Part shown: piece by piece, positions 1-46,172 of the stretch
How positions within the stretch are numbered: the first letter of the stretch is position 1
Layout: the number at the start of each line of letters is the position of its first letter
Assembly: GCA_903887375.1 (NCBI GenBank)
Contig: CAISPN010000105.1
Span: 1-46,172, forward strand
DNA length: 46,172 nucleotides
From: an uncultured cyanobacterium
Lineage (GTDB): Bacteria > Cyanobacteriota > Cyanobacteriia > Cyanobacteriales > Microcystaceae
Direction of reading: 5' to 3'
The notes under the pieces: model-generated
The model's database searches: none
Seen by the model: the letters and a program-made list of their open reading frames with translations, nothing else
Told to the model about the DNA's origin: nothing
Position numbers and translations under genes: made by a program

Positions 1-152
1 GAACATAGCCGAAATTTCTATTAGTCCATGCATATTCTTTTATTTTTAAAAACATATCATCTCATAATTTTGGTCAGGATTGATCACCACATTAAAATAT
101 TTTAGACCTAATACCCTTTTATATGTCTAAAATCTAGTTATAGAGATTAAAA

Positions 153-180
153 TAAGAGGGGTTATATATAACCCCTCTTA
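153..180 (-). terminator. Intrinsic terminator downstream of ssb
   Basis: A perfect 28-nt palindrome with a G/C-rich core (AAGAGGGG pairing with CCCCTCTT) lies 22 bp after the ssb stop codon. Read on the minus strand it is followed by TTTTAATC, a short U-tract, so it fits a rho-independent terminator for ssb. The remaining bases 1-152 are AT-rich and I see no gene in them. Confidence 0.75.
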
Positions 181-202
181 ATCTAAATTGATTTTGTAGG
201 CC

Positions 203-655
203 TTAGAAAGGCAAATCTTCTTCTTCAGTTACTTCACTAGGTGTCTTCTCAGTCCTATTTGGTTCAAAGCTCGCTGAAGTTATTGGCAATGGCTCACTTG
301 GAGAAAATGTTTTCTCAGCAGAAGAAGGAGTATAACTTCCAGTTGAATCAATTCCCCCATTGATACCATAGACTCGTGAGGCAATCATTTCGGCTTTTTT
401 TTCTTTAAAACCTTCAGGGTTGTCATAGGTTTTGATGGAAAGACGCCCTTCAATGACTACTTGATCATCGAGATGATACTTTTCATTGATCTCATTGGCT
501 AAACTACCCCAGCCTACGACTTTGAGTAGATTACTATCTTCAGGACGAGTTCCAGGAAATTCGACCATCATTTCTGTAACGGGAGTCTGACTTTCTTGAG
601 TGTAACGTAGCTCGGGACTGCGAACGATTTTGGCTAGTAAAACAAAACTATTCAT
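203..655 (-). CDS. ssb: Single-stranded DNA-binding protein
   Basis: The product is a 150-aa SSB that coats single-stranded DNA during replication and repair. The N-terminal ~100 residues form the OB fold, starting MNSFVLLAKIVRSPELR and containing the VVGWGSLAN and VVIEGRLS segments typical of bacterial SSB. A Ser/Thr/Pro-rich linker follows, then the acidic tip EEEDLPF, the C-terminal peptide that recruits partner proteins. The ATG at 655 is preceded by AGGAG at a good distance, which fixes the start. The gene lies 13 bp after the sugar-nucleotide pyrophosphorylase gene on the same strand, so the two may be co-transcribed. It is short, like other cyanobacterial SSBs, but complete. Confidence 0.93.
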   Translation of the reverse strand: MNSFVLLAKIVRSPELRYTQESQTPVTEMMVEFPGTRPEDSNLLKVVGWGSLANEINEKYHLDDQVVIEGRLSIKTYDNPEGFKEKKAEMIASRVYGINGGIDSTGSYTPSSAEKTFSPSEPLPITSASFEPNRTEKTPSEVTEEEDLPF

Positions 656-668
656 TGTGCTTTTTCTC

Positions 669-3188
669 CTAAAAAAGACCTTGTGTACGCTGAATAAATG
701 TATGTATATTCTGTCGATAAGTTTTCATGAACTGTTCCGTCCATTCACGATCTTCACTATTGACATAAAGGTGAACTACAGGATGTTGAGCATCTGGTAG
801 AATCAAAACCCAATTGTCATTATGAGGATTGGTGATCTTTACCCCATCATTGAGTTCAAGATTCTCTGGTGATTTGGTTTCAATCAGATGACGCATGAGA
901 GCGCCTTTTACCTTACTAGGACAGTTAAGCTGAGTATGACGATGGTGAACTCGAGGTAGTTCAGATCTGACTTGAACTAATGAGCGCTCCTGTATGGTGA
1001 GCATTTCTAATAGTTTAGCAATACTAAACATAGCATCAAAACCAGGATGTAGTCTAGGGAAAATAAAACCTGTTTCACTACTACCACCGAGTACTACATT
1101 AGGAAGGGAATGAGCGGCTTCCATCAGAGCGCTTGAATTGGCTTTAGTGCGAAAAACATTGCCATCATGACGTCTGGCAATCTGCTCAACTGCGCTAGAG
1201 GCATGAACAGGTACTACAACTGAATGACGCGGCTCGGCAGTAAGTACCATATCCACCATCAAGGCAGTCAACATCTGTCCTCTGATGGGCTGTCCTACCT
1301 CATCTACCAGAATGAATTGCTCCCCATTAGCTGAAACTTGAACGCCTAGATTGGCCTTAAGAGCTTCTATTACTTGACCTAGTTGAGCCAATAGAGTTTC
1401 TCTTTCGTCATTGGAAATTGGAACAGGACGCAAACTGGCATTGAGCACGACAGCATCGCACCCAAATTGAGCTAATAATTCAGGTAAGACCGCTCCAGAT
1501 ACGCTGTAGGCATAGTCTATGACAATTTTGGAGCCGCTATTGCGCACAGCCTCAACATTAAGCTGAGTTTGAAAACTCTCCCGATAAATTTCGGTAACCT
1601 GTGATGGGTAAGCAACAGAGCCAATATCTTGTACTCTGACTCTTCTAATATCTTCTTTGAAGTAAGCCCCTTCTATTTTTTTCTGTTTAGATTTGGAAAT
1701 ATTGATCCCGTTTTCATCAAAAAATTCGACCAATATATCATCAGGGCGTTCTGGATGAACCCTGACATGAAAACCACCAACAACATCAAGTCTTGGTGTC
1801 ATGGTACGAGATATGGGAATGGCAGTTGATTCAAGATTTTGAATATGAATACCAACTGACATCAAGCCAGAGATCATTGAACGAGTGACCATGCGCGAGA
1901 CTGTGCGCTGATCTCTTGAAACCACTACATGAGAACCAGGTTTAAAGGTAGAACCATAAGATGCCCCTAATTTAACTGCAAATTCCGGGGTAATGTCTAT
2001 ATTAGCCAAGCCTGAGACGCCGCGCTCACCAAAGAGGCTTTTGCGGGCGGTATTGCCCCAAATCAAGTTGATATTGAGTGTAGCTCCAGCTTCAATTCTT
2101 TTGCCGGGCCAAATCTTAATTCCTCCACTGATTTTAGACTCTTCACCTACCACACAAAGTGGGCCAATCACAGCCCCCTCTAAAACCTCCACTCTTCTTT
2201 CTATGCGGGTTCCCCTAGCTACTACGCAGGATGCTAAATAGGCTTCTTCACCAATAGTCACACCATTCCAAATAATCGATTCTCTGAGATTGGCATGAGA
2301 GCCAATAGTCACATGATCTCCTAAAACAGTTCCCGCTTCTAAAGTTACGTAAGCCCCAATACGACAATGATCTCCTATAAGCAAAGGAGGATGCAATTTG
2401 GCACTAGGATCAATATAAGTATTCTTCCCAACCCAGATATTGGGACTTTTTTGACTATAGTTTCCCCAATCTAAATTTACCTTGCCTTGAAGGGCATCAT
2501 ACTGCGCTCCTTTATAAGAGTCCAGATGTCCGACATCACACCAGTAACCTTCAGCTACATAGCCATAGATAGGTTCTCCCTTTTCTAAAAGAAGAGGAAA
2601 TAAATCTGTAGAAAAATCACATTCCTGTTGGAATGGGAGATAATCCAAGACCTCTGGTTCTAGTATATATATACCGGTATTGACTGTATCCGAGAAAATC
2701 TCACTAGTAGAGGGTTTTTCTAGAAAACGTTTAATCTTGCTGTCTTGATCCGTAATAACCACACCAAATTCCATCGGGTGTGGTACGCGAGATAAAACTA
2801 AAGTGGCTTTGGATTGCTTTTGACGATGAAATTCAATAGCCGCTGAGAGGTCAAAATCAGTAATGCTATCTCCACTAATTACTATGAACGTATCATCTAA
2901 TAGCTCTGCTATATTTTTAACACAGCCTGCAGTGCCAAGTGGCTGATCTTCTTCAACTGAATATTTTAGTTTGACCCCAAGTTCTTCCCCATTTTGAAAA
3001 TAATCCTTAATAGAATCAGGTAGATAGTACAAAGTAACAATTACTTCTGTAATCTTGTGTTTTTTCAAGAGATTGATAATATGTTCAGCTATGGGCTTAT
3101 TTAAAATTGGCACCATTGGCTTGGGAATCTCACAGGTCAATGGTCTCAAACGAGTACCTGATCCTCCTGCCATCAATACTGCGCGCAT
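669..3188 (-). CDS. Nucleotidyltransferase fused to phosphomannomutase-like domain (mannose-1-phosphate guanylyltransferase type)
   Basis: An 839-aa, three-part protein. Residues 1-235 form a sugar-1-phosphate nucleotidyltransferase with the signature [11 protein letters not shown] at 8-18. Residues ~250-360 form a left-handed beta-helix of hexapeptide repeats. Residues ~375-839 are a phosphoglucomutase/phosphomannomutase-like domain. The architecture and length match cyanobacterial proteins annotated mannose-1-phosphate guanylyltransferase, which would supply GDP-mannose for surface polysaccharide. An open frame extends upstream to 3254, but I chose the ATG at 3188 because AGGAGAG lies just before it and the nucleotidyltransferase motif begins there. 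The mutase part lacks recognisable catalytic motifs: the phosphoserine loop position reads FHVRVHP near residue 474, and the metal loop reads ANGEQ near 620-624. The second activity is therefore doubtful, and the true sugar and nucleotide specificity cannot be read from sequence. Confidence 0.85.
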
Positions 3189-3276
3189 ATCACCATCTCT
3201 CCTGCTCTCTTTTGGGACTGTTGCTTTTCCTTTAAGTATAGGCGAAACTTCCAAGAGGGTAATCTTTGTTCTCTAC

Positions 3277-3298
3277 AAAAAAATGGGGTTGCCCCCAT
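3277..3298 (-). terminator. Intrinsic terminator of rbp
   Basis: On the minus strand a 6-bp stem (ATGGGG with CCCCAT) closes a GCAA tetraloop and is followed at once by seven T residues. It lies about 30 bp after the rbp stop codon and upstream of the pyrophosphorylase start at 3188, so it separates the two transcripts. Confidence 0.8.
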
Positions 3299-3327
3299 CA
3301 TTGTTACTTACCTAATACAGATAGAGC

Positions 3328-3621
3328 TTAGTAGCGTCTACTTTGGCGATTACCAAAACTCTCTCTGTTGTTATTATTCTCACGAGGTTTAGCTTGATTG
3401 ACTTTCAAAGCTCGTCCCATCCATTCAGCTCCATCTAGAGCAGTGATGGCTTTATCTTCTTCGGTCGCCGATTCCATTTCGACAAAGGCAAATCCGCGTA
3501 CACGACCGGTCTCACGGTCAGTGGGGATATTGACTCTCTTGACTGAACCATACTCAGCAAATACTGATTGCAACTCTTTCTCTGTAACTTCGTAAGACAG
3601 GTTTCCTATGAAAATTGACAT
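3328..3621 (-). CDS. rbp: RRM-type RNA-binding protein (cyanobacterial Rbp)
   Basis: A 97-aa protein with a single RNA recognition motif. RNP2 reads IFIGNLS at residues 3-9 and RNP1 reads RGFAFVEM at about 42-49. The tail after the RRM is short and rich in Asn, Arg and Ser (ending SRRY), as in the small cyanobacterial Rbp proteins that bind single-stranded RNA. Several family members are cold-induced through a long 5' leader. The leader here could be up to ~140 nt, since the gap to moeA is 143 bp, but I see no proven cold element. GGAGA lies 8 nt before the ATG. The gene has its own intrinsic terminator and looks monocistronic. Confidence 0.92.
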   Translation of the reverse strand: MSIFIGNLSYEVTEKELQSVFAEYGSVKRVNIPTDRETGRVRGFAFVEMESATEEDKAITALDGAEWMGRALKVNQAKPRENNNNRESFGNRQSRRY

Positions 3622-3764
3622 TATCGTCTCCGTTGATGATTGTATATGTGGAGATTTCGGAGAGAATCTAAATTTGGACTAAACGGAAAAAACCTTTCAA
3701 TACTAATGATCGAATCTACTACCGACACATACTCTACTTACAAAAGTTTAACACATATCAATAT

Positions 3765-4991
3765 CTAGTGTTCAGATAAAAGCAAGACTTGGACATTTTC
3801 ACCAGCATCTATAGACTTACAGCCCAATGGTATTATAGCCAAGGCATTAGTTTGAGATAAATGGATTAAATTAGCTGAGCTTTGGCTATCTCTGCTGAGA
3901 GTAAATTGGGGAAATCCATCAACTATTTCTAACTGGCCGCAAAGATAGGTTTCTCTTTTACCATCACAGGTCAATGTTGAGTTGGCACGTGCTTTGAGTA
4001 TTGGCAGTTGATGTGTTTTATTTTCTTTGGCCAATTTTTTAAGAGCGGGAGTCAATAAACGCCAAGCTATAACCATAGCAGAGACGGGATTGCCAGGAAT
4101 TCCGAAATAAAGCTTTTGTCCATTGTCAAAACTAGCAACTGTCAGAGGTTTTCCAGGTTTAATAGCAACTGAGTCAATCAATATCTGAGCGCCTAATTGA
4201 GTCAAAATACTTTCTACATAGTCATAGTCTCCGACTGATACCCCACCGGTTGAAATAACTAGATCGCTTTGATCTAGAGCTTGGGTTATCTTCTGTTGTA
4301 ACTTATCAACTTGATCGGGTACAATCCCTAAACAGATTGCCTCACAGCCACACTTCTGCACGTAGGCGGCTAAAGCATATTGGTTAGAATCTATTATTTC
4401 TCCGAGCTTTAAATTAGATCCTGGTTCTTTGAGTTCATCGCCTGTAGAAAATATAGCTACCTTTGGCTTTCTATATACATTAACGTTGGATAACTGCGCC
4501 AGCGCGAGCAGAGGTATATCTTGGGGTGTTATTCTATGGCCTGCTTGAAGCAGTGGTTCTTTGGCTTTGTAATAATCACCTTTTTTTCTGACAAAAGCAC
4601 CTTGGCAAGAAGGTGAAGAGAGGATAAATACCTGCTGGGATTTTCTTTGAGTTTGTTCTTGGATGACTATAGTATCAGCTCCAATAGGTAGAACTGCGCC
4701 AGTAAAAATGCGAGCTGCCTCTCCTTTAGAGATACTTTGTTGAGGGGCTTTACCTGCGGCAATTTCTTCAACTATTTTGAGGCAAACTGGTTCAACCGTA
4801 TGTTTTACATCCTCATAGATCACCGCATAGCCATCCATCGCTGAATTATCCCAATAGGGAAAATCAAATTCACTGGCAACTTCTTGTGCTAAAACATAAC
4901 CTGCACACTGATTTAGATCCAGTTTGATTGTCCCCTGGATAGGTTTGAGCGCTTGAAGGATCAGCTCTTCGGCTTGCTGGACTGGGATCAT
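3765..4991 (-). CDS. moeA: Molybdopterin molybdotransferase MoeA
   Basis: A 408-aa enzyme that inserts molybdate into adenylylated molybdopterin in the last step of molybdenum cofactor synthesis. Family motifs are all present: DNSAMDGYA near the N-terminus, IFTGAVLPIGADTIV, FSTGDEL, TGGVSVGDYDYV in the MPT-binding domain, and PGNPVSAMV. The length fits the family. The start is ATG with the usual MoeA N-terminus (IPVQQAEELIL). It lies 13 bp downstream of the RNA methyltransferase gene on the same strand, suggesting co-transcription without an obvious functional link. No other Moco gene is in the window. In cyanobacteria the cofactor serves mainly nitrate reductase. Confidence 0.93.
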   Translation of the reverse strand: MIPVQQAEELILQALKPIQGTIKLDLNQCAGYVLAQEVASEFDFPYWDNSAMDGYAVIYEDVKHTVEPVCLKIVEEIAAGKAPQQSISKGEAARIFTGAVLPIGADTIVIQEQTQRKSQQVFILSSPSCQGAFVRKKGDYYKAKEPLLQAGHRITPQDIPLLALAQLSNVNVYRKPKVAIFSTGDELKEPGSNLKLGEIIDSNQYALAAYVQKCGCEAICLGIVPDQVDKLQQKITQALDQSDLVISTGGVSVGDYDYVESILTQLGAQILIDSVAIKPGKPLTVASFDNGQKLYFGIPGNPVSAMVIAWRLLTPALKKLAKENKTHQLPILKARANSTLTCDGKRETYLCGQLEIVDGFPQFTLSRDSQSSANLIHLSQTNALAIIPLGCKSIDAGENVQVLLLSEH

Positions 4992-5004
4992 ATTATTTTA
5001 TTAG

Positions 5005-5778
5005 TTAGCTATTTTGTTGTCGTTGTCTCTCATAGAGCAAAATAGCAGAAGTGATTGCTACATTGAGTGATTCTACAGCAGGACTTAAGGGTAATCTCAC
5101 CGATTGGTCTGCTATTTGTATTAATTCTTGAGACAGTCCAGCGGCCTCATTACCCAAAAGTAGCAAAGTTGGTTGTCTTAAATCAAGTTCCCAATATAGT
5201 TTTTGAGCTCCAGGAGTAGTTGCCACAACCTGTAAACCTTGGGCTTGATAAAATTTTACAGTTGTAACTAGATCTTCGCAACTTTGACAAGCCAATTGAA
5301 AACAGGCACCAACTGAAGAGCGTAGAACCTTTGGCTGATCGAATCTTGCGCAATTTTTACTCAAAAAGAGACAGTCTACTTCGCAAGCCAAAGCAGTCCG
5401 CATGATAGTACCTAGATTACCAGGATCTTGAATATTTTCTAGAACTAATCCCAATTGCAAATTAGCAGGTACAGTTCGTACTAGTTGTGATTTTCTGATG
5501 GTAGCTATGACCCCATCGGGATTAACAGTTGTCGCTAGAGAACTTAGTAAATCAAGATCTACTAGTTCCAATCTTTGCGCTAATTGAGAAAGAGAAAGCC
5601 AAAGCTCTGGATTTTTCTGTTGCCAATTTTGGCTGTAGCATACGGTCTCAAGAGGGCAATTAGCTAAGCAGGCAGCCTCAATCAAGTTAGTGCCCTCTAA
5701 AAGGGCCAGCTCGCTAACTTTGCCCTGTCGCAACTTACGAATCTCTTTAATTAAAGGATTATGTAAACTTGTCAACAT
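5005..5778 (-). CDS. TrmH/SpoU-family RNA 2'-O-methyltransferase
   Basis: A 257-aa SPOUT-superfamily methyltransferase. The N-terminal ~100 residues resemble the RNA-substrate-binding domain (HNPLIKEIRKLR). The C-terminal catalytic domain carries the three SPOUT motifs: ENIQDPGNLGTIMRTA, LLLGNEAAGLS and LPLSPAVESLNVAI, which form the SAM-binding knot. It probably 2'-O-methylates a ribose in 23S rRNA or tRNA. The exact nucleotide (RlmB-like or another) cannot be inferred. The gene follows tRNA-Leu by 35 bp on the same strand and precedes moeA by 13 bp. Confidence 0.88.
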   Translation of the reverse strand: MLTSLHNPLIKEIRKLRQGKVSELALLEGTNLIEAACLANCPLETVCYSQNWQQKNPELWLSLSQLAQRLELVDLDLLSSLATTVNPDGVIATIRKSQLVRTVPANLQLGLVLENIQDPGNLGTIMRTALACEVDCLFLSKNCARFDQPKVLRSSVGACFQLACQSCEDLVTTVKFYQAQGLQVVATTPGAQKLYWELDLRQPTLLLLGNEAAGLSQELIQIADQSVRLPLSPAVESLNVAITSAILLYERQRQQNS

Positions 5779-5813
5779 TGTTTTAATTTTATCTAGGCTA
5801 ATTTAGCCTTTAA

Positions 5814-5897
5814 TGCGGAACCCGGGACTTGAACCCGGAAGTCCTTGCGAACACTAGAACCTGAATCTAGCGCGTCTACCAATTCCGCCAGTTCCGC
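5814..5897 (-). tRNA. tRNA-Leu (anticodon CAG)
   Basis: An 84-nt tRNA reads on the minus strand. The acceptor stem pairs GCGGAAC with GTTCCGC, with A as discriminator. The D-arm region contains TGGTAGACGC. The anticodon stem CTAGA/TCTAG closes the loop TTCAGGT, giving anticodon CAG. A long class II variable arm (GTGTTCGCAAGGACT) is present, as expected for leucine, and the T-arm contains GGTTCAAGTCC. No CCA is encoded at the 3' end, so it must be added enzymatically. Confidence 0.96.
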
Positions 5898-5940
5898 AGA
5901 TTAACTGGATTTCAATCATAACTAAATTCTAGGATAGAAG

Positions 5941-8900
5941 TCAATAGATACCGAATCCCCCTCCCCCTGGAGTTTCAATCACAAAAACATCACCCTCTTT
6001 AACTTCCACCTGGGCGCAACCAGGTAAAATTTCAATTTCCCCATTAGCTCTTTTGAGCCAATTGCGACCGGTTGCTCCACTTTGTCCTCCAGAGAGACCA
6101 AAAGGGGGCACTATCCGGTTACCAGAAACTATCGCAGCTGTCATTGTTTGGCGAAACTCTATTTCACGGATAACTCCATTGCCTCCTGTGTATTTCCCAG
6201 CTCCTCTACTGCCATATCTAATGGCAAAATTCTTAACTAAAACTGGATAGCGCCATTCTAAAACTTCAGGATCGCTCAGACGAGAGTTGGTCATGTGAGT
6301 TTGCACTGCATCAGTTCCAGCAAAATCTGGACCTGCACCTGAACCATTACAAATCGTCTCATAGTACTGGTATTGCGCATTGCCAAAGGTGAAATTATTC
6401 ATAGTAGCCCCAGAATCTGCCAGAATACCTAGCGCGCCATAGAGACTATTGGCTATAGCTTGGGATGTTTCCACATTCCCTGCTACTACAGCGGCAGGAT
6501 AAGTAGGATTGAGTAAAGAGCCAGATGGTACAATAAGTTCGATTGGTTCAAGGCAGCCGGCATTAAGAGCAATTTCATCGCTCAAAAGTGTCCGAAAAAC
6601 GTAGAGCACTACAGCTTTGCAAATAGACAAAGGCGCATTTAAGTTATTGTTCTGTTGAGCTGATGTACCGGTAAAATCAATTGTGGCTTTGCGCTCTTGC
6701 TGATCAATAGTTATAGATACTTGAATTTGCGCTCCCGCATCAAGAAAATAGGTGAATTTTCCATTTTTCAACAAGGAAATAGATTTGCGTACTGATTCGG
6801 CTGCCTGAGCTCTTAGCCCACTCATATACTCTTGCACCTTCTTTAGACCATAGCTGTCAACCAAGCAGAGTAATTCATTGACTCCGAGCTGATTAGCTGC
6901 AATTTGCGCTTGCATATCTGCAATATTTTGAGATGGATTACGTGCTGGATAAGGCCCACTAGCAAGAATCTGTATTAATCGCTCCAGTTGAAAATGTCCA
7001 GATTTAACTAATAGTTCGTTATCAAAAAGTATTCCCTCTTCTTCAACAGATTTGCTAAAAGGTGGCATTGAACCAGGGGTGATCCCACCTATATCAGCAT
7101 GATGCCCGCGAGAAGCAACATAAAAAATTGGCTCATCTTCCTCTAACCCAAAAATAGGAGTAATGACTGTGATATCAGGTAGATGAGTACCCCCATTGTA
7201 AGGATTGTTAGAAACATAGACATGACCTTTGAGCAATGGTTTACCTGAGCTAATTAAGCTGCTGACACTTTCACCCATTGAGCCTAGATGAACGGGAATA
7301 TGGGGAGCATTGGCAATTAGTCTACCCTGCTGGTCAAAAATGGCGCAAGAAAAATCTAAACGCTCTTTGATATTGACTGAGTAACTGGTATTTTGTAAGG
7401 TGATGCCCATTTCTTCGGCAACTGTTTGTAAACGATTGCTAAAAATCTCTAGCTCAATTGGATCAAATGCTGTTTTGTTAGTTTGCAGTTCTTGCTGGAT
7501 TATTTCTAAATTTCTAGTAAGCAGCAGATGCCCATAGCTGTTAATTTGAGCTATCCATCCTATTTCAATTACATTGGTTCCAGTTGGCTCAATGATCAAA
7601 GCTGGACCTATTATCGTTTGATAAGGACATAGATCGCCTCGAAGAAATACTGGGGCGCTTTGCCAACTGCCTTGACTATATAACTTTACTTGGGAGATAG
7701 GCTCTGCAGGTTGAGAAATAGTAACTTGTGATTGTTCTATTTGCTGGCTTGAACCAATAGTTTCTACTGATACAGATTCAACCATTAGTGACTTGCCTGG
7801 CATTATAAAGCCGTACCTTTGTTGATAGATTTGCTCAAATTGGGCTTTCATTGAATCCACCAAATCCAAAGATACAGCTAGAGGAGTATCAGTACCTTCA
7901 TAGCGCAGATAACCCTTAATTACAGTTTGAATTCTTTCTGGGTTTATTCCCTGGCTAGATATCTCCTGATATCCATAGCTGGTCAACTGCTCTATAGTCT
8001 GCTCTAGTTTAGGAAGCAGCTCTTGAGTTAGGGGAGATTCAATTGCTCTTTGCTCAATAGTGCTAATATCAGCTAGGCCAATGCCATAGGCTGACAATAC
8101 ACCAGCATAGGGATGTAGAAAAATATGTTTAATTCCCAGCAATTGAGCAATCAAACAGGCATGCTGACCACCAGCGCCGCCAAAACAACAGAGCGTATAT
8201 TCACTCAAATTGTAACCACGCGAGAGGGAAACTTTCTTAATGGCACTGGCCATTTTATCAATGGCCAGTGTTAGAAAACCCTCGGCAAGTTCTTCAGCGG
8301 TTTTTAATGTGCCGCTTTGTTCGTAAATTTCTTGAGCTAGTTGGCTAAATCTCTTCTGAACTACCTGAGGATCTATTGGTAAATTTCCCTCTTTGCCAAA
8401 GACCATCGGAAAAAAATCAGGCTGTAACTTACCGAGCATCACATTACAGTCGGTGATAGTCAATGGTCCATTTTTTCGATAGCAAGCAGGGCCAGGATCA
8501 GCTCCAGCAGATTGAGGGCCGACTCTATAACGTCCTCGGGCAGTATCAAATGAAATAATTGAACCGCCCCCTGCAGCTACGGTGTGGATTGACATCATCG
8601 GTATCCTCAAACGAATACCTGAAATTTCGCTTTCTAGAGTTCTTTCATATTCACCGTTGTAGTGAGAAACATCGGTAGAAGTTCCTCCCATATCAAAGGC
8701 AATTATTTTAGCTAAACCAGAAGTTTTGACAGCTCCAACAATGCCACCAGCAGGTCCAGAAAGAATACTATCTTTGCCCCGAAATCTTGCAGCTTTGGTG
8801 AGGCCGCCATTGGACTGCATAAAGAAAATTTTTGAGAGTGTTTCTTCTTGCTGACCACCAAGCTCACTAACAAACACGTCAATGTAACGACTTAAAATTG

Positions 8901-9573
8901 GCGAAAGATAGGCATCAACGACCGTAGTATTGCCACGGGAGATTAGTTTCATCAAGGGGCTAACCTGATGAGAAAGGGAAATTTGACTAAAGCCAATTTT
9001 TTTAGCAATCTTGCACATTTGTAGCTCATGCTCTGGGTAAAGATGAGCATGCAGAAAAACAATTGCGCAGGAACGAATGCCATTTTTATAAGCTAGCTTG
9101 AGAGATTGCCAAATTTGCTCCTGGTGTAATGCCAACAATTGTTCTCCTTGGCAACTATAGCGCTCTGGGACCTCAATGACCTGCTCGTAGAGCAATTCAG
9201 GAAGAAGAATATCTCGGGCAAAAATATTGGGTCTATTTTGATAGGCAATGCGCAGAGCATCTCGAAATCCCTTGGTAATCAACAACAAGACACGCTCTCC
9301 TTTGCGCTCTAGAAGAGCATTGGTGGCGATAGTTGTGCCCATCTTGATAGTTGAGATTTGATCGATGGGGATCTCTTGACTATCTGTAAGTCCTAGAACA
9401 TCTCTAATTCCCTGAATAGGAGCAGATTTATAGCGCCCGGGATTTTCTGAGAGAAGTTTGTGAAGAATAATTTTTCCGCTGGGATCTTTGGCTACTATAT
9501 CGGTAAAGGTACCACCTCTATCTATCCAAAATTGCCAAAGTTTATTTCCTTCAATCAAATCAGCTTTTGACAT
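5941..9573 (-). CDS. 5-oxoprolinase (fused hydantoinase A/B type)
   Basis: A 1210-aa protein joining the HyuA-like and HyuB-like domains found in eukaryotic and bacterial ATP-dependent 5-oxoprolinases. It cleaves 5-oxo-L-proline to glutamate with ATP. The N-terminal half has the actin-like ATPase motifs [34 protein letters not shown] and [10 protein letters not shown]. The C-terminal half (from about residue 695) begins [15 protein letters not shown] and includes [25 protein letters not shown] and the GGGGFG end typical of HyuB. Full length fits OPLAH proteins. A hydantoinase-like substrate cannot be excluded, but the single-chain A+B form favours 5-oxoprolinase. It is divergent from murA across a 156-bp gap. 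Confidence 0.88.
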
Positions 9574-9652
9574 AATGCTGTTGGAACTCTAGGATAATTT
9601 GTTAATTAATTCTTTGATTTTGAGAAATCTAATCAATTTTCTCAAAAAAAAT

Positions 9653-9681
9653 TTGTCACAGACCATTGTAGGATGTAAAAT
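9653..9681 (+). promoter_or_regulatory. Sigma70-type promoter of murA
   Basis: A -35 box TTGTCA (9653-9658) and a -10 box TAAAAT (9676-9681) are separated by exactly 17 bp. Transcription would start near 9688, leaving a ~42-nt leader before the murA ATG at 9730. Predicted from consensus only. Confidence 0.6.
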
Positions 9682-9729
9682 CTTAAGCGAAATTGATATT
9701 CGAATCACGTACCTTTTAGAAAAAGCCCT

Positions 9730-11052
9730 ATGACCCCTCCTTCAACAATAATCGAAGAAAACCAGCCAATTTTAGAAATTTATGGCAAATCTCAACTCAA
9801 TGGAGAAGTAGTTATCAGTGGAGCCAAAAATTCTGCGCTGGTTATTATGGCAGGGGCTTTGCTCTGTCCTGAGGATTGCCATCTGGACAATGTCCCTTCT
9901 TTAGCTGACATTGAAAAGATGATCCAAATCCTAGAGTCTCTCGGTCTGGAAATTACCAGAAAAGGACAGACATTGGAAATCAATGCCAAAAATATTACCG
10001 AGGTTTCTGCTCCCTACGATTTGGTTTCCCAAATGAGGGCTAGTTTCTTTGTCATAGGGCCACTTCTTGCAAGGATGGGTGTTGCGCATATTCCCCTACC
10101 AGGAGGCTGTGCAATTGGCGCAAGGCCTGTGGATCTCCATGTAAGGGGGCTCCAAGCAATGGGCGCTGAAGTAATCATAGAACATGGTATCGCCAGAGCT
10201 TATATCAAAGGAAGCCATAAAAGATTAACCGGTACGAAAATTTATCTAGATTACCCCAGTGTTGGCGCAACAGAAACGCTAATGATGGCTGCCACCTTGG
10301 CCCAGGGTGAAACTATCTTGGAAAATGCTGCCTGTGAACCGGAAGTAATTGACTTAGCTAATTTCTGCATAGCTATGGGAGCCAAAATCAAAGGAGCAGG
10401 AACCAGCACCATCATTATTTCAGGCGTTGATTCCCTCCATAGTGTTAAATACAGTATTATTCCTGATCGCATTGAGGCTGGTACCTTCTTAGTAGCAGGT
10501 GCAATTACCCAATCCGAGCTTTCTCTCTATCCTATTATTCCTGAACATTTAGCTTCAGTGATTGCCAAACTAGAAGCTATTGGACCTAAGGTGATCATAG
10601 AGGATTTTAATAGATTGAAAATTCTGCCAGCTCCTTTGAAGGCTACCGATATTGAAACCCTTCCATTTCCAGGCTTCCCTACCGATATGCAGGCTCAGTT
10701 TATGGCCTTGCTAACTTTAGCTGAGGGAAATTGTGTAGTTACGGAAACTGTTTTTGAAAATAGAATGCGCCATGTCGCTGAACTGCAAAGAATGGGGGCT
10801 AACATTCGAGTCAAGGGCAATCACGCCATCATTCAAGGCGTACCTTTTCTCAGTGGAGCTCCACTAATGGCAACTGATTTGCGCGCATCTGCAGCCTTGG
10901 TGCTCGCTGGACTCGCTGCCGAAGGAAAAACTACCATACAGTGTCTTCAGCACCTTGACAGGGGTTATGACGATTTAGAGGGTAAATTGCAGAAAGTTGG
11001 AGCAAAGTTAAGTCGTATTAATGGAGTAGCCGGCGTTCGAGTTCCATCTTAA
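9730..11052 (+). CDS. murA: UDP-N-acetylglucosamine 1-carboxyvinyltransferase MurA
   Basis: A 440-aa enzyme that transfers enolpyruvate from PEP to UDP-GlcNAc, the first committed step of peptidoglycan synthesis in the cytoplasm. It has the family's N-terminal signature [15 protein letters not shown] and the active-site loop [13 protein letters not shown], with catalytic Cys127 (the fosfomycin target). [15 protein letters not shown] and [15 protein letters not shown] complete the EPSP-synthase-like fold. The N-terminal ~15 residues before the fold are slightly long, and no strong ribosome site precedes the ATG, so a somewhat later start is possible. The gene has a consensus promoter and ends at a strong terminator shared with psbK on the other strand. 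Confidence 0.96.
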
Positions 11053-11074
11053 TCAACAGTCTCCCACTAAAAAT

Positions 11075-11119
11075 AAAAAGCCTCTCCGTCAACCCTATTG
11101 GGTATGGGAGAGGCTTTTT
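11075..11119. terminator. Bidirectional intrinsic terminator between murA and psbK
   Basis: A 13-bp perfect stem (11075-11087 with 11107-11119) contains GCCTCTCC/GGAGAGGC flanked by A5 on one side and T5 on the other, so it can work on both strands. A small inner stem (ACCC/GGGT) sits in the loop. It lies 22 bp after the murA stop and 23 bp after the psbK stop. Confidence 0.9.
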
Positions 11120-11142
11120 AGCAGAAAAAGATAAAAAATATC

Positions 11143-11280
11143 TTACCTGAAACCAACTGCTGCTTGCCAAACAAAGGCCAAGAGCAGGAAAAATATTGGT
11201 ATTAAAGGCAATACATCTATCAATGGACTAAAAACTTGATATGCTTCGGGAAGCTTAGCTAAAAGTAGATCTAAGTACAT
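11143..11280 (-). CDS. psbK: Photosystem II reaction-centre protein PsbK
   Basis: A 45-aa single-span membrane protein. The mature part begins [17 protein letters not shown], continues with the hydrophobic helix [17 protein letters not shown] and ends VGFR. This matches cyanobacterial PsbK, where residues before KLPEAY are removed on maturation. PsbK is a small subunit of the PSII core beside CP43, needed for stable dimers and plastoquinone binding. The gene is easily missed because of its size. A -10/-35 pair lies upstream (11325-11352) and a strong terminator downstream, so it is probably monocistronic. It is the clearest sign that the organism performs oxygenic photosynthesis. Confidence 0.95.
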
Positions 11281-11324
11281 AGGTCTTATTTATGTTCTGA
11301 TTTTGATTGAGGTAACCAATGATC

Positions 11325-11352
11325 ATTATAGGATGCCACTGATCAACTACAA
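11325..11352 (-). promoter_or_regulatory. Predicted psbK promoter
   Basis: On the minus strand a perfect -10 box TATAAT (11325-11330) lies 16 bp downstream of TTGTAG (11347-11352). The -10 box is 44 bp upstream of the psbK ATG. It is a consensus-based prediction; the -35 box is imperfect. Confidence 0.55.
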
Positions 11353-11380
11353 CACATTTTCTATCAGCAAGAATTGGATT

Positions 11381-12190
11381 CTAGCTAGCTTGTTCAACTA
11401 AGTGCATCACATCAGAGCGAGTCAGTTTTTCTTTGCCTAAGGATAAAATATCTAAAGTTCCATTGGCCAAAGCTAGGGGGATTTTACAAAAATCTAGAGC
11501 TGGTCCTTTAGGTAAAGACTGAGTATACTGATCGGCTAGGGCTAGATTATTTCGAGCATAAAAAAACATTTGCTCAGTAGTCCAATCCTCAGGGAAAAAA
11601 CTCACCCCTCGGCTTTTATCTTCTGATTGGTTACGTAAGATATTAACTGTCTGTAAACCCCGCCCAAAGCCAATAGCTTGAGTGCGGTTAGTTTGAGTTC
11701 CATCGTACCAAGCCCATAGATCCGAAAGAAGCAAACCAACTGCTCCAGCCACACTAAATGTGTAATGATCGAGATCGCTTTGAGTTTGAATTTTCCAGTT
11801 ACGCTCAGCCCAATAAGCCATGCGATCTGCCATAGCGGCAGTAGAATCCCAAATTCTTGGTGCAATAGATTCAGGTGCCAAAAGCGACCATTCACCTAAG
11901 CGGACGGAAACTTCGGGCAAGATATGTTCATACTTAAATATTCCTCTACAGAAATTTTCTGGTGCAATACCTGCTACTCCTGCTTGCAGGTCTGCGCTCA
12001 TCTGTCGAAGAATCTCAGCTTTAGTTGTGTTATCAATATCTGGATGATCTTCTACTTCGTCAATTGCTCTCATACAAAGATAGGCAGAGGCTACTGAATC
12101 TAATAGTTGTTCAGGAAGACGGCTAATCGGTATATAAAAAGTTCTACTTGTCTGTTGGAGAACTTCTAGGGCATTGTCACGAAAATTCAT
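11381..12190 (-). CDS. Phytoene/squalene synthase-family protein
   Basis: A 269-aa all-helical isoprenoid synthase-like protein (trans head-to-head prenyltransferase family). The first Asp-rich motif reads AIDEVEDHPD near residue 40. The second region reads NILRNQSEDKSRGVSFFP, where canonical enzymes have a DxxxD motif. SRTFYIPI and YTFSVAGAVGLLL are other conserved segments. It is shorter than cyanobacterial CrtB and belongs to a separate subfamily also seen in other bacteria, so it may be a squalene-type or uncharacterised prenyl synthase rather than the carotenoid enzyme. No hopanoid or carotenoid gene is adjacent. It stands 100 bp upstream of psbK on the same strand. Substrate and product remain open. 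Confidence 0.78.
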   Translation of the reverse strand: MNFRDNALEVLQQTSRTFYIPISRLPEQLLDSVASAYLCMRAIDEVEDHPDIDNTTKAEILRQMSADLQAGVAGIAPENFCRGIFKYEHILPEVSVRLGEWSLLAPESIAPRIWDSTAAMADRMAYWAERNWKIQTQSDLDHYTFSVAGAVGLLLSDLWAWYDGTQTNRTQAIGFGRGLQTVNILRNQSEDKSRGVSFFPEDWTTEQMFFYARNNLALADQYTQSLPKGPALDFCKIPLALANGTLDILSLGKEKLTRSDVMHLVEQAS

Positions 12191-12344
12191 TCACTTAACT
12201 CCTCACACTCAACATTGAACCTCTTTACTAATCCTAGATATTTGATCTAGAACTGTAACAGAGGCCCAATATTGTTTCACTTCAGTATATTTTAAATTGC
12301 TTTAAAAGCTACAAATCTGTTCAAGATAAACTTAAATACACTAT

Positions 12345-13718
12345 CTAAGTTCTGACATATGACGCCATAAGGCTGTCTATTGTTTCTTTGAACTCGTTAC
12401 TTGATTTGACTCCTTTGATTTGCTTGACCAATTCTTTATTTTGGAAAAATTGTACTGTTGGTGTCCCAATAACTTGTCCCATCTGAGCTATTTCAGGGTC
12501 AGCTTCTATGTCAATTTCCACTAGGTAAATTTTATCTTGGTATTGCTGAGCGATTTTATCAAGTATAGGTTTGAGCGCGCGGCAAGGCCCACAAGAGGGA
12601 GAAACATACTTGACTAACAACAATCGATCACTCTCATGAAAGAGCTTACGCAGGGCATAACCTCCATATTGATATGTTTGGCTTGGATCAAACTCAACTG
12701 GCTCAGTTTGGGGTTTAACGGGACTACTTTCTGGATGTGTTGTTTGAGTTTGTTGATATTCTTGGATTAAGTTATGTTCTGATAACCAGCGCTCTAGGGA
12801 AAGTGCAGCCATACAGCCAGTACCAGCGGCTGTGATAGCTTGACGATAATGGTGATCCTGCACATCTCCTGCAGCAAAGACTCCTTTTACTGAGGTTTCT
12901 ATCGTATTTTCTTGAACTACCAAATATCCAGTGTGATCTAGTTCGAGTTGATTCTTAAATATATCAGTATTAGGAGTATGCCCAATGGCATAAAATAGTC
13001 CCTCGACTGGCAGATCCTGCTCTTGCTGGGTAGTCTTATCAAGCAGTTTGATTCCCTTTAGTAATGTTCCATTTCCATAGGCATCGAGAATTTCCTTATT
13101 CCAGTGAACTATTATTTTGGGATTTTGTAGTACTCTGTCTTGCATTGCTTTACTGGCACGCATTTCATTTCTTCTGACTATTAAATGGACTACTGAGCCA
13201 TATTTGGTAAGATATACTGCTTCTTCTGCTGCCGTATCTCCGCCGCCTACAACAGCCAATTCCACTCCTTTAAAGAGCGGACTTGCACCATCACATATAG
13301 CACAGGCTGAAATACCATTGTTCCAATAGCGCTCCTCATTTGGCAAATCCAGACGCTTAGCAGTAGCACCTGTGGCTATAATCAATCCGTGGGTTTTAAT
13401 GATTCTTTCAGTTGTTGTTACTACTAGGGGTCTTTGGCAAAGATCAACGCTGATGACATCTTCGCTGTAGCACTCACTTCCCCAGCGCTCGGCTTGAGCC
13501 TTCATTCTCTGCATCAGCTCTGGTCCAGTAATTCCTTCTGGAAAACCAGGGAAATTTTCAACTTCAGTGGTTGTCATTAATTGACCACCTGGCACACCAC
13601 CAGCTTTCAATCCCTCTAGCACAAGAGGTTTAAGATTAGCCCTAGCAGCATAGATAGCAGCTGTATAACCAGCAGGGCCTGAACCAATAATCACTACATT
13701 CTCAATTTTTTCATTCAT
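12345..13718 (-). CDS. NADPH thioredoxin reductase with C-terminal thioredoxin domain (NTRC)
   Basis: A 457-aa fusion of a flavoprotein thioredoxin reductase (1-~315) and thioredoxin (~355-457). FAD binding is shown by [16 protein letters not shown] and the NADPH site by [10 protein letters not shown]. The reductase disulfide is CAICDG (Cys139/Cys142) and the thioredoxin site is CGPC (Cys376/Cys379). The two are joined by a Gln/Pro/Glu-rich linker. In chloroplasts and cyanobacteria NTRC passes NADPH electrons to 2-Cys peroxiredoxins. The open frame reaches a TTG at 13739, but the ATG at 13718 ([14 protein letters not shown]) fits the family N-terminus better. Length fits the family, and both redox pairs are intact. 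Confidence 0.93.
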
Positions 13719-13764
13719 AGTCTCATCAATGAATTTCAAAGTGGGAAGATCACAATTTTAAATT

Positions 13765-14091
13765 TTAACTATCATAGAGAATTTCGTCATAGCAAGACTC
13801 CCCCACTGATTTAAAATTTGCTTGCAGTTTTTTGTCAGTTTTGGCCTTTTGCAAAATTATCTTGAATTGATTGGCATCATAAGTGCTACGGAATTTTGTG
13901 ATGGTGCAGTTGCAGAGTTTCTCTCCATCAGTAGTTGATAATCCTCTGGTATTGGTATGCCTGAGACATTCACTCTTATATTGCTCAAATGAAGTAGGTT
14001 TGGCTGCTGCCAGGGAAGATCCCAGAGGCAATAAAAGTAATCCAGGCAATAGGAACCAAAAAGAAATGAGATGCTTTTTGTGATTTGTCAT
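13765..14091 (-). CDS. Small secreted Cys-containing protein of unknown function
   Basis: A 108-aa protein with a clear signal peptide: a basic start (MTNHKKH), a hydrophobic core FWFLLPGLLLLPLG and a likely cleavage after SSLAAA. The mature ~78 residues contain four cysteines (SEC, LCNC, ESCYDE), enough for two disulfides in the periplasm or thylakoid lumen. I do not recognise the family. It lies 46 bp upstream of the NTRC start on the same strand, so a redox-linked role is conceivable but is only inference from position. Confidence 0.65.
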   Translation of the reverse strand: MTNHKKHLISFWFLLPGLLLLPLGSSLAAAKPTSFEQYKSECLRHTNTRGLSTTDGEKLCNCTITKFRSTYDANQFKIILQKAKTDKKLQANFKSVGESCYDEILYDS

Positions 14092-14160
14092 AGAGAAAAA
14101 AAACTACTGATGATAATTGAGAGAAATCTAGATTATTTTTCTATTGTACAGTCATAGATG

Positions 14161-14490
14161 CTAAAGTCCTTCAATAATCAGTCCATCTTCCATTGAGACT
14201 TGAACTGCGCGACCTTGTACTCTTAAATGGTCATCTTGGTCTGTTAAGTATTTTAGGTTTCCTTTATTGGTCCATCCCCGAAAAATACCTAATAGATATG
14301 CACGATTTTCCCAATCATAGGCATATATGATGAATCTATCACCACATTCTGTGCTAATTTTTTCGCACTTGAGCTCCTGGTAAGATCTTTCTAGATTGTT
14401 TTCTATTATCACGTCTCCACCTAGATTCCATAGAGATATATCTAATATCTCCCTGAGGCTAAGGTCACCGACTAATTCAAATTCAATCAT
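14161..14490 (-). CDS. Conserved-looking hypothetical protein
   Basis: A 109-aa acidic soluble protein that I do not recognise. It has no signal peptide or membrane segment. Its predicted strands (EFELVGDLSLREIL, DRFIIYAYDW, AYLLGIFRGW) suggest a small alpha/beta fold. The ATG at 14490 is the first in frame. It stands 69 bp upstream of the small secreted protein on the same strand. Normal codon use and lack of a better frame on the other strand support it being real. Confidence 0.55.
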   Translation of the reverse strand: MIEFELVGDLSLREILDISLWNLGGDVIIENNLERSYQELKCEKISTECGDRFIIYAYDWENRAYLLGIFRGWTNKGNLKYLTDQDDHLRVQGRAVQVSMEDGLIIEGL

Positions 14491-14627
14491 TAATTGGTCT
14501 CCCTATTAACTCTTCAACTTTAGGATATCTCCTAATTAAATAGTTTCGTTTTTATTCAAAAAGGTTCAATCTTAGATTTGAGTAATAATTTGTTGATCCA
14601 TATCAAATATAACATCAACAAATTTAT

Positions 14628-15623
14628 TTAGAAGTTCGGATCTGCTGTTTGTTTTTCTAATTTTATTAGCTTGAAGATAAAGCTATAAGTATTGGTAATT
14701 TGTCTATTAATATTTTCTCGTTGGTTAATTAGATAGATACTCAGTATAGTTAAGCTAACCCCAAACCACTGTAGGCTGCTTAGATCTTCAGAGAGAAATA
14801 TATTACCAAAGCTCAGGGCAAAAACTGGAGTTAAAAAAGTTAGTGAACTCAAACTGGTCAAATTGCCCGAAGAAGCTAGGTAGAAAAACAAACCATAGGC
14901 AATAGCACTGCCAAATACAGCTGAATAAATCAAAGCGATCCAGCCTTGATTGCTGATATTAATCCATTGCTCATTTTCCCAACAGGCTGAGGCTAGTAAA
15001 AGAGGAATACCACCTAAGATCATATGCCATGCGGTTGCCACTACAGGATCACTGTGGCGACTGACATAGCGGATCAAAATAGTACCAATAGCCATAGAGA
15101 GAGAGGCAAACAACATCAGCATCTCTCCACTTGCTAAAAAGCTAGACCAACTTAGGGTTATTTCTGGCCAATGTCCTTGCCAAAGCGTATCTAACCATTG
15201 CTCAGGTAAACCAATCAGACTAATTCCAGTGATTCCAACAGCTAGGCCCAAGCTACCCCATAGTCCAATTACTTCCCCAAATAGCCAACTTGACATCAAG
15301 GCAACCGCTAGAGGTTGAGAATCGATGATCACTGAACCCAAACCTGCGCCGGTATGGTTAAGACCTTGCGCTAAAAATCCTTGAAACATTGTCCCGTCTA
15401 TAAGGGCAAATAAGATGATCCACAGCCAAGCTTTAAAACTAGAGGGTTGTTGTCTTTTTTGCCACAAAGTCACTATAAGGAGCAAAATTCCGGCAGGCAC
15501 TAGCCGAAACCCAGCCATAAAAAGAGGACTACTATCATCTATGACAGCTTTCATGGCTACCATTGCTGTCCCCCAGAGAAAAAAGGGGGCAATCAGGAGA
15601 GTTAGTGATTTGATTGTTGACAA
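14628..15623 (-). CDS. EamA/DMT-family transporter
   Basis: A 331-aa integral membrane protein with about ten hydrophobic helices in two repeated halves, typical of the drug/metabolite transporter (EamA, RhaT-like) family. The N-terminal half opens FFLWGTAMVAMKAV and the second half contains ASLSMAIGTILIRYVS and IYSAVFGSAIAYGLFFYLA. Such proteins export or exchange amino acids, nucleosides or other metabolites; the substrate cannot be predicted. The start appears to be TTG (15621-15623) preceded by AGAGG at normal distance, because the next in-frame ATG lies inside the first helix. No adjacent gene suggests a substrate. Confidence 0.85.
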   Translation of the reverse strand: MSTIKSLTLLIAPFFLWGTAMVAMKAVIDDSSPLFMAGFRLVPAGILLLIVTLWQKRQQPSSFKAWLWIILFALIDGTMFQGFLAQGLNHTGAGLGSVIIDSQPLAVALMSSWLFGEVIGLWGSLGLAVGITGISLIGLPEQWLDTLWQGHWPEITLSWSSFLASGEMLMLFASLSMAIGTILIRYVSRHSDPVVATAWHMILGGIPLLLASACWENEQWINISNQGWIALIYSAVFGSAIAYGLFFYLASSGNLTSLSSLTFLTPVFALSFGNIFLSEDLSSLQWFGVSLTILSIYLINQRENINRQITNTYSFIFKLIKLEKQTADPNF

Positions 15624-15706
15624 GGACAGCCTCTTTAGTTTTCTTAATTGTAACTGAATGTAAAGATTCAGTTTGTTGGATATGAACTATTTATGCTCAA
15701 GTTAGA

Positions 15707-16399
15707 TCAAAGATACTGTAGCCATTGTTGAGCAACTTCTATAGAGCCATACCAGGGGTATTTATTATTTGGGGCATGTCCAACTCCTTCTAGGGTTATG
15801 TTGTTGGCTCCTTCTAGATGAGCAGACTCTATTGGTGTGATACCATCTCCCCAAGTTAAACCACTGCCAAGGGTGAGTTTGTAGCTGTTATAGGCCAGCC
15901 AATTGCTCAAATCCGGCTTACCGTAGATTAATTTGCCGGCAATGCAGATGTAGTTAATATCTCTATAGTAGGCGCCAGGATAATTGTCATTCACAAAGTT
16001 TAGATTTTTCTTTGTCCAATATTCACCGCTCCTATGAGGAGTGCCCAGAGTGATCAGGCTGTGAATTTGTTTATTTTTAGACCAGATCACCTCCAATTTT
16101 TCACCATGAACGTCATAGGGTTGATCTCCCAAATAGATTCTCGTGATCCAACCACCTGCTGAATGTCCAATGATATTGAGCAAAGATTCTGGATATTCTT
16201 GAAGTAACTGCTCAACTGTAGAATCTATTTTGCGCAAGATTGGCAACATAGAGCGCCCCCCAACAGTAGGGAGCCAATCCCACTTACTCAGAGGCACTGT
16301 GATTGTTGGCAAACCTTGTTCCTTGAGAAAATTTTCCAAGGTAGAATATTCGCTCGCTTGGGCGAAGTAACCGGGTACAATAACGGTAGGACGTGGCAT
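15707..16399 (-). CDS. Lipase-like alpha/beta hydrolase
   Basis: A 230-aa serine hydrolase. The nucleophile elbow is GHSAGG with Ser80, the acid is probably the Asp in WGDGITP, and the base is the His in GVGHAP near the C-terminus, completing a Ser-Asp-His triad. The N-terminus PTVIVPGYF is the first strand and oxyanion region. No signal peptide is visible, so it is probably cytosolic. Similar cyanobacterial and plastid proteins are annotated as esterases or lipases acting on unknown acyl substrates. Its ATG is only 21 bp from the divergent start of cobI, so the two promoters must overlap the opposite coding regions. Confidence 0.82.
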   Translation of the reverse strand: MPRPTVIVPGYFAQASEYSTLENFLKEQGLPTITVPLSKWDWLPTVGGRSMLPILRKIDSTVEQLLQEYPESLLNIIGHSAGGWITRIYLGDQPYDVHGEKLEVIWSKNKQIHSLITLGTPHRSGEYWTKKNLNFVNDNYPGAYYRDINYICIAGKLIYGKPDLSNWLAYNSYKLTLGSGLTWGDGITPIESAHLEGANNITLEGVGHAPNNKYPWYGSIEVAQQWLQYL

Positions 16400-16420
16400 G
16401 TTAATTTTTTTGAAGAACTA

Positions 16421-17134
16421 GTGACCATTGGTATTTTATACGGAATCAGTGTAGGGAGCGGAGATAGCGAGCTGATCACCGTCAAGGGAGCCAGAATATT
16501 GCAAGCTACTAAAGTGATCGCTTTTCCCTCCGGCAGAGCTAATGATCTAGGTATAGCTCAAAGAATTATCGGGCCTTGGCTGAACGTTGATCATCAATTG
16601 CTAGCTCTTGAATTTCCCTATGTGCAAGATGAATTTGTTCTAGAACAAGCTTGGCAAAAAGCCGCCAATCAGGTATGGAACTATTTATCAAATGGCGTAG
16701 ATGTTGCCTTTGCCTGTGAAGGGGATGTCAATTTTTATGGGACTTTTAGCTACCTAGCCCAAACTGTTCAAAATTTGTATCCCCAAGCCCTTATCAAAGC
16801 TATCCCTGGAGTAATCTCTCCTCTAGCTGCAGTATCTAGTCTGGGCATTCCCCTAGTCCAAAGACACCAAAAATTGGTGATTCTACCTGCTTTGTATCAT
16901 ATTAAACAGCTTAAAATTGCAATCAAACAGGCAGATGTAATTGTCTTGATGAAAGTTAGTTCTGTCTATTCCCAAGCTTGGCAAATACTCCAAGATCATG
17001 ATCTGCTAAAAAATAGTTATATAGTCGAAAGGGCGAGCTGGCCTGAGGAAAAAATTTATCAAAATTTGGAGCAACATCCAAATCTTGAGCTTTCTTATTT
17101 TTCTTTGCTCATAGTTAAGGTTAATCCAGTATAA
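16421..17134 (+). CDS. cobI: Precorrin-2 C(20)-methyltransferase CobI/CbiL
   Basis: A 237-aa SAM-dependent methyltransferase of the tetrapyrrole methylase family, which methylates C20 of precorrin-2 on the route to cobalamin. Family motifs are GILYGISVGSGDSELIT at the N-terminus, FACEGDVNFYGTFSYL in the middle and PGVISPLAAVSSLGIPL in the SAM-binding region. The reading frame is open back to 16316, inside the opposite hydrolase gene, but homologous proteins begin just before GILYG. I therefore choose the GTG at 16421 (first residues MTIGILYG). The ribosome site is weak (GAAGAA). The usual GDPE is GDSE here. Whether the substrate is the cobalt-free or cobalt form cannot be told. Confidence 0.87.
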   Translation: MTIGILYGISVGSGDSELITVKGARILQATKVIAFPSGRANDLGIAQRIIGPWLNVDHQLLALEFPYVQDEFVLEQAWQKAANQVWNYLSNGVDVAFACEGDVNFYGTFSYLAQTVQNLYPQALIKAIPGVISPLAAVSSLGIPLVQRHQKLVILPALYHIKQLKIAIKQADVIVLMKVSSVYSQAWQILQDHDLLKNSYIVERASWPEEKIYQNLEQHPNLELSYFSLLIVKVNPV

Positions 17135-17187
17135 TGGTTATTTTGGGAAAATTCTAAGCATTCAGCATCAAGGAGAAAAAAAGTTAT

Positions 17188-17799
17188 ATGGCTCGTTATA
17201 GAGGTCCTCGTCTGCGCATTGTTCGTAGATTGGGAGAATTACCTGGCTTAAGTCGTAAAGGTTTACGCCGTCGCACCGATCCACCTGGACAACATGGCAA
17301 GGCGAGGAAGAAGAGCTCAGAATATGCAGTTCGTCTAAAAGAAAAGCAAAAACTGCGCTTTAACTATGGAGTATCAGAAAAGCAGCTACTGCGCTATGTG
17401 CGTCGTGCTCGTGGTGCTAGTGGTTCTACCGGTCTAGTTCTTCTGCAGCTATTAGAGATGCGTTTAGACAATACCGTATTTCGTTTAGGTATGGCAGGTA
17501 CGGTTCCTGCAGCTAGACAGTTAGTCAATCACGGACATATCACTGTTAATGGACGTGTTGTAGATATTGCCAGCTATCAATGTCGTCCAGGCGATTTGAT
17601 CAAAGTAAGAGAACGCGAAGGTTCCCGTCGCTTGGTAGAAACCAACCTAGAGTGGAAAGGTCTGGCCAATTTACCTAGCCATTTGGAGTTTGATAAAAAT
17701 ACCCTCACTGGTAAAGTCAATGGGGTTATCGAAAGAGAATGGGTAGCACTTCAGGTTAATGAACTACTTGTAGTTGAGTATTATTCTCGCCAAGCCTAA
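17188..17799 (+). CDS. rpsD: 30S ribosomal protein S4
   Basis: A 203-aa primary 16S rRNA-binding protein that nucleates 30S assembly. It begins [17 protein letters not shown], the usual bacterial/plastid S4 N-terminus, and has the S4 RNA-binding domain ([28 protein letters not shown]). AAGGAGA lies about 10 nt before the ATG. As in other cyanobacteria the gene stands alone rather than in the alpha operon. It is followed by an intrinsic terminator facing panC-cmk. Confidence 0.98.
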
Positions 17800-17809
17800 T
17801 CCCTGATGT

Positions 17810-17833
17810 AAAGGGGAGAAAATTCCCCTTTTT
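17810..17833. terminator. Terminator between rpsD and panC-cmk
   Basis: A short hairpin (AAAGGGG with CCCCTTT, A-T extension inside) is followed by T5 on the plus strand and preceded by A residues, so it can end both convergent genes. It lies about 11 bp after the rpsD stop and directly abuts the panC-cmk stop. Confidence 0.75.
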
Positions 17834-19368
17834 CATTTCTGGTTTATCTTGTTTAGATAAAGATCCACAATATTTACACATACTTGATCTAGATTGAGAT
17901 CATCTGTGATGATCTCAACAGCATCTTGTGCCTTGCGCAGAGGGGAAATTTTCCTGGTGCTGTCTTGGTGGTCTCTTTGGGTAATTTGGTGGATTAATTC
18001 TTCAAGGCTTACTTTCTCAATGCCTTGGTTTTGCAGATCCTTAAAACGGCGTCTAGCTCTCTCGGCAACAGAAGCGGTTAAAAATATTTTTAGGCTAGCT
18101 TGAGGAAAGACTTCAGTGCCCATATCCCGACCTTCAGCAATCAAGCCCCCTTTTTTGCCAAGCTCTTTTTGCAATTTCACCAGCACAGTTCTTACAGAAG
18201 CGATAGCTGCTATCTGAGAAACTAGCGAGGTCACTTCTAAAGAGCGTATCTGCTCTGTTATTCTTTGCTGATTCAGATAGACTTCACAAGAATACTTACT
18301 TGAATCACAAGGCAATAGCTCTAATTGCATACTCGCCATAACCTCAGCAATGGCTACATGATCCTCAAGGGCAATAGCTTGGGATTTAATTAGCCAAGCT
18401 GCAGCGCGGTACATTGCGCCAGTATCCAAATAAAGTAATCCCAGCTCTTTTGCTAGCTTTCGGGTTACGGTAGATTTACCAGCTCCAGCTGGGCCATCTA
18501 TCGTGACTATTGGTTTTTGAGCATTGAGTAGAATATTGTCAATGAGTCGAGTTGAGCCAAAATAGCCAGCTATTGCTATTACCCCAGTATCCTCTATTGT
18601 TTCTAGTTGTTTGAGATTATTAGGATCTACTAACTCTAAATATTGCAACTTAAACTTAGGAGATATCTGAACAAGAGATTGTTTAACTATTGTGAGCAAA
18701 GGGGATGATTTTCTCTCTCCAGAGCTAAACGCCTCTTTAGCAAGCATCAGTGAGGTATTGATGCCACTTGCTTGAGCTTTTTGCTGCTCATTGAGGTAGA
18801 CATTGCGCGAACTCAATGCAAGCCCACTGGGATCTTGAACAGTGGGACAGCCTTTGATGATTACAGGTAATCTAAGATCCTCAACCATTTTTTTGAGGAT
18901 GACTAACTGCTGAAAATCTTTCTCGCCAAAGTAGGCGACATTAGGCTGGACAATATTGAACAGTTTGCAAACAATAGTGGTAACACCAGCAAAATGGCCA
19001 GGGCGAAAAGGTCCACAGAGATTTGCTACCAAATGTTCAGGAGGAACAACCAAGCTTTGTTGTTGTCCTTGGTTAATAGCCATTGCTTCGACAGAGGGAG
19101 CAAAAAGTATATCAACATCAAAGGCTTGACATAGGTCAATATCTTGCTCGATAGGGCGGGGATATTTTTGATAATCTTCACCTTGGCCAAACTGGAGTGG
19201 GTTGACAAAGATACTGACTACCACTAGATCATTTTCGGCTTTGGCTCTGGCAATTAGAGAAAGATGTCCGCTATGAAGAGCTCCCATGGTGGGAACAAGA
19301 GCCACAGTTTGTCCTTGATTTTCTTGCAGAGCAGTTTTAAGACCTAAAGCCGTCTTTAAAACCCGCAT
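17833..19368 (-). CDS. panC/cmk: Bifunctional pantoate-beta-alanine ligase / cytidylate kinase
   Basis: A 511-aa fusion typical of cyanobacteria. The N-terminal ~275 residues are pantothenate synthetase (LVPTMGALHSGHLSLI with the HxGH nucleotide motif, FVNPLQFG, YFGEKDFQQL), joining pantoate and beta-alanine for CoA synthesis. The C-terminal ~225 residues are CMP kinase, starting at IVTIDGPAGAGKST (Walker A) with DTGAMYRAAAW and GRDMGTEVFP. Both halves look complete. The fusion couples CoA and pyrimidine nucleotide metabolism only genetically, as far as is known. Start is ATG with MRVLKTA. Confidence 0.96.
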   Translation of the reverse strand: MRVLKTALGLKTALQENQGQTVALVPTMGALHSGHLSLIARAKAENDLVVVSIFVNPLQFGQGEDYQKYPRPIEQDIDLCQAFDVDILFAPSVEAMAINQGQQQSLVVPPEHLVANLCGPFRPGHFAGVTTIVCKLFNIVQPNVAYFGEKDFQQLVILKKMVEDLRLPVIIKGCPTVQDPSGLALSSRNVYLNEQQKAQASGINTSLMLAKEAFSSGERKSSPLLTIVKQSLVQISPKFKLQYLELVDPNNLKQLETIEDTGVIAIAGYFGSTRLIDNILLNAQKPIVTIDGPAGAGKSTVTRKLAKELGLLYLDTGAMYRAAAWLIKSQAIALEDHVAIAEVMASMQLELLPCDSSKYSCEVYLNQQRITEQIRSLEVTSLVSQIAAIASVRTVLVKLQKELGKKGGLIAEGRDMGTEVFPQASLKIFLTASVAERARRRFKDLQNQGIEKVSLEELIHQITQRDHQDSTRKISPLRKAQDAVEIITDDLNLDQVCVNIVDLYLNKINQK

Positions 19369-19392
19369 TTATGCTCCCTACTTGAAGTTTTA

Positions 19393-19893
19393 CTAGAATT
19401 TCATTACTTCAAGTTTAACCGGAGCCACTCCAGAAATATCTAAAATTCTGGCCGCTTGAGCTGAAAGATCTATTTCCCTTCCTCGGATAAAAGGACCACG
19501 GTCATTGATTCTGACCAAGACCGAACGTCCATTACCCAGATTGGTTACTCTAACCATGGTGCCAAAGGGAAGGGTCTTGTGCGCGGCAGTATAGGCATTG
19601 GAATTGAATTTCTCTCCATTGGCTGTCAGTCGACCATGGAAACCAGGACCGTACCAAGATGCAATGCCTTTCTTGGTCATTTTAATGGTCTGAAGTTTGA
19701 GAGACGGTTTGGTAATCTCTTGGGGTAAACGTGGCTTTTGCTCCGCATTGGTTTGGGACAGATCTAGTTGATCTGTCTTGGCTTGTTCCAAGTTAACAGC
19801 TTGAATCTCCTGACTATGTGCTTGGGGGATGTTGGAGATTGCAAGAGCGCTTGTACAAGCGATTAATGTCATGAGTGAAAGTTTATTGTTCAT
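19393..19893 (-). CDS. RlpA-like double-psi beta-barrel lipoprotein/secreted protein
   Basis: A 166-aa exported protein. The start at 19893 is chosen because AAGGAG lies 6 nt upstream and a signal peptide follows ([17 protein letters not shown], likely cut near AHS-QE); an upstream frame to 19926 lacks this. After a ~45-residue linker the double-psi beta-barrel domain covers the C-terminus: [44 protein letters not shown] and REIDLS. RlpA relatives bind or cleave peptidoglycan glycan strands lacking stem peptides. No SPOR domain and no lipobox are seen, so it is not a classical RlpA. Family membership is clear; activity is inferred. Confidence 0.85.
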
Positions 19894-20542
19894 AAGCTCC
19901 TTTGTTTGTTTTTTTGTGCGGTTCAATAGTTTTTCTATTTGGTAAACCGCTCGATACTCCTCACAGGTGTGCTTGATTTATCTGAAACTGACTGAGATTA
20001 AACAGATTTATCAACAGCAATCATTTTAGTTGAAGCAGGTCCTTTTGTGTAATGGGGTATTTTTCGCCAAAGGTTGACTTTTTCTGGTAAATAAGTTATT
20101 TTGTTGCTTTGATTATAGTTTTTACTTATTAAATTTAATATACTATTTAGTTGGTATTTTGTGTAGAACAATTGTTGAAGTAATTCTTTATATCCCTCTT
20201 GGGTTAAAAGTTAAGGCATTTTGTTTATCAGTTTTTTCGGATTTGTCTAAATCTTATCTCTCTCATTTTTTTGATAAGCTATCTTAATACTTTTTTAAGA
20301 AACTAGTACACAAAAACTAAGTATTTATTCTGATTTATTGTTTTTTTTTGCTTAAACTATAAAAATATCAAATATATTTATTCTCTATTGTTCGAAATAT
20401 CAAATATATATTGACTAATTTCTCAATATATGAATCTACTTAGATTAAAAAGTCGATACAAGCTATGGACTCATTGGGTTAAAATTGAAGCTGTACACTT
20501 GTAATAAAACTTAATACGACTTTTCCAAGGAATCAAACACTT
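19894..20542. other. AT-rich intergenic region upstream of sodB with a 15-bp direct repeat
   Basis: About 650 bp without any convincing gene on either strand, unusually long for this window. It is very AT-rich with long T tracts. The 15-mer AAATATCAAATATAT occurs at 20363-20377 and again at 20395-20409, 32 bp apart (about three helical turns), and TTGACT follows at 20411. This could be an operator and promoter region for sodB, but I cannot place a matching -10 box with confidence. Confidence 0.45.
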
Positions 20543-21142
20543 ATGTCATACGAACTTCCTACTCTTCCCTTTGGCTACGACGCACTAGCTCCCTATATTT
20601 CAAAAGAAACGCTAGAGTTCCACCATGACAAACATCACGCGGCTTATGTCAATAATTTCAATGCAGCGGTCAAAGACACAGAGCTCGACCAAAAGTCATT
20701 AGAAGAAGTAATCAAATTAGTTGCCAAAGATCCTGGTAAAGCAGGCATTTTTAATAACGCTGCCCAAGCTTGGAATCATACATTCTATTGGAATGGGATC
20801 AAGCCCAATGGTGGCGGCGCGCCAACTGGTGCTTTAGCGCAGAAAATTAATGCGGATTTTGGTAGCTTTGGCGCTTTTGTTGAAGAGTTTAAAAAAGCCG
20901 GTGCTACTCAATTTGGTAGTGGCTGGGCCTGGTTAGTTTTAGATCAAGGTACTCTCAAGGTTACTAAAACCGGTAATGCTGATAATCCCCTGACAGTTGG
21001 ACAAGTTCCTCTACTAACTATGGATGTTTGGGAGCATGCTTACTATCTCGATTATCAAAACAAAAGACCTTCCTATATCGACACCTTTGTTGAGAAATTA
21101 ATTAATTGGGATTTTGTGGCAGCTAATTTTGCAGCAGCCTAA
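20543..21142 (+). CDS. sodB: Iron superoxide dismutase
   Basis: A 199-aa Fe-type superoxide dismutase that turns superoxide into oxygen and hydrogen peroxide in the cytosol. Metal ligands are His27 (FHHDKHHAAY), the His in AQAWNHTFYW, and Asp and His in DVWEHAYYLDY. The AAQAWNHTFYW and GSGWAWL segments favour iron over manganese. No signal peptide is present. AAGGAA lies before the ATG, and the long AT-rich leader region upstream suggests regulated transcription. Confidence 0.96.
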   Translation: MSYELPTLPFGYDALAPYISKETLEFHHDKHHAAYVNNFNAAVKDTELDQKSLEEVIKLVAKDPGKAGIFNNAAQAWNHTFYWNGIKPNGGGAPTGALAQKINADFGSFGAFVEEFKKAGATQFGSGWAWLVLDQGTLKVTKTGNADNPLTVGQVPLLTMDVWEHAYYLDYQNKRPSYIDTFVEKLINWDFVAANFAAA

Positions 21143-21152
21143 TAATCTATCT

Positions 21153-21211
21153 AGCAAGTAGGTTGGAGCTTTTCTTTCTTCTCCTCCTCCTGCCTGCTTT
21201 CTTTCTTTCTA
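21153..21211 (+). terminator. Possible terminator / polypyrimidine tract after sodB
   Basis: GCAAGTAGG and CCTGCCTGC can pair with one mismatch and one wobble, extended by GGAG/CTCC inside. A T/C-rich tail (TTTCTTTCTTTC) follows. The stretch 21172-21211 is almost pure pyrimidine on the plus strand. It may terminate sodB before the phosphatase gene at 21218. Confidence 0.4.
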
Positions 21212-21217
21212 AATGCT

Positions 21218-21880
21218 ATGTTGACGAGACCTTCACTTCATAATCAAGTAGTCTTTTGTGACTTTGATGGAACCATCACGGCAGTTGAGACCTTCTCTGC
21301 TATGCTCAAACAATTTTCTCCAGCACTCTCTGCCAAGCTGATGCCCTTGATGTATAGTCGTCATCTCAATTTACGCGAAGGAGTAAGAAGGCTAGTAGAA
21401 TCAATTCCTTCTAGTAGTTATCCCGAAATTCTAGAATATGCAGCCACGCAGCCCATTCGTGAGGGATTACCAGAATTTTTAACTTATCTGCAAAAAGAGA
21501 ATATTCCTTTTGTTATAGTCTCAGGTGGTCTAAGGGGCATGATTGAAAAGGTACTCCAAGCCCATAATTTAATGGATTTAGTTACTGATATATATGCTAT
21601 GGAGGTAGAAACCGATGATCAATATCTCAAGGTCTATTCAGCTTTTGAAGAAGGTACAGAACTAGTAGCCAAAGCAGAAGTGATGCAGCAATTTGTGGCT
21701 CAAGAGACTATAGCAATAGGAGATTCAGTGACAGATATCAATATGTCTTTACGCGCAGATCTAGTCTTTGCCCGTGATAGATTGATCAATTATTTGGAAA
21801 TTGAAGAAAAATCTTACCTAATCTGGGATAACTTTTTTGATATTCTAGAGAATTTTAAACAGAAGGGTTCTGTTGTCTGA
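21218..21880 (+). CDS. MtnX-like HAD phosphatase
   Basis: A 220-aa haloacid dehalogenase-superfamily phosphatase. Motif I is FCDFDGTIT with the nucleophile Asp, motif II IVSGG, and motif IV IGDSVTDINMS. The pattern and size resemble MtnX (2-hydroxy-3-keto-5-methylthiopentenyl-1-phosphate phosphatase, methionine salvage) and related phosphoserine-phosphatase-like enzymes. No other methionine-salvage gene is in the window, so substrate assignment is tentative. Its 3' end overlaps the convergent DUF3593 gene by 26 bp. Confidence 0.75.
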   Translation: MLTRPSLHNQVVFCDFDGTITAVETFSAMLKQFSPALSAKLMPLMYSRHLNLREGVRRLVESIPSSSYPEILEYAATQPIREGLPEFLTYLQKENIPFVIVSGGLRGMIEKVLQAHNLMDLVTDIYAMEVETDDQYLKVYSAFEEGTELVAKAEVMQQFVAQETIAIGDSVTDINMSLRADLVFARDRLINYLEIEEKSYLIWDNFFDILENFKQKGSVV

Positions 21881-22160
21881 TTGCCTTGACAAAACCTAAA
21901 ACAACTAGAATATTAGAAAGAGTCAAAAACGATTCAGCAGATCCATGTAGCCAGTCGACATTGGCAAGAATTTGATGGTAATGATTCTGAGCATAGATTC
22001 CAGCAGGTATAGTAATCGCAACAAAAATTAATAGAACATAAAAGCCAATTAATGCGAGCCTAGGTGTCTGACCAGAGCGAGTCAGAAACCACAAAAAACC
22101 CAGGTAAGGCAAAAGAGAAAGTGCAAAGAGGTTATTTGAGGAAAATATATCTAAAGCCAT
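21855..22160 (-). CDS. DUF3593-type small membrane protein
   Basis: A 101-aa membrane protein with three likely helices: FALSLLPYLGFLWFL, LALIGFYVLLIFVAIT and a C-terminal LTLSNILVVLGFVKAI. The FALSLLPYLGFLWFLTRS segment matches my recollection of DUF3593, a family shared by cyanobacteria and plastids with no known function. The gene is convergent with, and overlaps, the MtnX-like gene by 26 bp. Confidence 0.7.
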   Translation of the reverse strand: MALDIFSSNNLFALSLLPYLGFLWFLTRSGQTPRLALIGFYVLLIFVAITIPAGIYAQNHYHQILANVDWLHGSAESFLTLSNILVVLGFVKAIRQQNPSV

Positions 22161-22228
22161 ATCTTGATTAATTTTGTTTGTTTTTTATTTAGAATAGCCC
22201 AAAAACCATTAGCTCATGACATAAAAGC

Positions 22229-22257
22229 TTGGCTAGACTGTTAGCTATCTATACAAT
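22229..22257 (+). promoter_or_regulatory. Predicted promoter of the 75-aa gene
   Basis: TTGGCT (22229-22234) and TACAAT (22252-22257) are separated by exactly 17 bp, giving a start near 22264 and a leader of about 18 nt before the ATG at 22282. It would serve the small gene and perhaps the DUF3386, GH57 and lipA genes after it. Confidence 0.6.
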
Positions 22258-22281
22258 GATAAATAGAGAGAGGTAAACTAT

Positions 22282-22509
22282 ATGGACGAGAGAGCAGTAT
22301 CGCAGAGTAAGGGCGAAAAAGAAAAAATATCCATTTACATCAACTCCGAATTATTAGAGCAGCTTCGGCATCTGACCAATGATCCTAGTAAGGTCATTGA
22401 AGTAGCTATCAAACAATGGCTCAAAGGGGAAAGAGATCAAGATGGCGAATTGTCTCGTAGCTTTGGACGCAACCCTGCTGTACCTCCTAGAGGGGAATGG
22501 AACGACTAA
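22282..22509 (+). CDS. Small protein with ribbon-helix-helix-like N-terminus
   Basis: A 75-aa hydrophilic protein. The segment EKISIYINSELLEQLRHL followed by a second helix (SKVIEVAIKQWLKGE) resembles a CopG/Arc-type ribbon-helix-helix DNA-binding fold. The C-terminal ~20 residues (SFGRNPAVPPRGEWND) look unstructured. AGAGAGG lies before the ATG, and a good promoter is upstream. No toxin gene is adjacent, so an antitoxin role is not supported; a small regulator is possible. I do not recognise a named family. Confidence 0.65.
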   Translation: MDERAVSQSKGEKEKISIYINSELLEQLRHLTNDPSKVIEVAIKQWLKGERDQDGELSRSFGRNPAVPPRGEWND

Positions 22510-22567
22510 AGCAGATCACCAAGAAGATGTATAGTCGAAGATATACTTCTTCTTCAATATTTTCACC

Positions 22568-23206
22568 ATGTCTACTTCCACCACTCAAGACGCGCAAAAA
22601 ATTTTTCAAGTTGCCTATGAAAACCGTTATACCTGGGATGAAAACTTTCCAGGTTACACAGCGGATCTTTTATTGCAAGATGATCAGACCAGCCATAAGA
22701 CCAATGTAGTTGTTACCAAGGATCTACAAACCAAGGTAGAGGGAGAAATGGCTGAATCTATCAATAAACATCTCTTGGATATAGTGACCCATCGCAGACG
22801 CTCTAACTTCTCACAAGCCCATGGCAAAAACAGCTTCAGCTTAGGAGAAAGTGATGATACTGGCGCTGTAGAAATTTTTGTTACTGGTGAGTCAATGGGC
22901 TCCCATTACAGAGTTAGAGGAAATATCATCAGCCAAGTTAGCCGTCAGATGGGTGGTTTATCCTTTACAATCGATACTGAGGAGATAGTACAAACAGAAG
23001 ATGGATATCTACCTATTAAGTATCAAGCTATCTTCCGTGATGCCGCCACAGGTAATCTTAAAGCTAAACGCCACCATATCGATAGCTACGAGAAATTAGG
23101 AAAATACTATATACCCTCACGTCAAGAAATTACCACCTTTGAAGATCAAGGTGAAGCTCGCGAGGTTATCTTTCAATTTAGTAATATCACTTTGCTTTCA
23201 ACCTAA
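22568..23206 (+). CDS. DUF3386 protein
   Basis: A 212-aa soluble protein matching the cyanobacterial DUF3386 family (AYENRYTWDENFPGYTAD near the N-terminus, then a long beta-rich region ending in VIFQFSNITLL). Its function is unknown. Related sequences occur across cyanobacteria. It starts at the ATG at 22568, 58 bp after the small RHH-like gene, and lies 11 bp upstream of the GH57-like gene, suggesting a shared transcript. Confidence 0.8.
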   Translation: MSTSTTQDAQKIFQVAYENRYTWDENFPGYTADLLLQDDQTSHKTNVVVTKDLQTKVEGEMAESINKHLLDIVTHRRRSNFSQAHGKNSFSLGESDDTGAVEIFVTGESMGSHYRVRGNIISQVSRQMGGLSFTIDTEEIVQTEDGYLPIKYQAIFRDAATGNLKAKRHHIDSYEKLGKYYIPSRQEITTFEDQGEAREVIFQFSNITLLST

Positions 23207-23217
23207 TAATAAAAAAA

Positions 23218-24660
23218 ATGAATCTTCAGAGTATTGTAAAGGTACTGCCGAATATCTGTGGCGATGAGCAGACGATTGATACGACAATGCACCAGCAGGA
23301 TAAACCTTGCGTTTCCAACTTGAGCTTAGAGAAAATACAGTCCGGTTTTGCTTGCGCCCTACATATGCACCAGCCTACCATTCCATCTGAATCAGGGGAT
23401 GGACTAATCAGTAACCTACAGTTTATGTTTGAGAATCCTCACGATGGAGACAATCACAATGCTGGGGTTTTTGCTTGGTGTTATGGACGTATGGGTGAAT
23501 TTATCCCTCAATTGGTTGACTCTGGCCTTAACCCAAGGATCATGCTAGATTACTCGGGTAATTTACTTTGGGGACTGAGGCAAATGGGTAGGCAAGATAT
23601 TCTAGACAAGCTCAAAAATATCACCACCAATGCCCAATATTTTCCCCATGTGGAATGGCTAGGGACAATGTGGAGCCATGCTGTAGTTCCCTCTACTCCT
23701 ATACCTGATATCAAACTTCACATCAGGGCTTGGCAAGAGCAATTTGCCTCAATTTTTGGACTAGAAGCACTTTCGCGAGTTAGGGGCTTTTCTCCACCAG
23801 AGATGCATCTACCCAATCATCCCGATACATTGTATGAATTTATTAAAGCTCTTAAAGAATGTGGCTACCGCTGGCTATTGGTTCAAGAACATACTGTAGA
23901 AAGACTTGATGGTTCTGGTTTACAAGAGAAAGACAAGTATTTACCTAATTGCCTAAGAGCGTACAACAGTCAAGGTGAGCAGATCTCTATTACGGTGCTA
24001 ATCAAAACTCAAGGCTCTGATACTAAACTAGTTGCCCAAAATCAGCCCTATCACCAAGCCAAAGGAATCAGTAGACAGAAAATAGGACTTCTTGATGTGC
24101 CATCTCTTGTCTCTCAAATTGCCGATGGGGAAAATGGTGGTGTGATGATGAACGAATATCCACGTGATTTTTTGCCACTTTGGGAACAAATCAAGGGTAA
24201 TGGAATAGAAAAAAGTGGTGTAGTAGGTATTAATGGTAGTGAATATCTAGAGCTTTTGAACCAAGCCCAAGTAGATCAACAAGAGTATCCAATCTGTCAA
24301 GCTGCAGGGCAGCATAAGATCTGGCAGCGAATTTCACCAGAGCAATCTAATAGAGAATCGGTTGAATCGGTTATCACTCAACTGCAGCAAAGTGAACCCA
24401 GTTTCCATGTAGATGGCGCATCTTGGACCAATAACCTAAGTTGGGTAAAGGGCTATGAAAATGTGCTAGGTCCAATGAATCACTTGAGCGCCCTTTTTCA
24501 TAGTAAATTTGACAATGTAGATACCAAAGATCCGCAATATCAACAGGCCTTACTTTATAACCTTCTATTGCAGACCAGTTGTTTTCGCTACTGGGGTCAG
24601 GGAACCTGGACAGACTATGCAAAAGAAATATATCAAAGAGGTATCTCTTTGGTTAGTTAA
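23218..24660 (+). CDS. Glycoside hydrolase family 57-like protein
   Basis: A 480-aa protein resembling GH57 (beta/alpha)7-barrel enzymes. It opens the barrel with CALHMHQPTIP (the conserved first strand HxHQP). FSPPEMHLPNHPDT resembles the region holding the catalytic Glu of GH57, and DGASWTNNLSWVKGYE forms a later conserved segment. GH57 enzymes act on alpha-glucans (amylases, branching enzymes, 4-alpha-glucanotransferases). This variant is shorter than typical members, so the activity is unknown. No signal peptide is seen. It is in line with DUF3386 upstream and lipA 15 bp downstream. The first ~35 residues are poorly conserved-looking, so the start could be at the Met at residue 24. Confidence 0.72.
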   Translation: MNLQSIVKVLPNICGDEQTIDTTMHQQDKPCVSNLSLEKIQSGFACALHMHQPTIPSESGDGLISNLQFMFENPHDGDNHNAGVFAWCYGRMGEFIPQLVDSGLNPRIMLDYSGNLLWGLRQMGRQDILDKLKNITTNAQYFPHVEWLGTMWSHAVVPSTPIPDIKLHIRAWQEQFASIFGLEALSRVRGFSPPEMHLPNHPDTLYEFIKALKECGYRWLLVQEHTVERLDGSGLQEKDKYLPNCLRAYNSQGEQISITVLIKTQGSDTKLVAQNQPYHQAKGISRQKIGLLDVPSLVSQIADGENGGVMMNEYPRDFLPLWEQIKGNGIEKSGVVGINGSEYLELLNQAQVDQQEYPICQAAGQHKIWQRISPEQSNRESVESVITQLQQSEPSFHVDGASWTNNLSWVKGYENVLGPMNHLSALFHSKFDNVDTKDPQYQQALLYNLLLQTSCFRYWGQGTWTDYAKEIYQRGISLVS

Positions 24661-24675
24661 ATAGCAACTAAAACA

Positions 24676-25575
24676 ATGAACATAAAACCTGATTGGCTGA
24701 GAGTCAAAGCACCTCAGTGGCAAAAAGTAGGAGCAGTTAAGGAAATACTTCGCGATCTCCAATTAAATACAGTCTGTGAGGAAGCATCTTGTCCTAACAT
24801 TGGGGAATGTTTTCAAGCTCGTACTGCCACTTTTTTGATTATGGGGCCTGCTTGCACCAGAGCTTGCCCTTACTGCGATATTGATTTTGAGAAAAAACCA
24901 CAACCTCTAGATCCTAGTGAACCATTAAGATTGGCTGAGGCAGTTGTAAGAATGAATTTGCAACATGTGGTGATTACTTCGGTCAATCGCGATGACCTCC
25001 CTGATGGAGGCGCCAGTCAGTTTGTCAGATGTATCGAAGTTGTGCGAGAAATGAGCCCCAATACCACTATTGAAGTACTAATTCCAGATCTTCTTGGTGA
25101 CTGGTCTGCCCTCAATACCATTTTGCAAGCTGCCCCTGAAGTGCTCAATCACAACAGCGAAACTGTTCCTAGGCTTTATCGTAGAGTACGTCCCCAGGGA
25201 GATTATCAAAGATCACTAGAACTATTAAAAAGAACCAAAGATATTTCTCCTTGGCTCTATAGCAAATCTGGAATCATGGTAGGCCTAGGAGAGACTATAG
25301 AAGAAGTCAAAATGGTTCTAGAAGATCTACGTAAAGTTGATTGTGATATTGTGACTATAGGTCAATACCTCCAGCCTACAGCTAAACATCTTAAGGTAGA
25401 AGAATTTATCACTCCTGGCCAGTTTGATTACTGGCGCTCATATGGCGAATCACTGGGGTTTTTGCAGGTTGTTTCTGCGCCTTTAACTCGCAGCTCTTAC
25501 CATGCTGAACAGGTCAAGCATTTGATGCAAAAATATCCCAGAAACAAGCCCCATCAAGCAACTGAACTCATGTAA
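24676..25575 (+). CDS. lipA: Lipoyl synthase
   Basis: A 299-aa radical SAM enzyme that inserts two sulfur atoms into octanoyl groups on 2-oxoacid dehydrogenase E2 subunits and GcvH. It has both iron-sulfur cluster motifs: the auxiliary cluster [12 protein letters not shown] and the SAM cluster [10 protein letters not shown]. The conserved C-terminal RSSYHAE (with its Ser ligand to the auxiliary cluster) is present. Full length. It lies 15 bp after the GH57-like gene, and its end overlaps the convergent sqdX by 22 bp. Cyanobacteria often have two lipA copies; I see one here. Confidence 0.95.
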
Positions 25576-26690
25576 TCAGTATTAATCACAGATTGATAGT
25601 AAGATTTTAGTTGAATAGTAGCCGCAGCCCAGCTCCATCTTTGCGCCTCTTCTCTAGCTTGGATTTTTAGCTGTTCCCTTTGACTTTCGCTTAAATTTAA
25701 AATTTTTTGACAGGCAGCTATGGCCGAGAGAGAATTATTGGGGCTAAAGAGATAGCCATTGACTCCATCAGTAACTATATCGGGAATACCGCCTGAATCT
25801 ACTGCGACTACAGGACAGCCTGCCGCCATTGCCTCTAGTAACACCAGTCCCAGGGTTTCACTTTGCGAGGGAAAGACAAAAGCATCGGCGCAGGCATAGG
25901 CTGAGGCTAACTCTAACCCTTCAAGATAACCAGCAAAATAAGTTCTAGTGCCTGCAAAATATTCCTCAAGATTAGCCCTATGTGGTCCATTGCCAACAAT
26001 GGCTAAATTGGCATTAGGAATAGCTTCTAAAATAGGCTTAATATCTTCAATTTGCTTTTCTGCCGATACCCTGCCTACATAAATCAAAAGAGGATTATCA
26101 GGATCTCCTTGGGATAGACGCTCTCGCAAAGCTCTATTTTTTAGATGCGGCTGAAACATTTCGGTATCTACTCCCTTTTGCCAGAGATCGACATTTTCAA
26201 TGCCATGCGTACTAAGTTCTTTGACCATAGCTGTTGAAGTACAGAGATTCAGTTGAGCTTGATTATGAGCTAGTTTAAGCAATTCCCACAAGAGTCCCTC
26301 TAGAGCACCTATTCCATAATGTTGCAAGTATTGAGGAAGATGAGTATGGTAAGAGGCAACCAAAGGTATATTGAGAGCCTTGGCATAGTATATACCACCT
26401 AAACCTAAAACTGCTGGATTGATCACATGAATCAAATCTGGTTGAAATTTTTCTAAATGTCTGCGCAATGTAGGCCTAGGTACTGCCAGCTTGAGTTCTG
26501 GATAGAGAGGAAGGGGCAAAGCTGAGACACCCTGAATTTTTGCACCTTTGTACTCTTTGATTCCTCCCTCTGGACAAAAGAGAAGAACTTCGTCTCCATT
26601 TCTTTGTAAATGTTCTACTGTATGGCGAAGACGGGTGACAATCCCATCAATTTTGGGTAGAAAGGTTTCGGTGAAGATGGCAACTCGCAT
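25554..26690 (-). CDS. sqdX: Sulfoquinovosyltransferase SqdX (SQDG synthase)
   Basis: A 378-aa GT-B fold glycosyltransferase (GT4 family) that transfers sulfoquinovose from UDP-sulfoquinovose to diacylglycerol, making the thylakoid lipid SQDG. Landmarks are [13 protein letters not shown] at the N-terminus, [10 protein letters not shown], the UDP-sugar-binding [12 protein letters not shown], and the E-x7-E-type motif [21 protein letters not shown] (within the C-terminal domain). Its location next to sqdB makes the assignment firm. Its start is 70 bp downstream of the sqdB stop, and an intrinsic terminator lies in the gap. Confidence 0.93.
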
Positions 26691-26716
26691 GCGGATTTTC
26701 TAAAAAGTATCATTCA

Positions 26717-26752
26717 ACAAAAAAACAGATGGAAGTATCTGACCATCTGTTT
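26717..26752 (-). terminator. Intrinsic terminator between sqdB and sqdX
   Basis: On the minus strand a 10-bp stem (AAACAGATGG with CCATCTGTTT) with a 10-nt loop is followed by a run of T residues. It lies just after the sqdB stop and before the sqdX start, so sqdX expression must rely on read-through or its own promoter. Confidence 0.8.
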
Positions 26753-26759
26753 TACTTTT

Positions 26760-27953
<1,194 letters not shown>

Positions 27954-27981
27954 TTATCATGTCCTGATACTTATTAGACCA

Positions 27982-28377
27982 TCATTTTGCTGTTCTTGCC
28001 AGAGAGATTGTAACGGTCAAAGTTAACCAGCCAACTATTAAAGCTAACCCACCTAAAGGGGTTATAATTCCTAAAAGCCTGATTTGGCTTAAACTTAAGA
28101 GATAAAGACTACCTGAGAACAAAATTATACCTACAAAAATAATATACCCAGCAATCAATAGACCTTTAGTCGGTATGTTAGGTTTTTCCAACAATAGCCC
28201 AATTAAAATCAGGGCAAAAGCATGGTACATCTGATATCTCAGCGCCGTTTCCCAGATACTAAAAGATTCTACAGTAAGCATACTTTTAAGGGCATGAGAA
28301 GCAAAAGCTCCGCCCATAACTGATGTAGCTGCAAGAATGCAGCCTAGGCTCAAAAATATTTTTTCCACCAATGCCAT
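27982..28377 (-). CDS. DUF423 family membrane protein
   Basis: A 131-aa inner-membrane protein with four hydrophobic segments. The segment GGAFASHALKSML followed by ALRYQMYHAFALILIGLLL is typical of DUF423 (YgdD-like) proteins, whose function is unknown. The start codon lies about 38 bp from the chosen ribF start on the other strand, and GAAGAGG lies directly before the ATG. Confidence 0.85.
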   Translation of the reverse strand: MALVEKIFLSLGCILAATSVMGGAFASHALKSMLTVESFSIWETALRYQMYHAFALILIGLLLEKPNIPTKGLLIAGYIIFVGIILFSGSLYLLSLSQIRLLGIITPLGGLALIVGWLTLTVTISLARTAK

Positions 28378-28415
28378 CCTCTTCTAGGGTTACCCAAAGG
28401 TTATTATGGCTATTA

Positions 28416-29345
28416 ATGACTTTATTAACAAGTGTGCAGTACTCAACTGACCAAATAATAAAACCGACAGCAATCGCCCTTGGTAACTTTGATGGAATAC
28501 ATTTGGGACATCGGGATGTTTTAAATCCTATACTCAATTATCCAGACTGTTGTCCAACGGTAGTAACTTTTGAGCCACATCCAAGGGAGTTTTTTACTGG
28601 TCAGAAACAGAAGCTCTTGACACCAACGGCTGAAAAGATTTCCCAGTTTAAAGAATTAGGCGTAATCCAAGTAATTCCCCTGCCCTTTGATGCCGAGCTC
28701 GCTTGCTTAAGCGCAGAAGAATTTATTACAAAGATTTTAGCTGGAGATTTTCAATCACGTTGTATCAGCGTGGGACAGGACTTTTGTTTTGGCTATCAAA
28801 GACAAGGCACGATCCAATATCTCCAAGCAATAGGCCCAAAGTTGGGCATAGAAATCTTAGTTAGCAAATTGAGAAAACAGACTGAAAAAATCAGCAGCTC
28901 ACAGATTCGCCACTATTTAGCTCAAGGAGAGATCAAACTGGCCAACCAGTTGTTAGGTAGAAGTTATAGCCTTACTGGTAGGGTAATCAAGGGAAAGCAG
29001 ATAGGTAGAACTTTGGGCTTTCCCACAGCTAATCTAGAAATTTCTCCAGATAAACTACTACCACGCTATGGGGTTTATTTAGTTAAGCTGCAATTTGGCA
29101 ATAATCAATGCTATGGGGTAATGAATATTGGAACCAAACCAACTTTAGAAGGTAAGATAGAAAGCGTTGAAGTACATATATTTGACTGGTATGAAGAGAT
29201 CTATGGTCAGAATTTAAAAGTTAACTTGGAGGATTTCTTGCGCCCAGAAATGCGCTTTGATTCCTTAGAACAACTCAAGGCTCAAATTGCCCAAGATGTC
29301 CAGATTGCCAGAAAATTAATAAAAACATCGACCATTCAATTATAG
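28416..29345 (+). CDS. ribF: Bifunctional riboflavin kinase / FAD synthetase
   Basis: About 309 aa. The N-terminal domain is an FMN adenylyltransferase with IALGNFDGIHLGHRDVL (nucleotidyltransferase HxGH motif) and ISSSQIRHYL. The C-terminal domain is flavokinase with GRTLGFPTANLE and NIGTKPT. Together they make FMN and FAD. The frame is open upstream to 28371, which would overlap the divergent DUF423 gene. Homologues start shortly before KPTAIALGNFDG, so the ATG at 28416 or the GTG at 28434 is likelier. The cytochrome c gene starts 3 bp after the ribF stop, indicating one transcript. Confidence 0.92.
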   Translation: MTLLTSVQYSTDQIIKPTAIALGNFDGIHLGHRDVLNPILNYPDCCPTVVTFEPHPREFFTGQKQKLLTPTAEKISQFKELGVIQVIPLPFDAELACLSAEEFITKILAGDFQSRCISVGQDFCFGYQRQGTIQYLQAIGPKLGIEILVSKLRKQTEKISSSQIRHYLAQGEIKLANQLLGRSYSLTGRVIKGKQIGRTLGFPTANLEISPDKLLPRYGVYLVKLQFGNNQCYGVMNIGTKPTLEGKIESVEVHIFDWYEEIYGQNLKVNLEDFLRPEMRFDSLEQLKAQIAQDVQIARKLIKTSTIQL

Positions 29346-29348
29346 ACC

Positions 29349-29831
29349 ATGTTAAGTAGTAAGAAAAAGACAAACATTCTAGCGATCTTAGCAATACTTC
29401 TCTCCTGTTTAGTAACAGGTTGGCAGATCTCTGCTTGGTCTCTAGAGCCGATTCCTGAGCGTTTTGCAACTGGCAGAGAAACCTATCTAGAATATTGTGC
29501 AACCTGCCATATTGCCATTCCTCCTGAAGTAATGCCTACAGATACATGGCGCAAGATCCTAGAAAAACCACAGAACCACTACGGAACCTCTGTCAATTTA
29601 GTCAGCCTGACACAGATCTTGATTTGGAATTACATGAGGTCCTATTCTCGTCCCCTCAATCAAGATGAACAAACACCTCAACATTTAGACCAATCTCGTT
29701 ATTTTAAAGCGCTTCATCCTGCAGTACCTATGCCTGAGCCTCTGACTCTTAAAACCTGTATTGCCTGTCATCCTAGCGCCAACAGTTTTGATTTTCGTAC
29801 TCTTAGTAAGCAGTGGGAAAGCGGTTCCTGA
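29349..29831 (+). CDS. Diheme cytochrome c
   Basis: A 160-aa exported c-type cytochrome. A hydrophobic N-terminal segment (ILAILAILLSCLVTGW) acts as signal or anchor. Two heme attachment motifs follow: CATCH near residue 50 and CIACH near residue 138. The layout agrees with the dihaem cytochrome c (DHC) family. The redox partner is unknown; periplasmic or lumenal location is expected. It is translationally close to ribF (3 bp gap) and 86 bp upstream of secA. Confidence 0.82.
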   Translation: MLSSKKKTNILAILAILLSCLVTGWQISAWSLEPIPERFATGRETYLEYCATCHIAIPPEVMPTDTWRKILEKPQNHYGTSVNLVSLTQILIWNYMRSYSRPLNQDEQTPQHLDQSRYFKALHPAVPMPEPLTLKTCIACHPSANSFDFRTLSKQWESGS

Positions 29832-29917
29832 TTCTGGGCTCTAAAAATGTTAGAATTGTTGTTCACTATAACTAAATTAAAGATAAATATTAGCTCCACA
29901 AAGCTGTAGAAGAAAAT

Positions 29918-32713
29918 ATGTTAAAAACATTGCTGGGCGATCCTAATCTGCGCAAAATTAAAAAATTGCAGCCTATAGTTACTGAGATCAATCTTCTAGA
30001 AGAAGAAATTCAGGCTCTCTCAGATGACGATCTAAAAGCAAAAACTGCAGCCTTCAAGCAGAGATTAGAGGGTGTGCGCAGCGAAAAAGACAGAGAAGAT
30101 ATATTAGAAGAGATTCTGCCTGAGGCTTTTGCCATTGTAAGAGAGGCGGGCAAAAGGGTATTGGGCATGCGTCACTTTGATGTCCAGATGTTAGGCGGCA
30201 TGGTTCTCCATAAAGGACAAATTGCCGAAATGAAAACCGGAGAAGGAAAAACGCTAGTTTCTACCTTACCCGCTTATCTCAATGGACTCACTGGATTAGG
30301 TGTACATGTAGTCACAGTTAACGATTATCTGGCCCGGCGTGATGCGGAATGGATGGGGCAAGTACATAAATTCTTAGGCCTTTCTGTTGGACTGATTCAA
30401 CAGGGGATGAGCCCAGCTGAGCGCAAGAAAAACTACGCTTGTGACATCACCTATACCACTAACAGCGAACTTGGTTTTGACTATCTCAGAGATAATATGG
30501 CTACCTCTATGGCCGAGGTAGTGCAAAGACCCTTCAACTACTGCATCATTGACGAGGTAGATTCAGTTTTAATAGATGAAGCTAGAACCCCTTTAATTAT
30601 TTCAGGCCAAGTAGATGAATCAAGTGAAAAATACACTTTGGCTTCTGAGATTGCCAATCAACTCACCAAACAAATTACCGAAGGAGATGGTAGAGATTAC
30701 GAGGTAGATGAAAAAGCTCGTAATGTCCTGATGACAGATGAGGGCTTTAAAAATGCTGAGAAGCTTCTCGGCGTTAGCGATCTTTATGAAACAGAAAATC
30801 CTTGGGCTCACTATATTTTTAACGCTATCAAGGCCAAGGAACTCTACATCAAGGATGTCAATTACATAGTCCGCGGCGGCGAGGTGGTTATTGTAGATGA
30901 ATTTACAGGTAGGGTAATGCCCGGGCGCCGCTGGAGTGATGGACTTCACCAGGCAATAGAAGCCAAAGAAAGAGTAGAAGTTCAAAAAGAAACCCAAACT
31001 CTAGCTACTATCACCTATCAAAACTTCTTTCTGCTCTATCCCAAACTCGGTGGAATGACCGGAACCGCTAAGACGGAAGAAACTGAACTGGAGAAAGTTT
31101 ACAATTTACAAGTGACGATTATCCCAACCAATCGTCCATCGAGAAGAGAAGATCTCTCTGATGTAGTTTACAAAAATGAAAAAGCTAAATGGCAGGCCAT
31201 AGCTGATGAATGTGAAGTACTCTATCAACAAGGTCGTCCTATATTAGTTGGTACAACTAGTGTTGAAAAATCAGAAATTCTCTCTCAATACCTAAATCAC
31301 AAGAAAATTTCTCATAATATTCTCAATGCTAAACCTGAAAATGTAGAAAGAGAATCAGAAATTGTCGCTCAAGCTGGCAGAAAAGGAACAGTGACTATTG
31401 CCACCAACATGGCTGGAAGAGGTACAGATATTATCCTAGGCGGTAATGCTGACTATATGTCTCGCCTAAAAATTAGGGAATACTTCATGCCGCAAATCGT
31501 TCAGCCAGAAGGAGATAGCCCTTTTGCGGTTAATAAGCAAGAGCGCCCCAATGCTCAAGGTTTTGGAAAAAATAAGGCTAAGGGCAAAAGCTGGCGGGCA
31601 ACTTCTAGTGGGCTGTTTCCCACTGAACTTTCTTCTAAAACGGAGCAGATGCTTAAAGATGCTGTCAAATTTGCAGTCGAGCAATATGGATTGCAGAGCC
31701 TGTCGGAATTGGAGGCAGATGAAAAAATAGCAATCGCTGCTGAAAAAGCTCCTACTGAAGATCCTGTGATCACCAGATTACGTGAAGTTTATAAGGTAAT
31801 CCGCAGCGAATATGAAGTCTTTACAGATCGTGAACACGATGATGTTGTTACCTCGGGTGGACTGCATGTGATAGGAACTGAACGCCATGAATCCAGAAGG
31901 ATAGATAACCAGCTCAGAGGAAGGGCAGCTCGACAAGGTGATCCAGGATCTACTAAGTTCTTTTTAAGTCTAGAAGATAATCTACTGAGAATTTTTGGTG
32001 GAGATAGGGTAGCTGGATTAATGAATGCCTTCCGCGTTGAAGAGGATATGCCGATTGAATCCAAGATGCTCACCCGCTCACTTGAAGGCGCGCAAAAGAA
32101 AGTAGAGACTTTTTACTATGACACTCGCAAACAAGTCTTTGAATATGATGAGGTCATGAATAACCAACGTAAGGCTATCTATGCTGAGCGTCGAAGAGTT
32201 CTAGAAGGTTTAGACCTCAAAGAACAGGTCCTGCAATATGCTGAAAAGACAACAGATGAAATAGTTGATGCTTATATCAATCCTGATTTACCTTCGGAGG
32301 AATGGAACCTCGAAGGAATGCTCAATAAAGCTAAAGAATTTATCTATCTTTTGGAAGATCTAAGCGTCAATGATGTACAGGATATGCAGGTCAGTGAAAT
32401 CAAAAATTTCCTGCATGAAGAGGTACGCCAAGCTTATGAGAAAAAAGAGGTAGATATTGACCGCGTTAGACCAGGACTGATGCGCGATGCTGAAAGGTTC
32501 TTTATCCTCAATCAGATAGATACTCTCTGGAAAGAGCACCTTCAGGCGATGGAAGCTCTCAAAGAATCAATTGGGCTCAGGGGATATGCGCAGCTAGATC
32601 CTTTGATTGAATATAAACAAGAAGGCTATCAGATGTTTTTGGAGATGATGATCGATATTCGTCGCAATGTAGTCTATTCCCTATTCAAATTCCAACCTCA
32701 AACTCAGTCTTAA
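29918..32713 (+). CDS. secA: Preprotein translocase ATPase SecA
   Basis: A 931-aa motor ATPase that drives protein export through SecYEG in plasma and thylakoid membranes. Motifs in order: [10 protein letters not shown] (Walker A, Lys111), [17 protein letters not shown] (DEAD-like), [37 protein letters not shown] and [14 protein letters not shown]. It lacks the C-terminal zinc-binding Cys cluster of proteobacterial SecA, as is usual in cyanobacteria. Full length. Its stop codon overlaps the convergent radical SAM gene by 4 bp. Confidence 0.98.
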
Positions 32714-34266
32714 AATTTAGCCAAAGCAACTGATGAATGTTCCTCTTCTTTGATCTGTGCCAATTGACTCAATAGCTGTTGGCGCACTTCGTGACGAAAA
32801 TGGAAAAAGTGCTCTCCCACTCCTAAAGTTACTAAATAGTCAAAAGTTAATTTTGGTTTGAGCAACATGATTGTTAACAGTTGCCACCAAAATCTGAAGC
32901 GGGTTGAGCGCAACAAACCCTGTCTCCAGCAAAGAGTACTAAAAAGTCTCCATTCTGTTGCAGTGATTGGCCTGCTGCTTTTACCACGCCAACCGTTCAT
33001 CATCATGTAATGCTTAAAGGTTCGCTTGAGAAAGGGCATTGGTTCATAAATTTGCCAGAAGGCAGCTATATATTCTTCAACGATTTGCTCTACTGGTCTA
33101 GTAGGGACAAAGTTCATGATTGCGCCTTGGTGAATAGTCCCTAGTCCATCTACTAATCTTTCCTCTTGATTGAGGCGCTCCCACATAGCTGTATTTTTCA
33201 AAGCCTGCAATATAGAAAATTGACATTGAGGTATTGCCGCATCTTCAATAAAAGATACAATGCGCTCTCCGGCTCCAGCTTTTTCATGATCAAAGCCGAT
33301 AATAAAACCTGACATAATTCCCAAACCCATGCGGGTAATTTTATGACAGGATTCAATCAGCGCTTGACGGGTATTTTGAAACTTGTTGATTCCCAGCAGA
33401 CTATCAGTATCAGGAGTTTCAATCCCCATAAACACCAGGGTAAAACCAGCTTTAACCATTAACTCAATGAGTTCATCATCTTCGGCCAGATTGAGAGAGG
33501 CTTCTGTAAGTAAGATGAAAGGATAATTGCGCTGTTCCATCCAAGGAATCAATGCACGTAGAAAGATTTTGGCATTGCGCTTGTTACCGATAAAGTTGTC
33601 ATCCACGACAAAAACATAACGGTGCCAACCTAATTTGTAAAGTACGTCAAACTCAACTAACATTTGTTCAGGAGTTTTAGTACGTGGTTTACGTCCATAT
33701 AGGTTAATAATGTCACAGAATTCACATTGAAAAGGGCAACCGCGTGAAAACTGTACCGTGATAGCTAGATAGGCATTAAGATTTAATAGATCAAATCTTG
33801 GTATAGGTGTCTGAGTGATATCAGGCTTCTCACTGGAGCGAAATACCCCTTTTTCTTCTCCCCTAGAGAGAGCCGCAATAAACATTGGGACTGTATACTC
33901 ACCTTCATCTAGAATTAGATAATGGGCACCGACTTTTAGGGATACTTCAGGATAGGATGTAGGGTAAGGTCCTCCAACAGCTACTTTTTTACCAAGTGAT
34001 ATGGCTTTTTCAATAAGCAGGCAAAAATCCTTTTTCTGGATAATCATTGCCGAAATAATGACCATATCACACCATTGCCAATCATCTTGACTCTCAGATT
34101 GGACATTGCGATCACTAAATCTGATTTGCCAGTTTTCTGGTAACATTGCCGCTATAGTAATCAGACCAAGTGGGGGATTAGTAGAACTTATACCAGCTAT
34201 ATCAAGAGTCTCTTGATAAGACCAAAAAGAATTAGGCAGAACTGGCCAAATAAGTAAAACATTCAT
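32710..34266 (-). CDS. B12-binding radical SAM protein (DUF4070-type)
   Basis: A 518-aa enzyme. The N-terminal ~140 residues resemble a cobalamin-binding domain ([30 protein letters not shown]). The radical SAM core follows, with the cluster motif CPFQCEFC (Cys177, Cys181, Cys184), then [13 protein letters not shown] and FMGIETPD. The C-terminal ~120 residues match the DUF4070 layout. Relatives methylate unreactive carbons or modify lipids; the substrate is unknown. The frame starts with a TTG at 34275, but the ATG at 34266 (MNVLLIWP) is the natural family start. It overlaps the secA stop by 4 bp. Confidence 0.85.
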
Positions 34267-34450
34267 AAATTTCAAATTAGCTAGAGTTTGCTCACTAACA
34301 GTGTTATTCTAGCTATCTTTCAGCTATAAATATTAGCAAATTATTATTATAAAAAGACTAAATATAGAGTCTAAAATTACCGTTCGAGCAGTAGATTATT
34401 TAGTTGATATTGAGTGGGAATGGATTGAGCAAACCTTTGCTAGCAAATAA

Positions 34451-35071
34451 TCACTTGATGCCACATCTTGCTAAAGCATCATTGATACTATATCTAAAGT
34501 TATAGCCTCTTTCAATTGTGGGTAAATGTCCTTTATCGGGATTGCCATAGTCAGGCTCATAACCAGGTTTAAAACGCTCCCTATGTCCGTCATAGTTATA
34601 TTGAATTAACCATTCGCCACCTGGCCTTTGCCATTGCAACTTGTTGTAGGCTAATCGGTAGTCCCCCGCGGCTTGCCTGAATACCTCTTGTTGGGCACTA
34701 AAACCGAGTAAACCTTTGCTGGCTGCTAACCAGAGCTTATCAACTGTTTGTATATCCCGACATGGTGGAAATTGGGCTTCTTGGGAATTGACATGGCCTG
34801 TGGTGTAAGATTTGGGACCAAAAGCCTTAAGCAGTACTTCGATAGTAATCTGATCGGCGCCTTGCAAATTATGGTTTTGCAACTCACTACGAAGTTTAGA
34901 GTAATCTATACCTTTATCAGAGGTTAGATGTACAGATGAGATATCTGGAAATGTATTTTGTTGATCCCAAGTCGATTTTTGCTTTAACCACCATAGTCCT
35001 CCTGCTAGTAACATTCCAAATGCAACTAAAGAGATTAATTTCCAGATCAAAACTTCATTTTTTAGTTTCAT
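34451..35071 (-). CDS. Membrane-anchored GUN4-domain protein
   Basis: A 206-aa protein with one N-terminal transmembrane helix (LISLVAFGMLLAGGLWWL) and a GUN4 domain from about residue 50 to 185. The domain reads IDYSKLRSELQN, GADQITIEVLLKAFG, PCRDIQTVDKLWLAASKG and LLGFSAQQEVF. GUN4 proteins bind Mg-protoporphyrin IX and stimulate Mg-chelatase. This copy is membrane-anchored and divergent in sequence, so it may be a paralogue with another ligand or role; many cyanobacteria have several GUN4-domain proteins. It diverges from the hybrid kinase across 94 bp. Confidence 0.8.
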   Translation of the reverse strand: MKLKNEVLIWKLISLVAFGMLLAGGLWWLKQKSTWDQQNTFPDISSVHLTSDKGIDYSKLRSELQNHNLQGADQITIEVLLKAFGPKSYTTGHVNSQEAQFPPCRDIQTVDKLWLAASKGLLGFSAQQEVFRQAAGDYRLAYNKLQWQRPGGEWLIQYNYDGHRERFKPGYEPDYGNPDKGHLPTIERGYNFRYSINDALARCGIK

Positions 35072-35165
35072 ATATGCTACTTATAAACAAATTTCAAAAC
35101 TTGCCTTAAACTTAATAATATATATCTAAATCTAATAAAGTAAAATTTAATACAAATCAACCAGT

Positions 35166-38100
35166 GTGCAAGATATGTACTACCACAAAGCAAAAAGTAT
35201 TGATCAAAAAGAGCTCAGCTGTTGGCTAGAAAAAATATGGAGCCAGGAGCAGAGCAGCTCAATCCTTGAAGTACTCTGCTCTGGTCAAATTTTTCGCGGC
35301 GATCACATAATGACGGATGAACGGGGTCATTTTCGCATTGATGAAGTGACAATTTCTCCGCTTGATGGTACATCCCATTTTGTAATATTGCGCCAAGATA
35401 TTACCAATCGCAGAAGAGCAGAATCATATGATAATCTCCGTGGGAAAATTTTAAGTCGTATTGCCGGCAATGATTCTCTTTCTTCTATTCTTAAAGCCCT
35501 GGTTTATGGCGTAGAAGAGGTAGCCCCTACCTCACTCTGTAGTCTTTTAATGCTCAGCTCTGATAGACAACATCTTGGAGATGGCATAGCCCCAAGTTTG
35601 CCAGATTTTTATAATCAAGCTATCGATGGGATCCAAATTGGCCTTGGAGTTGGCTCTTGTGGCACGGCATCATTTTTAGGTGAGCGGGTGATAGTCTCAG
35701 ATATTCAAACCCATCCCTATTGGGCGCCATATAAGGAATTAGCAGCCAAAGCTGGTTTGGCCGCTTGCTGGTCTGAGCCTGTTAGATCTTCCAAGGGAGA
35801 AATATTCGGTACATTTGCTATATATCATAGTACTCCCCATACCCCCAATGAGAGTGATATAGACTTGATTGAACAAGCGGCTAGATTGGCTGGAATTGCC
35901 ATTGAGCATACTCGTACACTTCAAGCTTTATCTAAACGTGAAATCTTGATGCATACATTGGTACAAACAATACCTGATTTAATTTGGCTAAAAGATACTG
36001 ATGGAGTCTATTTAGCTTGCAATCCCGTATTTGAGCAATTTTTTGGAGCCCGTCAAGCTGATATTTTGGGCAAGAGTGATTATGATTTCGTCAGCAAAGA
36101 ATTGGCGGATTTCTTTAGAGAAAATGATCAAAAGGCAATTGCCAAGGGAAGCCCAAGTATCAATGAAGAAGAGCTGACATTTGCTTGGGGAGGCTATAAG
36201 GGACTTTTTGAAACTATCAAGGTTCCTGTAATAGATGATGATGGTAAATTGTCAGGTGTACTTGGTGTTGCCCGTGAAGTTACTCTGCGCAAAAAATTAG
36301 AACGGAATTTAAAACAAGCCAAGATCGAAGCTGAAAACTCTGCTAGAGCCACTAGCAACTTTTTAGCTAATATGAGCCATGAAATCCGCACTCCGATGAA
36401 TGCCATTATCGGGCTAACAGATTTGGCTTTGCGCACATCTTTAAACCCTCGCCAACAGGATTACCTCACCAAAGTCCATGTTGCAGCCAATTCTCTGCTA
36501 GGACTTATCAACGATATCCTAGATTTGACCAAAATCCAATCAGGTAAGCTGCAATTGGAATCTATTCCTTTTAGCCTAGATAATGTACTAGATGATCTCT
36601 CCTCATTGATGACCATCCAGATAGAAGAAAAGGGATTAGAATTACTTTTCTGGCGCAATCCTGAAGTTCCCGTAAAGCTCATTGGCGATCCCTTGAGGCT
36701 CTCACAGGTGCTCACTAACCTGACCAACAATGCTAAAAAGTTCACTGAATCGGGGGATATCATTGTTTCTACTGAATTGGTAGAGATCAATGGGCAAAAT
36801 GTCACTTTGCGCTTTTCGGTGAGCGATTCTGGAGTTGGTATTACCCAAGAGCAGATGTCTAAACTATTTAAACCTTTCTCACAAGCTGATGAATCTGTTA
36901 CTCGCAGATACGGTGGAACCGGATTGGGATTGACCATATCTCGCCAACTAGTAGAGATGATGGGTGGACAAATATGGATTGAGAGCGAGCCAGGTGTTGG
37001 CACTAAAGTTTCATTCGAGGCAAATTTCCAGCTAGCCAGCGAGGATCAAAAGGAAATTCCCAGAATCTTAGATGATCTTTGCAGCTTGAAAACTTTGGTA
37101 GTTGATGATAATCCTCATGCTTTGGAAATTTTCAAAGCTCAATTAGAGCAGTTCTCCTTTAGAGCTGAAACCTGCAATAGTCCTGAGCAGGCTTTTGAGA
37201 AATTACTTTCTGCTGATGATCTTGATCCATATAGACTAGTTCTGATGGATTATCGCATGCCCAGTATGGATGGGATCACGGCAACCCACAAGATCAAGCA
37301 TGAGTTGGGGCTCAAGGTCATTCCAAGGGTGATTCTGGTGACTGCTGCCAGTAGGCTAGCTGGGGAAGAAGGACTGTATCGTAAAGATTTTGATGAACTG
37401 CTGGCTAAACCGGTCAACGCTTCACTTTTACTCGATGTAGTTATGGAAGTATTTGGCCACCCCAGACAGAGCCGCCACAGGTTTGATCGAGAATTAGACC
37501 TACAGGCGATTGAACCAATCAAAGGAGCCAGGATCTTACTTGCCGAGGACAATCTAATCAATCAACAGGTTGCAACTGAAATACTATCGCAAGCTGGTCT
37601 CTTGGTTGAGATAGCCAACAACGGTTTAGAAGCCCTAGAGCTTTTGCGAAAGCGTCAATATGACTGTGTCTTGATGGATGTTCAAATGCCCATTATGGAT
37701 GGCTATACTGCCACTGTGGAGATTCGCAAAGAGCCGGCATGGAAAGACCTACCAGTTCTAGCTATGACCGCTAATGTATTGTCTGAAGATAGGGCTAAAG
37801 CCTCTCAAGTAGGCATGAACGATCACATTGCAAAGCCAATAGTAGCCCGTGAGCTCTTTTCAACTTTGGTTAAATGGATTGAGCCTGGAAATTATCAACC
37901 TATTGTTGATAACAATAGCAAACAAATTGAGGAGAATATAGTTATAGAATTGCCAGAAGAACTCCATGGCATTGATATTCCCCAAGCTTTAGCCAATATA
38001 GGTGATAATCGCAAATTACTGCAAAAACTGTTGATTGATTTTCTACATGATCATGTTGGTGATTGTGCAACTATTGCTAGCAGTATAGAGCAAAAAGATT

Positions 38101-38531
38101 TTGCCACAGCAGAAAGATTAGCTCATACACTCAAAGGAGTCTCTCACGCTCTTGGGGCGATGTCTTTGCGATTTCAAGCAGCTGAATTAGAAAGGGTTCT
38201 AAAACACAATGAAGATGTTGATATTTCTGCTCTGGTAAAAGCTTTAGAAGCTGAGCTCAATCCAGTGATGGAAGGCTTGGCCAGGTGGCATAGTTCTAAT
38301 ACAGTTACAAAACCAGCTAAGATATCTTCAGATAATGCCCTGGCTCTTTGTGATGAATTAGAAAAATTACTAGAAGAAATGGATCCCGAGGCCGGCAATA
38401 AGGCTGATGAGCTTGCCGCTGCGCTTAACGGTGATCTGGATTTAACCGTTCTTATTGCTGAAGAAGCTGCCAATTTTGAATTTGAATCTGCCCTTGCTAA
38501 ACTAAAACAACTGCGTCAGGTAATTTCATGA
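35166..38531 (+). CDS. Hybrid sensor histidine kinase (PAS-GAF-PAS-HisKA-HATPase-REC-REC-Hpt)
   Basis: A 1121-aa multi-step phosphorelay protein with no membrane segment. Order: a partial PAS (1-85, only its C-terminal half, ending VILRQDITNRRRAE), GAF (~100-250), PAS (~255-375), HisKA with phospho-acceptor His405 (NMSHEIRTPMNA), HATPase with TGLGLTISRQLVEMMGG, REC1 with Asp695 (LVLMDYRMPS), REC2 with Asp838 (VLMDVQMPIMDG) and Hpt with His987 (LAHTLKGVSHALGA). All phosphotransfer residues are intact. The start is GTG (35166) or ATG (35175); a stop lies 18 bp upstream in frame, so the missing half of the first PAS is not present. The stop overlaps the next start (ATGA). Confidence 0.9.
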   Translation: MQDMYYHKAKSIDQKELSCWLEKIWSQEQSSSILEVLCSGQIFRGDHIMTDERGHFRIDEVTISPLDGTSHFVILRQDITNRRRAESYDNLRGKILSRIAGNDSLSSILKALVYGVEEVAPTSLCSLLMLSSDRQHLGDGIAPSLPDFYNQAIDGIQIGLGVGSCGTASFLGERVIVSDIQTHPYWAPYKELAAKAGLAACWSEPVRSSKGEIFGTFAIYHSTPHTPNESDIDLIEQAARLAGIAIEHTRTLQALSKREILMHTLVQTIPDLIWLKDTDGVYLACNPVFEQFFGARQADILGKSDYDFVSKELADFFRENDQKAIAKGSPSINEEELTFAWGGYKGLFETIKVPVIDDDGKLSGVLGVAREVTLRKKLERNLKQAKIEAENSARATSNFLANMSHEIRTPMNAIIGLTDLALRTSLNPRQQDYLTKVHVAANSLLGLINDILDLTKIQSGKLQLESIPFSLDNVLDDLSSLMTIQIEEKGLELLFWRNPEVPVKLIGDPLRLSQVLTNLTNNAKKFTESGDIIVSTELVEINGQNVTLRFSVSDSGVGITQEQMSKLFKPFSQADESVTRRYGGTGLGLTISRQLVEMMGGQIWIESEPGVGTKVSFEANFQLASEDQKEIPRILDDLCSLKTLVVDDNPHALEIFKAQLEQFSFRAETCNSPEQAFEKLLSADDLDPYRLVLMDYRMPSMDGITATHKIKHELGLKVIPRVILVTAASRLAGEEGLYRKDFDELLAKPVNASLLLDVVMEVFGHPRQSRHRFDRELDLQAIEPIKGARILLAEDNLINQQVATEILSQAGLLVEIANNGLEALELLRKRQYDCVLMDVQMPIMDGYTATVEIRKEPAWKDLPVLAMTANVLSEDRAKASQVGMNDHIAKPIVARELFSTLVKWIEPGNYQPIVDNNSKQIEENIVIELPEELHGIDIPQALANIGDNRKLLQKLLIDFLHDHVGDCATIASSIEQKDFATAERLAHTLKGVSHALGAMSLRFQAAELERVLKHNEDVDISALVKALEAELNPVMEGLARWHSSNTVTKPAKISSDNALALCDELEKLLEEMDPEAGNKADELAAALNGDLDLTVLIAEEAANFEFESALAKLKQLRQVIS

Positions 38532-39067
38532 ACGAAGTTTCAACTTCCCCAGAAAAACTAAAGATCCTCATCATAGATGATGAGCGTTTTAATCTAAATA
38601 CACTCAACGGCTTGCTAAAAGATGAATATAAAATCATGGTGGCTACTAATGGTGAACAGGGACTAAAAGCTGCCATAACTGGTCTGCCTGATTTGATCCT
38701 GCTGGATATCAGCATGCCTGGGATGGATGGTTATGAAGTTTGTGCCCGTCTAAAAAACGATACCCTCACTGGGGCTATTCCAATTATTTTTATCACTGCC
38801 CATACTGATGCTTCTGATGAAACCAAGGGCTTTGAATTGGGGGCGGCTGATTATATTGCTAAACCATTTAACTTAGCAGTTGTCCAAGCTAGAATACGTA
38901 ACCAAATCAAACCCAAGAATAATTTCTCTGGTGAGGAACTCAAAATCGAAATCGAAATTGATCAAAAAAAGAGAGAAGAAGAAGTCAATATGCTCACTGG
39001 AAGCTCTTTTTTTCAAGAGATCAAACAGGAAATAGCAGGAGTGGATCTAGATAAATTCTGGCAATAG
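38528..39067 (+). CDS. Stand-alone response regulator with charged C-terminal tail
   Basis: A 179-aa protein: a REC domain (residues ~10-130) with the acidic pair IIDDE, phosphorylated Asp in LILLDISMPGMDGYE, Thr in FITAHT and Lys in AKPFN. The remaining ~50 residues form a Lys/Glu-rich probable coiled coil (KIEIEIDQKKREEEVN) ending DLDKFWQ. No DNA-binding or enzymatic output domain is present, so it probably acts by protein contact. Its ATG overlaps the kinase stop by 4 bp, so it is almost certainly co-translated and a target of that kinase's phosphorelay. Confidence 0.9.
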   Translation: MNEVSTSPEKLKILIIDDERFNLNTLNGLLKDEYKIMVATNGEQGLKAAITGLPDLILLDISMPGMDGYEVCARLKNDTLTGAIPIIFITAHTDASDETKGFELGAADYIAKPFNLAVVQARIRNQIKPKNNFSGEELKIEIEIDQKKREEEVNMLTGSSFFQEIKQEIAGVDLDKFWQ

Positions 39068-39121
39068 ATAAAAATTATTAATGCTAAACTATTTTTTTTA
39101 ATAAATATCTCCTAAATCCCA

Positions 39122-39880
39122 ATGCCAAAAGTTATTTCCATTCATTCCTATCGTGGTGGTACCGGTAAATCTAACATTACTGCCAATCTAGCGACTAGCA
39201 TTGCCCTACAGGGCTACCGTGTAGGTGTTGTAGATACGGATATTCCATCACCAGGAATTCACAATCTTTTTGGCTTGGAGGCAGATGATACTGACAAGAC
39301 CCTGAACAATTTTCTCTGGGGTGAAGATTTGATTGAAAATGCAGCTTATGATGTCAGCAAAAATATTGCTCTAGAAGGAGAAGGTAAATTATTTTTGGTT
39401 CCCTCTAGCGTCAAAGCTGATGATATAGCGCGCATTCTTAAAAATGGCTATGATGTCAAGCTCTTAAATGATGGATTTCGCTCTCTGGTAAAAGCCTTAC
39501 AGTTGGATTATCTCTTTATTGATACTCACCCTGGACTTTCTAGGGAAACTTTTCTCTCAATTGCTATTTCACATATCTTGATCTTAATTCTCAGGCCCGA
39601 TAAGCAGGACTATCAAGGCACCGCTGTCACCATAGATGTAGCTAGGCAGTTGAAGGTTAAAAAAATGCTTTTGACAATTAATAAAGCACATACTAAGCTC
39701 AATCTTGAATCCCTCAAAGAAAAAGTAGAGCAAACCTATAAAGAAGAAGTAGCTGCAGTTTTTCCTCTCTCAGAAGAGGTAATACAGCTTGCCAGTGAAG
39801 GGGTATTCTGCCTGAAGTATCCGCAGCATTCAGTTACAGAGAAATTTCGTGAACTAGCTCAGCGTATTATAGAAGGTTAA
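39122..39880 (+). CDS. ParA/MinD-family ATPase with Arg-variant Walker A
   Basis: A 252-aa P-loop ATPase. The deviant Walker A reads SYRGGTGKSN: Lys16 is present, but the signature lysine is replaced by Arg11. VVDTDIPSPGIH is the Walker A' region and YLFIDTHPGLS the Walker B region. ParA/MinD proteins form ATP-dependent dimers on DNA, membranes or partner proteins and position cargo. No ParB-like partner gene is adjacent; neighbours are the response regulator and the cyclase-like sensor, suggesting a role in placing or gating a signalling complex. That role is inference from gene order. Confidence 0.87.
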   Translation: MPKVISIHSYRGGTGKSNITANLATSIALQGYRVGVVDTDIPSPGIHNLFGLEADDTDKTLNNFLWGEDLIENAAYDVSKNIALEGEGKLFLVPSSVKADDIARILKNGYDVKLLNDGFRSLVKALQLDYLFIDTHPGLSRETFLSIAISHILILILRPDKQDYQGTAVTIDVARQLKVKKMLLTINKAHTKLNLESLKEKVEQTYKEEVAAVFPLSEEVIQLASEGVFCLKYPQHSVTEKFRELAQRIIEG

Positions 39881-39913
39881 CGGTGCTTAATTTTAAAAAT
39901 TTTGGGGTCAACA

Positions 39914-42091
39914 ATGTTTGGAATCAATCGTTTCAGCATTAAATCTAAACTGCAAATCATGCTTTTGATTGTCAGTTTGATTTCCCTTTTAACAATAGGC
40001 TATCTCAGTTTGATCAAAGCTAATGAACTTCTCATAGAGCAGACTTTTGGACATGTCAATAGTGTTCGCTATTCTAAAGGCAAACAAGTTGAAGATTATT
40101 TCAATAATTTGACCAAACAGGTAGAAGGACTTTGCCAAGAGCAAGATGTAATAGAAGCCATAAATCAGTTTAAGCAGGGATATAATGATCTACAAAAACA
40201 GACAATCTCAGTTTCCCAAGATCAAGCCATCGACAATTACTATAAAAATCAATTTGCTCCGCGTCTAGCCAAAAGTATTGAAGGAAATTTAGTAGTTAAT
40301 TCCTATTATCCAACTAGCAATCCAGCTCGCTACCTACAGTATTACTACATTGCCAATAATACTGAGCCAGTAGAAAAAAGATCTGATATGTTGCTCTCTA
40401 ATGAAAAGAGCAATTATGGCAAAGCTTACAATCTCTATCAAAAAAAGTTTCGTGACATCATCAAAAAACTTGACTATTCTGATTTATTCTTGATTGATCC
40501 TGACAGTGGAGATGTAGTCTATAGTGTAGCCAAAAAAACTGATTTTGCTAGTAATCTTTTTACAGGTCCCTACAACAATACTAACCTAGCCCAAGTTTTT
40601 AAAGATATACGTAGCAAAAAAGTTCAAGGAGTTGTCGAACTGACTGATTTTAGTTTTTATCCGGCTTCTTACAATTCTCCTGCTGCATTTATAGCCGGCT
40701 CTATTTATCAAGGAAATAAAAGAATTGGTATTCTTGCTGTAAGAATTTCTGCTGATCAGATCAATCAAATACTAGCTAATAAAATAAATTGGAAAGAAGA
40801 TGGATTAGGTAGTAGTGGTGAGACCTTTATAGTAGGTGATGATCTTAGACCTCGCTCGGCCAATCGATTTTTTCTAGAAAATCCTGCTGGTTTTCTCAAA
40901 ATACTTCGACAAAATAGGATACGACCTAGTATTATCAATGCCATCGCGCGAAACCAAACTACTTTACTGCTTCAACCAATAGAGACTGAAAATGCCAGAA
41001 GATCTCTTCAAGGTGAATTGGGAACTGAAATTGTCAAAAGCTATAAAGGCTCAGATGTAATAAGCTCATATGCTCCACTTAATGTCGCAGGAGTGAACTG
41101 GGGAATTGTCTCTGAAATGGATCTTTTTGAAGCTAATGCTCCTTTACGCTCTTTATTGGGTTTTCTGCTACTTTGTGGAATTATCTTGGTTGCCTTATTA
41201 AGTCTTTTTTCTACTATTGCCTCAGAGCGTTTTATCAGACCAATCAAGGCTTTGCTTTATAAGTTAAATAGATCTGAATCTGGAGATTTAGCTAGCCAGA
41301 TTGAGATAAATTCACCTGATGAAACAGGAGAGCTTGCTAAAAAATTTAATCATTTAATAGGGCAAGTTTATCAAAAAAACGAAATTATCAAATCTAAAGA
41401 ACAAGAAAACGAAACTCTTTTAGTCAATATTATGCCTAAAACTGTTATTGATCGTTGGCGCAAAGGCGATAATCATATCATTGAGCAATTTCAGCAGGTA
41501 ACGGTATTAGTTATTGAAATTGGCAATCTCAAACAGGACACTTTTTCTTGGATTGAGGGCTATAAAGATCTAATTACTATGATAGATAACCGGGCTGAGA
41601 AAGCTGAAATTGAAAGGCTCAGTTGTTTTAATGGAGTCTATATTGCCGCTTGCGGGCTAACTAAAGCGAGAATGGATCATCATAGACGCACTGTAGAATT
41701 TGCCCAAGATGTTTTAAAGTTTTCTAGAGATACTCTCAATAAACATCATTTTAACTTCACACTTAAAGTTGGTATTCATACTGGCTCAGTTACCACAGCC
41801 TTAGTTGGTGAGAAAAAGCTTAGCTATGATCTCTATGGAGAGCCAATTTATTATGCTCATAGATTAGCTCACTTGGCAGAAGCTAATACGATTTTAGTAA
41901 CTAATGAGGTTTATGAATTTGTGCAAGATCTTTTTAAATTTGAACCGCACAAACCAATTAACCTAGAAAATGGTGAACCCAGCATAAATACATGGATTCT
42001 GGGTAAGACAGGGCTTAGCAGTTTGATTAGCGATCTGACCTTCGGCTTAGACTTGGATGATGAAGATTATTTTTCCCCCAAAGGAGAATAA
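39914..42091 (+). CDS. Membrane sensor with Cache-like, HAMP and degenerate class III cyclase domains
   Basis: A 725-aa protein. One transmembrane helix near the N-terminus (LIVSLISLLTIGYLSL) and one near residue ~420 (LLGFLLLCGIILVALLSLFS) enclose a large extracytoplasmic sensor region, followed by a HAMP linker (RFIRPIKALLYKLN) and a cyclase-like domain (~504-696). In canonical class III cyclases the first metal site is Asp, the second Asp follows Gly, and an Asn sits before A-x-R. Here they are Glu535, Gly574 and Tyr646; Arg650 and the base-contact Asp639 remain. Catalysis is therefore doubtful. The ATG at 39914 is preferred over the TTG at 39902. The MscS gene starts 3 bp after the stop. 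Confidence 0.87.
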   Translation: MFGINRFSIKSKLQIMLLIVSLISLLTIGYLSLIKANELLIEQTFGHVNSVRYSKGKQVEDYFNNLTKQVEGLCQEQDVIEAINQFKQGYNDLQKQTISVSQDQAIDNYYKNQFAPRLAKSIEGNLVVNSYYPTSNPARYLQYYYIANNTEPVEKRSDMLLSNEKSNYGKAYNLYQKKFRDIIKKLDYSDLFLIDPDSGDVVYSVAKKTDFASNLFTGPYNNTNLAQVFKDIRSKKVQGVVELTDFSFYPASYNSPAAFIAGSIYQGNKRIGILAVRISADQINQILANKINWKEDGLGSSGETFIVGDDLRPRSANRFFLENPAGFLKILRQNRIRPSIINAIARNQTTLLLQPIETENARRSLQGELGTEIVKSYKGSDVISSYAPLNVAGVNWGIVSEMDLFEANAPLRSLLGFLLLCGIILVALLSLFSTIASERFIRPIKALLYKLNRSESGDLASQIEINSPDETGELAKKFNHLIGQVYQKNEIIKSKEQENETLLVNIMPKTVIDRWRKGDNHIIEQFQQVTVLVIEIGNLKQDTFSWIEGYKDLITMIDNRAEKAEIERLSCFNGVYIAACGLTKARMDHHRRTVEFAQDVLKFSRDTLNKHHFNFTLKVGIHTGSVTTALVGEKKLSYDLYGEPIYYAHRLAHLAEANTILVTNEVYEFVQDLFKFEPHKPINLENGEPSINTWILGKTGLSSLISDLTFGLDLDDEDYFSPKGE

Positions 42092-42094
42092 AGC

Positions 42095-43537
42095 ATGTAC
42101 CAAAATGTATTGCTAGTTAAAGGAATTCTTATAATTCTTGGTGTTCCTCTGTTGGTAGTTCTACTTAGCGAAATAATTGAACAATGCCAGCAACGTGGTA
42201 ATCCTTTAGCTAGGTTCTTTTCTGCCTTGCGCAATCTAGTATTGCCATCGCTTGTATTCTATATAGTTCTGAAATATTTTTTATATGTTACTTCCGATAG
42301 ACTTCTAGCAAGGGTATTTGGAACCCTATTTTGGCTAACTATACTCTACGCGACTCTTCTGCTGCTGAGCGCAGTTTTGATCAGGAATAAAAAGGAGCGA
42401 ACATGGCAGATTAACATTTCTAATATACTTTTGCAGTTTATCCGTACAACTGTTGTCATAGGTTTGCTGGGCTACATACTCTCAAAAATGTGGAGCCTAG
42501 ATCTAACCAAAATACTAGGAGCACTAGGAGTTGGTTCTCTAGTAATGGCCTTGGCATTACAGGATACTCTGAGTAATTTAGTTTCTGGTTTTTTGTTAAT
42601 CATCGAAAGTCCTTTTAAAGTAGGAGACTGGATCAAAGTTGGAGATTTAACTGGTCAGGTAATTGAAATTAACTGGAGAGCGGTGAGACTTAAAACCACC
42701 GATTGTGATGCTGTAATTATTCCTAATGGATTTTTAGGTAAGGCAAATATCTTTAATTACAATTTACTAAATCCTCTATATCTACTAAGATTAAAATTTC
42801 CATTTTCCTATGAAGAGCATCCAGATCTAGTAGAAAAAACTCTCTTAGAAGTAGCCCATTCTATAGAAGAAATTGAGCGAAATCCTGGACCTGAAGTTGC
42901 TCCTAAATTATTTAAAAATACTCATATTGAATATGAGATTCGTTTTTTTATTAAAGATTATGAAATCTATGAAAATATCCAAGATATTTTTAGTAGCAGG
43001 CTGTACTATGCGATCCATCGCAATTCATTTCATATACCTTTTCCTGACAAAATAGAATATAAAATTGATCGTTTACCCAAAAGAACTAATAGCTCTCATG
43101 ATCAAATCAGTAAAATTCTCTGCTCACAGTCAATATTTTCTCGTCTAGATAAGGCAACTTTAATTTATTTGACCAACAACACGACTATTGAGCTCTTTGG
43201 TATGGGTGAAAATATAGTTGAAATAGGCTTATTTGATAAGGCATTTTTTATAATTCTTGCTGGTAAAGCTACCCTTTTTACCAATGATCGCTATGGACAG
43301 CAAAAAGAACTCACTGAATTATCTGAGGGCGATTTTCTCGGTGAGATGGTTTTCTTTCCCGATAGTCCCAGTGCTGTATCGGCAACAGTACAAAAAACCG
43401 TCAGTGCTATCACCATTACTCCAGAAGCTATTTCCTATCTAAGCCAAAATCAACCCAGATTTGCTATTGAAATTAGCCAGTTTATCGATGAAAGAAGAAA
43501 ATTGATTCTTTCAGCAGAAAATCAAATCTCTAGTTAA
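42095..43537 (+). CDS. MscS-family channel with C-terminal cyclic-nucleotide-binding-like domain
   Basis: A 480-aa membrane protein. Several N-terminal helices lead to the MscS pore helix and beta domain: ILGALGVGSLVMALALQDT, NLVSGFLLIIESPFKVGDW and AVIIPNGFLGKANIFNY. Residues ~345-470 form a cNMP-binding fold (KAFFIILAGKATLF, ELSEGDFLGEMVFFP). In the phosphate-binding cassette Glu417 is kept, but the conserved Arg before S-A-T-V is Val428, and no Arg occurs nearby. Nucleotide binding may thus be lost or altered. AAAGGAG precedes the ATG at good distance. The channel is probably opened by tension or by its cyclase-like neighbour. Confidence 0.9.
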   Translation: MYQNVLLVKGILIILGVPLLVVLLSEIIEQCQQRGNPLARFFSALRNLVLPSLVFYIVLKYFLYVTSDRLLARVFGTLFWLTILYATLLLLSAVLIRNKKERTWQINISNILLQFIRTTVVIGLLGYILSKMWSLDLTKILGALGVGSLVMALALQDTLSNLVSGFLLIIESPFKVGDWIKVGDLTGQVIEINWRAVRLKTTDCDAVIIPNGFLGKANIFNYNLLNPLYLLRLKFPFSYEEHPDLVEKTLLEVAHSIEEIERNPGPEVAPKLFKNTHIEYEIRFFIKDYEIYENIQDIFSSRLYYAIHRNSFHIPFPDKIEYKIDRLPKRTNSSHDQISKILCSQSIFSRLDKATLIYLTNNTTIELFGMGENIVEIGLFDKAFFIILAGKATLFTNDRYGQQKELTELSEGDFLGEMVFFPDSPSAVSATVQKTVSAITITPEAISYLSQNQPRFAIEISQFIDERRKLILSAENQISS

Positions 43538-43667
43538 GATTTTTTGTCTCCCCTTTGATTGAGAAAACTTGGCTTAGATAATCACCTAGATCTGTAATTT
43601 GATATTTTTCTAATAATGAGTTTTTTTGACTCCTTAAAATTTGTAAAATTTCATCTGTTGTCTTCAT
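43530..43667 (-). pseudogene. Remnant of an MNT-type nucleotidyltransferase (antitoxin family)
   Basis: A 45-codon open frame. Its first 28 residues (including TDEILQILRSQKNSL and EKYQITDLG) look like the N-terminus of minimal nucleotidyltransferases of the MNT/HEPN toxin-antitoxin type. The expected catalytic GSxxRG and DxD segment is missing, and DYLSQVFSIKG, resembling the family's C-terminal helix, follows directly. This points to an internal deletion. The frame overlaps the MscS 3' end by 8 bp. A stop codon of another fragmentary frame overlaps its ATG (ATGA), suggesting a former operon. The identity is moderately supported only. Confidence 0.45.
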
Positions 43668-43707
43668 AATTTTAGTTCCACGCCATAAGTCTCAATCGCG
43701 GCTAGGG

Positions 43708-43791
43708 CTATTGGTAAATGTCCAACACTGGAACTAATTCACCCCTAAAGGCTTTGGAAAGGGTAGCTTGTTCAAGGCTTTTTGAGAATGA
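43708..43791 (-). pseudogene. Remnant of type I restriction specificity subunit (HsdS C-terminus)
   Basis: A 27-codon fragment reading LEQATLSKAFRGELVP near its middle. The A-F-R-G-E-L-V-P motif after a coiled-coil helix is the hallmark C-terminus of HsdS, the DNA-recognition subunit of type I restriction-modification systems. Stops on both sides and the absence of target-recognition domains show it is a dead relic. The rest of hsdS and the hsdM/hsdR genes are absent from the window. Confidence 0.6.
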
Positions 43792-43838
43792 TCAATGACT
43801 ATCGGAAGAATCCTTATAGCTTGGTTAGCAGAGAAAGG

Positions 43839-44075
43839 TTATACAGAATTAACCTGCCAGAGGGGAGATTGGGTCCAATTTTCGGGAAAATCCATAGCAG
43901 AAATGCAATCTATAGAGGTTATGGGACTAGTATCATTTTTAATAACCGAGATTAGTTTTTCTCGCCAACTATGTCCAGGGGATATCCGATCCATAAAGTA
44001 CAGAAGGATTATCAGGGTATTGCCTGATTTTTTAGCTCTGTGCCAAAAACCTTCACTTTTTTTAAGCCTGATTAG
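43839..44075 (-). pseudogene. Remnant of an Abi_2-type abortive-infection protein (C-terminus)
   Basis: A 78-codon open frame without an obvious start. It contains LLYFMDRISPGHSWREKL and, near the end, AMDFPENWTQSPLW. Abi_2 (AbiD/AbiF-like) phage-defence proteins end in a similar way, with a P-G-x-x-W-R-E-R-L helix followed by M-G-F-P-x-N-W and P-L-W. The N-terminal two thirds are missing: the frame opens only 13 bp after the end of the neighbouring surface-protein gene. A plus-strand frame over the same DNA looks like its shadow. Assignment rests on remembered family motifs, not on a search. Confidence 0.5.
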
Positions 44076-44088
44076 TTACAAAGAAAGT

Positions 44089-44682
44089 TTAGATATCAAG
44101 GTCCCCCCGTCGCTTAGAAGCTTTGTTGGACTTATGCTTGACTCTTTTTTTCAGGATTCTTAAGCCGATGAATAATGGCAGCCCAAGGGCGACTCCTTGG
44201 AGCGGATTAAACTCAAAAGGTATATCTTTAATTTTAATTTGAGAGTAATGTATATCAAAAAGATCAAAAGATATGTTAGCAGTTGTTGCTGGTGCATATT
44301 CTGTTCCTGATGTTGAATTTTGATAAATGTTGTAACTATCCTCTGAGTCAGTAACAAAGGAAAAGCCGTTTCCTGTAACTATGATTGGTGAGGAGTTAGT
44401 GCCATCCCACTCTATAGTATTAGCGCCACCACCTTGAAAATCAGATAACCCAGTGATCGTCTGAATTTGCCCGGAATTAGTGGTAAAAGTGCCAGTAATA
44501 CTATTAATTGTATATGGGGTATCTGCCTGCGGAGTGCCCGATCCATCAGTTATAATATAAGCATCAAGATTCCCAGCACCTGATACATCTGCGTGTATAT
44601 TCCAAGGTAAAGTTGCATATACTGGACCACTTGAAATCAGCAACTGAATGAATAAGGCTAAGGGTACTATTTTTATATTCAC
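44089..44682 (-). CDS. Secreted protein with PFE-type C-terminal sorting signal
   Basis: A 197-aa protein. A signal peptide (IVPLALFIQLLISSGPVYA) is followed by ~135 residues rich in Gly, Ser, Thr, Asn and Asp (beta-sandwich-like). The tripartite tail is the motif IPFEFNPLQG, a hydrophobic stretch (VALGLPLFIGLRIL) and a basic cluster (KKRVKHKSNKASKRR). This resembles the PFE-CTERM/PEP-CTERM signals processed by cyanobacterial exosortases. The gene probably starts at the GTG at 44682; no ribosome site is obvious. It follows the large repeat protein by 41 bp on the same strand. No exosortase gene is in the window. Function is unknown; a surface or matrix protein is likely. Confidence 0.72.
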   Translation of the reverse strand: MNIKIVPLALFIQLLISSGPVYATLPWNIHADVSGAGNLDAYIITDGSGTPQADTPYTINSITGTFTTNSGQIQTITGLSDFQGGGANTIEWDGTNSSPIIVTGNGFSFVTDSEDSYNIYQNSTSGTEYAPATTANISFDLFDIHYSQIKIKDIPFEFNPLQGVALGLPLFIGLRILKKRVKHKSNKASKRRGDLDI

Positions 44683-44723
44683 TATTTTATAGATAATTAG
44701 ATTTACTGTTGGTCATAGCTGTT

Positions 44724-46172
44724 TTAGTGAACATGAGCAACATTGAGACATAACGTATTACCGGACTTGACAACCTTAAATACATCATTAGTAGTACTAG
44801 CTGGGGCAATAGTATTGCCAATAAAACTACTCGATAGAGTCAAGCCAGCAGTAGCAGTAAGAATTGGAATCGAAATTGATTGTCCTACACTGATCTCACT
44901 GTTGATATTACTGATATTGTTAATAGAAAAAACGATTTTGCCGCTGCTCATATTAGCTGTTGATGACACCATAAGACTGTCATGCTCATTAGCGTTAATA
45001 CCTGATATTGAGCAATTGAGCGTACCTCCACTTAGAGTCAGACTGCCATTAACCAAAAAACTTCCGTTAGTATCAGTATAAGTACTTCCTGTCACGGATC
45101 CTCCTGGAGAAATTGCAGCACCAGCACTTAAAGTTAAATTGCCAATGTAGGTTCCAGAGCCTGCTAGTACACCATTTTCGTTGAAGGAAGCACCAGTATT
45201 ATTAGTAATGGTGCCGTTATTGAGCAAAATACTATTACTATTATTGTTAAGAATTCCAGAATTGTTGAAATTTCCTCCACTGTTATTTACCATTAGACCA
45301 AAGTTATTAAAACTTTTCCCACTGGCGTTGACAAGAGTCCCAGTGTTGACAATAATACCAATGTTTTCATTGATTATGATACCTGGATTATTCAACGTAG
45401 CGCCACCGGGGTTTTTAATATTGCCAAAGTTGTCGATGATATTATTGGTACTAGTGATATTTACGGTAAAACTCTGATTAGCTGCAGGCGAGCCGTTGTT
45501 AGTACTGCTTACAGTAAAAGTATCTATGTAGTTTCCAATAGTTAAGGTATTTAGATTATTTGGTTGGTAGATATAGCCGCCGGTACTGTTGTTGATTGTT
45601 AAAGTACCATAATTACCAACTGCAGTTGAAATTCCATTAGTATCACTGACCCCAAAGATTCCATAGGTTACGGCAGTACCCTCAGCATCAGTAGCTGTGA
45701 TAGTTCCTGCAGAGCTCAAAAAAGTGTCATTTGCAGGAGTATCTATATAGCTCAGAGTAACTGGACTGCTGGTATAGCTAGGGGTATCACAAACCCCTAC
45801 AGAACTTTTTAACTGACTAGGTGTTAAACCTATAACACCAATCAATTTTGTACCAGCTAAGTTTGTGCCAGTCAAATTTGTACCAGTTAAGTTTGCACCA
45901 CTTAGATTAATACCAGCTAAGTTGAAACCGGCTAGGTTATCACCAGATAGATTAACACCTTGTAAGTTTGCTGCACTTGTTAACTGACTGGCTGTTAAAC
46001 CTGTAACTCCTGAAAGATTTACATTGTTTAAATTGGCACCGGTTAAATTTGTACCAGTTAAGTTTGCACCACTTAGATTAATACCAGCTAAGTTGAAACC
46101 GGCTAGGTTATCACCAGATAGATTAACACCTTGTAAGTTTGCTGCACTTGTTAACTGACTGGCTGTTAAACC
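44724..46172 (-). CDS. Large repeat surface protein (pentapeptide, VCBS-like and Asn/Gly-rich solenoid), 5' truncated by window
   Basis: The visible 482 residues are the C-terminal part of a larger protein; the frame stays open to the window edge. Order: tandem pentapeptide repeats of the A/S-N-L-x-G kind (46172 to ~45800) with interspersed LTxSQL elements; a VCBS/cadherin-like domain (DTPANDTFLSSAGTITATD, GTLTINNSTGGYIYQP); an Asn-rich run of INNSG-like strands; and an autotransporter-type beta-solenoid end (GNLTLSAGAAISPGGS). There is no membrane anchor or barrel at the C-terminus (ends LNVAHVH). It resembles cyanobacterial secreted adhesins. A TTG at 45875 is not a true start since the pentapeptides continue upstream of it. 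Confidence 0.75.
   Translation of the reverse strand, partial: GLTASQLTSAANLQGVNLSGDNLAGFNLAGINLSGANLTGTNLTGANLNNVNLSGVTGLTASQLTSAANLQGVNLSGDNLAGFNLAGINLSGANLTGTNLTGTNLAGTKLIGVIGLTPSQLKSSVGVCDTPSYTSSPVTLSYIDTPANDTFLSSAGTITATDAEGTAVTYGIFGVSDTNGISTAVGNYGTLTINNSTGGYIYQPNNLNTLTIGNYIDTFTVSSTNNGSPAANQSFTVNITSTNNIIDNFGNIKNPGGATLNNPGIIINENIGIIVNTGTLVNASGKSFNNFGLMVNNSGGNFNNSGILNNNSNSILLNNGTITNNTGASFNENGVLAGSGTYIGNLTLSAGAAISPGGSVTGSTYTDTNGSFLVNGSLTLSGGTLNCSISGINANEHDSLMVSSTANMSSGKIVFSINNISNINSEISVGQSISIPILTATAGLTLSSSFIGNTIAPASTTNDVFKVVKSGNTLCLNVAHVH
45874..46172 (-). repeat. 171-bp tandem repeat encoding 57 residues (pentapeptide block)
   Basis: Bases 45874-46001 and 46045-46172 are identical over 128 bp with a period of 171 bp (57 codons, in frame). 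The remaining 43 bp of each unit are similar but not identical, and a weaker third copy begins near 45825. Each unit encodes about nine A/S-N-L-x-G pentapeptides and an LTASQL element. The second copy ends exactly at the window edge, so more copies may follow. Confidence 0.9.

Follow-up and report, generated by a model that had tools for sequence, protein, structure and literature searches.

Does a class III cyclase domain next to a channel with a cyclic-nucleotide-binding (CNB) domain stand for cyclic nucleotide (cNMP) signalling if key residues of both domains are absent? The question is raised by two adjoining genes in the window, a stretch of 46,172 nucleotides from an uncultured cyanobacterium of the Microcystaceae. 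An earlier note on this DNA had read the two domains as a case of matched loss, in which a channel next to a cyclase that makes no cNMP would no longer need to bind it. We compared both genes with their relatives and found the cyclase domain to be degenerate in the window's clade and the channel pocket to be altered throughout the family, with no specific coupling between the two after phylogenetic correction.

Catalytic positions of the cyclase-like receptor

The first gene (39902..42091, forward strand, as are all features below) codes, according to the open reading frame list and Pfam, for a HAMP-class III cyclase-like membrane protein of 729 amino acids with a putative dCache sensor domain. 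It starts with a TTG at 39902, and an ATG at 39914 is a possible alternative; the numbers of the earlier note fit this ATG, and those based on the TTG, given first below, are higher by four. Pfam places a HAMP domain at residues 443-488 and Guanylate_cyc at 528-700. The dCache_1 profile was matched by eight of 11 family members (E ≤ 0.01), the window protein itself staying below a match. The cyclase-homology domain (41483..42001; PF00211, 88 bits) is free of stop codons. It belongs to the class III fold by its Pfam score (about 85-88 bits against a cut-off of 21.9) and by a PDB sequence search, which matched class III chains including 4p2f and 3r5g.

The roles of the catalytic columns are those we take from the class III literature. 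In an alignment of 108 family cyclases the window protein has Glu for Asp at metal position 1 (E539/E535, 41516..41518), Arg at the position of the purine-contact Lys (R572/R568, 41615..41617), Gly for Asp at metal position 2 (G578/G574, 41633..41635) and Tyr at the position of the transition-state Asn (Y650/Y646, 41849..41851). The adenine-contact Asp (D643/D639, 41828..41830) and the transition-state Arg (R654/R650, 41861..41863) are retained. Of the two metal-binding Asp and the Asn-Arg pair expected of an active enzyme, only the Arg is thus present. The alignment confirmed all five residues named in the earlier note (Glu535, Gly574, Tyr646, Asp639 and Arg650); Arg568 had gone unmentioned there. 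Loss of cyclase activity in the window protein is well supported by these residues, and their absence makes it almost certain that no cNMP is produced, as had been supposed. The purine pair, the metal Asp and the phosphate Arg of class III cyclases are treated in the available part of PMC4886424. A structure model of the protein was weak (mean pLDDT 52), and a Foldseek search with this low-confidence model only restated the class III fold family.

In contrast to the class III cyclases of known structure (4p2f, 3r5g), with which the family shares the cyclase-homology domain, the catalytic set is incomplete in 105 of the 108 family members and complete in only three. The Arg column holds 16 residue types; 38 of the 108 cyclases have lost this Arg alone and retain both metal Asp, the Lys, the adenine-contact Asp and the Asn, so that other clades may retain weak activity. 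All 18 cyclases of the window's clade are devoid of Asp at metal position 1 and of the Asn. D, D, N and R were retained in 22 of 23 non-family cyclase domains from seven genomes, among the matches listed; this control set (non-family domains among 28 loci, from the better-scoring of 97 matches) under-samples weak cyclases. Judging by the alignment, the residue departures are real and mostly a property of the family or clade, not of this locus. The incomplete cyclase domains of relatives are evidently still under purifying selection: 17 of 18 pairs gave a dN/dS of 0.03-0.25, the remaining one being saturated, and all pairs were catalytically incomplete. These pairs were hand-picked, some share a row, and they comprise relatives only, none being close enough for the window protein.

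The CNB pocket of the channel and the question of matched loss

The second gene (42095..43537) codes for an MscS-type channel of 480 amino acids with a C-terminal CNB domain (open reading frame list and Pfam). The MscS beta and C-terminal domains (MS_channel_2nd, MS_channel_3rd) lie at 42563..42994 and the CNB domain (PF00027) at 43196..43441; PF00924, PF21082 and PF00027 all score over their cut-offs. This architecture, an MscS pore followed by a CNB domain, is shared with the bCNG channels, members of the MscS superfamily with a C-terminal CNB domain that were reportedly described by Caldwell (2010) and Malcolm (2012); one named member is cyanobacterial. Unlike bCNG channels, the present family has a steady dCache-HAMP cyclase-like partner and carries Ser or Thr in place of the Arg of the phosphate-binding cassette. 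In the window the cassette Glu417 (43343..43345) is retained, and Ser426 (43370..43372) stands at the Arg position. The earlier note was right about the Glu and about the absence of any Arg nearby, but it had assigned the Arg column to Val428 (Glu+11) instead of Ser426 (Glu+9). The column lies at Glu+9 in 85 of 92 family channels and at Glu+10 in the other seven; in EPAC1 FGQLALVNDAPRAAT the spacing from the cassette Glu to the Arg is likewise Glu+9, according to the accessible text of PMC5753123.

The Arg column reads Ser in 89 and Thr in three of the 92 readable channels (one of the 93 has a gap) and Arg in none; of the 142 CNB columns it is one of the five that vary least. The cassette Glu is retained in 72 of the 93. 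Outside the family the Arg was retained in five of six MscS-CNB channels, drawn from 38 CNB loci, and no family cyclase was found near these six in flanks of up to 1.5 kb. Since Arg is absent in all 92 readable channels and the Ser column is near-invariant, the change is, on this alignment, fixed across the whole family, and because the Ser-type pocket is common to the whole sampled family it is most simply regarded as ancestral. A Ser in this column is no proof that cNMP binding is absent. Note that six of the 16 conserved CNB columns, including two that hardly vary elsewhere (Leu415, Thr435), differ in the window channel, which may therefore be atypical. A structure model of the channel was weak as well (mean pLDDT 67), the geometry of the pocket is beyond both models, and Foldseek only restated the fold family.

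A loss of the channel Arg in response to an inactive cyclase, as the earlier note had it, finds no support in these data. The Arg is also absent from channels beside two complete cyclases (L115, L039), and a column without variation offers nothing to correlate, so that matched loss was rejected for this residue. The other key CNB residue, the Glu, is retained in 16 of 17 scored channels of the window's clade. Across the family, loss of the channel Glu tracks loss of the cyclase metal residues in raw counts (Fisher p 1.7e-4), and among seven independent pairs zero to three agree and none is against; with only seven such pairs this test has little power and would miss a modest true coupling.

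General erosion of the two domains gave a similar picture in the 85 of 88 pairs with data. Uncorrected, conservation of cyclase and CNB domain correlated with a Spearman coefficient of 0.78 (partial 0.47; catalytic residues against CNB, partial 0.57). In phylogenetic contrasts the partial correlation was 0.24 (p 0.03) or 0.18 (p 0.10), depending on the column threshold, whereas the control contrasts of cyclase and MscS domain were larger (0.33 and 0.38). The catalytic residues against CNB gave 0.13 (p 0.24) and 0.20 (p 0.06) under the same control, and cyclase-CNB contrasts without control for the other domains were still positive (0.50 and 0.29). The correlated loss across homologous pairs that the earlier note led one to expect was accordingly not recovered as a specific cyclase-CNB coupling, and matched loss is unsupported after phylogenetic correction for the Glu as well as for general erosion.

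Inheritance and neighbourhood of the gene pair

The channel ATG (42095) follows the cyclase stop codon (42089-42091) after 3 bp on the same strand, and neither frame is interrupted over its 2190 or 1443 bp; on both points the earlier reading holds. A Shine-Dalgarno-like AAAGGAG (42080..42086) within the 3' end of the cyclase gene makes translational coupling to the channel likely.

A dCache-HAMP-cyclase gene followed by one for an MscS channel with CNB domain forms a conserved module. Among 388 genomes of the window's class, the cyclase was found in 82, the channel in 80 and the two together in 77 (thresholds 1e-60 and 1e-45), the cyclase standing alone in five and the channel in three (Fisher p about 5e-71, with no correction for kinship). 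In a previous sample of 58 genomes, including the window's own, the identical 16 carried both. For 88 of the 108 cyclases the next gene downstream on the same strand is the channel, which is also the only widely recurrent neighbour of the family cyclases. On long contigs without an adjacent channel it was found elsewhere in the genome (about 1.7 Mb away in G241; also G196, G221, G292 and G254). Distances in the sensor and MscS trees correlated with 0.90 over 87 pairs, the best of 500 shuffles reaching 0.28. Co-occurrence, linkage and congruent trees support that the two genes are inherited together, which does not demonstrate physical contact of their products. The 108 cyclase and 93 channel rows each hold one contig twice (L051 = L129). 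They omit cyclases short of the domain end (L183, L184, a second copy in L137, two L045 pieces) as well as L188 and L046, and partial or split channels (L043, L047, L072, L139, L171, L181); the tree was computed without two short cyclase rows (L187, L045).

A ParA/MinD-like ATPase (39122..39880; open reading frame list and Pfam) ends 21 bp upstream of the cyclase TTG and is predicted to belong to the same operon. HK, REC and ParA genes as fixed upstream parts of the module are unsupported; of these, ParA alone is found repeatedly in the window's clade (window, L106, L107 and L175). Genes for an ammonium transporter (Amt) and a glutaminase lie near pairs of a sister subclade, a hint that the module might sense nitrogen; neither adjoins the window pair. 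These neighbours suggest a role similar to that of the amino-acid-releasing mechanosensitive channels MscCG of Corynebacterium and cyanobacterial MscM, likewise bacterial channels of the mechanosensitive type, for which the available part of PMC13312541, in contrast to the present family, describes no CNB domain or cyclase partner. The accessible text of PMC4886424 reports cyclase-like proteins with altered specificity residues and CNB genes nearby, none of which is termed a channel there. The cyclase-channel pair is undescribed in the titles and abstract openings of the literature searched, among the matches listed and with subscription journals thinly covered.

Mechanistic models of the receptor-channel pair

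A degenerate cyclase and a CNB pocket that was rebuilt long ago and family-wide suggest that the pair probably signals otherwise than by making and binding cAMP. We favour, with some reserve, a sensor-channel module in which a pseudocyclase relays a periplasmic signal to the channel by contact or through a non-canonical ligand. A presumably dimeric dCache-HAMP receptor would detect something in the periplasm and transmit the resulting change through its cyclase-homology domain to the adjoining MscS-type channel, presumably a heptamer, with the CNB domains of the latter as receiving element. The cyclase domain of the window's clade would be a pseudocyclase, its fold under selection and its catalysis gone. 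Coupling would occur by direct contact of both cytoplasmic domains or by a ligand other than a canonical cNMP, a route already suggested in the earlier note and still the leading possibility, and the output would be gating of the channel. That both genes are broken in G018 (see below) also counts in favour of this model; the long branch of the window in a quick tree, the in-frame stop of the L164 cyclase and an L109 channel frame that ends early near a contig end, the latter two in the window's clade, count against it.

Alternatively, the Ser-type CNB domain may bind some other small molecule, be it a nucleoside, a nucleotide or a metabolite of nitrogen or carbon, that the cyclase-like domain possibly makes or releases; this we regard as rather doubtful. 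The near-invariant Ser426 column is what would be expected of a pocket that is re-used rather than decayed, and the purine-contact Lys and Asp are jointly retained in 75 of the 108 cyclases as against nine for Asn and Arg. A precedent for CNB domains untied from cNMP is provided by the regulatory subunits of kinetoplastid PKA, which bind nucleosides and in which, as here, a polar residue replaces the cassette Arg; their signature, as given in the available part of PMC10959531, also needs an Ala-to-Glu exchange two residues past the cassette Glu. In the 93 family channels this position holds Ala (51), Thr (25), Ser (7), Val (5, the residue of the window) or Ile (5) but never Glu, so that a pocket of the kinetoplastid type was dismissed; nucleoside binding is known for those subunits, whereas the present family is known from its genes. 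The Amt and glutaminase genes of the sister subclade would fit a metabolite ligand, but neighbourhood is a weak guide, and neither gene adjoins the pair in the window.

It is unlikely that the channel is still gated by cNMP despite the missing Arg, with the messenger supplied by other intact cyclases and the pseudocyclase only modulating or serving as a scaffold. D, D, N and R are all present in two further class III cyclases of the window genome, L002 on C88 (a relative of the solved cyclases 2w01 and 6fht) and L004 on C87, and most family channels keep the cassette Glu. However, the complete absence of the Arg within the family, against its presence in most MscS-CNB channels outside, argues against canonical gating, and if any cNMP present in the cell were enough, so constant an association with a cognate cyclase-like partner would lack an explanation.

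That the pair is decaying, both domains being functionless and awaiting deletion, is highly improbable. The window pair is among the most diverged, with 51% of the conserved columns kept in the cyclase and 62% in the CNB domain, values that for either domain fall into the bottom 2% of 85 pairs. Within its clade the L164 cyclase has an in-frame stop, and neither gene is intact in G018, where the cyclase is spread over three frames and the channel was found only as residues 1-212. Against decay stand the two open frames of the window and the low dN/dS of relatives. Catalytic residues are, moreover, missing from every one of the 18 members of the clade, on long branches, but in 16 of them the locus still has a channel of near-full profile, the other two channels being one cut at profile position 437 and one contig-end fragment. 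Hardly more credible is a cyclase that still makes cNMP, by unusual chemistry with a Glu metal ligand and a substitute for the Asn or as a heterodimer: Asp639 and Arg650 are retained and 19 of the 108 family members have Glu at metal position 1, but Gly at metal position 2 has no side chain for metal binding, the half-sites formed with the same-genome paralogue (C101 = L040; states E,K,S,E,N,L) are both incomplete, which rules out such a composite site on residues, and a dCache-HAMP dimer is unlikely to accept as partners the other cyclases of the genome, which are built differently.

Beyond the window, the pair may, as a more tentative extension that we hold to be somewhat less probable than the relay by a pseudocyclase, represent a widespread type of cNMP-independent receptor-channel made from parts of cAMP signalling. 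The cyclase domain would then act as a mechanical or NTP-sensing switch that opens the MscS pore via the Ser-type CNB domain, with nitrogen compounds as plausible candidates for what is released or sensed. The clades would form a series from a complete cyclase (L115) via loss of the Arg (38 of 108) to the full pseudocyclase of the window, with the Ser of the partner unchanged. Class III cyclase and CNB annotations are usually taken as cAMP signalling, and neither is reliable at face value here. Complete, Arg-less and fully degenerate cyclases adjoin the same type of channel in a pair present in 77 of the 388 genomes sampled from this class, which offers a direct test of the path from a second-messenger enzyme to a direct switch and of the ligand of a CNB domain that lacks the phosphate-binding Arg.

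Gene order and recurrence of the pair

ORF calls and domain annotation place five plus-strand genes in a row, namely a hybrid histidine kinase (35166-38531), a REC protein (38528-39067), a ParA-like ATPase (39122-39880), the cyclase-like gene (39902-42091) and the channel gene (42095-43537), on contig C105 of a genome of 2.93 Mb. The cyclase-like protein carries HAMP and Guanylate_cyc domains; its periplasmic part has no Pfam match on its own, and dCache_1 is matched by 8 of 11 family members. The channel carries the MscS beta and C-terminal domains as well as a CNB domain. Only 3 bp separate the cyclase stop from the channel start and AAAGGAG lies inside the end of the cyclase gene, which suggests translational coupling. 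The ParA/MinD-like ATPase has the motif RGGTGKS, the usual motif in such ATPases being KGGTGKS, and its clustered homologues lie at most four genes from the pair in L106, L107 and L175. At the window edge a minus-strand ORF (45876-46172) shows pentapeptide-like repeats (NLxG), followed by a longer repetitive surface-type protein.

Relatives of the window cyclase (P0001, E≤1e-30) were found in 16 of 58 genomes, the window's own included, and relatives of the window channel (P0002) in the identical 16. Among 388 evenly drawn genomes of the window's cyanobacterial class (cut-offs E≤1e-60 for the cyclase, E≤1e-45 for the channel), 82 contain the cyclase, 80 the channel and 77 both. Five have the cyclase only (G260, G311, G328, G364, G387) and three the channel only (G115, G354, G403); some of the eight probably reflect broken contigs. 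The contig of L047 in G387 terminates within the channel, and in G260 the sensor half is fused to a non-cyclase partner (match only up to residue 474 of 729). The channel is the sole widely recurrent neighbour, immediately downstream of 88 of 108 family cyclases (this number, like that of the 93 channels below, counts one contig twice). A scored channel is present in the fetched loci of 88 cyclases: in 85 it shares the strand of the cyclase and is no more than 300 nt away from the reading frame, in one it is on the opposite strand and in two it is more distant; in three of these loci it is upstream. Of the 20 cyclases without a scored channel in the stretch, nine represent contig ends or partial or split channels, L162 is ambiguous, and ten have a non-adjoining channel elsewhere in the genome (G196, G221, G241, G254, G292, G009, G024, G029, G033 and, truncated, G018). 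The pair is also present at L050, on a MAG that bears the label Campylobacteraceae. Over 87 pairs the patristic distances of the sensor part and those of the MscS part show a correlation of 0.90 (500 label shuffles reached at most 0.28), to which common species history contributes. This dCache-HAMP sensor half also stands at the head of other, longer proteins in the window genome (L189, G000:C35, E 1.5e-66) and in Thioploca, Thiomargarita and Venteria (L052-L055), and can thus be regarded as common to several output types.

Catalytic and pocket residues

Six cyclase columns were scored, whose catalytic roles we take to be metal 1, purine Lys, metal 2, adenine Asp, Asn and Arg. In the alignment of 108 family cyclases the window protein, numbered as in the earlier note, has Glu535 at metal 1, Arg568 for the purine Lys, Gly574 at metal 2, the retained Asp639, Tyr646 for Asn and the retained Arg650. 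The earlier note had named all of these except Arg568, and the alignment bears it out. Passages of PMC4886424 back the column roles in part. Glu417 of the channel cassette is kept, as also claimed. The channel Arg is indeed missing; its supposed position, Val428, is two residues beyond the true column, Ser426, as seen when the family motif GE(P)SPVS is aligned with GTPRTATV of non-family MscS-CNB channels. This column lies at Glu+9 in 85 of 92 family channels and at Glu+10 in seven.

Across the 108 cyclases, metal 1 Asp is present in 52, metal 2 Asp in 67, Lys in 90, adenine Asp in 81, Asn in 67 and Arg in only 12. Kept jointly are the purine-contact pair in 75, both metal Asp in 43, and Asn plus Arg in nine; the catalytic set is complete in three (L115, L039, L044), and Arg alone is missing in 38. 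As a control, 23 cyclase domains outside the family were read in seven of these genomes, and 22 keep D, D, N and R. The exception is L260 of G013, whose catalytic set is lost (residue states R,T,T,T,N,L), so further putative pseudocyclases are present in the sampled genomes.

The cassette Glu is kept in 72 of 93 channels, and the Arg column holds Ser in 89, Thr in three and a gap in one; five of six non-family MscS-CNB channels keep Arg, L231 having Tyr. At 0.21 bits, the entropy of the Ser426 column ranks fifth from the bottom among 142 CNB columns; that of the cyclase Arg column is 3.13 bits. Since released positions drift, as the cyclase Arg did and the channel position did not, the channel pocket looks altered once and then held, not lost.

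Erosion of the cyclase and the question of matched loss

Cyclase-domain dN/dS (Nei-Gojobori) is 0.026-0.246 in 17 of 18 hand-chosen pairs, the remaining pair being saturated; all 18 are catalytically incomplete and 15 lack at least one metal Asp. Six pairs come from the window clade, five with values of 0.043-0.246. These are pairs of relatives; L127, the nearest to the window protein (46-47% identity), is too distant for a dN/dS of the window protein itself. Decay is seen in L164 of the window clade, with an in-frame stop in the cyclase, and in L109 the channel frame is cut short close to the end of a contig. In G018 (L045 = G018:C233, L072 = G018:C135) the cyclase is broken into three frames and the channel ends after 212 of a relative's 502 residues; in G024, G029 and G033, which share its genus code, each of the two genes has a single long frame. 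G018 is possibly one case of joint gene-level loss, or an assembly error.

The earlier note had proposed a matched loss in cyclase and channel. Arg is absent from every channel in the sample, even beside the complete cyclases L115 and L039, and the question of its matched loss therefore cannot arise within the family. Glu-less channels stand beside a cyclase missing at least one metal Asp in 19 of 20 cases, Glu-bearing ones in 33 of 67 (Fisher p 1.7e-4); on the tree this amounts to just seven independent pairs, of which 0-3 agree and none disagree. L039 has a complete cyclase, yet its channel has Val at the Glu position. Among the 18 members of the window clade, 16 of 17 scored channels retain Glu, with an incomplete catalytic set in all 18 cyclases. 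Between cyclase and CNB, divergence from the family consensus shows a correlation of 0.78 (partial 0.47). When independent contrasts are used, the partial correlation becomes 0.24 (p 0.03) at one column threshold and 0.18 (p 0.10) at the other; the cyclase-MscS control is stronger (0.33 and 0.38). A modest cyclase-CNB coupling may exist; the aligned pairs, tested for correlated loss, do not support a specific one. The proposal of a matched loss is not upheld: the state of the channel is fixed throughout the family, and erosion of the cyclase was a separate, repeated process.

Neighbouring genes and possible mode of action

In a six-member sister subclade an ammonium transporter (Amt) gene lies directly upstream of the pair in all five loci with a complete gene (L048:6423-7889, L105:9445-10905, L106:9238-10701, L107:9246-10709, L108:9362-10852); the sixth, L047, has the C-terminal half of Amt. 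A glutaminase is near the pair in L048 and L107 (Pfam) and in L106 and L108 (sequence clustering), an amine oxidase in L107 (Pfam) and L108 (clustering). Parts of PMC13312541 cite glutamate release via mechanosensitive channels in bacteria, cyanobacterial MscM included, which makes a nitrogen-related role of the pair plausible; for the window it would be a lead only. A different subclade of the window's clade contains seven loci with a periplasmic-type gene at most three genes from the pair (L049:10627-11715, L155:3967-5043 and five others); Pfam identifies the L049 gene as PBP_like_2, and the genes of the other six cluster with it. The product of this gene may supply the dCache sensor with a ligand.

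In the window cyclase neither the second metal ligand nor the Asn is present. A composite site with L040, the paralogue pair of the window genome, was rejected, as the residue states complete neither half-site. The view that the cyclase is inactive, on which the earlier note had built, is sound on sequence. A rival explanation is that the channel is still opened by cNMP: the window genome retains two cyclases in which D, D, N and R are all intact (L002, which is close to 2w01 and 6fht, and L004), so that cNMP may be present in the cell. We prefer a model in which the receptor's cyclase domain would switch the channel through contact, or via a ligand other than cNMP. Kinetoplastid PKA has likewise lost the Arg, as have the Ser-type CNBs of the family channels, but its second defining residue is not found in the latter. 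The interest of these results reaches beyond the window, as a widespread cyclase-channel pair has probably abandoned cyclic nucleotides.
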